Positions 1 through 36,210 of a DNA stretch of 36,210 bases are shown here, piece by piece. The translations under genes were made by a program, and so were the position numbers. Location of the stretch: the NCBI GenBank assembly GCA_030532025.1, contig JAUNLY010000004.1, positions 1 through 36,210 of the forward strand, read 5' to 3'. The notes beneath the pieces were generated by a model. That model was not told the origin of the DNA. It saw only the letters and a program-made list of their open reading frames with translations, and did not search any database. This stretch comes from Eubacteriales bacterium. GTDB taxonomy: Bacteria > Bacillota > Clostridia > Christensenellales > Aristaeellaceae. Every line of letters begins with the position of its first letter. Position 1 is the first letter of the stretch.

Positions 1-335
1 GGAACGGGTGTCGAATCGGAAAGCTTCTCATAATGAGGCATCAGATAAAGGTCACTCGTCACTGGGGTGGAAAAGGCGTACTTAGTGCCCGCATCTCCAT
101 TAAGGTGCGCATCCACCAGATACCAGTGGATAAAACGCATTCCCACTATTTGAGGTGCGGTAATAAATGACAGGGCAGCACCCTCGTCTACCTGTACTTC
201 TTCCAGCAGAACTCGATCATTGCCATAAAAACGGCAAACGCACTCGGAGCTATCCACCGCATGCACCGCCGACATGACAAGCACACCTATCATCACAATG
301 GTAGTAATAATAACGAGAATCCTCTTAACCTGCAT
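1..335 (-). CDS. Partial secreted protein with InlB B-repeat-like domain (3' end outside window)
   Basis: Reading the minus strand from an ATG at 335-333 gives an open frame that runs off the left edge, so only about 111 residues are visible. A GGAGGAG ribosome site lies at 346-352. The N-terminus (MQVKRILVIITTIVMIGV, then ...VMSAVHA) is a signal peptide with a likely cleavage after AVHA. The mature part contains FYGNDRVLLEEVQVDEG, IHWYLVD and YAFSTPVTSDLYLMP, the pattern of InlB B-repeat (Listeria-Bacteroides repeat) modules of cell-surface proteins: beta strand, F/I-x-W-Y core, then STPVTSDL. It is probably a surface or adhesion protein with further repeats beyond the edge. Codon use differs from neighbours (few ATA isoleucine codons, more GTG and CGT), which may mean a separate history. 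The domain call is by eye; the full architecture is unknown. Confidence 0.75.
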   Translation of the reverse strand, partial: MQVKRILVIITTIVMIGVLVMSAVHAVDSSECVCRFYGNDRVLLEEVQVDEGAALSFITAPQIVGMRFIHWYLVDAHLNGDAGTKYAFSTPVTSDLYLMPHYEKLSDSTPV

Positions 336-439
336 TAATTGACATCTCCTCCATATGTCTCAAACCACTTAACATTTTGCATCGATATTTTCTCAAATGT
401 CCTAAATCTCTTCCATTTACTGATCTCTTGTTCGGTCAA
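335..439 (-). CDS. Possible small ORF coupled to the surface-protein gene
   Basis: A minus-strand frame starting at TTG (439-437), with AGGA a few bases upstream, encodes 34 residues (MTEQEISKWKRFRTFEKISM and on to ...WFETYGGDVN). It stops at a TAA whose last base is the first A of the next gene's ATG (TAATG). That junction is typical of translational coupling. The peptide is charged and aromatic, with no signal or recognised family. The frame stays open further upstream to about 490 without a conventional start, so it could instead be the tail of a decayed gene. I do not recognise it. Confidence 0.3.
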   Translation of the reverse strand: MTEQEISKWKRFRTFEKISMQNVKWFETYGGDVN

Positions 440-582
440 TCGTTCCTGATTTATCCCGCCCTCAGTTGGGATTAGGAAGAACTAACCCATCATTATAATA
501 ACACAAAACCAGTCAAAATTCAACAAAAAAACCTATACTCTTTGTCAAAATTGTAACTTTAATCACCTACTCCTTCCTAATC

Positions 583-609
583 AAAAAGCACCTACCGGAG
601 CGGGTGCTT
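583..609 (-). terminator. Rho-independent terminator (minus strand)
   Basis: Arms AAGCACC (586-592) and GGTGCTT (603-609) form a 7-bp stem around a 10-base loop. On the minus strand it is followed by a T-run, the complement of the A's at 583-587. It lies downstream of the small minus-strand frame ending at 626. Confidence 0.5.
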
Positions 610-709
610 AGGGGGGTACGCAACATTATGGCAACTTATCAAGTATAGCTTCACAAATCAACCCTTCTTCGTTAGGCATATAATTCTCGTCCACCAAAGT
701 TTAAACTAT

Positions 710-739
710 CCGAAAGCTCTTTAGTTTTCGGGTTTTTTT
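710..739 (+). terminator. Rho-independent terminator (plus strand) with a competing hairpin
   Basis: CCGAAA (710-715) pairs with TTTCGG (726-731), followed by seven T's (733-739). An alternative pairing, AAACTA (703-708) with TAGTTT (722-727), overlaps the terminator's 3' arm and would exclude it. No plus-strand gene precedes it inside the window. Confidence 0.6.
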
Positions 740-758
740 ATTCCAGAATTTACAGTCG

Positions 759-787
759 TTGACAGGTCGCAATAAAAAAAGCATAAT
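759..787 (+). promoter_or_regulatory. Promoter of the sensor operon
   Basis: TTGACA (759-764), a 17-base spacer and CATAAT (782-787) match the housekeeping sigma-A pattern. Transcription would begin around 794, almost exactly at the left edge of repeat copy 1, so the repeat forms nearly all of the 5' leader before the response-regulator start at 955. Confidence 0.75.
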
Positions 788-790
788 AAA

Positions 791-935
791 ACTAAATGAA
801 GACCTTAATGCAAAGAGTTGCACAGGATTTTTTTATAAAATCGAGTGGAGCTAATAATAAACTTAGTTTCCAAAATGAAGTAAAGCAAAAATGGAAAAAG
901 ACAGATTTATAAAAGCATTAAGGCTTGAAATTAGT
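791..935 (+). repeat. Dispersed palindromic repeat, copy 1 (divergent)
   Basis: Outer arms are ACTAA (791-795) and TTAGT (931-935); inner arms are CCTTAATGC (803-811) and GCATTAAGG (915-923), a perfect 9-bp match. Shared with the copies at 16375 and 36053 are TTAATGCAAAGAG, CAGGATTTTTT, GTGGAGCTA (copy 3 only) and GCAAAAATGGAAAAAGACA. The middle is diverged. A micro-ORF frame MEKDRFIKALRLEIS begins at ATG 891 and runs to 977, overlapping the response-regulator start in another frame. Whether the unit acts as DNA element, structured RNA or both is unknown. Confidence 0.75.
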
Positions 936-954
936 ATGGCTACGAGGTGGTATA

Positions 955-2556
955 ATGTATACATTGCTGTTAGTTGACGATGAGCCGGAGATTCGCGACG
1001 GCTTAAGAGAAGTGGTACCCTTTGAAGAACACGGGTTTAAGGTTGTAGATGTTGCTTCAAACGGTATGGAGGGCTACCAGAAGGCGCTTGAATTAAAGCC
1101 CGATTTAGTTATAACAGATATACGTATGCCGCTTTTGGATGGGCTTAGCATGTGCAACGCTATTCAAAAGGAGTTACCCGTATGCCAGTTTATTATTATA
1201 AGCGGCTATGACGATTTTGATTATGCAAGACAGGCAATACAGCTTAACACCATGGCTTATGTATTAAAACCTGTGTCTAAGGACGAGTTTATTGCTTTAC
1301 TTGATAATATTAAACTAAAACTTGACGAACAAAGCGCAAGGCTTAACAACTTTGAAAAAATGAAGCAGAATTACAACGAAAGCCTGCCGCTTTTGATAGA
1401 AATGCTGCTTTCTTCGCTTATTTCAAGCGGTATCAACCAAAAGGCCGCACTTGAAAGAGCCGCAATGTACCAAATAGATATAAGCGCATATTTTTACGCT
1501 GTCGCTATTATAAGGCCGGGACATAGGCGGACAACGACCGACAGAGCCATAAACTACGATGTGCTTATATTAGCCATTATGAACTGCGTTAGGGAAGCCC
1601 TACACGATACCGAGCGAGCCTTTGTATTTAGGCACGAGGGCATACCGCATGTTTTGTTTTTACTGGACGAAAACTCAACCACAAAACAGGAACGCCTTAT
1701 AGAAATATTGGACAGAGCAAGACATACGGCGGAACACTATATAAAAACAAATCTGCTTATAGGCTTAAGCTCCATAGGTTCTGGGCTTGCGTCTCTTCCT
1801 ACATTGGCATTGCAAGCTTCTTCCGCACTTTCTTACAGCAATATATACGACGACAACGAAGTGCTTTGTGTGTCTGACTTAGAACCCGGAAGCAAGGGCG
1901 CCATATCCCCCGAAGAAAGCGTCATAATACAGCTTTCCACCGCATTAAAAACAAACGATTCCGAGGGAATACGCCAAAACATAAAAAAGCTGTTACAACC
2001 CCTTAAAAATGCAGAGCTTACCTACAAAGCGTACAGCGCCTACCTTATGGAAATTATGATGGTGTTGTTTCAAATAATAAGGGATATAGACATAGACGAC
2101 CACGGCTTTGAGAACACATTGGGTAAGCTTTTGCGCTGTCCCCCCTTGTCCAATGCACAGAACCTGCTTGAAGACCTGTTTACCAAGGTAGGCAACGACA
2201 TATCGCAAAAGCGGGAGACCTCCGGCTCTAAAATAGCCAACGAGGCGCAACAGTATATACAACAGAATTTCCGTTCCGAAAACTTAAACATAGAAAGCCT
2301 TTGCAATCACCTGCATATTTCTTCATCTTATTTCAGCATGGTGTTTAAAAAGGAAACCGGTAAGACATTTCACCAATACCTTACACAGCTACGCATGGAC
2401 AAAGCCATGACCCTGCTTGTACAGGGGGATTTAAGGACAAGTGAAGTCGCAAGGCAGATAGGCATACCTGACCCCAGCTATTTTAGCTTTGTTTTTAAGA
2501 AACATTACGGCACATCGCCTTCACAGGTTAAACGCATGAATATCGGTGAAGCATGA
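955..2556 (+). CDS. YesN-type response regulator, AraC-family DNA-binding output
   Basis: A 533-residue two-component regulator. The receiver domain is at the N-terminus (LLVDDEPEIRDGL, with the phospho-acceptor Asp near residue 55 in VITDIRMPLLDG and the switch Lys in YVLKPVSKDEF). A long linker follows, then a C-terminal AraC-type pair of helix-turn-helices over the last ~100 residues (SLCNHLHISSSYFSMVFKKE and VARQIGIPDPSYFSFVFKKH). I chose ATG 955, preceded by GAGGTGG (944-950). An in-frame TTG at 925 lies inside the repeat and has no ribosome site. The stop overlaps the kinase start by 4 nt. Regulators of this type usually activate carbohydrate uptake or catabolism genes, and may also activate their own operon. 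The target here is not visible. Confidence 0.92.
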   Translation: MYTLLLVDDEPEIRDGLREVVPFEEHGFKVVDVASNGMEGYQKALELKPDLVITDIRMPLLDGLSMCNAIQKELPVCQFIIISGYDDFDYARQAIQLNTMAYVLKPVSKDEFIALLDNIKLKLDEQSARLNNFEKMKQNYNESLPLLIEMLLSSLISSGINQKAALERAAMYQIDISAYFYAVAIIRPGHRRTTTDRAINYDVLILAIMNCVREALHDTERAFVFRHEGIPHVLFLLDENSTTKQERLIEILDRARHTAEHYIKTNLLIGLSSIGSGLASLPTLALQASSALSYSNIYDDNEVLCVSDLEPGSKGAISPEESVIIQLSTALKTNDSEGIRQNIKKLLQPLKNAELTYKAYSAYLMEIMMVLFQIIRDIDIDDHGFENTLGKLLRCPPLSNAQNLLEDLFTKVGNDISQKRETSGSKIANEAQQYIQQNFRSENLNIESLCNHLHISSSYFSMVFKKETGKTFHQYLTQLRMDKAMTLLVQGDLRTSEVARQIGIPDPSYFSFVFKKHYGTSPSQVKRMNIGEA

Positions 2557-4286
2557 AGAAAAAATCCAGCCTATACACAATACTATTGGTTTCCTTTATT
2601 GCGTCCTTTATGCTTATGCTGATTTTCCTTTTCTTGATGCTAAACCCCCGCATGAGCAACCTTATGCACGTAAACGCCGTGGACAGGATAGAAGAAACCG
2701 TAAAACAGAGTGTTGCGGGCTTTTCTCGCTATACAAACGACTTGCTCGGCAAAATGCAATATGCAGTTTCGATACTTCCCGACAAAAAAACGGAGGACGT
2801 CTCTTGGCAGGATACACTTAAGGTGCTTAAATATAGCTCCCCCGAAATAATAAATATAGCCGTATTTAACGAAACGGGAGGGCTTATTTTTTCCGCAGAC
2901 GGCGACTTAAGAAAGCCCATAAGCCATGTTGAACACGAAAACTGGTTTAAAAAAACTATAGAAAGAGAGGGTTCTTCCGCCTTCTTTTCAAAGCCACATG
3001 TGCAGTCTATTTTTGACAGCCGTTATTCGCATGTAATAACGCTGTCGCAGGCATTCCGCTACGGCAAGGGCGGTTCAACACATTTAGGCGTTATTATGTT
3101 TGATGTAGATTACGGCAAATTCAACCAGCTTATAAACAACACCTCTCTTGGAAAAAGCGGCTACACATTCGTAATAGACGAAAACGATAGCATTGTGCTG
3201 CACCGCTTTAAATCGGAGCTTGATTTAAAGCTTATAGAAGAAAAACTCTCTCCCATCGCGGATACCATACTCGGCACTAAAAGCGCCGAGCAAAACGGAC
3301 GAGAATGCGTTTATATTATACAATCCTTAGAGCAGACACGCTGGCGTATGGTAGGCTTAGCCTATGTGGACGAAATTTCACAGATGCAGTCCTCCTTTAA
3401 AAGGCTATTTATAATAGCTTTAATAAGCACGGCATCTATAGCCATGAGTATGGCGGTGTTTTTATCCGTACAGATTACAAAACCGCTGTCAGATTTTGAA
3501 AAAACCATTATGCAAGTGCAACAAGGCGATATGAACGCACGCATGAAAGAACCTATATTCCGCGAAATGCAGCTCGTATCCGACAGCTTTGACGCTATGC
3601 TCTCCCGCATAAGGGAGCTTTTAACGCTTATAGTGCAGGAGCAGGAAACAAAGCGCCTGCACGAGTTAAACGCTTTGCAGGCACAAATTAACCCGCATTT
3701 TCTTTATAATACTCTGGATTCAATAATTTGGATGCAGGAGCGTGGCAACACAAAAGAATCCATAGAGATGGTTTCCGCGTTGGCGCGCCTGTTCAGAATA
3801 TCCATAAGCAAGGGCAAACATGAGATAACTGTACGGGAAGAATTAGAGCATGTGCGCAACTACCTTTTAATTCAAAAGCTACGCTTTAAAAACAAATTCG
3901 ACTACCAAATACACTTTAAGCCCGAAACATTGGAGCTTACAACTATTAAACTTATATTGCAGCCGCTTGCGGAAAACTCTCTAAACCACGCAATAGATGA
4001 GTACGGCGACGAACAGCTGAGCATTATTATTTCAAGTGAAATAGAAAATGACTGCCTGCTTTTCACCGTTTATGACAATGGGGTTGGCATACCAGAAGAA
4101 AAACTTAAAAACCTGCTCAGCGACAAGACCAAAAACAGCGGTATAGGGCTTAAAAATGTGCATGAACGCATACAGCTGTCCTACGGCAAGGAATACGGGC
4201 TTGTAATAGAAAGCAAGGAAGACTACGGCACCAAGATATATATACGTATACCTATAAAAAGGGGGTTGCCTGATGAGAAAAAATAA
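2553..4286 (+). CDS. YesM-type sensor histidine kinase with extracellular Cache domain
   Basis: A 577-residue membrane kinase. A first membrane helix (about residues 7-29) is followed by an extracytoplasmic dCache-like sensor region (about 35-280, with SGYTFVIDENDSIVLH), a second helix (about 283-305) and a HAMP linker. The His_kinase domain has the phospho-accepting His near 381 in QINPHFLYNTLDSIIW. The ATPase domain carries the N-box (LQPLAENSLNHAI) and G-box (YDNGVGIPEE). It overlaps the response regulator by 4 nt and the next gene by 14 nt, so the genes are surely co-expressed. It should phosphorylate the AraC-type partner. The ligand is unknown, but the two sugar-binding-type proteins downstream suggest a carbohydrate signal, perhaps presented by a binding protein. 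Confidence 0.92.
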   Translation: MKKKSSLYTILLVSFIASFMLMLIFLFLMLNPRMSNLMHVNAVDRIEETVKQSVAGFSRYTNDLLGKMQYAVSILPDKKTEDVSWQDTLKVLKYSSPEIINIAVFNETGGLIFSADGDLRKPISHVEHENWFKKTIEREGSSAFFSKPHVQSIFDSRYSHVITLSQAFRYGKGGSTHLGVIMFDVDYGKFNQLINNTSLGKSGYTFVIDENDSIVLHRFKSELDLKLIEEKLSPIADTILGTKSAEQNGRECVYIIQSLEQTRWRMVGLAYVDEISQMQSSFKRLFIIALISTASIAMSMAVFLSVQITKPLSDFEKTIMQVQQGDMNARMKEPIFREMQLVSDSFDAMLSRIRELLTLIVQEQETKRLHELNALQAQINPHFLYNTLDSIIWMQERGNTKESIEMVSALARLFRISISKGKHEITVREELEHVRNYLLIQKLRFKNKFDYQIHFKPETLELTTIKLILQPLAENSLNHAIDEYGDEQLSIIISSEIENDCLLFTVYDNGVGIPEEKLKNLLSDKTKNSGIGLKNVHERIQLSYGKEYGLVIESKEDYGTKIYIRIPIKRGLPDEKK

Positions 4287-5133
4287 TTATTTTATGGTTT
4301 TCCTGCCACTTATAGTAGCTTCTGTACTTATTCTTCTAAGCTTTTTCCCCATAGGAGAAAAACCTGCGGTTAAAGAGCGTACGCTTTTAATAGCCACCGA
4401 CGACGACACGGGTTTTTCTTTCCTGCAACTGCGCGAAGGCGCACAGGCAGCAGCTGCTAAAAACTTCTCCATAGTTCACGTGCTGTCCACCAAAAGAAGC
4501 TCGCTTCAGCTTAAGGATATAAAACCTAATGCAGCAATAGTGTTTATGAAAAAAAGTGCGCTCAGGGATAACTTTGTGCAGAAAATAAGCAATATTCCTT
4601 ATATAATTATTGATAACACTGATGAAAATGCTTTCCGTCCTAACGAAAAAGCGGGTGCAATAGAGCTTGCAAAAGCACTACCGGAACACCGCTCCGTATT
4701 TGCCGTATATGCAGATGAAGATTTTACAGTTAATTTACGTTTGGAGGGGCTTAAAAGCGTATTCCCTGATATAGATTTATATAAAATCAACAAAGAAAGC
4801 CCTCTCCCCGCGCATGTTAAACTTATGCGGGCATGTATAGCGCTTGATAAAAGCGCCACGGAATATTTAATACAGCTTAAGAATACCGGTAAACTGCCTT
4901 CAACGCAGCTTATATTGGGCTATGACATAGACGCCAGAGTAGTGGAGGATATTTTTTCGGGCAAGATTTATGCTCTGCTTATGGATTCCCCCTATTCCCT
5001 CGGCTATAAAGCGGCTACGGAAGTTTTGACCGGCGTAAAGCAAGATCCTCCCATAGGGCGTGTGATAACCAAAAGCAATATGTTCGATTCTGAAAACGTA
5101 CGCCTTGTATTCCCCCTTTTGCAGGCAAACTGA
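4273..5133 (+). CDS. Membrane-anchored periplasmic-binding-protein-like protein
   Basis: This 286-residue protein starts at ATG 4273 behind GGGGG, inside the end of the kinase gene. Residues 7-25 (MVFLPLIVASVLILLSFFP) form a single hydrophobic anchor without a lipobox cysteine. The rest resembles the two-lobed fold of LacI/ribose-binding-type proteins (TLLIATDDDTGFSFLQLREG near the N-terminus; LILGYDIDARVVEDIFSGKI and SPYSLGYKAATEVLTG in the second lobe). It is short and diverged for that family. Its position directly after the kinase, and the absence of any permease or ATPase gene nearby, argue for a sensory accessory rather than transport. The family assignment rests on pattern similarity only. 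Confidence 0.7.
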   Translation: MRKNNYFMVFLPLIVASVLILLSFFPIGEKPAVKERTLLIATDDDTGFSFLQLREGAQAAAAKNFSIVHVLSTKRSSLQLKDIKPNAAIVFMKKSALRDNFVQKISNIPYIIIDNTDENAFRPNEKAGAIELAKALPEHRSVFAVYADEDFTVNLRLEGLKSVFPDIDLYKINKESPLPAHVKLMRACIALDKSATEYLIQLKNTGKLPSTQLILGYDIDARVVEDIFSGKIYALLMDSPYSLGYKAATEVLTGVKQDPPIGRVITKSNMFDSENVRLVFPLLQAN

Positions 5134-5145
5134 CTGGAGATATCT

Positions 5146-6144
5146 ATGAAAAGAAAGATTTTAATAATTATGCTTTGCGTGGGGCTTTTGCATTCCCCCT
5201 TGACGCTATCAGAAAAAGCCGACATACATATAGGTGTCATGGTATACAACACCGCCGACACATTTATGATGACCATAGTAAACGAGATAGAGAGATTATC
5301 CGACAATAACACAAGTCTTACCGTTTTAAACAGCGCTAACGACCAAAACTTACAAGCAAAGCAGATGAAGACGCTTATAGAAAAAGGCGTAGATGCGCTT
5401 ATTATAAACGCCGTTGACAGGACGAGCTGTATATATCTTTTAAAAATAGCAAAAAAAAGTGACGTACCCGTCGTTTTTATAAACCGGGAGCCACTAAGGG
5501 AAGACATGGAAAGTTACAACCGTGCCTACTATGTCGGCACGCAGCCACAACAGCAAGGTATGCTCTGCGGAGAAATTATAGCCGACTATTTTTTAACCAC
5601 GCCTTCCGCCGACAAAAACGGCGACGGCATTATACAATACGTACTTTTAAAGGGAGAAGAAGGCCACCAAGACACATATTTGCGCAGCCTTTACTGCATA
5701 GAAACTTTACAGAATAAAGGCATTAAAACAGAACAGCTGGGTAGCGAAAGCGGAGACTGGAAAAAGACCCGTGGACAGCAGATTATGGCCTCTTTTTTGG
5801 CGGAGTATGAAAACAATATAGAATGCGTTATATCAAACAACGACGACATGGCTTTGGGCGCTATAGATGCGCTTAAGGCCGCAGGTTACTTTACAAACGG
5901 TAGATATATGCCGGTCGTTGGCGTTGACGCAACTCCCCCAGCGCTTGAAGCTATGGAAGACGGAGTGCTGCTCGGCACAGTACTAAACGACGCAAGGCTT
6001 CAGGGGGCAGCCGCAATAGAAATAGCCACATTGCTCGCAAGAAAAGAAACCATAGACAAAGAGAAGCTTATTTTCCCCATGCAGGAGGACCGTTTTATAT
6101 GGGTGCCGGCAAAGAAATATGTAAAGCTTTTTAATAAAGATTAA
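5146..6144 (+). CDS. Galactose/ribose-type sugar-binding protein (MglB-like)
   Basis: A 332-residue secreted sugar-binding protein. An N-terminal hydrophobic signal (about residues 4-22) is followed by IHIGVMVYNTADTFM and ALIINAVDRTS, both typical of the D-galactose/ribose-binding family. The segment DKNGDGIIQYVLLKGEEGHQ reproduces the MglB calcium-binding loop and its following motif. The second lobe has VISNNDDMALGAIDALKAAG and VVGVDATPPALEAM. Start ATG 5146 follows TGGAGAT after a 12-nt gap from the previous gene. No lipobox cysteine is seen, so secretion with signal cleavage or retention by the uncleaved signal are both possible. No mglA/mglC transporter genes follow, so in this operon it may act as the ligand receptor of the adjacent kinase. 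Confidence 0.85.
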   Translation: MKRKILIIMLCVGLLHSPLTLSEKADIHIGVMVYNTADTFMMTIVNEIERLSDNNTSLTVLNSANDQNLQAKQMKTLIEKGVDALIINAVDRTSCIYLLKIAKKSDVPVVFINREPLREDMESYNRAYYVGTQPQQQGMLCGEIIADYFLTTPSADKNGDGIIQYVLLKGEEGHQDTYLRSLYCIETLQNKGIKTEQLGSESGDWKKTRGQQIMASFLAEYENNIECVISNNDDMALGAIDALKAAGYFTNGRYMPVVGVDATPPALEAMEDGVLLGTVLNDARLQGAAAIEIATLLARKETIDKEKLIFPMQEDRFIWVPAKKYVKLFNKD

Positions 6145-6180
6145 TGTAAAGCTTTAATAAGGAAAGCCATATTGACTTTA

Positions 6181-6495
6181 TCAGTGCTTTTTTATTATCT
6201 CTGTCGCAGTTTCGAGCATTTCAATAGCCGATGTATAGTTGTCGCCCAAAAGGTTATAGACGGCATCTTCAGAAAGCACGCCGCATTTTAAGCCTTTTGG
6301 GAGTTCGCCGCGGCTGTAAGCATCCATATCGCTCAAATATTCGCCGTTTATATAGTAGTTTTTAAGTTTTTCGTAGTTTTTTTGGCTTGCTTTAAATTCT
6401 TGAAGGGCAGCCCTAAACCTTTCAATTACAAGGCTGTGCTCGTCTAAGATTTTTTCCATTTCTTCTATTTGCTGTATGCGTTTTGACTTTTCCAA
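6181..6495 (-). CDS. DUF4298 family protein
   Basis: A 104-residue cytoplasmic protein with no signal or membrane segment. The first ~65 residues are strongly helical and probably coiled-coil (KRIQQIEEMEKILDEH). The C-terminal half has the conserved DUF4298 pattern, here LPKGLKCGVLSEDAVYNLLG followed by a helix ending in ATEIIKKH. The start is TTG 6495, placed by a GGAGGGA site about 6 nt upstream. No function is established for the family that I know of, and the neighbours give no clue: an unrelated acetyltransferase lies upstream on the same strand 75 nt away. Confidence 0.8.
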   Translation of the reverse strand: MEKSKRIQQIEEMEKILDEHSLVIERFRAALQEFKASQKNYEKLKNYYINGEYLSDMDAYSRGELPKGLKCGVLSEDAVYNLLGDNYTSAIEMLETATEIIKKH

Positions 6496-6570
6496 AAACT
6501 TCCCTCCATAAGCTGTGTTTTATTCTGTACATATGCTTTGGGGCAAATTATTAGCCCTATTGTGAAAGCA

Positions 6571-7113
6571 TCATCTCTCCAATATGGATAACCAGCCATG
6601 CTTTACATCGCCGTATCTTGTGTCAAACTTTTTTCGCCTGTAATGAGTAAAGCCGCATTTTTCCTGCACTTTTTGGGATTGAATGTTTTCGTCAAAATGG
6701 CCGCAGACAATAAAATCAAGCTCTTTATTTTCAAAGAGCCAGCGTATGACTTCCTTTACGGCTTCAGGCATAAGGCCTTGTCCCCAATAATCTTTAGATA
6801 GTACATAACCTATTTCACGGCCTTTTTTGTGGTGAAATTCCGGCAGGATTTCCTCGTCGTATTTTTCAACGCCTATCGAACCTATAACTTTATTATTATA
6901 AACTATCGCAAATGTTTTCTTTTGTTCGATAAAAGAATTTAGTATTTCTTGTGTTTCTTCTGTGTTTTTATGAGCACTCCAACCAGCCATTTCACCCACG
7001 CCTTTTACACTTGCGTACTCAAAAAAATCTTCTAAATCGCTCATATCCCATTCGCGAAGCGTAAGCCTTGGCGTGTATAGCTTTACACCCCTTATATCTA
7101 TTTCCGCATTCAT
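6571..7113 (-). CDS. GNAT-family N-acetyltransferase (RimJ/RimL type)
   Basis: A 180-residue acetyltransferase that would transfer an acetyl group from acetyl-CoA to an amine. RLTLREWDMSDLEDFFEYAS at the start is the RimJ/RimL signature. IGYVLSKDYWGQGLMPEAVK contains the Q/R-x-x-G-x-G/A-like acetyl-CoA loop in its relaxed form (WGQGLMPEA). The C-terminus has the usual N-x-x-S-x-x-x-x-E-K-x-GF element (ENIQSQKVQEKCGF). ATG 7113 follows AAGGAGGT. The substrate, whether ribosomal protein N-terminus, antibiotic or small metabolite, cannot be told from the sequence. It has its own promoter on the minus strand. Confidence 0.88.
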   Translation of the reverse strand: MNAEIDIRGVKLYTPRLTLREWDMSDLEDFFEYASVKGVGEMAGWSAHKNTEETQEILNSFIEQKKTFAIVYNNKVIGSIGVEKYDEEILPEFHHKKGREIGYVLSKDYWGQGLMPEAVKEVIRWLFENKELDFIVCGHFDENIQSQKVQEKCGFTHYRRKKFDTRYGDVKHGWLSILER

Positions 7114-7132
7114 ACAAAACCTCCTTAAAATT

Positions 7133-7141
7133 ATTATAGCA
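7133..7141 (-). promoter_or_regulatory. Extended -10 promoter of the acetyltransferase gene
   Basis: On the minus strand the sequence TGCTATAAT (plus coordinates 7133-7141) is a perfect extended -10 element, about 20 nt before the start codon. No good -35 is present, as is common for extended -10 promoters. Confidence 0.55.
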
Positions 7142-7208
7142 TTGCGTTTAAAACATTACCACACAGGATACATGGTTTTTATATTGTTTATTGTAAAGCC
7201 AAATACGC

Positions 7209-7238
7209 TTGACATTTGGACTTTTGTGTTGCTATAAT
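7209..7238 (+). promoter_or_regulatory. Promoter of the aminotransferase-tyrS operon
   Basis: TTGACA (7209-7214), an 18-base spacer and TATAAT (7233-7238) form a consensus sigma-A promoter. Transcription from about 7245 starts directly at the T-box leader. Confidence 0.85.
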
Positions 7239-7245
7239 CCTTTTG

Positions 7246-7476
7246 CGATGAAGGGAAAGAGTAAGCTGTGGTTTTCTTTCAGAGAGTATCCGGTCAGTGC
7301 AAGGGTACAGAAGATGCAGCCGAATACATCCCGGAGCACGGCATTGAAAACAGTAGGTGTCCGGCGGTGCGCCGCTTACAGCGCAGGATTTACTCCATGA
7401 GGGTGCTTTGCACCGAACCGGAAGTGGTACCGCGATAATTCGCCTTCCTCAGATATTTCTGAAGGAGGCTTTTTTT
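7246..7476 (+). promoter_or_regulatory. Tyrosine-specific T-box riboswitch with terminator
   Basis: The leader senses uncharged tRNA-Tyr. GGGAAAGAGTAA (7253-7264) and CGAATACATCCC (7321-7332) face each other as the Stem I specifier loop: AGTA/GAA is the loop-E motif, and the triplet TAC at 7325-7327 is a Tyr codon. AGAGAGTATCCGG (about 7281-7293) is the AG-bulge and distal loop region. The T-box itself is GTGGTACCGCG (7424-7434); its TGGT can pair with the ACCA tRNA end. The terminator is formed by GCCTTCCTCAGA (7442-7453) and CTGAAGGAGGC (7459-7469), followed by seven T's. TTCGCCTTCC can alternatively pair with the T-box region as antiterminator. The Tyr specifier agrees with tyrS in the operon. 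Confidence 0.95.
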
Positions 7477-7488
7477 GAAGGAGGGAAT

Positions 7489-8673
7489 ATGGCAGACATA
7501 TCTTATGCAAAACGTTTGGAGCCAATTACAGGATCGGCAATAAGAGAGCTTTTAAAGCTCACTGCAAAGCCCGGTATGATTTCGTTTGCCGGCGGCAACC
7601 CTGGCAATTTCGCCCTGCCGGATAAACAGGTGGCGGAAATCGCCCACGAGTTGCTTTTAAGCAACGGCAAAAAACTTTTGCAATATGGGCCTACGGAGGG
7701 CTATAGGCCTTTAATAGAGGTGCTTGTAAAATATATAAAAGAAGAATTTGGCGCAGATGTTTCGGAAGATGAAATACTGCCCGTAAGCGGTTCTTCACAG
7801 GCTATGGACCTGTTATGTAAAGCCTGCCTTAACCCTGGAGATACCGTGCTTGTTGAAAGCCCCACTTTTATAGGCAATTTACAATGCCTTAAAATATTTG
7901 AAGCGAATTTAGTGCCGCTTGAGAGCGATGAGCACGGCATTGTATTAGAAGATATTGAGCAAAAAATTAAACAGTACAATCCTAAAATGCTCTACACCAT
8001 ACCCACCTTTCAAAACCCCACGGGTATTACAATGAATGTTGAGCGCAGGAAAGCTATAGCCGAGATGGCAGCAGAATATAAAATGATAGTAGCAGAAGAT
8101 GACCCCTACCATTGCCTGCGCTACAAGGGCGAAAACCTGCCGACTATAAAGTCCTTTGATAAAGATGGTTGGGTAGCATTGCTCGGTAGTTTTTCTAAAG
8201 TTATATCCCCTGGGCTTCGTGTAGGCTTTGTTGCAACGGACAAAAATCTAATAAGAAAGCTTACTATATGCAAGCAGTCTGCAGATGTTCACACGCCAAA
8301 CCTTAACCAAGCGATAGTTACGGAGTTTTTAAAACGTAATTTACTGAAAGATATTGTTATTAACGCCTGCAAAGTCTACGGCGAACAGCTAAACACAATG
8401 CTTGATGGTTTGAAAAACATAAAGGCGGTAACTAAATACACCGAGCCCTCCGGCGGACTATTCATTTTTGCGGAGATTGCCAAAGGTAAAAACGTAAACG
8501 ACTATTTCAAAAAAGCTTTAGAAAAAAACGTAGCATTTGTGCCGGGCGCTCCCTTTTACCCCCAAGGTGGGCATGAAAACACATTTAGGCTTAACTTTTC
8601 TAATGCCGATATAGAAACAATAAAAAAAGGCATGGACATATTAAAAGAAGTATTTGACGAACAAGGAGAATAA
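7489..8673 (+). CDS. PLP-dependent class I/II aminotransferase (probably aromatic amino acid)
   Basis: A 394-residue fold-type I aminotransferase of the MocR/LysN/Aro8-like branch. Visible features are the N-terminal [33 protein letters not shown] (cofactor phosphate cup), [11 protein letters not shown] (conserved NPTG), [11 protein letters not shown] (Asp that contacts the pyridine nitrogen), and the PLP lysine in [15 protein letters not shown]. The C-terminal Arg for the substrate carboxylate is in [10 protein letters not shown] 7489 follows GAAGGAGG, just past the T-box terminator. The tyrosine T-box and the 2-nt gap to tyrS suggest it makes tyrosine, or tyrosine and phenylalanine, from the arylpyruvate. 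That specificity is inferred from context, since related enzymes also act on 2-aminoadipate or branched substrates. Confidence 0.9.
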
Positions 8674-8675
8674 AA

Positions 8676-9902
8676 ATGCACATACTTGACACATTAAAAG
8701 AACGTGGCTTTATAGCACAGGTAACCTACGAGGAAGAACTCTATAAACAGCTGGAAAAAGAACCCACCACATTTTACGTGGGCTTTGACCCTACTGCGTC
8801 AAGCCTTCACTTTGGCCATTTTATACCGATAATAGCAATGGCGCATATGCAAAAAGCGGGCCACAAGCCTATTGCTCTGGTTGGGGGTGGTACAGGTATG
8901 ATAGGCGACCCCTCCGGCAAGACCGATTTACGCAAGATGATGACCGTTGAAACCATACAGAAAAACGTAGCAAGCATTAAAAAGCAGCTCTCCCGTTTTA
9001 TAAGCTTTGACGATGGCGCGGCCATGATAGCCAACAACGCCGACTGGCTTACAAAGCTTAATTATCTTGACTTTTTGCGCGAAGTAGGCGTTAACTTCTC
9101 CGTAAACCGTATGCTTGCGGCGGAATGTTACAAACAACGCTACGAACGTGGGCTTACCTTTTTGGAATTTAACTATATGCTTATGCAAGCATATGACTTT
9201 TTAATGCTATTCAGGAAATACAACTGCACTCTTCAAATGGGTGGTGACGACCAGTGGAGCAATATGCTTGCCGGCGCAGACCTTATACGCCGTAAAGAGC
9301 AAAAATCCGCATTCGCCTGCACATTTAATTTGCTTCTTACAAGCGAAGGCACCAAGATGGGCAAGACAGAAAAAGGAGCGTTATGGCTTGATGCAGAGCT
9401 TTGCACCCCCTACGAGTTCTACCAGTACTGGAGAAACATAGCGGACGCAGATGTAAGCAAATGCCTATCCATGCTTACATTCCTACCTATGGACGAAGTA
9501 AGAAAATTAAGCGCACTTCAGGGCAGCGAAATAAACGAAGCTAAAAAAGTATTGGCTTACGAATGTACCAAACTCGTCCACGGAGAAGAGGAAGCGGAAA
9601 AAGCACAGATAGCCTCCGCCGCTCTATTTGAAAAAGACGGCAGTCTTGACGATGTGCCCACATTTATAGTTACACCCCAAATGCTTGAAGAAGACAACAG
9701 GCTTACAAACCTATTGAGCCTATGCGGCCTTTGCACCTCAAAGAGCGATGCACGCAAAATGATAGCGCAGGGTGCAATATACATGGACGGCGAAAGGGTA
9801 AGCGATGTTGATATTAGAATAGATGCCGAAGACATTAAAAAGGAAGACGGCCTTATGCTTCGCCGCGGAAAGAAAAACCATTGCAGACTGGTAATGCAAT
9901 AA
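8676..9902 (+). CDS. tyrS: Tyrosyl-tRNA synthetase
   Basis: A 408-residue class I aminoacyl-tRNA synthetase that charges tRNA-Tyr in the cytoplasm. The HIGH-type motif is in [15 protein letters not shown] near residue 40. The tyrosine/ATP site includes [10 protein letters not shown], and the KMSKS-type motif is KMGKT near residue 228. A C-terminal S4 RNA-binding domain ([20 protein letters not shown]) completes the usual bacterial length. ATG 8676 follows AAGGAGAA, 2 nt after the aminotransferase stop. Both genes depend on read-through of the tyrosine T-box upstream. Confidence 0.97.
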
Positions 9903-10543
9903 AACCCTATAAAACCATTCTAAATTTCTCCGAAGAAGAAATTATAATTAAAAAAAGCCGCTTCATCGGCCATGCCATGCCATGCGAAACGGAGGAAGCG
10001 GCTAAAGACTTTATCGAAAAAATACAGAAAAAACATGCACAGGCATCGCATAATTGCTATGCCTACATAATAGGCGCAAACGCCGGCATTATGCGTTACA
10101 GCGACGACGGCGAACCGCAGGGCACCGCCGGAATACCTATAATGAATGTTTTACAAAATAACGAACTTGTAAACCTTTGCGTGGTCGTTACACGGTATTT
10201 CGGCGGCGTGTTGCTCGGCGCCGGCGGGCTTGTGCGCGCATACACAAAGGGCTGTTCGCTTGCAATTACAGCATCACAAATTATAACAATGCAGCTTTGC
10301 AGGCGTATAATGTTTGATTTTCCCTATTCTGTTTGGGATAAAGTTAAATATAGTTTTGAGCAAGACTCTCGCATTGATATAGAAAAAGAAGAATACGGTG
10401 CTTCCGTCGTAACAGAAATACTTATAGGAGAAGATGACTTAGAAGAAGTATTGCATTCCGTTAGAAACATAATAAACAACGAACCGGACTGCATTATAAG
10501 CGACCCGTTTGTTTATTACAGGGCTTCTTCTCCCATAGCGTAG
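9881..10543 (+). CDS. YigZ/IMPACT family protein (UPF0029)
   Basis: A 220-residue protein of the YigZ/IMPACT family. The N-terminal domain carries ASHNCYAYI, the signature [16 protein letters not shown] and [20 protein letters not shown]. The C-terminal ~70 residues form the small EF-G-like second domain ([16 protein letters not shown]). The frame starts at TTG 9881, 22 nt inside tyrS, with the purine-rich GCGGAAAG upstream; no ATG fits better, so the exact start is uncertain. The family's function is not settled; eukaryotic IMPACT acts in translational control. Tail-to-tail overlap of 28 nt with the following minus-strand phosphatase gene. Confidence 0.9.
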
Positions 10544-11343
10544 TGTAAAATAGCTTTTGCCACGCCGTCTTGGTCGTTTGTATCGGTTATTACATCGGCC
10601 TCTTTTTTAATTAAATCAATAGCATTGCCCATGGCAACACCAAGTCCTGCCGCACGTATCATAGTTATATCGTTCTCATGGTCACCCACGGCCATAGTTT
10701 CAGACATTGGTATATTATAAAACTCCGCCAACTTTTGTATGCCTACACCCTTACCCGTATTTTTGGGCATAACTTCAAAGTTATGTGGGCCGGACCTTGT
10801 AACGTCCACATTTTCGACAGTTTTTACATAGCCATACATTTCGTTTAGCACCGCGGTGTTTTCCGGAGAATCAAACACAAAAAACTTTGATACTCCCCCG
10901 CTTACGGCTTTTTTTGCAGCTTCGTACCCACGCTCAAAAGAAACGCCGTATTCCGCCTTAAGCCTTTCGCCGTAGAGCTTTTCTGCGTGGTAAATTGTAT
11001 CTTCCTTGCGGGTTATAATCCTGTGGTCTTGAAACATAACGTATTTTGCGTCATGCTTTTCAAGCATTTCAAAGACTTCTTTGCCTATATCTATAGGTAA
11101 AAAAGCCTGATGTATTCTCTTGCCATTGGTGTCCACGGTGGCACCGTTTAATGCGATTATGTCGCATTGTAAACCTATATCGTCCAACATAATCTTTATG
11201 TTTTCAGGGAACCGTCCCGTGCATATGGCAACCCTTAAGCCCTTTAACTGGGCTTTTTTTATAGTGTCCATATTAAATTGGCTTATTTGGGACCTGCTGT
11301 CAAGCAAGGTTCCGTCCATATCAAGGGCTATGAGTTTTATCAC
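10516..11343 (-). CDS. Cof-type HAD-superfamily phosphatase
   Basis: A 275-residue cytosolic phosphatase of the Cof/YbjI type (HAD subfamily IIB). Motif I is IALDMDGTLLDS with nucleophile Asp and acid/base Asp. Motif II lies in VAICTGR. Motifs III-IV are the Lys in NTGKGVGIQKLAEF and GDHENDITMIRAAGLGVAMG. The IIB cap sits between motifs II and III, consistent with the length. I chose GTG 11343, 6 nt after a GGAGGT site; an in-frame ATG 30 nt upstream has no site. Likely substrates are sugar phosphates or FMN-type phosphates, which the sequence does not resolve. It is convergent with the YigZ-type gene. Confidence 0.9.
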   Translation of the reverse strand: MIKLIALDMDGTLLDSRSQISQFNMDTIKKAQLKGLRVAICTGRFPENIKIMLDDIGLQCDIIALNGATVDTNGKRIHQAFLPIDIGKEVFEMLEKHDAKYVMFQDHRIITRKEDTIYHAEKLYGERLKAEYGVSFERGYEAAKKAVSGGVSKFFVFDSPENTAVLNEMYGYVKTVENVDVTRSGPHNFEVMPKNTGKGVGIQKLAEFYNIPMSETMAVGDHENDITMIRAAGLGVAMGNAIDLIKKEADVITDTNDQDGVAKAILHYAMGEEAL

Positions 11344-11451
11344 GATACGACCTCCAAAACTTGTTATATACATTGTAAATATAAAGCAAATGCAATGTCA
11401 AGTGCATAAAAAAATATATAAAACAATTTGAAAACATAAAGCTATGCTATG

Positions 11452-11497
11452 CGGTATTGCATAATTATTTTTAATGTTGTATTATAACGCAATACCG
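11452..11497 (+). promoter_or_regulatory. liv operon promoter bracketed by a 9-bp inverted repeat
   Basis: A promoter TTGCAT (11457-11462), 17-base spacer, TATTAT (11480-11485) sits inside a perfect inverted repeat: CGGTATTGC (11452-11460) overlaps the -35, and GCAATACCG (11489-11497) starts just after the -10. The arms look like two operator half-sites for a repressor, or one long dyad. A further small dyad, ACCGG/CCGGT, spans 11494-11511. The regulator is not identifiable here. Confidence 0.6.
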
Positions 11498-11535
11498 GTT
11501 GTAAAGCCGGTCAATAAACAAAGGAGGTATGTCCG

Positions 11536-12663
11536 ATGAAAAAACTGTTACTACTACTACTTATGATGTCTATGGTGCTATCTTCGATTATTAGCGCACC
11601 CGCTGAGGAGATTATTAAGATTGGCGGCATCGGCGTACTTACCGGTCCCACTGCAACTTACGGTCTAGCGGTTAAAAACGGCGTTGATCTTTTTATGGAA
11701 GAGCTTAACAATTCAGGCGGCATAAACGGCAAAAAGGTCGAAATGGTCTGGATAGATAGCCAAGGCGACCCCGCTGTCGGCCAAGCGGCCTACTACCGTC
11801 TCTTAGAAAACGAGGGCGTTGTAGGGATAATAGGCGCAGTGCTTACAAACGTAACCAAGGCGGTTGCGGTAATCGCCGCAGAAGACGGTATGCCATTGAT
11901 ATCCGCTTCCTCCACCGCATACGAAATCACAACCGACCGTCCCAATGTTTTCAGAACCTGCTTTATAGACCCGTTCCAAGCGGTTTTGATAGCACGCTAC
12001 ATGAATTCAAAGGGTGTTGACAACATAGGTCTCCTTTATGACGTTGGAGACGAGTACTCAAAAGGTCTGTACGATACATTCGTAGCGGAATGCGAAAAGC
12101 TCGGCTTAAATATAGTCGTAACCGAATCCGCCGCATTTTCAGACGTTGACTTTAAATCCCAGCTTACCAACTTAAAGAACGCTAACCCTTCTGCTATTTT
12201 CCTTCCCTACTACGGGCAACCCGCAGCCTACATACTTAAACAGGCAAAAGAAATAGGCCTTGATGTTCCCTTCTACGGTGCGGACGGCATTTCAAACGTA
12301 ACCGACTCCATAGGCGACTACTCCTTGCTTACAAATGTTGTTTACTCAGACCACTTCAGCAACGACGCAGAAGGCGAACTGACACAGAAATTCCTGTCCG
12401 GCTATGAAGCCAAATACGGTGAAAAGCCATCACTCGCTTTCTCGGCTACCGCATACGACGCAGCTTTAGTGCTTACAAAAGCCCTTGAAAAAGCCGAATC
12501 TTTCGAGTTTGACGCTGTTGTTAAAGCCATGAAGGAAACAAACGTGCAGGGCGTTACGGGCAACATAACATTTGACGAACACAATGACCCGATTAAGAGC
12601 GCTTTCTTCACTACATTTGACGAAAACGGCAACAAGATTTTCGTTGAAAGAGTGGATCCCTGA
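11536..12663 (+). CDS. livK: Branched-chain amino acid ABC transporter, substrate-binding protein
   Basis: A 375-residue extracytoplasmic receptor that delivers Leu/Ile/Val or a related amino acid to LivHM. The signal peptide covers about residues 1-24 (KKLLLLLLMMSMVLSS, ending SAPA), with no lipobox cysteine. The mature start IIKIGGIGVLTGPTATYGLA is the Peripla_BP_6 signature, with GINGKKVEMVWIDSQGDP and PLISASSTA (ligand loop) following, and VQGVTGNITFDEHNDP near the end. ATG 11536 follows AAGGAGGT. Double stop TGATAA. First gene of the liv operon, separated from livH by a strong hairpin that should leave livK mRNA in excess. Confidence 0.93.
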   Translation: MKKLLLLLLMMSMVLSSIISAPAEEIIKIGGIGVLTGPTATYGLAVKNGVDLFMEELNNSGGINGKKVEMVWIDSQGDPAVGQAAYYRLLENEGVVGIIGAVLTNVTKAVAVIAAEDGMPLISASSTAYEITTDRPNVFRTCFIDPFQAVLIARYMNSKGVDNIGLLYDVGDEYSKGLYDTFVAECEKLGLNIVVTESAAFSDVDFKSQLTNLKNANPSAIFLPYYGQPAAYILKQAKEIGLDVPFYGADGISNVTDSIGDYSLLTNVVYSDHFSNDAEGELTQKFLSGYEAKYGEKPSLAFSATAYDAALVLTKALEKAESFEFDAVVKAMKETNVQGVTGNITFDEHNDPIKSAFFTTFDENGNKIFVERVDP

Positions 12664-12694
12664 TAAGGCTATAGCAATATAACGGTATACATAA

Positions 12695-12738
12695 GGGGCA
12701 TCTGTTATGGACAAGACATACATAACGATGCCCCTTTT
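12695..12738 (+). terminator. Intercistronic hairpin/attenuator between livK and livH
   Basis: GGGGCATC (12695-12702) plus GTTATG (12704-12709) pair with CATAAC (12721-12726) plus GATGCCCC (12727-12734), giving 14 bp with one bulge, then TTTT. The short T-run suggests partial termination, or a 3' barrier that stabilises livK mRNA so that the binding protein outnumbers the membrane subunits. Confidence 0.8.
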
Positions 12739-12780
12739 ACGAGTTTTTGCGCTTTATATAATAGCGGTTAGGAGAAAACA

Positions 12781-13659
12781 TTGACATTATTTATCAGCCA
12801 GTTAATAAACGGTTTGCACGTGGGAAGCATATACGCTTTAATAGCCTTAGGGTATACCATGGTATACGGCATTATACGGCTTATAAACTTCGCACACGGA
12901 GATATATTGATGATAGGAGCCTATACTGTGGTTATCGCCATAGGCTCGCTCGGTTTTTCGCCGGTAGTAGCAATAATATCATCAATAGCCGTATGCGTAC
13001 TTTTTGGAGTTTTAATAGAAAAAGTCGCCTATAAGCCTTTGCGCAACTCCCCTAAAATATCATCTCTTATAACGGCAATAGGTGTTAGCATGTTACTTCA
13101 AAACTTGGCATTGCTTATTTTTACGCCTACGCCAAAGCCCTACCCCATAAGTTTAAACGTGGAACCCATCGCTTTAGGTAGCGTACATATAAGCTTTACA
13201 ACCATGCTTACGTTTGGCGTTTCGCTTCTTGTTATGATGGCTTTGCAAGCTTTTGTATTAACAAGCAAGGCGGGTAAATCCATGCGAGCAGTGTCAGAAG
13301 ATATGGACGCCGCAGTGCTTATGGGCATAAACGTAAACAACACCATAACGCTTACATTTGCAATAGGCTGTGCCTTGGCGGGCATTGGCTCGGTACTTTA
13401 TTGTATTGCATACCCCTCGGTTTCACCTACCTTAGGCTCGCTCCCCGGCGTTAAAGCGTTTATAGCAGCCGTGCTTGGAGGCATTGGCCTAATACCCGGT
13501 GCCGTTCTTGGCGGTTTCCTTTTAGGTATTGCGGAAAGCCTTACAAAGGGCTATATTTCCTCCAAGATGAGTGACGCCGTTGTATACGGAATACTTATTG
13601 TTATATTGCTGTTTAAGCCCGCAGGGCTTCTTGGCAAAAGTATAAGAGAGAAGGTGTGA
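12781..13659 (+). CDS. livH: Branched-chain amino acid ABC transporter permease LivH
   Basis: A 292-residue integral membrane permease with about eight hydrophobic helices. Family signatures are the N-terminal LINGLHVGSIYALIALGYTM and GIIRLINFAHGDILMIGAY, and the ATPase-contacting loop (MRAVSEDMDAAVLMGINVNN). The C-terminus (VLGGIGLIPGAVLGGFLLGI) is typical. The start is TTG 12781, about 5 nt after AGGAGAA. Its stop TGA at 13657-13659 nearly touches the next start. It forms the translocation pore with the LivM half of the next protein. Confidence 0.95.
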   Translation: MTLFISQLINGLHVGSIYALIALGYTMVYGIIRLINFAHGDILMIGAYTVVIAIGSLGFSPVVAIISSIAVCVLFGVLIEKVAYKPLRNSPKISSLITAIGVSMLLQNLALLIFTPTPKPYPISLNVEPIALGSVHISFTTMLTFGVSLLVMMALQAFVLTSKAGKSMRAVSEDMDAAVLMGINVNNTITLTFAIGCALAGIGSVLYCIAYPSVSPTLGSLPGVKAFIAAVLGGIGLIPGAVLGGFLLGIAESLTKGYISSKMSDAVVYGILIVILLFKPAGLLGKSIREKV

Positions 13660-13661
13660 AA

Positions 13662-15533
13662 ATGGTTAAAAATAAAACGCACGCTTATGCCTTAAACACT
13701 TTTTCACTGCTGGCCATATTCATCATAATATTTAGTCTTATATCAAACGGTAGTATAAATAACTACTACAGCAGTATATTAATAAGTATACTTATATCCA
13801 TTATAATGGCGGTCAGCCTAAACCTTACCACCGGCATGCTTGGGCAGCTCTGTTTAGGGCATGCGGGTTTTATGTCGGTCGGAGCTTATACTGCAGGCAT
13901 TATAACAAAGGCACTGCCTGACATGCCCTTTGGGCTTTCGCTTGCAATAGCACTTGTTGCAGGCGGACTGCTGGCTGCAGTATGCGGTTTCCTTATAGGC
14001 ATGCCGGCACTTAGGCTTAAGGGCGACTACCTTGCAATAATTACATTAGGTTTTGGTGAAATTATCCGCGTCATAATACAAAACCTAAGCATCACCGGCG
14101 GCGCTGCAGGGCTTACCGGTATAAGCCGTATGTCAAGAAAGCTTGCAGCAACACCAAAGGAATCCTCCGCCGTGCAGTTTGCCGTTGTATTTTGGATAAT
14201 GGTAGTAGTAGTTACGAGCATATTTACATTGGGTAGAAGCCGCCATGGTAGAGCTATATTATCTATAAGGGAAAACGAAGTAGCGGCAGAGGCCACCGGT
14301 ATCCCCACCACATACTATAAACTGCTCGCCTTTACATTGGCTGCGTTTTTCGCAGGTATCGCAGGTGGCCTTCACGCCCACCAGATAGGCATGCTTACCC
14401 CCAAATATTTTGACTTTAACAAGTCCATAGAATATTTGGTAATAGTGGTGCTTGGCGGTATGGGCTCTATTACGGGTTCCATAATATCTGCAACAGTGCT
14501 TGTAACTTTGCCAGAGCTATTGCGGGAATTTGCCGCATGGCGCATGGTTATATATTCGCTGACGCTTGTTCTTATGATGATATTCAGACCCACAGGCCTT
14601 ATGGGTACAAGCGAATTCTCTTTAAATCTTGCAATAGACAATGCAACGGCTTATTACCGCAAACACTTCAAGAGAAAGGACGCAAAGCCTAAACTTCCTT
14701 TCCAGCCGCATTACGATGTATGGGAAGACCAGCCCGTCTTAAACACCGTTGACCTTGGCATTTGCTTTGGCGGGCTTGTAGCCGCAAAGGACATAAACAT
14801 AAGCTTAAAGGACAACGAAATAGTGGGGCTTATAGGCCCAAACGGTGCCGGCAAAACTACCATTTTTAACCTTTTAACAGGCGTCTATACTCCCACCAAG
14901 GGCGATATAATTCTTTTAAATAATTCTATTATAAACAAACCTACACACGAAATAACCAACAACGGTATAGCAAGAACTTTCCAAAACATAAGGCTTTTTA
15001 AATCCATGACCGTGCTTGAAAACATAAAAGTCGCTTTCCACACAAGAATGCGCTACTCCCCTATAGAGGGCATGGTGCGCAACAGCCAATTTTCCGGTGA
15101 AGAGCGCGGCATAGACATAAGAGCAAGGGAGCTTCTGCGTGTGTTTGACATGGAGGATTATGCGGACGACAACGCTGCCTCCCTCCCCTATGGGCTTCAG
15201 CGCAAGCTTGAAATTTGCCGTGCATTGGCCACTAACCCTAAGGTGCTTTTGCTTGACGAACCCGCCGCCGGCATGAACGCTACCGAAACCATAGAGCTTA
15301 TGGAAACCATAAAAAAGATACGCACACGTTTCTCAGTCGCCATACTTCTAATAGAGCACGACATGAAGCTTGTTATGGGTATATGCGAGCGCATATATGT
15401 GCTTAACTACGGCAACATAATAGCAGAGGGTACGCCGGCAGAAATCGCCGTAAACAAGGACGTTATAACGGCATATCTTGGCATGGCGGACAATACGGGT
15501 GAAGTTAAGGGGGAAGAAGCATGCTTAAAGTAA
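13662..15533 (+). CDS. livM/livG: LivM-LivG fusion: permease joined to ATPase
   Basis: One 623-residue frame covers two normally separate subunits. Residues ~1-310 are LivM: hydrophobic helices with [20 protein letters not shown], the coupling loop [17 protein letters not shown] and [15 protein letters not shown] hydrophilic linker (~310-360) follows. From ~365 comes LivG: Walker [16 protein letters not shown]-loop [16 protein letters not shown], signature [15 protein letters not shown], Walker [13 protein letters not shown] and H-loop LLIEHDMKL, ending in the BCA-type tail. I prefer ATG 13662 (AAGG about 8 nt upstream); GTG 13656, overlapping the livH stop, is the alternative. Overlaps livF by 13 nt. 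No sign of frameshift or remnant start at the junction. Confidence 0.93.
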
Positions 15534-16228
15534 AGGATTTATCCGTCTATTACGGCGCCATACAGGCTTTAAAGGGTATAAGCTTCCATGTAAACGAAGG
15601 TGAAATAGTAACGCTTATAGGCGCAAACGGTGCCGGCAAAACTACAACGCTAAACGCCATATCGGCCTTAGTTCCCGTAAAAAGCGGATCCATAGACTTT
15701 AAAAACCTAAACTTATTACACCTTCCAGCACATGAAAGAATATACAACGGCATGGCGCACGTGCCTGAGGGCAGGCGTGTTTTCGCCAGAATGAGTGTCA
15801 AGGAAAACCTTGAAATGGGTGCTTTTTCCCGCAAGGACAGAAACATGGTAGCGCAAGACGCGGAAAGAGTTTACGAGCATTTCCCCCGCCTTAAAGAGCG
15901 CCGCCACCAAACCGCAGGAACGCTCTCCGGTGGCGAGCAACAAATGCTTGCAATAGGTAGAGCTCTTATGTCAAACCCCTCGCTTATTATGATGGACGAA
16001 CCCTCCATGGGCTTAGCTCCTATACTTGTAAGCGAAATATTCGGCATAATAAACGAGATAAACAACGAGGGCACAACAGTGCTATTAGTAGAGCAAAACG
16101 CCACAATGGCGCTTTCCGTAGCAGACAGGGCGTACGTGCTTGAAACGGGCAAAATAGTGCTTGAAGGTACAGCAGAAGAGCTTTCCAAAAACGAAGCCGT
16201 TAAAAAGGCTTACTTGGGAACTGTATAA
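15521..16228 (+). CDS. livF: Branched-chain amino acid ABC transporter ATPase LivF
   Basis: A 235-residue ABC ATPase, the second nucleotide-binding subunit of the Liv transporter. Walker A is GANGAGKTTTLNAI, followed by the LivF-type VPEGRRVFARMSVKENL, signature LSGGEQQMLAIGRAL, Walker B LIMMDEPSMGLAP and H-loop VLLVEQN. Starts at ATG 15521 within livMG, after GGGGAAGAAG. It should pair with the LivG half of the fusion as a heterodimer. Its 3' end is the first unit of a decayed 38-bp tandem triplication, so its last ten codons have echoes in the non-coding DNA that follows. Confidence 0.95.
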   Translation: MLKVKDLSVYYGAIQALKGISFHVNEGEIVTLIGANGAGKTTTLNAISALVPVKSGSIDFKNLNLLHLPAHERIYNGMAHVPEGRRVFARMSVKENLEMGAFSRKDRNMVAQDAERVYEHFPRLKERRHQTAGTLSGGEQQMLAIGRALMSNPSLIMMDEPSMGLAPILVSEIFGIINEINNEGTTVLLVEQNATMALSVADRAYVLETGKIVLEGTAEELSKNEAVKKAYLGTV

Positions 16229-16315
16229 TAAACTGCAATAAAAAGATACGCTTTGAGACTTTATTGCAAGCTTCAATAAAAAGGTTTATTTTGGAACTAT
16301 GTAATAAACTTTAAT
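16202..16315 (+). repeat. Three degenerate tandem 38-bp units at the livF 3' end
   Basis: Units at 16202-16239, 16240-16277 and 16278-16315 each begin AAAAAG and end with CAAT or TAAT. Units 1 and 3 are closest (both have TGGGAACT/TGGAACT, TAATAAACT). Unit 1 contains the livF stop codon. The length of 38 is not a multiple of three, so the duplications did not extend the protein. Confidence 0.65.
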
Positions 16316-16322
16316 AAAAGAA

Positions 16323-16366
16323 CTCCCGTGCTTTGTGGTTTACACATAGTGGCACGGGAGATTTTT
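16323..16366 (+). terminator. Terminator of the liv operon
   Basis: CTCCCGTGC (16323-16331) pairs perfectly with GCACGGGAG (16352-16360), with TGTG/CACA able to extend the stem inside the loop, followed by A and five T's. A strong rho-independent terminator. Confidence 0.85.
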
Positions 16367-16374
16367 ATATATTT

Positions 16375-16503
16375 ATACTAATCCAAATCGTTAATGCATA
16401 GAGTTACGCAGGATTTTTTCTTTTTTGCAAAGCCGACTGAGAGAGGTGAAGCAAAAATGGAAAAAGACAAGTTTATCAAAGCATTAAGGTTTAAGATTAG
16501 TAT
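16375..16503 (+). repeat. Dispersed palindromic repeat, copy 2 (129 bp)
   Basis: Terminal inverted repeat ATACTAATC (16375-16383) / GATTAGTAT (16495-16503), then inner pair TTAATGC / GCATTAA, then complementary tracts (GGATTTTTTCTTTTTTGC near 16410-16427 against GCAAAAATGGAAAAAG near 16451-16466). The whole unit can fold as one long imperfect hairpin. It lacks about 29 bp present in the middle of copy 3. A GAGGTGA-preceded frame, [17 protein letters not shown], runs 16457-16510; the frame is also open from ATG 16394 (38 residues). It fills the space between the liv terminator and the metK stop codon, four bases from the latter. Confidence 0.8.
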
Positions 16504-16506
16504 TAT

Positions 16507-17679
16507 TTAAAACTTACGCTTTAGCTGTTCTGCCAAGTCGAGTCTTTCCCAAGGCAGATCCAAGTCGTTTCTGCCAAAATGGCCATAGGTCGCGGTCTGA
16601 CGATAAATAGGTCTTCTAAGGTCGAGTTTCTCTATTATGCCACCAGGGCTTAAGTCTATATTATCCCTTATGTAGCGGGCGATTTTGCCTTCGTCCGCCT
16701 TGCCTGTGCCAAACAAGTCTATGCGGTAGCTTACAGGTTCCGCAACGCCTATTGCATAGGCAAGCGCTACCTCGCACCTTTCGGCAAGACCCGATGCCAC
16801 TATATTTTTAGCTATATAGCGTGCAGCATATGCGGCGGATCTGTCGACTTTTGTCGGATCCTTACCGCTAAAGCAGCCGCCGCCGTGCGGTGCAAAACCA
16901 CCATAGGTATCGACTATAATTTTTCTGCCGGTTAAGCCACTGTCCCCTGCAGGGCCTCCTATTACAAACCTGCCGCTTGGGTTTACATAGTAGCGAGTTT
17001 GTGCATTTAAAAGTTCTTCCGGAAGTATGGGCTTTATTACGTGCTCCATCATCTCTTTTCTTATTTCTTCTTGGCTTATGTCTGCATCGTGCTGGGTTGA
17101 AATAACAACGCTGTCTATGCTTACGGGTTTATAGCCTTCGTAGCTTACTGTAACTTGAGATTTGCCGTCCGGGCGCATCCAGTTAAATTTTCCGCTCTTT
17201 CTTATTTCGTCCATTCTGCGGGTAAGCCTATGCGAATACACTATAGGGGTCGGCATATATTCCGGAGTTTCGTTGCAGGCAAAGCCAAACATCATGCCTT
17301 GGTCTCCGGCACCCAAAATTTGCTTAGCGTCTTTATTATCTCTCGTTTCCTGCGCACGGCTTACACCATCGCTTATATCCGCCGATTGTTCGGTAATTGC
17401 CGTAAGCACCGAGCAAGAATGACCGTCAAATCCCAAGGCGGAATCGTTATAGCCTATGTCAAGCACTACTTTTCTAACAATATCAGGTATAGGTACATAG
17501 GTTTTGGTGCTTATTTCGCCCATAACAAGTATAAGGCCTGTGGTTGTGCAGGTTTCGCATGCGACACGGGCATTTGGGTCATCTTCTAAAATGGCGTCTA
17601 ATATAGCGTCGGACACCTGATCGCACAGCTTATCAGGGTGTCCCATTGTTACGGATTCTGAAGCAAATTGTCTTTTCAT
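16507..17679 (-). CDS. metK: S-adenosylmethionine synthetase
   Basis: A 390-residue cytoplasmic enzyme making S-adenosylmethionine from methionine and ATP. The N-terminus [20 protein letters not shown] holds the catalytic His of [17 protein letters not shown] is the conserved loop, and [21 protein letters not shown] is close to the family [16 protein letters not shown] signature. The length is normal. ATG 17679 follows AGAAAGGA. Expression is controlled by a SAM-I riboswitch in the leader, giving product feedback. It converges on the liv operon, with repeat copy 2 between them, and diverges from the aspartokinase gene, whose pathway leads to methionine. Confidence 0.97.
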
Positions 17680-17717
17680 TTAGTTAGTCCTTTCTTTTAA
17701 GACAGTTTTTTGCATTG

Positions 17718-17743
17718 AAAAAGGCTTATCGCGCAGACAAGCC
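17718..17743 (-). terminator. metK: Expression-platform terminator of the metK riboswitch
   Basis: On the minus strand GGCTTGTC (17743-17736) and GATAAGCC (17730-17723) form an 8-bp stem (one G-U) with a 5-base loop, followed by five U's. Its 5' arm, as CTTGTCTG, can alternatively pair with CAGATAAG at the riboswitch P1 3' strand, giving the antiterminator. The exclusive pairing is the classic off-when-SAM-bound design. Confidence 0.85.
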
Positions 17744-17752
17744 AAAATGTGA

Positions 17753-17843
17753 CTTATCTGTCAGCTTTCGCTGCTGGATTTGGCACCTTGCATAAGCGGT
17801 TGCCGGGGTTCACAGGGCCAGTCCCTCCCCCACTCTTGATAAG
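17753..17843 (-). promoter_or_regulatory. SAM-I (S-box) riboswitch
   Basis: Read on the minus strand the aptamer opens CTTATC-AAGAGTGGGGGAGGG, continues ACTGGCCCTGTGAA and CCCCGGCAACC, then AAGGTGCCAAATCC and CAGC...GCTG, and closes with GACAGATAAG. These are the conserved S-box elements in order: P1 strands, K-turn GAGGGA/GGCCC region, GCAACC core, GGTGCCAA, P4. It lies between the promoter and the terminator of metK, so SAM binding should stop metK transcription. Confidence 0.97.
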
Positions 17844-17862
17844 CGATATTCAATTAGCATAT

Positions 17863-17891
17863 ATCATACTATAAAATAAGTTTCATTTCAA
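17863..17891 (-). promoter_or_regulatory. metK promoter
   Basis: Minus strand: TTGAAA (plus 17886-17891), 17-base spacer, TATGAT (plus 17863-17868). Transcription would start close to the 5' edge of the SAM-I aptamer. Confidence 0.8.
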
Positions 17892-17916
17892 TCCCCCATA
17901 CTTTTTATATGAAAAG

Positions 17917-17945
17917 TTGACAGTGCAGCCCGCAATCATTACAAT
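17917..17945 (+). promoter_or_regulatory. Aspartokinase promoter
   Basis: TTGACA (17917-17922), 17-base spacer, TACAAT (17940-17945). The start site near 17952 lies just before the AAAGGCGG ribosome site, so the leader is short. No lysine or SAM riboswitch fits in it. Confidence 0.85.
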
Positions 17946-17973
17946 ATTTGTCAAACGAAAGGCGGTGGCTTGT

Positions 17974-18873
17974 TTGAAGGTTGCAAAGTTTGGCGGGAGC
18001 TCCCTTGCCGATTCAAAGCAGTTTATTAAGGTCAAAAATATAGTCGAGAGCGATCCGCTCCGCCTTTTTATAGTACCGAGCGCCCCCGGAAAAAGAAACC
18101 CCGAAGATAAAAAAGTGACGGATATGCTTATAGAATGCCACAATATGGCTAAAAAAGGCGAAGATATAAGCAAACTTTTTAATAAAATAAGCGAACGCTT
18201 TATTGAAATAGCCGAAGATCTTAGTATTGGCATAGAACCGCTTTTAAAAGAGCTAAAAATTGTAGAGAAAAACATTCAATCCGACGCTTCCTTAGCATAT
18301 TCAGCAAGCCGTGGCGAATATTTAAACGCCATATTGCTTTCAAAACACTTAGGCTTCCCTTTTGTGGACGCTAAAGACATTATACGCTTCAACCAAGACG
18401 GCAGTTTAAGCCAAAGCGAAACGCAAAATCTTATACAGGAAAAGCTTTTGCCGCTCAAAAAAGGCGTTATTCCCGGCTTTTACGGCTTTGACGATAACGG
18501 CAACTGCCATGTGTTTTCCCGTGGCGGGAGCGATGTAACGGGTGCGCTTATAGCAAGGGGTGTAAACGCCGACATATACGAAAACTGGACAGATGTATGC
18601 GGTTTCCGCACAGCGGACCCACGTATAGTGCCGGACTCCAAGTTTATACAACAGATGACATACAGGGAGCTTAGAGAGCTATCATATATGGGGGCTTCCG
18701 TTTTGCACGAAGATGCCGTGTTTCCTGTTAGAAATGCCGGCATTCCCACCCAAGTGCGCAATACAAACGACCCACTACACCCCGGTACCCTTATAAACTA
18801 CACACCACAGTATGCAGGGCAAGCTCCACTTATTACAGGTATAGCCGGCAAAAGGGTTTCAGCGCCATCATGA
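17974..18873 (+). CDS. lysC: Aspartate kinase, catalytic part (gene interrupted by an apparent frameshift)
   Basis: Phosphorylates aspartate as the first step to lysine, threonine and methionine. I start it at TTG 17974, after AAAGGCGG; the frame upstream only overlaps the promoter. KVAKFGGSSLADSKQF is the aspartokinase N-terminus, SRGGSDVTGALIARG the conserved aspartate/ATP site, and FRTADPRIVPDSK the nucleotide region. After LITGIAGK the expected K-G-F-S-A-I-M-I-E-K continues only in the -1 frame; this frame instead reads RVSAPS and stops at 18873. One extra A in the AAAA run at 18850-18853 would restore a single 438-residue protein, a normal length. Either a genuine deletion, a base-calling error, or two separate coupled cistrons (4-nt ATGA overlap). 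Confidence 0.88.
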   Translation: MKVAKFGGSSLADSKQFIKVKNIVESDPLRLFIVPSAPGKRNPEDKKVTDMLIECHNMAKKGEDISKLFNKISERFIEIAEDLSIGIEPLLKELKIVEKNIQSDASLAYSASRGEYLNAILLSKHLGFPFVDAKDIIRFNQDGSLSQSETQNLIQEKLLPLKKGVIPGFYGFDDNGNCHVFSRGGSDVTGALIARGVNADIYENWTDVCGFRTADPRIVPDSKFIQQMTYRELRELSYMGASVLHEDAVFPVRNAGIPTQVRNTNDPLHPGTLINYTPQYAGQAPLITGIAGKRVSAPS

Positions 18874-19289
18874 TAGAAAAAGTGCGCATGAACGCAGAGC
18901 ACGGCTTTGGTAGAAAGGTGTTGCAGGTGCTCGAAAAATACCGTTTGAATTTTGACCATATGCCAACTGGCATAGACGCCATGAGTATAGTGATACCTAC
19001 AGATAACCTTTTGCCTTACAAAGAGGATATAAGGCGGGATATTCTAAAAGAAACGCAGGCCGACAGCATACACTTTATAGATAACTTAGCAATGGTCGCA
19101 GTAGTCGGCAGCGGAATGTCAAAAAAAATAGGTGTAGCCGCAAGGCTATTCACTGCTCTTGCAGAGCAGGGCATACTTATAAACTCCATCATATTTGCAC
19201 CAAGTGAGTTAAGCCTTATTATAGGTATTAACGAAGATGACCTGCCAAAGACCATACATAGGCTGTATGATTCTTTTATAAGGGATTAA
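18870..19289 (+). CDS. lysC: Aspartate kinase, C-terminal ACT regulatory part
   Basis: A 139-residue frame with tandem ACT-type regulatory domains. MIEKVRMNAEHGFGRKVLQV opens the first, and VGSGMSKKIGVAARLFTALA with GILINSIIFAPSELSLII forms the second, which normally binds lysine or threonine for feedback control. It matches what should follow the catalytic domain of the preceding frame without a gap: the open frame extends upstream to the AAAAGGG at 18850-18856 and reads K-G-F-S-A-I before this ATG. No good ribosome site precedes ATG 18870. Bacillus-type aspartokinases do make a separate beta subunit from an internal in-frame start, but there the frame is continuous. The gene after it begins 2 nt downstream. 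Confidence 0.85.
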   Translation: MIEKVRMNAEHGFGRKVLQVLEKYRLNFDHMPTGIDAMSIVIPTDNLLPYKEDIRRDILKETQADSIHFIDNLAMVAVVGSGMSKKIGVAARLFTALAEQGILINSIIFAPSELSLIIGINEDDLPKTIHRLYDSFIRD

Positions 19290-19291
19290 CT

Positions 19292-20113
19292 ATGTTCCAA
19301 AAAAATATAGCGGGTAAAACCGTTTTATTGAAAGCGGACTGCGATTTTAACTTTTTAAATGAGTTTGACAATGTATTTGCGGTTTACGACGAGCTTACTT
19401 CAGGCAATATTTGTTTCGGCGCCGAAAAAAACGGCAGAAAATATTTTTTAAAATATGCGGGCGCACAGCCTAAAAACTATATAGGAAAACCGGAAAAGGC
19501 TATAGAACGCTTAACAAACGCCGCGGGACTTTATGAGACATTTAAGCATGAGGCCTTGGCGAATTTAGTTTATACACAAGAATTTCCTAAAGGCTTTCTT
19601 ATGGTGTTTGATTTTATATATTCTATACCCATAGGGCCGCTTACCTTATATAAAAAACAAATACACAGCCTTCCCCTGCCTATACGCCTTAAAATGCTTG
19701 ATAATGTGTTTGATTTTTTTAATTCCCTTTCGCATAGGGATTATATCGCTGCAGGTCTTAGCGATTCTAAATTCCTGTTTGACATTAAAAAATCAACACT
19801 AAAATTAAGCAGCATAAACGGCTTTGTTAAAATGCCCTTCCAAAACACAGGCAGGCTTCAAGGTTCTTCTGTTTACTTAGCGCCCGAATGCTACCAAAAC
19901 ACAATGCTTGACGAAAGGGTTACCGTATACTCTATGGGTGTCCTTGCAATGAATGTTTTGGGGGGCGCTTTAACAGGTACTGACGCTAAAGAAAGCTTAT
20001 ACTACATAGCAAAAAAAGCCTTATATGAAGATAGAGCGCTCCGCATACAGAGTACCGAAAAATTCCTAAAATCTTGGCGCAAAGCTGTGCTAAATATTCC
20101 CTTTAACTTATAA
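19292..20113 (+). CDS. Protein-kinase-fold protein, probably a pseudokinase
   Basis: A 273-residue cytosolic protein resembling a clostridial Ser/Thr kinase-like family with an aminoglycoside-phosphotransferase flavour. ICFGAEKNGRKYFLKYAGA gives the nucleotide lobe with its beta-3 Lys, and KAIERLTNAAGLYETFKHEA the helix C region. GSSVYLAPE is the APE-type element and VYSMGVLAMNVLGG the helix F region. In relatives I recall, the catalytic loop reads YIAVDFYDGSIMYD and the metal site CDIDFF. Here the matching segments are YIAAGLSDSKFLFD and SSINGF, so both aspartates appear replaced (by Gly and Asn). An HRD just before is probably accidental. Co-transcribed with the aspartokinase. Function unknown; the loss of activity is inferred from an alignment by eye. 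Confidence 0.6.
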   Translation: MFQKNIAGKTVLLKADCDFNFLNEFDNVFAVYDELTSGNICFGAEKNGRKYFLKYAGAQPKNYIGKPEKAIERLTNAAGLYETFKHEALANLVYTQEFPKGFLMVFDFIYSIPIGPLTLYKKQIHSLPLPIRLKMLDNVFDFFNSLSHRDYIAAGLSDSKFLFDIKKSTLKLSSINGFVKMPFQNTGRLQGSSVYLAPECYQNTMLDERVTVYSMGVLAMNVLGGALTGTDAKESLYYIAKKALYEDRALRIQSTEKFLKSWRKAVLNIPFNL

Positions 20114-20117
20114 TTAA

Positions 20118-21209
20118 TCAGCTTATAACGCCCGCTTTAGCTCGCAAAATACAATCCGGTTTGGCGCCACGCAGGTCGTCCATGTCTGTGCAGGTAATAA
20201 TGGTTTGTGTAGCTTTTAGGCACTGTATAAGCCTTACGCGGCGTATTTCGTCAAGCTCGCTCAAAACATCGTCCAAAAGCAATATGGGTGCTTCCTTGTG
20301 CTTTTTATATAATATGTCCATCTCTGAAAGCCTTAAAGCAAGCGCTGCGGTGCGAATCTGCCCCTGCGAAGCAAAGGACTTCATGTCTTTATCAAGCAGC
20401 AACATGCTTATATCGTCCCTGTGAGGGCCGTATGAGGTGCTCTGCCTGCGTATATCGTCCGCGCGACTTTTGCTCAGCAATTTATACAGGTCTTCTGCAG
20501 GCGATAGACTGTTTTTTAGCTGACTGTCGTACTCTATTGTAAATGTTTCGTTTTTCTTGCCGGATATATTGTTGTACTGTTCTGCTGCAAGGCCGTTTAG
20601 CATTTCTATTGCTTTGCGCCGTCTTTCAACCAAGGGAGCACATTTTAGGCTTAATTGCTCGTCCCAAATATCTAAAACATCAGCTCTTTCTCCCTTGCCT
20701 ACGGTTTTTAAAAGTGCATTGCGCTGTTTTAACACGTTGTTATAGCTTTGAAGAGCAAAAAAATATGCAGGGTCGCTTTTTGAAAGCAGCATATCTATAT
20801 AGCGGCGCCTTAGTTGGGGGCCGCCTTTTATAATATCCAAATCTTCAGGCGCAAACATAACACAGGTTACATAGCCCATCATGTCGCCTATGCGGGGAAC
20901 TATTTTGCCGTTTACATATATAAGCTTTTTACGGCGGTTTTTCTTATAAATACGCACGCCCACTTCGTTTAAACCGTAGCTGCGCATAACCCTTGCATGC
21001 ACGCCGCAGGTTTCAAAATCCGTGCGGATCATATCCCTGTCGTTATTGGTGCGGTGGCTCTTGCCAAGGCAACACAGGTGTATTGCCTCCAAAAGGTTTG
21101 TTTTGCCCGCGCCGTTTTCTCCCATAATTACGGTAATGCCATTATGCGGCGTAAACGAAAGCTGATGGTAGTTCCTAAAATCATGCAGGCGCAATTGTGT
21201 AAGCAGCAT
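20118..21209 (-). CDS. recF: DNA replication and repair protein RecF
   Basis: A 363-residue SMC-like ATPase that helps load RecA at single-strand gaps (RecFOR pathway). LTQLRLHDFRNY opens the protein, Walker A is IMGENGAGKTNLLEAI, the signature is FASQGQIRTAALALRLSEM, and Walker B is PILLLDDVLSELD. Full length. Its ATG directly follows the TAG of rlmH, so translation is probably coupled. recF usually sits with dnaA, dnaN and gyrB; none of those is here. It ends 4 nt from the convergent kinase-like gene, with no terminator between. Confidence 0.96.
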   Translation of the reverse strand: MLLTQLRLHDFRNYHQLSFTPHNGITVIMGENGAGKTNLLEAIHLCCLGKSHRTNNDRDMIRTDFETCGVHARVMRSYGLNEVGVRIYKKNRRKKLIYVNGKIVPRIGDMMGYVTCVMFAPEDLDIIKGGPQLRRRYIDMLLSKSDPAYFFALQSYNNVLKQRNALLKTVGKGERADVLDIWDEQLSLKCAPLVERRRKAIEMLNGLAAEQYNNISGKKNETFTIEYDSQLKNSLSPAEDLYKLLSKSRADDIRRQSTSYGPHRDDISMLLLDKDMKSFASQGQIRTAALALRLSEMDILYKKHKEAPILLLDDVLSELDEIRRVRLIQCLKATQTIITCTDMDDLRGAKPDCILRAKAGVIS

Positions 21210-21686
21210 CTATTTATGATACCTTTCGTTTGCGTTGATTTTGCATGCACGGTAAAGCTGTTCTAAAAGTATTACACGCATCAGCTGATGTGGGAATGTA
21301 AAACTCGAAAAAGACAGCTCCCTATTGGCTCTTGATAATACGTTTTCCGCTAAACCGTTTGAGCCCCCTATTAAAAACACAATACGTCTTGAACTGTCAA
21401 GCGCCTTTTTAATGCGCTCTGCAAAGCTTTCGCTTGAAAGCTCCTCCCCCTTTATTGCAAGGGCTATTACAAAATCGTCTGGAGTTATTTTGGATAAAAG
21501 CCTTTCTCCCTCTATTTGCTTTGTCCTTTCAATTTGCGCAGGGCTTGCGTTTTTGGGTTCCGGCTCGTCCTTTATTTCTATAACTTCTACTTTAGTAAAG
21601 CGGGAAATTCTTTTTAAATATTCTTTTATTGCGTCGTTAAAATACTTTTCTTTTATTTTACCGACAGATAAAACAATTATACTCAT
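21210..21686 (-). CDS. rlmH: 23S rRNA (pseudouridine-1915) N3-methyltransferase RlmH
   Basis: A 158-residue SPOUT-class methyltransferase that methylates pseudouridine 1915 in helix 69 of 23S rRNA on the 70S ribosome. The N-terminal VLSVGKIKEKYFNDAIKEYL, the SAM-site FLIGGSNGL, and the C-terminal FTFPHQLMRVILLEQLYRAC are the full family pattern, and the length is typical. ATG 21686 overlaps the upstream phosphatase stop by 4 nt. In several Firmicutes rlmH lies near the replication origin. Confidence 0.96.
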   Translation of the reverse strand: MSIIVLSVGKIKEKYFNDAIKEYLKRISRFTKVEVIEIKDEPEPKNASPAQIERTKQIEGERLLSKITPDDFVIALAIKGEELSSESFAERIKKALDSSRRIVFLIGGSNGLAENVLSRANRELSFSSFTFPHQLMRVILLEQLYRACKINANERYHK

Positions 21687-22327
21687 AGCAATTTATATAG
21701 CTGTGGCGCATCTTTAAGGCTCGATATAAAACCGTGCGAAAAGGCCGCGTATTCTTCCGAATATGGCAATAAATCCGGCACCATATAGGTTTTCATTTGG
21801 GCTGTGTATGCCGCTTTAAGCCCTGCCGTGGAATCCTCAAACACAAGGCAATGTTCCGGCAATACGCCTAATTTTTCGGCGGTCAATAAGTACATATCGG
21901 GCGCGGGTTTGGATTTTGCACCGTCGTCTCCTGAAACTATTGCATCAAAAAGCCCTGTAAAGCCCGACAGCCTTAAATACCTATCTATTCTGTCTTTAGA
22001 GTTTGATGAGCACAGCGCACATAATATATTGCAATCTTTAGCCATTGTTATGGCTTCCTTTGCATAGGGTTTTAAAGGTACGCTGCATTTTGTCGCACCG
22101 TCTAAATATTCCGCATAATCTAAATTAAATTTATCTATATCAAGCCCGGGCAAAAGGTCTTTAAGTATTTTTAAAGAGCGCTCCGCAGTTTGCCCAAGCG
22201 TGCTTAGAGATTCTTTATAAGTCATAACAAAGCCCTGACGCTTTGCGGCTTCTATGTTGGCGTTAACGCCTATTGGCTCGGTGTCAAAAAGCACACCGTC
22301 CATATCGAATATAACTGCCTTAAGCAT
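21683..22327 (-). CDS. HAD phosphatase, beta-phosphoglucomutase-like
   Basis: A 214-residue HAD hydrolase of subfamily IA with the small helical cap. Motif I is IFDMDGVLFDTEPIGVNANI, motif II lies in LCALCSSNS, the motif III Lys in KSKPAPDMYLLTAEKLG, and motif IV in VFEDSTAGLKAAYTA. These are seen in beta-phosphoglucomutase-like phosphatases and mutases; the substrate is not evident. ATG 22327 is preceded by AAGGAGCG, which lies within the end of the gph-like gene (8-nt overlap). Part of the four-gene minus operon gph-HAD-rlmH-recF. Confidence 0.9.
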   Translation of the reverse strand: MLKAVIFDMDGVLFDTEPIGVNANIEAAKRQGFVMTYKESLSTLGQTAERSLKILKDLLPGLDIDKFNLDYAEYLDGATKCSVPLKPYAKEAITMAKDCNILCALCSSNSKDRIDRYLRLSGFTGLFDAIVSGDDGAKSKPAPDMYLLTAEKLGVLPEHCLVFEDSTAGLKAAYTAQMKTYMVPDLLPYSEEYAAFSHGFISSLKDAPQLYKLL

Positions 22328-22982
22328 TATTCGCTCCTTTTAAAATAATGTTTACAGCTTCATTGGGTGTGTCTACAAAAAAATTCGGGTTTTCTGTAAT
22401 TAGCATGTCTTTATCCTGAAAACCCCATGTTACCGCAATGCTTACGGCACCTATATTGCGGGCGCATTGCATGTCCGTCTTGGTGTCGCCCAAGTAGTAT
22501 AGCTCAACACCTTCTTCTAAGCCCATGGTTTTAAGAATATTTTTTGCAAGTGCAGGATCCGGCTTTGGAGGGAAACCATCCACACGGCCTTGGATTTTAT
22601 CAAAATATTTGTCTTTAAAATAATAGCTTATAACATCCTGCGCGTCGCTGTTGTCCTTATTTGTATAGACAATAAGTATACAACCGGCTTTTTTAAGCTC
22701 GTCAAGCATTTCTATAATTCCATTATAGGGCTTTGTGTAAATGCGGCTGTTTTGTGCATAGTCTTCTCTGTATAGATTATATAGCTCGTCAAAATGCTCT
22801 GTATTACCGCCTAAGGCTTTTTCTGCAAGCACCTTTGAACCGTTGCCCGTAAAGAGCTTATAGGCTTCAACGGGGTGGCTTTTTAAGCCGATTTTATTTA
22901 ACGCACGGTTCATACTGTTTGCAATGTCCGGCAGAGTGTTTAACAGTGTGCCGTCCAAATCAAAAAAGACTACTTTTTTCAT
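22320..22982 (-). CDS. HAD phosphatase, phosphoglycolate phosphatase-like
   Basis: A 220-residue HAD hydrolase. VFFDLDGTLLNTLPDIANSM is the Gph-type motif I, ILIVYTNKDNS motif II, FPPKPDPALAKNIL carries the motif III Lys, and YLGDTKTDMQCARN motif IV. Close relatives act as phosphoglycolate phosphatase or pyrophosphatase PpaX; the exact substrate cannot be set. I chose ATG 22982, 3 nt after a GGGAGGT site; an in-frame TTG at 22994 would place the site inside the gene. First gene of its operon, with its own promoter. Confidence 0.88.
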   Translation of the reverse strand: MKKVVFFDLDGTLLNTLPDIANSMNRALNKIGLKSHPVEAYKLFTGNGSKVLAEKALGGNTEHFDELYNLYREDYAQNSRIYTKPYNGIIEMLDELKKAGCILIVYTNKDNSDAQDVISYYFKDKYFDKIQGRVDGFPPKPDPALAKNILKTMGLEEGVELYYLGDTKTDMQCARNIGAVSIAVTWGFQDKDMLITENPNFFVDTPNEAVNIILKGANNA

Positions 22983-23006
22983 AATACCTCCCAAGGTTTT
23001 CGCCTA

Positions 23007-23068
23007 ATTCTACCACGCTTTATAAAAGCGTTCAACTTGTTGACACATACGAAGTACATAAGTATACT
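23007..23068. promoter_or_regulatory. Back-to-back divergent promoters with a 17-bp palindrome
   Basis: Minus: TTGAAC (plus 23030-23035), 17-base spacer, TAGAAT (plus 23007-23012), driving the gph-like operon. Plus: TTGACA (23040-23045), 17-base spacer, TATACT (23063-23068), driving the VanY gene. The two -35 boxes are 4 bp apart. In the minus spacer lies ACGCTTT-ATA-AAAGCGT (23015-23031), a perfect dyad and possible operator. Confidence 0.75.
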
Positions 23069-23094
23069 TTCAATTGAACTTATAAGGAGGAACC

Positions 23095-24141
23095 ATGAAA
23101 AACAAACAGATAAGCCTGTTTTCAAGCATAATAATATTTTTAATTGTGATAAGCCTTGCCGTGGGCGCCATGTTTTTAATGTCCGCCCAAAAAACAGACG
23201 AGGAATATACATATTTAAGCAGCATTACCCCAACGCCAAGCATCGCTCCGCCCATGCTTTATGCTGAGGCGACAGAAGCGCTTCTGCGCATGGGTTCTAT
23301 AAGCACCGAAGTTAAGGACTTACAACAGAAATTAAAAGATTTAGGCTTTTATGATGGCGAAATAGACGGGCAGTTTGGCAGTGCCACAAAAGAATCCGTA
23401 AAGCTTTTCCAAAAGCAACACAACCTTACCGCAGACGGCATTGCGGGTAGCTCCACATTAGCCATGCTATACGGAGATGATGCACATAAAATTGTTGTAA
23501 CACCGGTACCTGTACTGCCTGATGTAGCAAATCTGCCCGTGCTAATAAACCGCACGCACCCATTTAAGGAAGAATATACGCCTAAAGACTTGGTTGAAAT
23601 AAGGTCTATATTGGACGAAGATACCATAATAATAAAAGAAAATGGCGAAAAAGCCAGCAAAGAGGCTGTTTTGGCGCTTGGACAGATGATTAAAGCCGCA
23701 CAACTTCAGGGCATTAAGCCTTGGCAAGTTAGCGAAGGCTACCGCACATTAGAAGAACAACAGAATCTTTTTGATAAGCGTATGCAGCAGTATATAAGCG
23801 GCGAAGCAACGGGCGAACAGCTAAGCGCAGAGCAAGCTGAAAAAGCCACTTCAAGGGAAGTGGCACCGGTTGGCACAAGCGAACACCACAGCGGCTTGGC
23901 ATTCGATATTACCGTTCCCGGATTTTCTTTTGGGGATACGGAGCAAGCCAAATGGCTCGCCAAAAACTGCTGGGAATACGGCTTTATACTGCGCTACCCC
24001 TTAGGCAAGGAAGATATTACAGGCTTTAAACACGAGCCTTGGCATATACGCTATGTAGGAAAAATTCACAGCATATACATGCGCGATGCAGATATTACGC
24101 TTGAAGAATATATCAGCGTACAGGAGCAAAGCGGCGTATAA
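23095..24141 (+). CDS. Membrane-anchored D-Ala-D-Ala carboxypeptidase (VanY type) with peptidoglycan-binding domain
   Basis: A 348-residue wall enzyme that should trim the terminal D-Ala from peptidoglycan stems outside the membrane. A membrane anchor covers residues ~7-30. A PG_binding_1 domain follows (~60-120: EVKDLQQKLKDLGFYDGEID, QFGSATKESVKLFQKQH, ADGIAGSSTL), then the VanY/DD-peptidase domain with SEGYRTLEEQQNLFD, the zinc-site segment GTSEHHSGLAFDI and EPWHIRYVG. Nothing else points to glycopeptide resistance (no vanHAX or vanS), so a housekeeping role in wall maturation is more likely. ATG 23095 follows AAGGAGG. Its last 29 bases overlap the 3' end of the convergent hemZ. Confidence 0.93.
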   Translation: MKNKQISLFSSIIIFLIVISLAVGAMFLMSAQKTDEEYTYLSSITPTPSIAPPMLYAEATEALLRMGSISTEVKDLQQKLKDLGFYDGEIDGQFGSATKESVKLFQKQHNLTADGIAGSSTLAMLYGDDAHKIVVTPVPVLPDVANLPVLINRTHPFKEEYTPKDLVEIRSILDEDTIIIKENGEKASKEAVLALGQMIKAAQLQGIKPWQVSEGYRTLEEQQNLFDKRMQQYISGEATGEQLSAEQAEKATSREVAPVGTSEHHSGLAFDITVPGFSFGDTEQAKWLAKNCWEYGFILRYPLGKEDITGFKHEPWHIRYVGKIHSIYMRDADITLEEYISVQEQSGV

Positions 24142-25567
24142 GTTCCTTTTTCTTATCAATCATTAAATCTATTCTTTCTATGTAGCGGCGCGCGTCCATC
24201 ATATTGGCGCTTCTGATTATTTTGTCGCTATCTAAATCTATTATTTTAGAAATTCCACCTGCCCCCAAGGCTATAATGCTACACATTTCCTCCATGGAAT
24301 CTATATTGTATATACAAGCTTTATTAGGCTTTGCATAGCCGGTGTTTTCAAGATTGCCGGCCTGTCTTTTCTGCCTATAAAGATAGTAGGGCTTTAAATT
24401 GTTTTTAACACAAAACTCTCTACCCATGTCCACCATGCTTTCCACAACTTGGTTTTGAGGTAGGCTGTCTTTCCATTGGTGCATAAGGCTTGCCCTTTTT
24501 ATGCTGAGCGTATGTATTGTGATGCTCTCTGGATTCATGCCACTCACCCATTTTAATGTATCCAAAAACATGGCTTCGTTTTCCCCTGGGAGCCCTGCAA
24601 TAATATCCATATTTATATTGTCAAAACCTAAGCTGCGCGCCAAATTAAAGGCATTTTCTGTTTCGACAGAGCTATGGCTGCGGCCTATTATGTCAAGCGT
24701 TGTCTCGTGCTTTGTTTGAGGGTTGATTGAAATTCTATTTACGCCAAAGCTTTTGAAGAGTTTTAATTTATCTATGTCTATAGTATCGGGTCTGCCCGCT
24801 TCTATGCTTATTTCTTTTACTTTTTCTAATACGGGTTTAAGGGCATAAAGTATCCTTTTTAATTGCTCTTTATTAAGCGCCGTAGGGGTTCCGCCGCCCA
24901 TATAAAAGCTGCGCAGTTTGTAGCTCTTAAGCTCCGGCAATACGGCAGAAATTTCTTTTATAAGGCAATCCGTATATTTCTCCATAAGCGGTGCATTGTT
25001 TGCGGCATCGCTGAAAAAACTGCAGTAACGGCACCTTGACACGCAAAAAGGTACGCCTACATATATATCAATTTCGTTAGAATTAGCAGCAGCGTATTTT
25101 TGCTGTTCCGCTATAATTTCTTTTACAAGAACCGTTTTGTCGGGCGATACATCAAAACGGTTTTGAAACCATTTTAGCGCTTCGTTAAATTCTGCTCCCT
25201 CTCGCATTTTTTTATAAACAAGACCGGTAGGCCTTATGCCTGTAAGGGAGCCCCAAGGTGGCCTGTAACCTGTAGCTTTTACAAGGCAATCGTAAAGGCA
25301 GAGCTTAAACTGCCTTTTATGCATTCTCTTTTCTATGATTGTATCTTTATATATTTTTTCAAAAGATTCGGACTTATATACAGCACCATTATATAGGCTT
25401 ACATTTATGTACCTTGTGCCGTCCACTACGCTTTCTTCGTGCACTACTGTAATATCCGCCTTATCTTCCGTATTGGCGGAATATTCAAAGTCCTTATAAA
25501 ATAAGGACAGCATTTCAAGAGTTTCTTTTATAAAGGAAGAAAACTCTGTCTTAAAAACTATATGCAT
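24113..25567 (-). CDS. hemZ: HemZ-type coproporphyrinogen dehydrogenase-like radical SAM protein
   Basis: A 484-residue radical SAM enzyme. An N-terminal ~160-residue extension includes GYRPPWGSLTGIRPTGLVYK, characteristic of HemZ. The 4Fe-4S/SAM site is VPFCVSRCRYCSFF, followed by FYMGGGTPTAL, SIEAGRPDTID and INMDIIAGLPGE. The family is annotated as oxygen-independent coproporphyrinogen III oxidase, but no other heme gene is nearby, so the actual reaction is uncertain. I start it at ATG 25567, which shares its A with the MBL stop (TAATG), implying coupling. An in-frame upstream extension lies wholly inside the MBL gene. Confidence 0.9.
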   Translation of the reverse strand: MHIVFKTEFSSFIKETLEMLSLFYKDFEYSANTEDKADITVVHEESVVDGTRYINVSLYNGAVYKSESFEKIYKDTIIEKRMHKRQFKLCLYDCLVKATGYRPPWGSLTGIRPTGLVYKKMREGAEFNEALKWFQNRFDVSPDKTVLVKEIIAEQQKYAAANSNEIDIYVGVPFCVSRCRYCSFFSDAANNAPLMEKYTDCLIKEISAVLPELKSYKLRSFYMGGGTPTALNKEQLKRILYALKPVLEKVKEISIEAGRPDTIDIDKLKLFKSFGVNRISINPQTKHETTLDIIGRSHSSVETENAFNLARSLGFDNINMDIIAGLPGENEAMFLDTLKWVSGMNPESITIHTLSIKRASLMHQWKDSLPQNQVVESMVDMGREFCVKNNLKPYYLYRQKRQAGNLENTGYAKPNKACIYNIDSMEEMCSIIALGAGGISKIIDLDSDKIIRSANMMDARRYIERIDLMIDKKKELIRRFAPVR

Positions 25568-26136
25568 TAAATTATAGTGCTCGCTCCGTGGCCCGGCCAC
25601 GCCTTATAACCCGCAAGCTTAAAAAGGCGCTTTAAAGATGTCTTCATCTGTTCCATGCTGCCACCAGGCAAATCAACCCTGCCGTAATCCCCATCAAAGA
25701 GAGTATCCCCCGTTAAAATTTGTCTGTCACACATAAGGCATACGCTGCCCATGGTGTGACCCGGCGTTTCTAATACGGTGATATTAAGACCCGCAATATG
25801 CAAAACGTCCCCCTCTTTATAATAGTTTGTCGCCTTGGGTCTATATTTATTATCATCAATTAAACAGCCGGCGCTAAGAGAATTGTCTGAAAGCATGGGT
25901 TCGTCATTTTTATGTATGTATATGGGTAAACCTTCAAAAGCGTAAAGTGCTCCCGTGTGGTCAAAATGGCCGTGCGTTAAAAGCACCGCCTGTATTTTTC
26001 TATCCCCTACTTTTTGTTTTATTTCTTTAGCGTTATCGCCCGGATCAACCACTATTACGTCTTGCGAATTTTTATCTGCGGATAATATATAGCAGTTAGT
26101 CTGCACTGGGCCTACAATCGTTTTCTCTACGAGCAT
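25567..26136 (-). CDS. Metallo-beta-lactamase-fold hydrolase (glyoxalase II-like)
   Basis: A 189-residue cytosolic hydrolase. The metal-binding signature is LLTHGHFDHTGAL; further ligands are in LETPGHTMGS (His), LTGDTLFDGDYG (bridging Asp) and PGHGAST (C-terminal His). It belongs to the short YcbL/GloB-like group that often hydrolyses thioesters such as S-lactoylglutathione; the substrate is not settled. ATG 26136 is preceded by GAGGTG, 3 nt away, and lies 7 nt after the dtd stop. The relA-dtd-MBL-hemZ order recurs in Clostridia. Confidence 0.9.
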   Translation of the reverse strand: MLVEKTIVGPVQTNCYILSADKNSQDVIVVDPGDNAKEIKQKVGDRKIQAVLLTHGHFDHTGALYAFEGLPIYIHKNDEPMLSDNSLSAGCLIDDNKYRPKATNYYKEGDVLHIAGLNITVLETPGHTMGSVCLMCDRQILTGDTLFDGDYGRVDLPGGSMEQMKTSLKRLFKLAGYKAWPGHGASTII

Positions 26137-26143
26137 ATGCACC

Positions 26144-26593
26144 TCAAAATGTCTTATTGCTGTCAAGCAATATGGTAACAGGGCCGTCGTTTACCAAGGA
26201 TACCATCATATGGGTTTGAAATTTACCCGTCTTAGCTTTTATGCCGTTTTGATTTATTCTTTCGACAAGTTTTAGGTAAAGTTCGTCAGCCTCCTGCGGT
26301 TTTGCGGCACGTATAAAGCTTGGGCGGTTTTGCCCTCTGGCATCGCCCAAAAGCGTAAACTGGCTTACGACTATTATTTCTCCGCCGGCGTCTTTTATGT
26401 TTATGTTCATTTTGCCATCTTCGTCTTCAAATATACGCAGCTTGCATATTTTATCCGCCATATATAAGGCGTCTTTATCGGTGTCGCCCTCTTCTACTCC
26501 AAGCAGTACCAAAAGCCCCTTGTCTATGCTGCTTAGTGTTTCTTTATCTACAGCAACGCTTGCACCGCTTACCCTTTGTATTACGCTTCGCAT
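26144..26593 (-). CDS. dtd: D-aminoacyl-tRNA deacylase
   Basis: A 149-residue enzyme that hydrolyses D-aminoacyl-tRNA (and Gly-tRNA-Ala), protecting translation from D-amino acids. RSVIQRVSGASVAVDKE opens it, VVSQFTLLGDARGQNRPSF contains the SQFTL motif, and NDGPVTILLDS holds the second (N-x-GPVT) active-site motif. I start it at ATG 26593, 4 nt after AGGAGG; the longer open frame upstream lies inside relA. It is 8 nt downstream of relA, as is usual in Firmicutes. Confidence 0.96.
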   Translation of the reverse strand: MRSVIQRVSGASVAVDKETLSSIDKGLLVLLGVEEGDTDKDALYMADKICKLRIFEDEDGKMNINIKDAGGEIIVVSQFTLLGDARGQNRPSFIRAAKPQEADELYLKLVERINQNGIKAKTGKFQTHMMVSLVNDGPVTILLDSNKTF

Positions 26594-26601
26594 TCTTCCT
26601 C

Positions 26602-28797
26602 CTAACTTGCCGTGCGCTGTGCTTCTATTACGTCCGGACGTTTTCTTATCTTTGTAAGCACCTGATTCAGTTGCTCCGTGCTGCTTACCTGCACCACCAT
26701 ATGTATTACACATGTGCCGTTTTTGTTGAGCTTTACAGATACCGCAGTAACGGGCGTTCCGGCTTCCGTAACGTATACCGTGATTTCGCCGAGCAAGCTT
26801 GGGTGGTCGTAAGCTATAATGCGCAGCTTTGCGTTGAATGCGCCTATCTCCTCATCTGCCCAAGATACTTTTATTCTTCGCTCGGGTTCGTAACTAATCA
26901 TGTTGACGCAGTCCGCCTTGTGTACGGTTACACCCCTGCCCCTTGTTATATAGCCCGCTATTTCATCGCCGGGAACGGGGTTACAGCAGTGTGCAAAGCG
27001 CACAAGCATACCCGTACCGCCTTCTACATACACGCCGCTTGTGGGCTTGCCGCGGCGCATAACGTCCTTAGGCTCCGGCAATGTGGGCGTCTGTTTTTCG
27101 CCCGACTTATCTGCATTTTGTTTCTTTTGTTCTTCTATTAATTGGGATATTACATATATTGACGGCACCACGCCGTAACCCACGGCGCCGTATATAGAAT
27201 CAAAATCCGAAAAAGAATATTTTTTAAGCAGAGGTTCGTAATATTCCTGTTTGGTAAGCTCCGTAAGCTTTACCCCACGACGCTTTGCTTCGTGGTCTAA
27301 CATTGTTTTTCCACGGGCTATGTTTTCTCCGCGCAGTTCCTTTTTGAAGAACTGCTTTATCTTGGTGCGCGCCTGCTGGGTTTTAACTACGTTAAGCCAG
27401 TCCATACTTGGGCCTTTGGAGGACTTGCTTGTAATTATCTCAACCCTATCGCCTGTCTGAAGCTCGGTATCAAGAGGCACCATTTTGCCGTTTACCTTGG
27501 CACCCACGCAGGAGTTGCCTACGCCTGAGTGTATGCGATATGCAAAGTCTATGGGCGTTGCGCCCTTTTGCATGTTTATAATATCCCCCTTTGGGGTGAA
27601 GAGGAAAACCTCTTCGCTGAACAAATCGGTCTTAAGGCCGTCTATAAACTCCTTGGAGTCCTTTGTTTCGCTCTGCCAATCGAGTATCTGCCTTAGCCAG
27701 TAGAGCTTTTTATCAAGCCCCTTGTCCTTGCCGCCGTCCTTGTAGTTCCAGTGTGCGGCTATACCAAACTCCGCCACCTTGTGCATTTCGTATGTACGTA
27801 TTTGCACTTCAAAGGGTGTGGGTATGGTTCTTCCGCCTACAAGAGTTGTATGCAAGCTTTGGTACATGTTGTTTTTAGGGACGGATATATAGTCTTTAAA
27901 GCGGTTTGGCATATGGTTCCAGAGAGTATGCACCACACCAAGCACCGTATAGCAGTCTGGTATGCTCTGTACCAACACGCGGACGGCAATTAAATCGTAT
28001 ATTTCATCAAAATGCTTATTCTGAAGCACCATTTTACGGTATATGCTGTAAAGGTGCTTAGGTCTACCAGCTATTTCGAAATTTTTTATACCGTTTTCCT
28101 TTAGTTTTTCGTTTAATATATCTATTATGGTTTTTATCTGGTTTTCACGTTCTACACGCTTGGCACCAACACGCAAGGCAACGTTACGGTAACCCTCCAT
28201 ATCTATAAAGCTTAAGGCAAGGTCCTCAAGCTCCTGCTTTATTGTATAAACACCGAGCCTATGGGCTATGGGGGCATATATATCAAGCGTTTCCCTTGCT
28301 ATTGAAAGCTGCTTGTCCACCGGCTGGTAGCCCAACGTGAGCATATTATGAAGCCTGTCTGCAAGTTTAATTACAATAACACGTATATCTTTGCCCATCG
28401 CAAGTATCATCTTGCGAAGTGATTCCGCATGCTGCTCCTCGCGGTTCTGAAAGTTAAGGCGGCCTAATTTTGTTACACCGTCAACGAGCATGGCAACTTC
28501 GGCGCCGAAGTTTTCTTCGACCACTTCAAGCGTTACGCTTTCGACGTCCTCCACCGCGTCGTGCAATAGCCCCGCTACAATTGTAGGCACGTCCAGCATA
28601 ATCTGCGTTAAAATGCTCGCAACAAAAGCAGGGTGCGTAAAATAAGGCTCGCCGCTCCTTCGCTTCTGACCGTCATGGGCGTTAGCGGAAAATGCGTAAG
28701 CTTTTTCTATTATGGATACATCTTCGTCCGGATGCGCCTTCCCGACTTTTTCAATTATTTCTTCAAGCGTCATCCTTTTAAAAGCCGAATGAGCCAT
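26602..28797 (-). CDS. relA: Bifunctional (p)ppGpp synthetase/hydrolase
   Basis: A 731-residue Rel protein that makes and degrades (p)ppGpp in the stringent response. The N-terminal HD hydrolase shows HPAFVASILTQI and GLLHDAVEDVE. The synthetase follows, with YDLIAVRVLVQSI, RFKDYISVPKNNMYQSLHTT and FEVQIRTYEMH; the R-F-K-D segment fits the basic motif of bifunctional enzymes. The TGS domain is FLFTPKGDIINMQKGATPID, then the zinc-finger-type CCNPVPGDEIAGYI, and an ACT domain ends the protein. Full length. ATG 28797 follows AAGGAGATGTGAT, one base after the recJ stop. An apt gene usually separates recJ and relA in Firmicutes; it is missing here. Confidence 0.96.
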   Translation of the reverse strand: MAHSAFKRMTLEEIIEKVGKAHPDEDVSIIEKAYAFSANAHDGQKRRSGEPYFTHPAFVASILTQIMLDVPTIVAGLLHDAVEDVESVTLEVVEENFGAEVAMLVDGVTKLGRLNFQNREEQHAESLRKMILAMGKDIRVIVIKLADRLHNMLTLGYQPVDKQLSIARETLDIYAPIAHRLGVYTIKQELEDLALSFIDMEGYRNVALRVGAKRVERENQIKTIIDILNEKLKENGIKNFEIAGRPKHLYSIYRKMVLQNKHFDEIYDLIAVRVLVQSIPDCYTVLGVVHTLWNHMPNRFKDYISVPKNNMYQSLHTTLVGGRTIPTPFEVQIRTYEMHKVAEFGIAAHWNYKDGGKDKGLDKKLYWLRQILDWQSETKDSKEFIDGLKTDLFSEEVFLFTPKGDIINMQKGATPIDFAYRIHSGVGNSCVGAKVNGKMVPLDTELQTGDRVEIITSKSSKGPSMDWLNVVKTQQARTKIKQFFKKELRGENIARGKTMLDHEAKRRGVKLTELTKQEYYEPLLKKYSFSDFDSIYGAVGYGVVPSIYVISQLIEEQKKQNADKSGEKQTPTLPEPKDVMRRGKPTSGVYVEGGTGMLVRFAHCCNPVPGDEIAGYITRGRGVTVHKADCVNMISYEPERRIKVSWADEEIGAFNAKLRIIAYDHPSLLGEITVYVTEAGTPVTAVSVKLNKNGTCVIHMVVQVSSTEQLNQVLTKIRKRPDVIEAQRTAS

Positions 28798-28798
28798 A

Positions 28799-31087
28799 TC
28801 ACATCTCCTTATTCAATAAAGAAAACAACATACTTTGACTGGGGTGGATTTTTTTAACCGGCAACATAGAAAAAGTAGCACCGTCTTCTTTTAGTTTAAT
28901 TAAATTTAATTCATCAAGCACCAATAGTGCCAACATCTTTTTGTTTTCAGTCCACGGAATATTGTCCAATGAATTAAAGTTTTTTGCCTGCACATAGGCT
29001 TCACGCAAGTCTTCCACAGTACATCTAAGCGCCAGTAAATTTTGCTTTAGGTGAGCGCTTTTTGGGAGGGCATATATATTTGCGTTGGCTGTGTTTTCTT
29101 TTATTAAAGCCGCTTCGCTTTCTGTTATCAGGCCGTCGCAAAGGTATACGTTGCGATAAGGGCTTTTAATATCACAAGCGCCCGCATTTGCAAGTATTGT
29201 ATTAAACAGACGCCTGTCGTCAATAGAAACTATAAGCTTGTCCATAGAAGGAAATTTAGCGGCTAATTGTTTAGCGGTATCTTGACATCTGCAAAAAAGT
29301 AAATTGCCGCGGCTACCGTTAAACTCAGGCAGCTGCTTTATAAAACAAACATCTGCCCTATTATATTTATTCGCCGTTAATGTGCGCAAATCCTTTAATA
29401 TAAGCTCTTGCTCAAGGTAAGCGCTCATCGAAAAAATATCTTCTCCGAATAAAATATTGTCTATCTGACACTGCGGTTTTTCACCGTAATAGTCGTTTAT
29501 GCTTACGGTAAACACAATGTCCGATTTTGCGGCTATATTGTTTAAAAGATGACCTTTGTTAAAGGCTATTGCATCAACCATATGGTTTGATTGCTTTAGC
29601 ACATATTTTAGGTGCTTAGCTCCTGTGCCCACAGCTTTTGGGGAAACGCCCTCTATATCTTTAGCCAAAAACTTAGGCTCCGGATTACCTATGCCGTAAG
29701 GTTCAAGTGAATTTATCAGCCTTATGTTTTCAAGAGTTATGTCTTTTAAGGATATCTCCGCATCATAGTAAACTGTGGGTATTATATCCCCACTTGGGAG
29801 TTGCTGCTTTACGGCTTCGTCAAAGCGCAAACAAAACTCCTCAACATTTTCTTTTTTTATGCTAAGTCCCGCGGCCTTTTCATGCCCGCCGAACTTTAAA
29901 AATAAATCCTTGCACTGATTTAACGCCATGTATAGGTTTACATCGCCCGCACTCCTTGCAGAGCCCACGCAAACGCCGTCTTCCCCGCAGGATAGAACAA
30001 CTGTTGGGAACGAGTAATGCTCTGCTATCCTGCCTGCTGAAAGCCCTATAACGCCGCTGTTCCATTGTTCACCCATTACCACTATGGATTTTTTATCTAT
30101 ACTATCTAAATTTTTAAGGCTTTCTTTGGCCTGGTTAAGTACAGATTGTTCCTCCTGTTTTCTTTCGGCGTTTAGGCTGTTAAGCTCTGAAGCAAGTTCT
30201 CTTGCTTCTGCTATATGTTTTGACTTAAGAAGAGCTACAGCGGTTTTGGCGCTTGCCAATCTTCCGCTGGCGTTAAGCCTTGGTGCCAAGCGGAAAGCTA
30301 CATCCGAGCTTGAAACTTGGGCATTATCCGCAATGTTTGACACTTCCTTTAAGGCAATTAAGCCAAGGCGTTGTGTTTTGCTTAGGCATTTTAAACCAAG
30401 CGCTGTAATAACGCGGTTTTCTTTTAATAGCGGAACCATATCGGCAACCGTTGCAAGAGCGCATAAGTCAAGCTGCTGCATAGCATAAGGCAGGCTCTTT
30501 AAGGCACAGCTTAATTTCCAAGCTATGCCGGCGCCGCAAAGGTTTTTGTTTGGGTTGTTGTTTATTAAAGAAGAAACCAGCGCATGAGCCTTTGGCACTT
30601 CGTTAGGAACTGTATGGTGATCCGTTATTATTACCTGCATGCCAAGTTTTTTAGCTAAGGCTACCTCTTGAACGCTTGTAATGCCACAGTCTACGGATAT
30701 AAATATATCCGCCTGTTTTGCCAATTGCTCAACCGCCTGCATGTTTAAGCCATAACCCTCTTCATGCCGGTCAGGTATGTATATTATATGCTTAAGCCCT
30801 AAAGAACTAAATGTTTCGCTTAGTATTGCGCTTGCACATATGCCGTCCACGTCATAATCGCCGTATATTACGGCACGCTTGCGCTCACGCACGGCGATAT
30901 TTATAATTTCTACCGCCTTATCCATATCGTTTAACAAAAACGGGTCATGAAGACAAGAAGCGTCAGGGCTTAAAAAAGCCTGTGCTTCTTCCTTGTTTTC
31001 TATTCCGCGCGCATATAAAAGCGATGCTATTATATCCGGCAATCCTTCTATTTTAAATTTTTTGTTTCGGTTTATTAAATGTATCAT
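28799..31087 (-). CDS. recJ: Single-strand DNA exonuclease RecJ
   Basis: A 762-residue 5'-3' ssDNA exonuclease for recombination and mismatch repair. DHH-domain motifs include IYGDYDVDGICASAIL, FISVDCGIT and IITDHHTVPNE. The DHHA1 domain has MGEQWNSGVIGLSAGRIAEH and FGGHEKAAGLSI. An OB-type domain and an extra C-terminal region of ~200 residues follow, as in Firmicutes RecJ. The start MIHLINRNKKFKIEGLPDII aligns with the family, but only a weak CAGGA directly touches the ATG, and the secF terminator ends about 7 nt upstream. Expression therefore needs read-through, or an unseen promoter inside secF. Confidence 0.94.
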   Translation of the reverse strand: MIHLINRNKKFKIEGLPDIIASLLYARGIENKEEAQAFLSPDASCLHDPFLLNDMDKAVEIINIAVRERKRAVIYGDYDVDGICASAILSETFSSLGLKHIIYIPDRHEEGYGLNMQAVEQLAKQADIFISVDCGITSVQEVALAKKLGMQVIITDHHTVPNEVPKAHALVSSLINNNPNKNLCGAGIAWKLSCALKSLPYAMQQLDLCALATVADMVPLLKENRVITALGLKCLSKTQRLGLIALKEVSNIADNAQVSSSDVAFRLAPRLNASGRLASAKTAVALLKSKHIAEARELASELNSLNAERKQEEQSVLNQAKESLKNLDSIDKKSIVVMGEQWNSGVIGLSAGRIAEHYSFPTVVLSCGEDGVCVGSARSAGDVNLYMALNQCKDLFLKFGGHEKAAGLSIKKENVEEFCLRFDEAVKQQLPSGDIIPTVYYDAEISLKDITLENIRLINSLEPYGIGNPEPKFLAKDIEGVSPKAVGTGAKHLKYVLKQSNHMVDAIAFNKGHLLNNIAAKSDIVFTVSINDYYGEKPQCQIDNILFGEDIFSMSAYLEQELILKDLRTLTANKYNRADVCFIKQLPEFNGSRGNLLFCRCQDTAKQLAAKFPSMDKLIVSIDDRRLFNTILANAGACDIKSPYRNVYLCDGLITESEAALIKENTANANIYALPKSAHLKQNLLALRCTVEDLREAYVQAKNFNSLDNIPWTENKKMLALLVLDELNLIKLKEDGATFSMLPVKKIHPSQSMLFSLLNKEM

Positions 31088-31093
31088 TCCTGT

Positions 31094-31121
31094 AAAAAGA
31101 GGCGCGCTACATGAGCGCGCC
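31094..31121 (-). terminator. Strong terminator between the secF-like gene and recJ
   Basis: GGCGCGCT (31101-31108) pairs perfectly with AGCGCGCC (31114-31121) around a 5-base loop. On the minus strand it is followed by TCTTTTT. It lies 14 nt after the secF-like stop, with the recJ ATG at 31087. Confidence 0.85.
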
Positions 31122-31135
31122 GTTTGGTTTAGAAC

Positions 31136-31780
31136 TTATTTTCTAAGCTTTGCGCTGCTTGCGCATACAGCCCATATCTTAGATGTAATGCAGCTTGAAG
31201 TAAAGTATACTGCAACTGCAGACAGCATAAGCGGTACAGTAACTGCAAGAAGTTTTTGGCCGCCAAAGGATACAGCCACTAAAAACACGAGAGATAACAC
31301 AAGTACGGTAAGCCTGCTTTTAATGCTTTGCATGGGTGCCTCATCCGCTATTTGCGCGAAGGGTTTTTCTTTCCTTGAGGTTGTGCGCATTAATTGATCC
31401 GCACTCCTTAACACCGTTGTGGATTGTACAAAGCTAAACACGAATGTAAGCAATATTATAATCGGGAATACAAGAGCCACGGGAAGTTCCGATACACCCT
31501 TTATAACAAGGCTTGCGATAGAAGCTAAAGAGAAGCCGAGCAATAGGTCGTTAAGTGTTGCAAGTGCAATCGCCACAGCATACGCACGGTTTATGCGTAT
31601 AAAGCCGTATATAAAGGCAAATACAACAGATGCAAACATGCACAGCCAAAGTTGAGAAAATTCTACGGAATATTGAGCGGAACCTGAAAACGGCAAGCTA
31701 ATACTTGTGAGCGCCAATATAACGCCTGCTAAAATTACCACAACAGAAATAGCCAAGGGTTTTTTAAGCTTATTAATCAT
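31136..31780 (-). CDS. SecF-like protein, short and degenerate
   Basis: A 214-residue membrane protein with about six hydrophobic helices, following the SecD-like gene with a 4-nt overlap as SecF normally follows SecD. Typical SecF is ~300 residues with a sizeable extracytoplasmic domain between helices 1 and 2. Here that interval is only about 20 residues (FSGSAQYSVEFSQ). The hallmark helix-4 motif (G-Y-S-V-N-D-T followed by D-R-I-R-E) should fall near FSFVQSTTVLRSADQLMRTT, where neither the Asp of NDT nor DRIRE is seen. The soluble tail after it (ADEAPMQSIKSRL) is still recognisable. Assigned from position and helix pattern; it could be non-functional in proton-driven secretion or have another role. 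Confidence 0.65.
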   Translation of the reverse strand: MINKLKKPLAISVVVILAGVILALTSISLPFSGSAQYSVEFSQLWLCMFASVVFAFIYGFIRINRAYAVAIALATLNDLLLGFSLASIASLVIKGVSELPVALVFPIIILLTFVFSFVQSTTVLRSADQLMRTTSRKEKPFAQIADEAPMQSIKSRLTVLVLSLVFLVAVSFGGQKLLAVTVPLMLSAVAVYFTSSCITSKIWAVCASSAKLRK

Positions 31781-33099
31781 GCTTTTGCCTCCTTTATTTT
31801 ACCGGTAATGTAAAGGCTGTTGTTTTCACCAAAAAGTGTGAACACTTGGTTTAAAAGCAAGCGCAGAGCGAGCTGTACGACCACTAAGTCGATCAACAAG
31901 CCTATTGCAAACAACTGCATAAAGCCGCCTATTACGCCCGTATCCATTATTATAAGTATAAGAGCTAAAGATAATGACGCCGCCATAAGGTCTAGCCCTG
32001 TGCGTCCTGCACCTGAGAAGCTGTCTTTAAGAGCCTGCTTTGCAGCTCTTCCACGGCCCAAATCCTCCGCCATGCCCTTAAACAGGATTGCTATTGCAAA
32101 GGAAGCCACCATCAAAGAAAACACTACAGCAAGCAAAGATGAGAGTGTTATTCCGCTTTTGGTAAGTGCCATGAAAAGCCAGCTTAAAAGTGCCACAAGT
32201 GCAAGGCACCATGCCGCCACAAAACCTGCCAGCCTATATTTAACTATGAACATCAGGCATACCACGGCTAAGGCTATCCAAAGAGCTGCTACCACTTTAT
32301 TTAAGGCATTTTCGCCCAAAAGAGGAGCGCCCGCTTCGCTATTTTCGCTTTTTAAGTTTACAGGGAGTGCACCGCTGTTCATTAAAGCGGCGTTTTGGAA
32401 GGCTTGATCAAACGTAAAGCCCGGTATAGATGCACCGCCCTGCGTTAACGGCTCTGAAATGCCGGCACTGACGAGCTCTACACCGTCTCTTTTTACGATC
32501 ATTTGATGGTTTACCATTTCGGTTGTCTTGTCCGCGAATATTTTCTTGCCTTCTTCGTCAAGCTCGAAAGCTAAAAACCAAGAACTACCGGTCTGGTCGG
32601 CAGGAGACAAGTTAGCCCTTGTGATATGTTCTCCCGTTAAAAATACATTGCCTTCTTCGTCGGCAAACTCAAATACGCCCTTTTGCGTAAGCAAGTCTAT
32701 ATTTTCCTGCGTAAGAGCATCCTTTGGCAAGGTAACGGTAACAGAATTGTCTTCCCCTGCGGTAACGCTTACACCTGTAACGCCCAAGGTAGAAAAGCGT
32801 TTGGACAATATGCGTATAATTTCTCCACGGTTTTCCTGAGAGAGCTCTGCGGCATCATCGCTTAGCGTAAGCCTTGCGACCTGTGTTTCGCCAAAATCCG
32901 CCCCCGGAGGGAGTGCGCTTTTCCATTCGTATTGTTCCCCAGGCGTGGGTATCCACGGTAAGAGCTTGTAAAGCCCCATGCTATCAAGCTTTTTGCCCGT
33001 AACGCCAAGTACGCCGGCAACTACCGTAAGCAAAAGCAGTACTACAAGTGTAAGTGCCGCTATCGCTTTTTTGTTGACTTCTATTTTTGAATTAGCCAT
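31777..33099 (-). CDS. SecD-like protein-export membrane protein, degenerate
   Basis: A 440-residue protein. TM1 (~13-35) is followed by an extracytoplasmic region with the SecD P1 pattern (IIRILSKRFSTLGVTGVSVT, LTQKGVFEFADEEG, FLAFELDEEGKKIFADKT), then the GALPVNL segment, and about five helices from ~275 on. SecD assists Sec-dependent export using proton flow. The conserved helix-4 motif G-M-A-V-D-A-N-V followed by F-E-R-I-R-E should align with SLMVASFAIAILFKGMAEDL, in which the essential Asp appears replaced by Phe and ERIRE by KGMAE. ATG 33099 follows AAAGGAA; an in-frame ATG 15 nt upstream has no site. Confidence 0.8.
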   Translation of the reverse strand: MANSKIEVNKKAIAALTLVVLLLLTVVAGVLGVTGKKLDSMGLYKLLPWIPTPGEQYEWKSALPPGADFGETQVARLTLSDDAAELSQENRGEIIRILSKRFSTLGVTGVSVTAGEDNSVTVTLPKDALTQENIDLLTQKGVFEFADEEGNVFLTGEHITRANLSPADQTGSSWFLAFELDEEGKKIFADKTTEMVNHQMIVKRDGVELVSAGISEPLTQGGASIPGFTFDQAFQNAALMNSGALPVNLKSENSEAGAPLLGENALNKVVAALWIALAVVCLMFIVKYRLAGFVAAWCLALVALLSWLFMALTKSGITLSSLLAVVFSLMVASFAIAILFKGMAEDLGRGRAAKQALKDSFSGAGRTGLDLMAASLSLALILIIMDTGVIGGFMQLFAIGLLIDLVVVQLALRLLLNQVFTLFGENNSLYITGKIKEAKA

Positions 33100-33130
33100 A
33101 TTTATTCCTTTCAAATTAAAATAATATTTT

Positions 33131-33159
33131 TTTATACTAATTAAAAACCTTAAGGTAAA
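33131..33159 (-). promoter_or_regulatory. Probable promoter of the secD-like operon
   Basis: Minus strand: TTTACC (plus 33154-33159), 17-base spacer, TATAAA (plus 33131-33136), about 30 nt before the start codon. Moderate match. Confidence 0.5.
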
Positions 33160-33183
33160 GGTAAACGCAATGTTAGTGTTATA

Positions 33184-33513
33184 CTACCCCGCGCTTTCGT
33201 GCATTAAAAACGCTTCATAAGCGCAAAGGTAATAGGCCTTACAGGACAAGACCCTGCCGTTTGCGTCTACCATAGGTCTATTTAAAGGAGCCATAAAGGC
33301 TATACCGTAAAGTATGCAAACAACGGTAAAAACAGGGCTTAGGCTTTGGGGTTGCTCAAGGCTTATGTAAGTGGGATAAGGGTTTTTAAAAAACAGCTTT
33401 TCCTGTACATTGTTTTGCGCAAAAGCCGTTTCCGACTGCGTTACCACCATGCAGCTAAGAAGCAATAGCACAGCAACAGAAAGAAGGCCCAACAAAAGCA
33501 ATCGTTTTGTCAA
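33184..33513 (-). CDS. Hypothetical small lipoprotein-like membrane protein
   Basis: A 109-residue protein. The start is TTG 33513, fixed by AAGGAGGG 5 nt upstream. The N-terminus (TKRLLLLGLLSVAVLLLLSC) is a signal peptide with a plausible lipobox LLSC at Cys21; cleavage after TAFA is the alternative. A second hydrophobic stretch (SPVFTVVCILYGIAFMAPL) lies at ~58-76. The C-terminus (ANGRVLSCKAYYLCAYEAFL) has two cysteines. I do not recognise a family. It has its own promoter, lies upstream of the secD-like operon on the same strand, and downstream of the DnaA-box region. Confidence 0.65.
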   Translation of the reverse strand: MTKRLLLLGLLSVAVLLLLSCMVVTQSETAFAQNNVQEKLFFKNPYPTYISLEQPQSLSPVFTVVCILYGIAFMAPLNRPMVDANGRVLSCKAYYLCAYEAFLMHESAG

Positions 33514-33543
33514 GTTATCCCTCCTTAGTTACGCAATGCGAAC

Positions 33544-33572
33544 ATTATACATTACCGCCCCTTTTATGTAAA
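33544..33572 (-). promoter_or_regulatory. Promoter of the small lipoprotein-like gene
   Basis: Minus strand: TTTACA (plus 33567-33572), 17-base spacer, TATAAT (plus 33544-33549). Near-consensus. About 30 nt before the start codon. Confidence 0.8.
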
Positions 33573-33576
33573 GAAT

Positions 33577-33632
33577 AAGCCCATATATACATACCCTTTG
33601 CAGGGAAATATACGCCCCGATTATATGGGCTT
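33577..33632. repeat. 11-bp inverted repeat in the DnaA-box intergenic region
   Basis: AAGCCCATATA (33577-33587) and TATATGGGCTT (33622-33632) are perfectly complementary, enclosing 34 bp with a smaller CCC/GGG hairpin. No T-run follows on either strand, so it does not look like a terminator. It sits just upstream of the small lipoprotein-like gene's promoter. Confidence 0.6.
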
Positions 33633-33639
33633 AAGTTAA

Positions 33640-33892
33640 ACATTAACAGGATATCAACAGTGAAACTTGCATAAATACATAATATATGTATAATTATGAG
33701 CAATTCACCTGTGTTTAGCTGATTGTTGTGTGAATTTCTTGTAAATATTATTCGGTATGTGGCAGTCGCAACAATCCACTTTATCCACAATATCCACTTT
33801 TTATCCACATTTATTGTGCCTTATGGCCTTTCTTCCTCTTTTTAATGTTTCTGTAACAAGCTTGAAGCACCAAAAACATAAAGTTATCCACA
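33640..33892 (+). promoter_or_regulatory. DnaA-box cluster with adjacent AT-rich DNA (candidate oriC or DnaA control site)
   Basis: Three perfect TTATCCACA boxes lie at 33781-33789, 33801-33809 and 33884-33892, all in the same orientation, with a partial TATCCAC at 33791-33797. Very AT-rich DNA flanks them (about 33660-33705 and 33895-33950), either of which could be an unwinding element. No gene fits between 33632 and 33961. dnaA and dnaN are not in the window, although recF and rlmH, often origin-linked, are 12-13 kb away. It may be the chromosome origin, a split origin, or a DnaA titration or regulatory site. Confidence 0.7.
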
Positions 33893-33961
33893 GGTGGTGT
33901 TTTTGTATATTTTTTGTGTATATTCTTCGCTTTATGCAATATAAATGCCAGCGACAAGTAC

Positions 33962-33992
33962 AAAAAAGCCCCTGCGGGTTTAATCGCAGGGG
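33962..33992 (-). terminator. Terminator of the sugar ABC ATPase gene
   Basis: CCCCTGCG (33969-33976) pairs with CGCAGGGG (33985-33992). On the minus strand the stem is followed by C and six T's. It lies 16 nt after the stop codon of the ATPase gene. Confidence 0.9.
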
Positions 33993-34008
33993 TATATTGT
34001 GCTTAAAC

Positions 34009-35130
34009 TTATCTGTTAAGCAGTGTGTTTTCGGTTTCTTTGTCGAAGAAGTGCAGGCGGCTGGTGTCCATAACGACAACTATGTCATCGCCTGTTCTGG
34101 TTGCGGTGCGGGGGTCAACACGGGCTATAACGTTGTCTTCCTTGCCGGAGGTGCTCATGTAGAGGTAGGTTTCTGAACCCATCTGCTCGGTTACGTCTAC
34201 ATGTACTTTAAACTGCGCTTCGGGGCTGGCTGCAACGATTTCGGGGTTGTCGGAGATATTTTCCGGACGTATGCCCATTGTTACTTCCTTGCCGATATAG
34301 CTCTCGTCTACGAATTTTTTGACTTTTTCGTCGGGAACCAATATCTTGCTGTCGCCAAAGAGCGCATATACCTTGCCGTTTTCTGCGGAGAGTTTTACGT
34401 CAAAGAAGTTCATCTGGGGGCTGCCTATGAAGCCTGCAACGAACTTATTATGCGGATAGTCGTAGTTGTTTTGGGGTGTGTCTACCTGCTGGATAAAGCC
34501 GTCTTTCATTATGACGATGCGGGTACCCATGGTCATAGCTTCAGTCTGGTCGTGTGTAACGTAGATGAAGGTTGTCTGCAGGCGTTGGTGCAGTTTGGTA
34601 ATTTCTGTACGCATGGCTACACGCAGCTTTGCGTCCAAGTTGGAGAGCGGTTCGTCCATAAGGAAGACCTTGGGTTCACGGACGATTGCACGGCCGAGTG
34701 CAACACGCTGGCGTTGGCCGCCTGACAATGCCTTTGGCTTTCTGTTGAGAAGATGTTCTATATCCAGAATATGAGCTGCGGATTCGACACGGCGCTTGAT
34801 TTCGTCCTTGGGGGTTTTACGGAGCTTAAGGCCGAATGCCATGTTGTCAAACACGGTCATGTGGGGATAAAGAGCATAGTTCTGGAAAACCATGGCGATG
34901 TCCCTGTCCTTGGGGGCAACGTCGTTAACGAGCTTGTCGTCAATGTAGAGTTCGCCGTCGCTTATTTCTTCAAGGCCTGCGACCATGCGGAGGGTTGTGG
35001 ATTTACCGCAACCGGAGGGACCGACCAAAACGATAAATTCTTTGTCTTCGATTTCAAGGCAGAAGTCGCTTACCGCGGTAACTCCGCCGGGATATATCTT
35101 GTACAGATGTTTCAGTGATAAACTTGCCAT
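34009..35130 (-). CDS. MsmX/UgpC-type carbohydrate ABC transporter ATPase
   Basis: A 373-residue ATPase of the MalK/UgpC/MsmX group, which energises carbohydrate importers from the cytoplasmic side. Walker A is [18 protein letters not shown]-loop [20 protein letters not shown], signature [15 protein letters not shown], Walker [17 protein letters not shown] and H-loop [11 protein letters not shown]. The C-terminal ~130 residues form the TOBE/MalK regulatory domain. ATG 35130 follows AGGAGGC. No permease or binding-protein genes adjoin it, as for MsmX, which serves several sugar importers at once. That makes it a possible partner for transporters activated by the YesMN-type system, but this is speculative. 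Confidence 0.93.
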
Positions 35131-35162
35131 TATAAGCCTCCTAAAATATTTCTTATAGGGGT

Positions 35163-35168
35163 ATTATA
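35163..35168 (-). promoter_or_regulatory. -10 box of the sugar ABC ATPase promoter
   Basis: TATAAT on the minus strand, about 33 nt before the start codon. No clear -35 is present at 16-18 bases, which suggests an activator-dependent or regulated promoter. Confidence 0.5.
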
Positions 35169-35199
35169 GTACAAATGACACATATATAAAATGTAAAAT

Positions 35200-35228
35200 C
35201 ACACAAAATTTTCTGATTTTTTTGTGTG
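35200..35228. promoter_or_regulatory. Inverted repeat between the ATPase and Sir2 genes (possible operator)
   Basis: CACACAAAA (35200-35208) and TTTTGTGTG (35220-35228) are perfectly complementary around 11 bp. The dyad lies about 32 bp upstream of the -10 of the minus-strand ATPase gene and 40 bp upstream of the Sir2 -35. It does not match a CcpA cre (no central CG). Function unknown. Confidence 0.45.
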
Positions 35229-35267
35229 TTTTGTGCATAAATGCGGAGTTTAAAGCTTTCCGCTTTG

Positions 35268-35296
35268 TTGACTTGCATAGGCAATACGGGTATCAT
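35268..35296 (+). promoter_or_regulatory. Promoter of the Sir2 gene
   Basis: TTGACT (35268-35273), 17-base spacer, TATCAT (35291-35296). The start site would fall within or just before the AAAGGAG ribosome site, giving a very short leader. Confidence 0.7.
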
Positions 35297-35316
35297 GTAT
35301 AAAAGGAGTGAGTAGC

Positions 35317-36072
35317 GTGAACAATTCCATAGAGCAATTAGCAAACTACATGCACACTGCCAAATACATAGTATTTTTCGGAGGCGCCGGCGTATCCACC
35401 GAAAGCGGTATACCTGATTTTCGTAGCCAAGACGGGTTGTACAACACAAAATGGAAAGACCCGCCGGAAACAGTGCTGAGCAGAACTTATTTTAACCGCA
35501 AACCCGAAAGCTTTTTTATGTTCTACCGAGAAAAAATAATACATGAAAACGCAAGACCCAACGAATCGCATAAAGCGCTTGCAAAGCTTGAAGAAATGGG
35601 CAAGCTTAAGGCTGTTATAACGCAGAACATAGACGGCCTGCACCAGATGGCCGGCAGCAAAAACGTGCTTGAATTGCACGGATCCATACTTAAAAACCAC
35701 TGTGTCAAATGCCATAAGTTTTATCCGTTGGAAAAAATAAGCTCCTCAAAAAGCATACCTTACTGCGACTGTGGCGGCATTATAAAGCCCGATGTGGTGC
35801 TGTACGAAGAAGCATTAGACCAAGAAGTTATAGAAAAAACCATTATGCACGTAAGGCGTGCAGATTTACTTATAATAGGCGGAACTTCTCTTACCGTATA
35901 CCCCGCTGCCGCATTTGTAAGGGAGTGCAAAGGAAAAATAGCCATTATAAACCGAGATACAACCTATATGGACGCATACGCCGACATAGTAATAAACGAT
36001 AAGATAGGCGAAACGCTCAAACATGCAATGGAAATTATGGATAAAATAAATCATACTAATCCAAATCGTTAA
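35317..36072 (+). CDS. NAD-dependent protein deacetylase, Sir2 family
   Basis: A 251-residue cytosolic sirtuin that removes acyl groups from lysines, consuming NAD. FFGGAGVSTESGIPDFRSQDG is the NAD-binding signature. QNIDGLHQMAG and ELHGS carry the catalytic His region. The zinc site is HCVKCHK with YCDCGG, and PDVVLYEEAL and GTSLTVYPAAAFV complete the Rossmann site. I start it at GTG 35317, 9 nt after AGGAG; an in-frame GTG at 35308 would directly touch that site. The last residues (HTNPNR) and the stop TAA come from the left end of repeat copy 3, so the element appears to have replaced or extended the original C-terminus. Confidence 0.95.
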   Translation: MNNSIEQLANYMHTAKYIVFFGGAGVSTESGIPDFRSQDGLYNTKWKDPPETVLSRTYFNRKPESFFMFYREKIIHENARPNESHKALAKLEEMGKLKAVITQNIDGLHQMAGSKNVLELHGSILKNHCVKCHKFYPLEKISSSKSIPYCDCGGIIKPDVVLYEEALDQEVIEKTIMHVRRADLLIIGGTSLTVYPAAAFVRECKGKIAIINRDTTYMDAYADIVINDKIGETLKHAMEIMDKINHTNPNR

Positions 36073-36210
36073 TGCAAAGAGAAACGCAGGATTTTTTCTT
36101 TTTTGTAAAGCCGAATGAAGGAGGCGTAGTGGAGCTACACTGACTGAATGAGGTGAAGCAAAAATGGAAAAAGACAAGTTTATCAAAGCATTAAGGTGCA
36201 GGATTAGTAT
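36053..36210 (+). repeat. Dispersed palindromic repeat, copy 3 (158 bp)
   Basis: The terminal inverted repeat is the best of the three: ATACTAATCC (36053-36062) and GGATTAGTAT (36201-36210), a perfect 10-bp pair, with TTAATGC / GCATTAA inside. It has the fullest middle, including GGCGTAGTGGAGCTACAC, absent from copy 2. A TGAGGTGA-preceded frame beginning MEKDKFIKALR starts at ATG 36164 and runs off the window. The left end overlaps the sir2 3' end by 20 bp and provides its stop codon. Confidence 0.8.

Follow-up and report, generated by a model that had tools for sequence, protein, structure and literature searches.

A family of short palindromic elements with a conserved folded core in Clostridia, probably mobilised in trans by IS630-family transposases

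The window, by which is meant the whole 36,210-nucleotide stretch analysed here, contains three copies of a short palindromic element, all on the + strand, which covariance model R1 assigns to a single family. The first copy (790-936; 56.5 bits, E 2.8e-10; RNA fold -34.3, z -5.2) is old and diverged, with ends AACTAAATG...AAATTAGTA and no exact target duplication. Its site is the presumed 5' leader of a response-regulator gene beginning at 961, and the response-regulator and histidine-kinase genes (961-4286) probably have this copy as their 5' leader. A promoter-like site, TTGACA-17-CATAAT, lies at 759-787 and ends 2 bp before it. The second copy (16376-16502; 137.9 bits; fold z -5.4) is located between livF and metK and belongs to a 127-bp size class without the 29-bp apical part of the core; from the sequence and the analysis of target duplications, it is bordered by TTA on the left (16373-16375) and TTA on the right (16503-16505). 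The third copy (36054-36209; 183 bits; fold -51.2, z -7.7), which was aligned with copies from other genomes, represents the 156-bp class, the full-length form conserved across genera. It is preceded in the sequence by TCA (36051-36053), the right-hand duplication lying beyond the contig end, and its terminal inverted repeats are TACTAATCCAAATCGTTAATGC (36054-36075), similar to the IS630 ends of genera g30 and g20, and GCATTAAGGTGCAGGATTAGTA (36188-36209). Between these lies the conserved folded core, with approximate limits of 36088-36172 as judged from covariation and counts of tandem GA, in which a T-rich arm is followed by an apical GTAG/CTAC hairpin with three tandem GA/GA steps and then by an A-rich arm. 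Elsewhere in the window, a T-box leader (Rfam RF00230, 99.9 bits; 7239-7450, + strand) precedes and overlaps the start of an aminotransferase-like ORF (7357-8673), and a SAM riboswitch (Rfam RF00162, 82.5 bits; 17751-17845, - strand) is found upstream of metK (16507-17679).

The preliminary description had recognised these same three units, with edges that have here been corrected by one base. The ends it gave, ATACTAATC/GATTAGTAT, are those of the element proper, TACTAATC...GATTAGTA, together with an outer A and T that are part of a 3-bp target duplication; its inner TTAATGC/GCATTAA pair, its T-rich and A-rich arms and its 29-bp difference in apical length all agree with the present analysis. 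The units are not the product of chance: all three can be read directly, their z-scores are strongly negative, and their ends recur far above control counts. The genome searched is a draft of 1,609,229 bases (1.6 Mb) in 150 contigs, many of whose breaks fall inside copies. BLAST of copy 2 against it gave 48 places, while the TACTAATCCAAATC end, with one mismatch allowed, was found 72 times (reversed control, 2) and the 22-base end 81 times with up to three mismatches (control, 0). In all, the family has about 80 left ends in this genome. The resulting density of one copy per ~20 kb is near the one per 15 kb or so estimated from the window alone, and because some copies lie at contig ends the real copy number may be higher.

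With TACTAATCC and GGATTAGTA as its two extremities, the element uses TNA as its target, and these 3 bp are duplicated on insertion. Of the 44 copies of the host genome that could be tested, 34 have flanks that agree over exactly 3 bp and none has a match of 4 bp or more; in nearly all copies the first position of the duplication is T and the third is A. Among TNA-flanked copies the middle base agrees on the two sides in 33 of 40 (18.8 when shuffled), and in other genomes in 35 of 45 (shuffled, 14.9), so that a true duplication, and not merely a site preference, is indicated. Empty sites were found as well. The genes livF and metK are adjacent in four of five other genomes of the genus (in the fifth, G035, they are on separate contigs), and copy 2 is absent from the junction in all four. 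The clearest of these sites, in G136, reads CTATTTATTTGACC, compared with ATTTA-[element]-TTATTTAAA in the host genome; taken alone it is suggestive, the stretch being A+T-rich. A base-exact empty site is provided by genome G096, where a 160-bp member with TTA on either side interrupts the promoter of an IS630 element. Removal of the member and of one TTA gives GGATTATGGTATAATACTC, which aligns with TGGTATAAT, the promoter found in sister copies of the IS630 element. The same site rules out a 2-bp TA duplication with the TA counted inside the ends, since duplication of TA only would give another sequence.

The family thus has the features of a miniature inverted-repeat transposable element (MITE), as had been suggested: it is short and non-coding, it has terminal inverted repeats and a target duplication, and its dispersed copies can be set against empty sites. 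An autonomous element with the same ends is present in related genera and not in the host genome. No transposase had been noticed in the window, and for the families searched this extends to the whole genome, in which neither DDE_Tnp_1, DDE_Tnp_1_2 and DDE_3 nor the transposase of a relative, G093, found a match. IS5-type transposases (PF01609, PF13586), suspected first from the 3-bp TNA duplication, are likewise not encoded. A transposase with these ends has either been lost from the present genome or been left unassembled in the draft. In G093, from another genus of the family, two facing ends of the same type are separated by 1,145 bp, and between them a transposase is encoded in two overlapping frames; it matches DDE_3 (PF13358, 2.2e-20) and, in the second reading frame, the NCBIfam IS630 model (NF033545, 129.1 bits; cut-off 100). 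Among 300 genomes, 34 contain related IS630 copies, and where the ends of these are clear, exact TNA duplications are frequent. Related genera hold 1.1-kb IS630-family elements with the ends and the duplication of the MITE. The MITE ends of the host genome are 0.70-0.76 identical to the IS630 ends of g30 and g20, as against 0.36-0.57 for other IS630 elements. Movement of the element in trans by IS630-family transposases is, from these comparisons with relatives, strongly supported. Simple internal deletion of an IS630 element was considered as its origin and rejected, because the 17 IS630 loci have no core of their own, the single match being a MITE nested in an IS.

Among the closest known systems is RUP of Streptococcus pneumoniae, which is short (107 bp) and gene-less, with ends like those of IS630-Spn1, proposed movement in trans, and a folded structure in which the ends are paired (PMC3049150). 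The present element differs in its 3-bp TNA duplication, its occurrence in many genera and the compensatory changes between genera in its core; neither the string 'covari' nor 'compensatory' appears in the RUP paper (PMC3049150). ISY100 and the IS630/Tc1/mariner elements share the IS630 class of transposase with its putative helper (NF033545, DDE_3), but described IS630 elements such as ISY100 insert at TA with a 2-bp duplication (PMC2170065), whereas both the MITE and the IS630 elements with its ends duplicate TNA. TAA duplications have been described in eukaryotes, for pogo elements of the Fot type (PMC7386202). A search of open-licence papers found neither bacterial IS630 elements with TNA duplications nor MITEs in Christensenellales. 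No Rfam family matches the element at the gathering threshold, and none does so credibly at a relaxed threshold. BOX, SPRITE, ERIC and Correia elements presumably differ from it in their ends and sequences. Like it, these repeats are modular, palindromic and mostly intergenic, with size variants and, in some cases, mutual nesting (see also PMC3049150).

Both ends could be rebuilt for 46 copies of the host genome, which range in length from 62 to 316 bp, the most frequent lengths being 156 bp (17 copies) and 127 bp (7 copies). Forms of 195-316 bp hold all or parts of a second, related element of 159 bp, TACTCATTCC...GGGAAGGAGTA, apparently as a nested insertion; this second family is seen within copies of the first at positions 221-379 of L051 (- strand) and elsewhere in the genome, and the copy in L056 sits within an older copy. 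Forms of about 62-108 bp are deletions, several of them with AAAGA-like short repeats at the junction, and we read them as independent slippage events. Since core-less forms (~62 bp) with flanking TNA exist, one round of insertion may not require the core. Coding capacity is absent: whichever frame is read, 50-61 of 64 copies contain stops. The peptide MEKDKFIKALR, read from ATGGAAAAAGAC, was discarded for the same reason and because its ATG is not conserved.

With a covariance model built from 37 copies of the host genome, a hairpin of 145-161 bp was found in 92 of 300 genomes and 26 of the 50 genera of the family, nearly always at full length. Sixty-four copies of 154-161 bp (4 from the host genome and 60 from others) were aligned with MAFFT, without reference to structure. 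RNAalifold predicted 42 pairs from this alignment, 36 of them with compensatory double changes. For a named structure of 44 pairs, 92.8% of cells are paired (73.9% when shuffled) and 566 cells show double changes, compared with 194 in shuffled and 77-132 in slid controls. Below the apical hairpin the three tandem GA/GA steps recur at intervals of four to five nucleotides, and they are retained by 53, 49 and 57 of the 64 copies. The + strand is the more stable in 63 of 64 copies with RNA and DNA parameters alike, and G.U cells outnumber A.C cells by 253 to 43 in this set, where copies within a genus are not independent and copies from other genomes were oriented with the covariance model, itself biased towards G.U-rich strands; given conserved landmarks such as the GA steps and the T tract, systematic strand error is unlikely, and single copies may be misoriented. 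Such an excess of G.U over A.C means that one strand is kept foldable. Copies within the host genome depart from consensus pairs by 73 G.U and 56 A.C, a ratio different from that between genera (p = 4e-10), with slightly different definitions in the two sets, the cross-genus count taking in consensus-G.U pairs. Because copies in one genome decay without G.U bias, selection seems to act on the propagating lineage rather than on each copy. The suggestion that the units might be a structured RNA family is therefore borne out by strong, strand-specific covariation across genera, in which RNA and single-stranded DNA are indistinguishable. Maintenance of pairing in a hairpin core by paired mutations across genera is unusual for MITE-type elements.

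We consider it probable that the element is a MITE moved in trans by a TNA-duplicating group of IS630 transposases and that the folded + strand of its core helps its propagation. The first part of this, movement by the IS630 group with TNA duplications, is well supported; the pairing data are best explained if selection acts, at element level, on the folded core, whose exact role is something we infer. In the mechanism proposed, a non-autonomous transposon of Clostridia, which inserts at TNA with duplication of 3 bp, would be mobilised in trans by transposases of the IS630 family that have 1.1-kb elements of their own with these ends and the TNA duplication. Its core is a long hairpin of near-constant length in which compensatory changes have maintained the pairing, and the + strand, not its complement, is kept foldable. 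Since single copies lose pairing without G.U bias and long-term lineages keep it, the folded + strand, as RNA transcribed from the element or as transient single-stranded DNA, would aid the spread of the element without service to the host at each site. Its likeliest role would be that of a handle bound during mobilisation, or of a protector of active copies.

Comparison of the host-genome copies with those of every genus examined gave a core identity of 0.64-0.73 and an end identity of 0.39-0.64, the least similar ends being those of other species of the same genus (0.39). This suggests that ends are exchanged or rapidly adapted, or that the elements are transferred horizontally; the core appears to be retained while the ends follow the local IS630. 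A second covariance model, used beyond the family, gave hits in 10 of 391 genomes, the host genome among them; those in three other families of the class score lower and are equally long, and some have TACTAATCC ends and TNA duplications. Three elements of family f25 (L335, L338 and L343) have the same length and a similar core with different ends (GAACAAC...GTTGTTC), and may depend on a different group of transposases. Full-length copies in named records come from uncultured Clostridia, many of them from ruminants, and one uncultured Christensenellaceae. Three human faecal contigs filed as phages also carry copies; one of these records, MT837947.1 (L328, positions 163-323), contains a full-length member flanked by TCA on both sides. 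A search for plasmid carriage gave no match. It is possible, and we put it forward tentatively, that the element is a transposon with a conserved structured RNA cargo, in which the core persists across families of Clostridia by means of locally active IS630 ends and the folded RNA is needed for spread.

Alternatively, the + strand might fold as DNA and be processed in that form. The attC sites and the ends of IS200/IS605 elements are processed as folded single-stranded DNA, and tandem GA pairs are stable in DNA. The greater stability of the + strand with DNA parameters agrees with such a role, as does the orientation of copies in the host genome, which is biased with GC skew (31 versus 8). However, ISY100 uses double-strand breaks (PMC2170065), and the helper here is a DDE transposase of IS630 type whose staggered-cut duplications fit double-stranded cut-and-paste. 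In other genera, moreover, the skew bias (16 versus 11) is not significant, and a handle of single-stranded DNA is on balance rather unlikely.

We regard as unlikely the view that this is an ordinary IS630-derived MITE, in which only the ends matter and a passenger interior keeps its palindromy by quasipalindrome correction during replication, and not by selection. When one arm is copied onto the other by template switching, double changes arise without selection; the frequency of apical and core deletions in the host genome also implies that the core is not needed for a copy to persist. Yet such correction should erase mismatches and treat G.T and A.C equally, whereas across genera the symmetric loops and the three GA/GA steps have been retained, and G.U is strongly preferred to A.C. 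The core also has a higher identity than the ends in every genus compared.

There remains the proposal, also made at the outset, that the unit is a regulatory hairpin domesticated near gene ends and serving host genes as a transcript-end or leader structure. Copies are mostly intergenic, and the 3' end of a facing gene is no more than 40 nt away from their right end in 17 cases in the host genome (3 in the opposite orientation) and in 15 in other genera (again 3), counts which rest on simple ORF calls and are indicative; such a pattern can also arise from insertion at TAA stop codons together with purging elsewhere. Relative to the nearest gene end, the + strand is in most cases the antisense one, so RNA from read-through of the neighbouring gene would mostly be the opposite strand. 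Intrinsic terminators (a G+C-rich hairpin followed by a T run) are absent from within copies 1 and 2, and the order of the arms, T-hairpin-A, is the reverse of such a terminator. Domestication is possible for copy 1, with its good promoter-like site just upstream; as a general rule it is not supported and is very unlikely, given that copies of the host genome decay without pairing bias and that copy 2 is absent from the same junction in congeneric genomes.

The interior of a MITE is commonly regarded as leftover sequence. Here it is conserved better than the ends, and keeps its pairing through double mutations across genera, while the ends seem to be swapped to suit the local transposase. The IS630 group that would serve it, with its 3-bp TNA duplication, is an exception to the TA rule that has been reported for IS630/mariner enzymes. 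If the core does drive the spread of the element, it would be a selfish structured nucleic acid, and a new RNA or DNA motif.

Follow-up and report, generated by a model that had tools for sequence, protein, structure and literature searches.

A conserved DnaA-box array with a recurring layout, predicted to lie outside the replication origin, in Christensenellales genomes

Three identical DnaA boxes packed into a short AT-rich stretch, on a contig other than that of dnaA, raise the question of whether they mark a chromosome origin that has moved away from dnaA or a site where DnaA is bound for some other end. They lie in the window analysed here, one whole contig (C115, 36,210 bp) of the genome G000 (1,609,229 bases in 150 contigs). 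As the earlier note had described, the exact 9-mer TTATCCACA is repeated in the same orientation on the + strand at 33781-33789, 33801-33809, and 33884-33892, 112 bp in all. Two degenerate boxes adjoin the first perfect one on either side: CAATCCACT (33772-33780, +), read directly from the sequence and taken as offset 0, is abutted by the perfect box at offset 9, and ATATCCACT (33790-33798, +) follows at offset 18. The second perfect box stands at offset 29 and the third at offset 112, 83 bp past the previous box or about eight helical turns. In relatives, the offset-0 box is closer to the consensus (for example ATATCCACA and CTATCCACA), and the offset-18 box reads TCATCCACA in G002 and G005 and is missing from G003 and G004. 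Exact TTATCCACA sites number 39 in the 1,609,229 bases of the genome, versus 22 for the reversed pattern, and three of them would fall this close with a chance of ~1.4e-4, given 39 sites scattered at random, which agrees with the earlier judgment that the cluster is unlikely to be accidental. The array is also the sole locus in the genome where perfect same-strand boxes are paired at 30 bp or less.

The AT-rich, intergenic setting previously claimed for the boxes was likewise confirmed: GC content is 0.354 in 33514-34008 versus 0.431 for the whole window, and the two open reading frames overlapping the array stretch (33545-33808, −, and 33757-34176, +) gave no family match in a Pfam search. 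A structured RNA was considered for the same stretch and rejected, the only candidate, a tmRNA piece of 13.1 bits (gathering score 47), being below threshold and at the same place as the malK terminator. The immediate neighbours are, as already noted, neither dnaA nor dnaN, which are on contigs C71 and C95, respectively. On the left, an operon reading leftward begins with a 109-aa gene (33184-33513, −) that has no family match and that, among 40 relatives searched, was found in genus members only; it continues with a SecD-like gene (31777-33114, −) and then SecF-like, recJ, and relA/spoT genes. A promoter-like site of this operon, TTTACA-17-TATAAT (33544-33572, −), is the same in 5/5 genus genomes, and its −35 element lies 122-546 bp from the array across these five. 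On the right is a gene for a MalK/UgpC-type ABC ATPase (34009-35130, −), past whose 3′ end the array is situated in the window genus as well as in g36 (another genus), with a terminator-like hairpin of malK (33969-33992, −) between the two; a Sir2 gene (35308-36072, +) lies beyond. Elsewhere in G000, a second, looser cluster of boxes occurs at C11:12445-12511 (L129). It has 9/11 spacing, with a perfect box in inverted orientation 58 bp farther along, and the ~1 kb in which it lies, flanked by mntP-like and addA-like genes (named by eye), has no clear genes. The identical sequence TATCAAAGCATTA is found at window positions 16474-16486 and 36181-36193, with similar letters on C11, and is possibly a dispersed repeat.

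The small 109-aa gene led to the orthologous locus in four of the five genus relatives searched, and a box array was present at all four, so that it is kept in five of the six genus genomes (G000 included). In an alignment of these five arrays, 25 of the 27 perfect-box columns are invariant (8/9 in each of the boxes at offsets 9 and 29 and 9/9 in the last one); of the 74 columns separating the last two boxes, 2 are invariant, as are 6 of the 60 columns upstream. The last two boxes are spaced by 83 bp in all five, and the distance from the array to the malK stop stays at ~105-145 bp in the genus. In G002 (C18, L011), a 230-bp MITE-like insert with near-identical inverted ends sits between the array and the operon promoter, and the array is intact. 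The exception is G001, the most divergent member of the genus, which has no array at secD and no match anywhere in its genome to the strict or relaxed patterns described below; its secD operon (C19, L156) adjoins rpsF-ssb-rpsR (named by eye). A link of the array with secD throughout the family was rejected, a perfect box being found upstream in none of the 26 secD loci (L148-L173) outside the four array-bearing ones. The earlier note had named a lack of conservation among relatives as evidence against its proposal, and this is refuted by the alignment. We conclude from these sequence comparisons that the window array is real and under selection.

What the earlier note had proposed in the first place was that the array is a chromosome origin displaced from dnaA, a reading favoured by how closely the perfect boxes are grouped and by their AT-rich surroundings. 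The genes dnaA, dnaN, and recF usually form one cluster. In G000 they are on three contigs, with dnaA on C71, dnaN on C95, and recF in the window at 20118-21209 (named from the sequence by eye and by a RecF/RecN/SMC Pfam match), and the origin signature of the genus stayed with dnaN, not with dnaA. Directly upstream of dnaN we found DnaA boxes, a GCCCC-type sequence, five DnaA-trios (CTACTACTACTACTA), an AT-rich tract, and the dnaN start; this signature was read in 5/5 genus genomes (G000, G001, G002, G003, and G005, with six trios rather than five in G003), the contig of G004 ending there. DnaA-trios are 3′-GAT-5′ according to the excerpted text of PMC8287927, and the CTA repeats on this strand are their complement. 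In all five array-bearing genus genomes, array and dnaN are on separate contigs. In G006, a genome of a different genus, dnaA has remained next to dnaN, with a similar box-trio signature between them. Among other array-bearing genomes, 20 dnaN loci were fetched and one 168-bp fragment was left out; the signature is present at 10 of the remaining 19, and the other nine, some of them shortened by contig ends, show no CTA run by the pattern used. By contrast with this complete signature, DnaA-trios are absent from the arrays themselves, both in 28 array segments (27 distinct), where not even CTACTA occurs, and at 30 order-level array loci. An origin at dnaA was also considered and rejected, with one perfect box just upstream of the gene in G000 and one or two in the five genus relatives; CTACTACTA does not occur on the dnaA contigs, except once in G003:C48.

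Nucleotide skew points in the same direction. As just 2.3 kb of the window contig is left past the array, skew was measured in four genus relatives (G002, G003, G004, and G005), in all of which both the raw GC skew and the strand-corrected third-position skew keep the same overall sign on the two sides of the array, apart from a local dip confined to the first 5 kb, and show no reversal of the kind expected at an origin. The change of gene strand at Sir2, which the earlier note took as a possible sign of replication leaving this area, is local: in the relatives, coding and skew are both one-sided again within 5-15 kb. Ten arrays from other genera had enough genes for this measurement; strand-corrected skew does rise across five of them (G209, G148, G084, G284, and G211, with t of at least 2.7), in favour of an origin, and does not across the other five. 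In G209, G148, G084, and G284, dnaN is on the array's own contig at ~1-12 kb, and its proximity explains the rise; in G211, dnaN is present as a fragment only, on another contig. Skew at dnaN was discarded as independent proof of the origin, being mixed (rising in G002 and G003 and flat in G001). Of the features of a BUS-type oriC, the array thus has the box cluster, but neither the DnaA-trios nor the skew reversal, and the absence of trios and of a skew change means that there is no sign of unwinding at the array. We therefore rejected it as an origin, a role that we consider highly improbable: judging from the signatures present, the window array is not oriC, and the origin of the genus is the one immediately before dnaN, on a different contig. 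Only part of the earlier interpretation survives, since its alternative of a DnaA-titration or regulatory cluster is favoured by the evidence whereas its origin reading fails.

Outside the genus, a recurring layout is seen in three families of Christensenellales, with boxes at 0, 9, and 21, then at ~63 and/or 105. Of 300 family genomes, 27 contain a strict version of this pattern, at 31 places in all, and 273 have no match; its reversed control matches once. A relaxed version, which fixes only three TCCACA cores and allows five gap lengths, occurs at 65 places in 55 of 396 genomes of the order, and its reversed control has no matches. These relaxed matches concentrate in the window's family (21/34 genomes), a second family (22/33), and a third (7/11), with 5/318 in the other families, and the 9/12 spacing is exact at 56 of the 65 places. 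The copy number is not always one, as the places in the 55 genomes exceed one per genome by 10; at G250:C51:115584-115685 (L196), two strict arrays on the same strand, 74 bp apart, form a doubled module. With boxes at offsets 0, 9, 18, 29, and 112, those at 0 and 18 being weak, the window array does not follow the commonest layout; its offset-29 box is the counterpart of the offset-21 box of its relatives. A final T in the offset-0 and offset-18 boxes keeps it out of the 65 places, and the relaxed match found in G000 is the looser C11 cluster.

In 51 arrays, further same-strand boxes gather 62-65 and 104-107 bp from box 1. Measured from box 3, these outlying boxes are at 41-43 and 83-86 bp, in phase with a helical repeat of 10.5 bp. 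The Rayleigh R is 0.73 for 49 boxes in 36 arrays and 0.62 (p 3e-4) when collapsed by gene context, in a test that left out 15 of the 51 arrays (mostly g41 arrays that carry additional boxes upstream or lack any box 40-150 bp on) and that was applied to the same arrays in which the phasing had been noticed, only the 10.5-bp period being preset.

Despite this constant geometry, the genes flanking the arrays vary between lineages and share no common function. An Amidase_3 gene is the neighbour in 12 genomes, including one from a second family, an FGGY kinase in eight, TsaD in six, and a rubrerythrin-like gene in five; malK is found in eight (five of the window genus and three of g36, the latter with rlmH-recF on the side opposite malK), and a low-molecular-weight phosphatase and mnmE in three genomes each, partly shared. 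The neighbours in G284 are dnaN-recF, and a tblastn search with the G000 proteins placed neither dnaA nor dnaN within 1.5 kb of the array at any of 30 order-level loci. Since the exact geometry is kept across families while the gene neighbours change, selection is likely to act on an ordered DnaA complex away from oriC in its own right.

The same gene contexts bear on the main rival to a role in initiation, which is control of the adjacent operon. On this view, the leftward operon (genes for the small protein, secD, secF, recJ, and relA) would be transcribed more or less strongly when DnaA occupies the array, which would couple stress signalling and repair to the replication cycle. The position of the array upstream of an operon whose TTTACA-17-TATAAT site is kept in 5/5 genus genomes would suit such a promoter, as would the left gene reading away from the array in five of the seven recurrent contexts, a count too weak to decide for promoter control; in the low-molecular-weight phosphatase context the gene reads toward the array. 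However, the interval between array and −35 element varies from 122 to 546 bp, and in G002 it accommodates the 230-bp insert with inverted ends, whereas the distance to the malK stop on the other side is steady at ~105-145 bp. The putative targets also change with the lineage (amidase, FGGY kinase, rlmH-recF, rubrerythrin-like gene, or the secD operon). On balance, we regard operon control as unlikely to be the function of the array.

A cluster of DnaA boxes outside oriC, which would bind DnaA as an ordered complex and thereby tune initiation, is the reading that we prefer and that is probably correct. Like the DnaA-box clusters (DBCs) of B. subtilis, the locus has several DnaA boxes clustered beyond chance outside oriC. 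The DnaA of G000 is canonical, with all domains including the box-binding one (PF08299) and 8btg as best PDB match, and boxes of this sequence should therefore be bound by it. DnaA would bind the tight group of boxes first. Boxes that abut or are spaced by 12 bp, together with further ones on one face of the helix, suggest that the outlying boxes would then be drawn into one ordered, cooperative complex. The array may hold or switch DnaA at a place whose copy number doubles with the passing fork, and may in this way set the amount of free active DnaA available for oriC firing, similarly to the B. subtilis clusters or, as regards role, to E. coli datA; if the adjoining operon is affected as well, that would be of secondary importance.

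Two roles are known for loci of this kind, titration in the B. subtilis clusters and nucleotide switching at E. coli datA and DARS. The array could act in the manner of datA or DARS, its ordered complex changing the DnaA-ATP/ADP state. The fixed spacing and helical phasing suggest that geometry has been selected and not box number alone, and a geometry conserved beyond what titration needs keeps such switching in play; moreover, the cores of the E. coli DARS consist of three boxes with conserved spacers, as stated in the excerpted text of PMC4585315. Against this, a consensus scan found no IHF site (WATCAANNNNTTR) in 33500-34100, the nearest match in the window being more than 2 kb away, and the studied Gram-positive B. 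subtilis is described as devoid of datA and DARS in the part of PMC13220808 available to us. We thus hold nucleotide switching to be quite improbable, more so than operon control. A broader proposal would make the array a replication-control locus common to the Christensenellales: a DnaA platform in its own right, phased with the helix (0, 9, 21, 63, 105) and of fixed geometry at varying chromosomal places, acting as a datA- or DARS-like DnaA switch; we put it forward as a speculation, conceivable although rather doubtful.

Gram-positive DnaA-box clusters outside oriC have so far been credited with a weak titration role only. The preferred reading, a cluster that tunes initiation, bears on how bacteria without datA or DARS limit initiation to once per cycle, and the array offers a defined DNA fragment for direct biochemistry. 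It appears to belong to a known kind of element, the non-origin DnaA-box cluster, in a fixed form for which we found no description, nor any report of such an array in Christensenellales or their Gram-positive group, in the accessible portion of the open-licence PMC literature.

Among known systems, BUS-type oriC (boxes 6/7 and DnaA-trios of B. subtilis) shares with the array its tandem DnaA boxes, abutting or spaced by 3 bp, but the array has no DnaA-trios beside it and G000 has its own origin of this type upstream of dnaN. E. coli datA resembles it in layout, as a non-coding locus with five boxes away from oriC whose spacing is under selection; unlike the array, where none was seen, datA needs an IHF site between its boxes. 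DARS1 and DARS2 of E. coli are comparable by description, their particular spacings apart, in having a three-box core with conserved spacing at a non-coding locus, whereas the array is without known Fis or IHF sites. In B. subtilis, removal of six DnaA-box clusters outside oriC led to early initiation (Okumura 2012, as cited in the excerpted texts of PMC5295017 and PMC13220808), although the same excerpt of PMC5295017 calls their role in initiation not significant. The array is like these DBCs in comprising several consensus DnaA boxes outside oriC on a Bacillota chromosome, with a proposed role in setting free DnaA. It differs from them, in a comparison by description, in usually occupying one place per genome instead of six and in its form, a tri-box of constant 9/12 spacing whose outlying boxes stand helical turns away and which recurs in three families.
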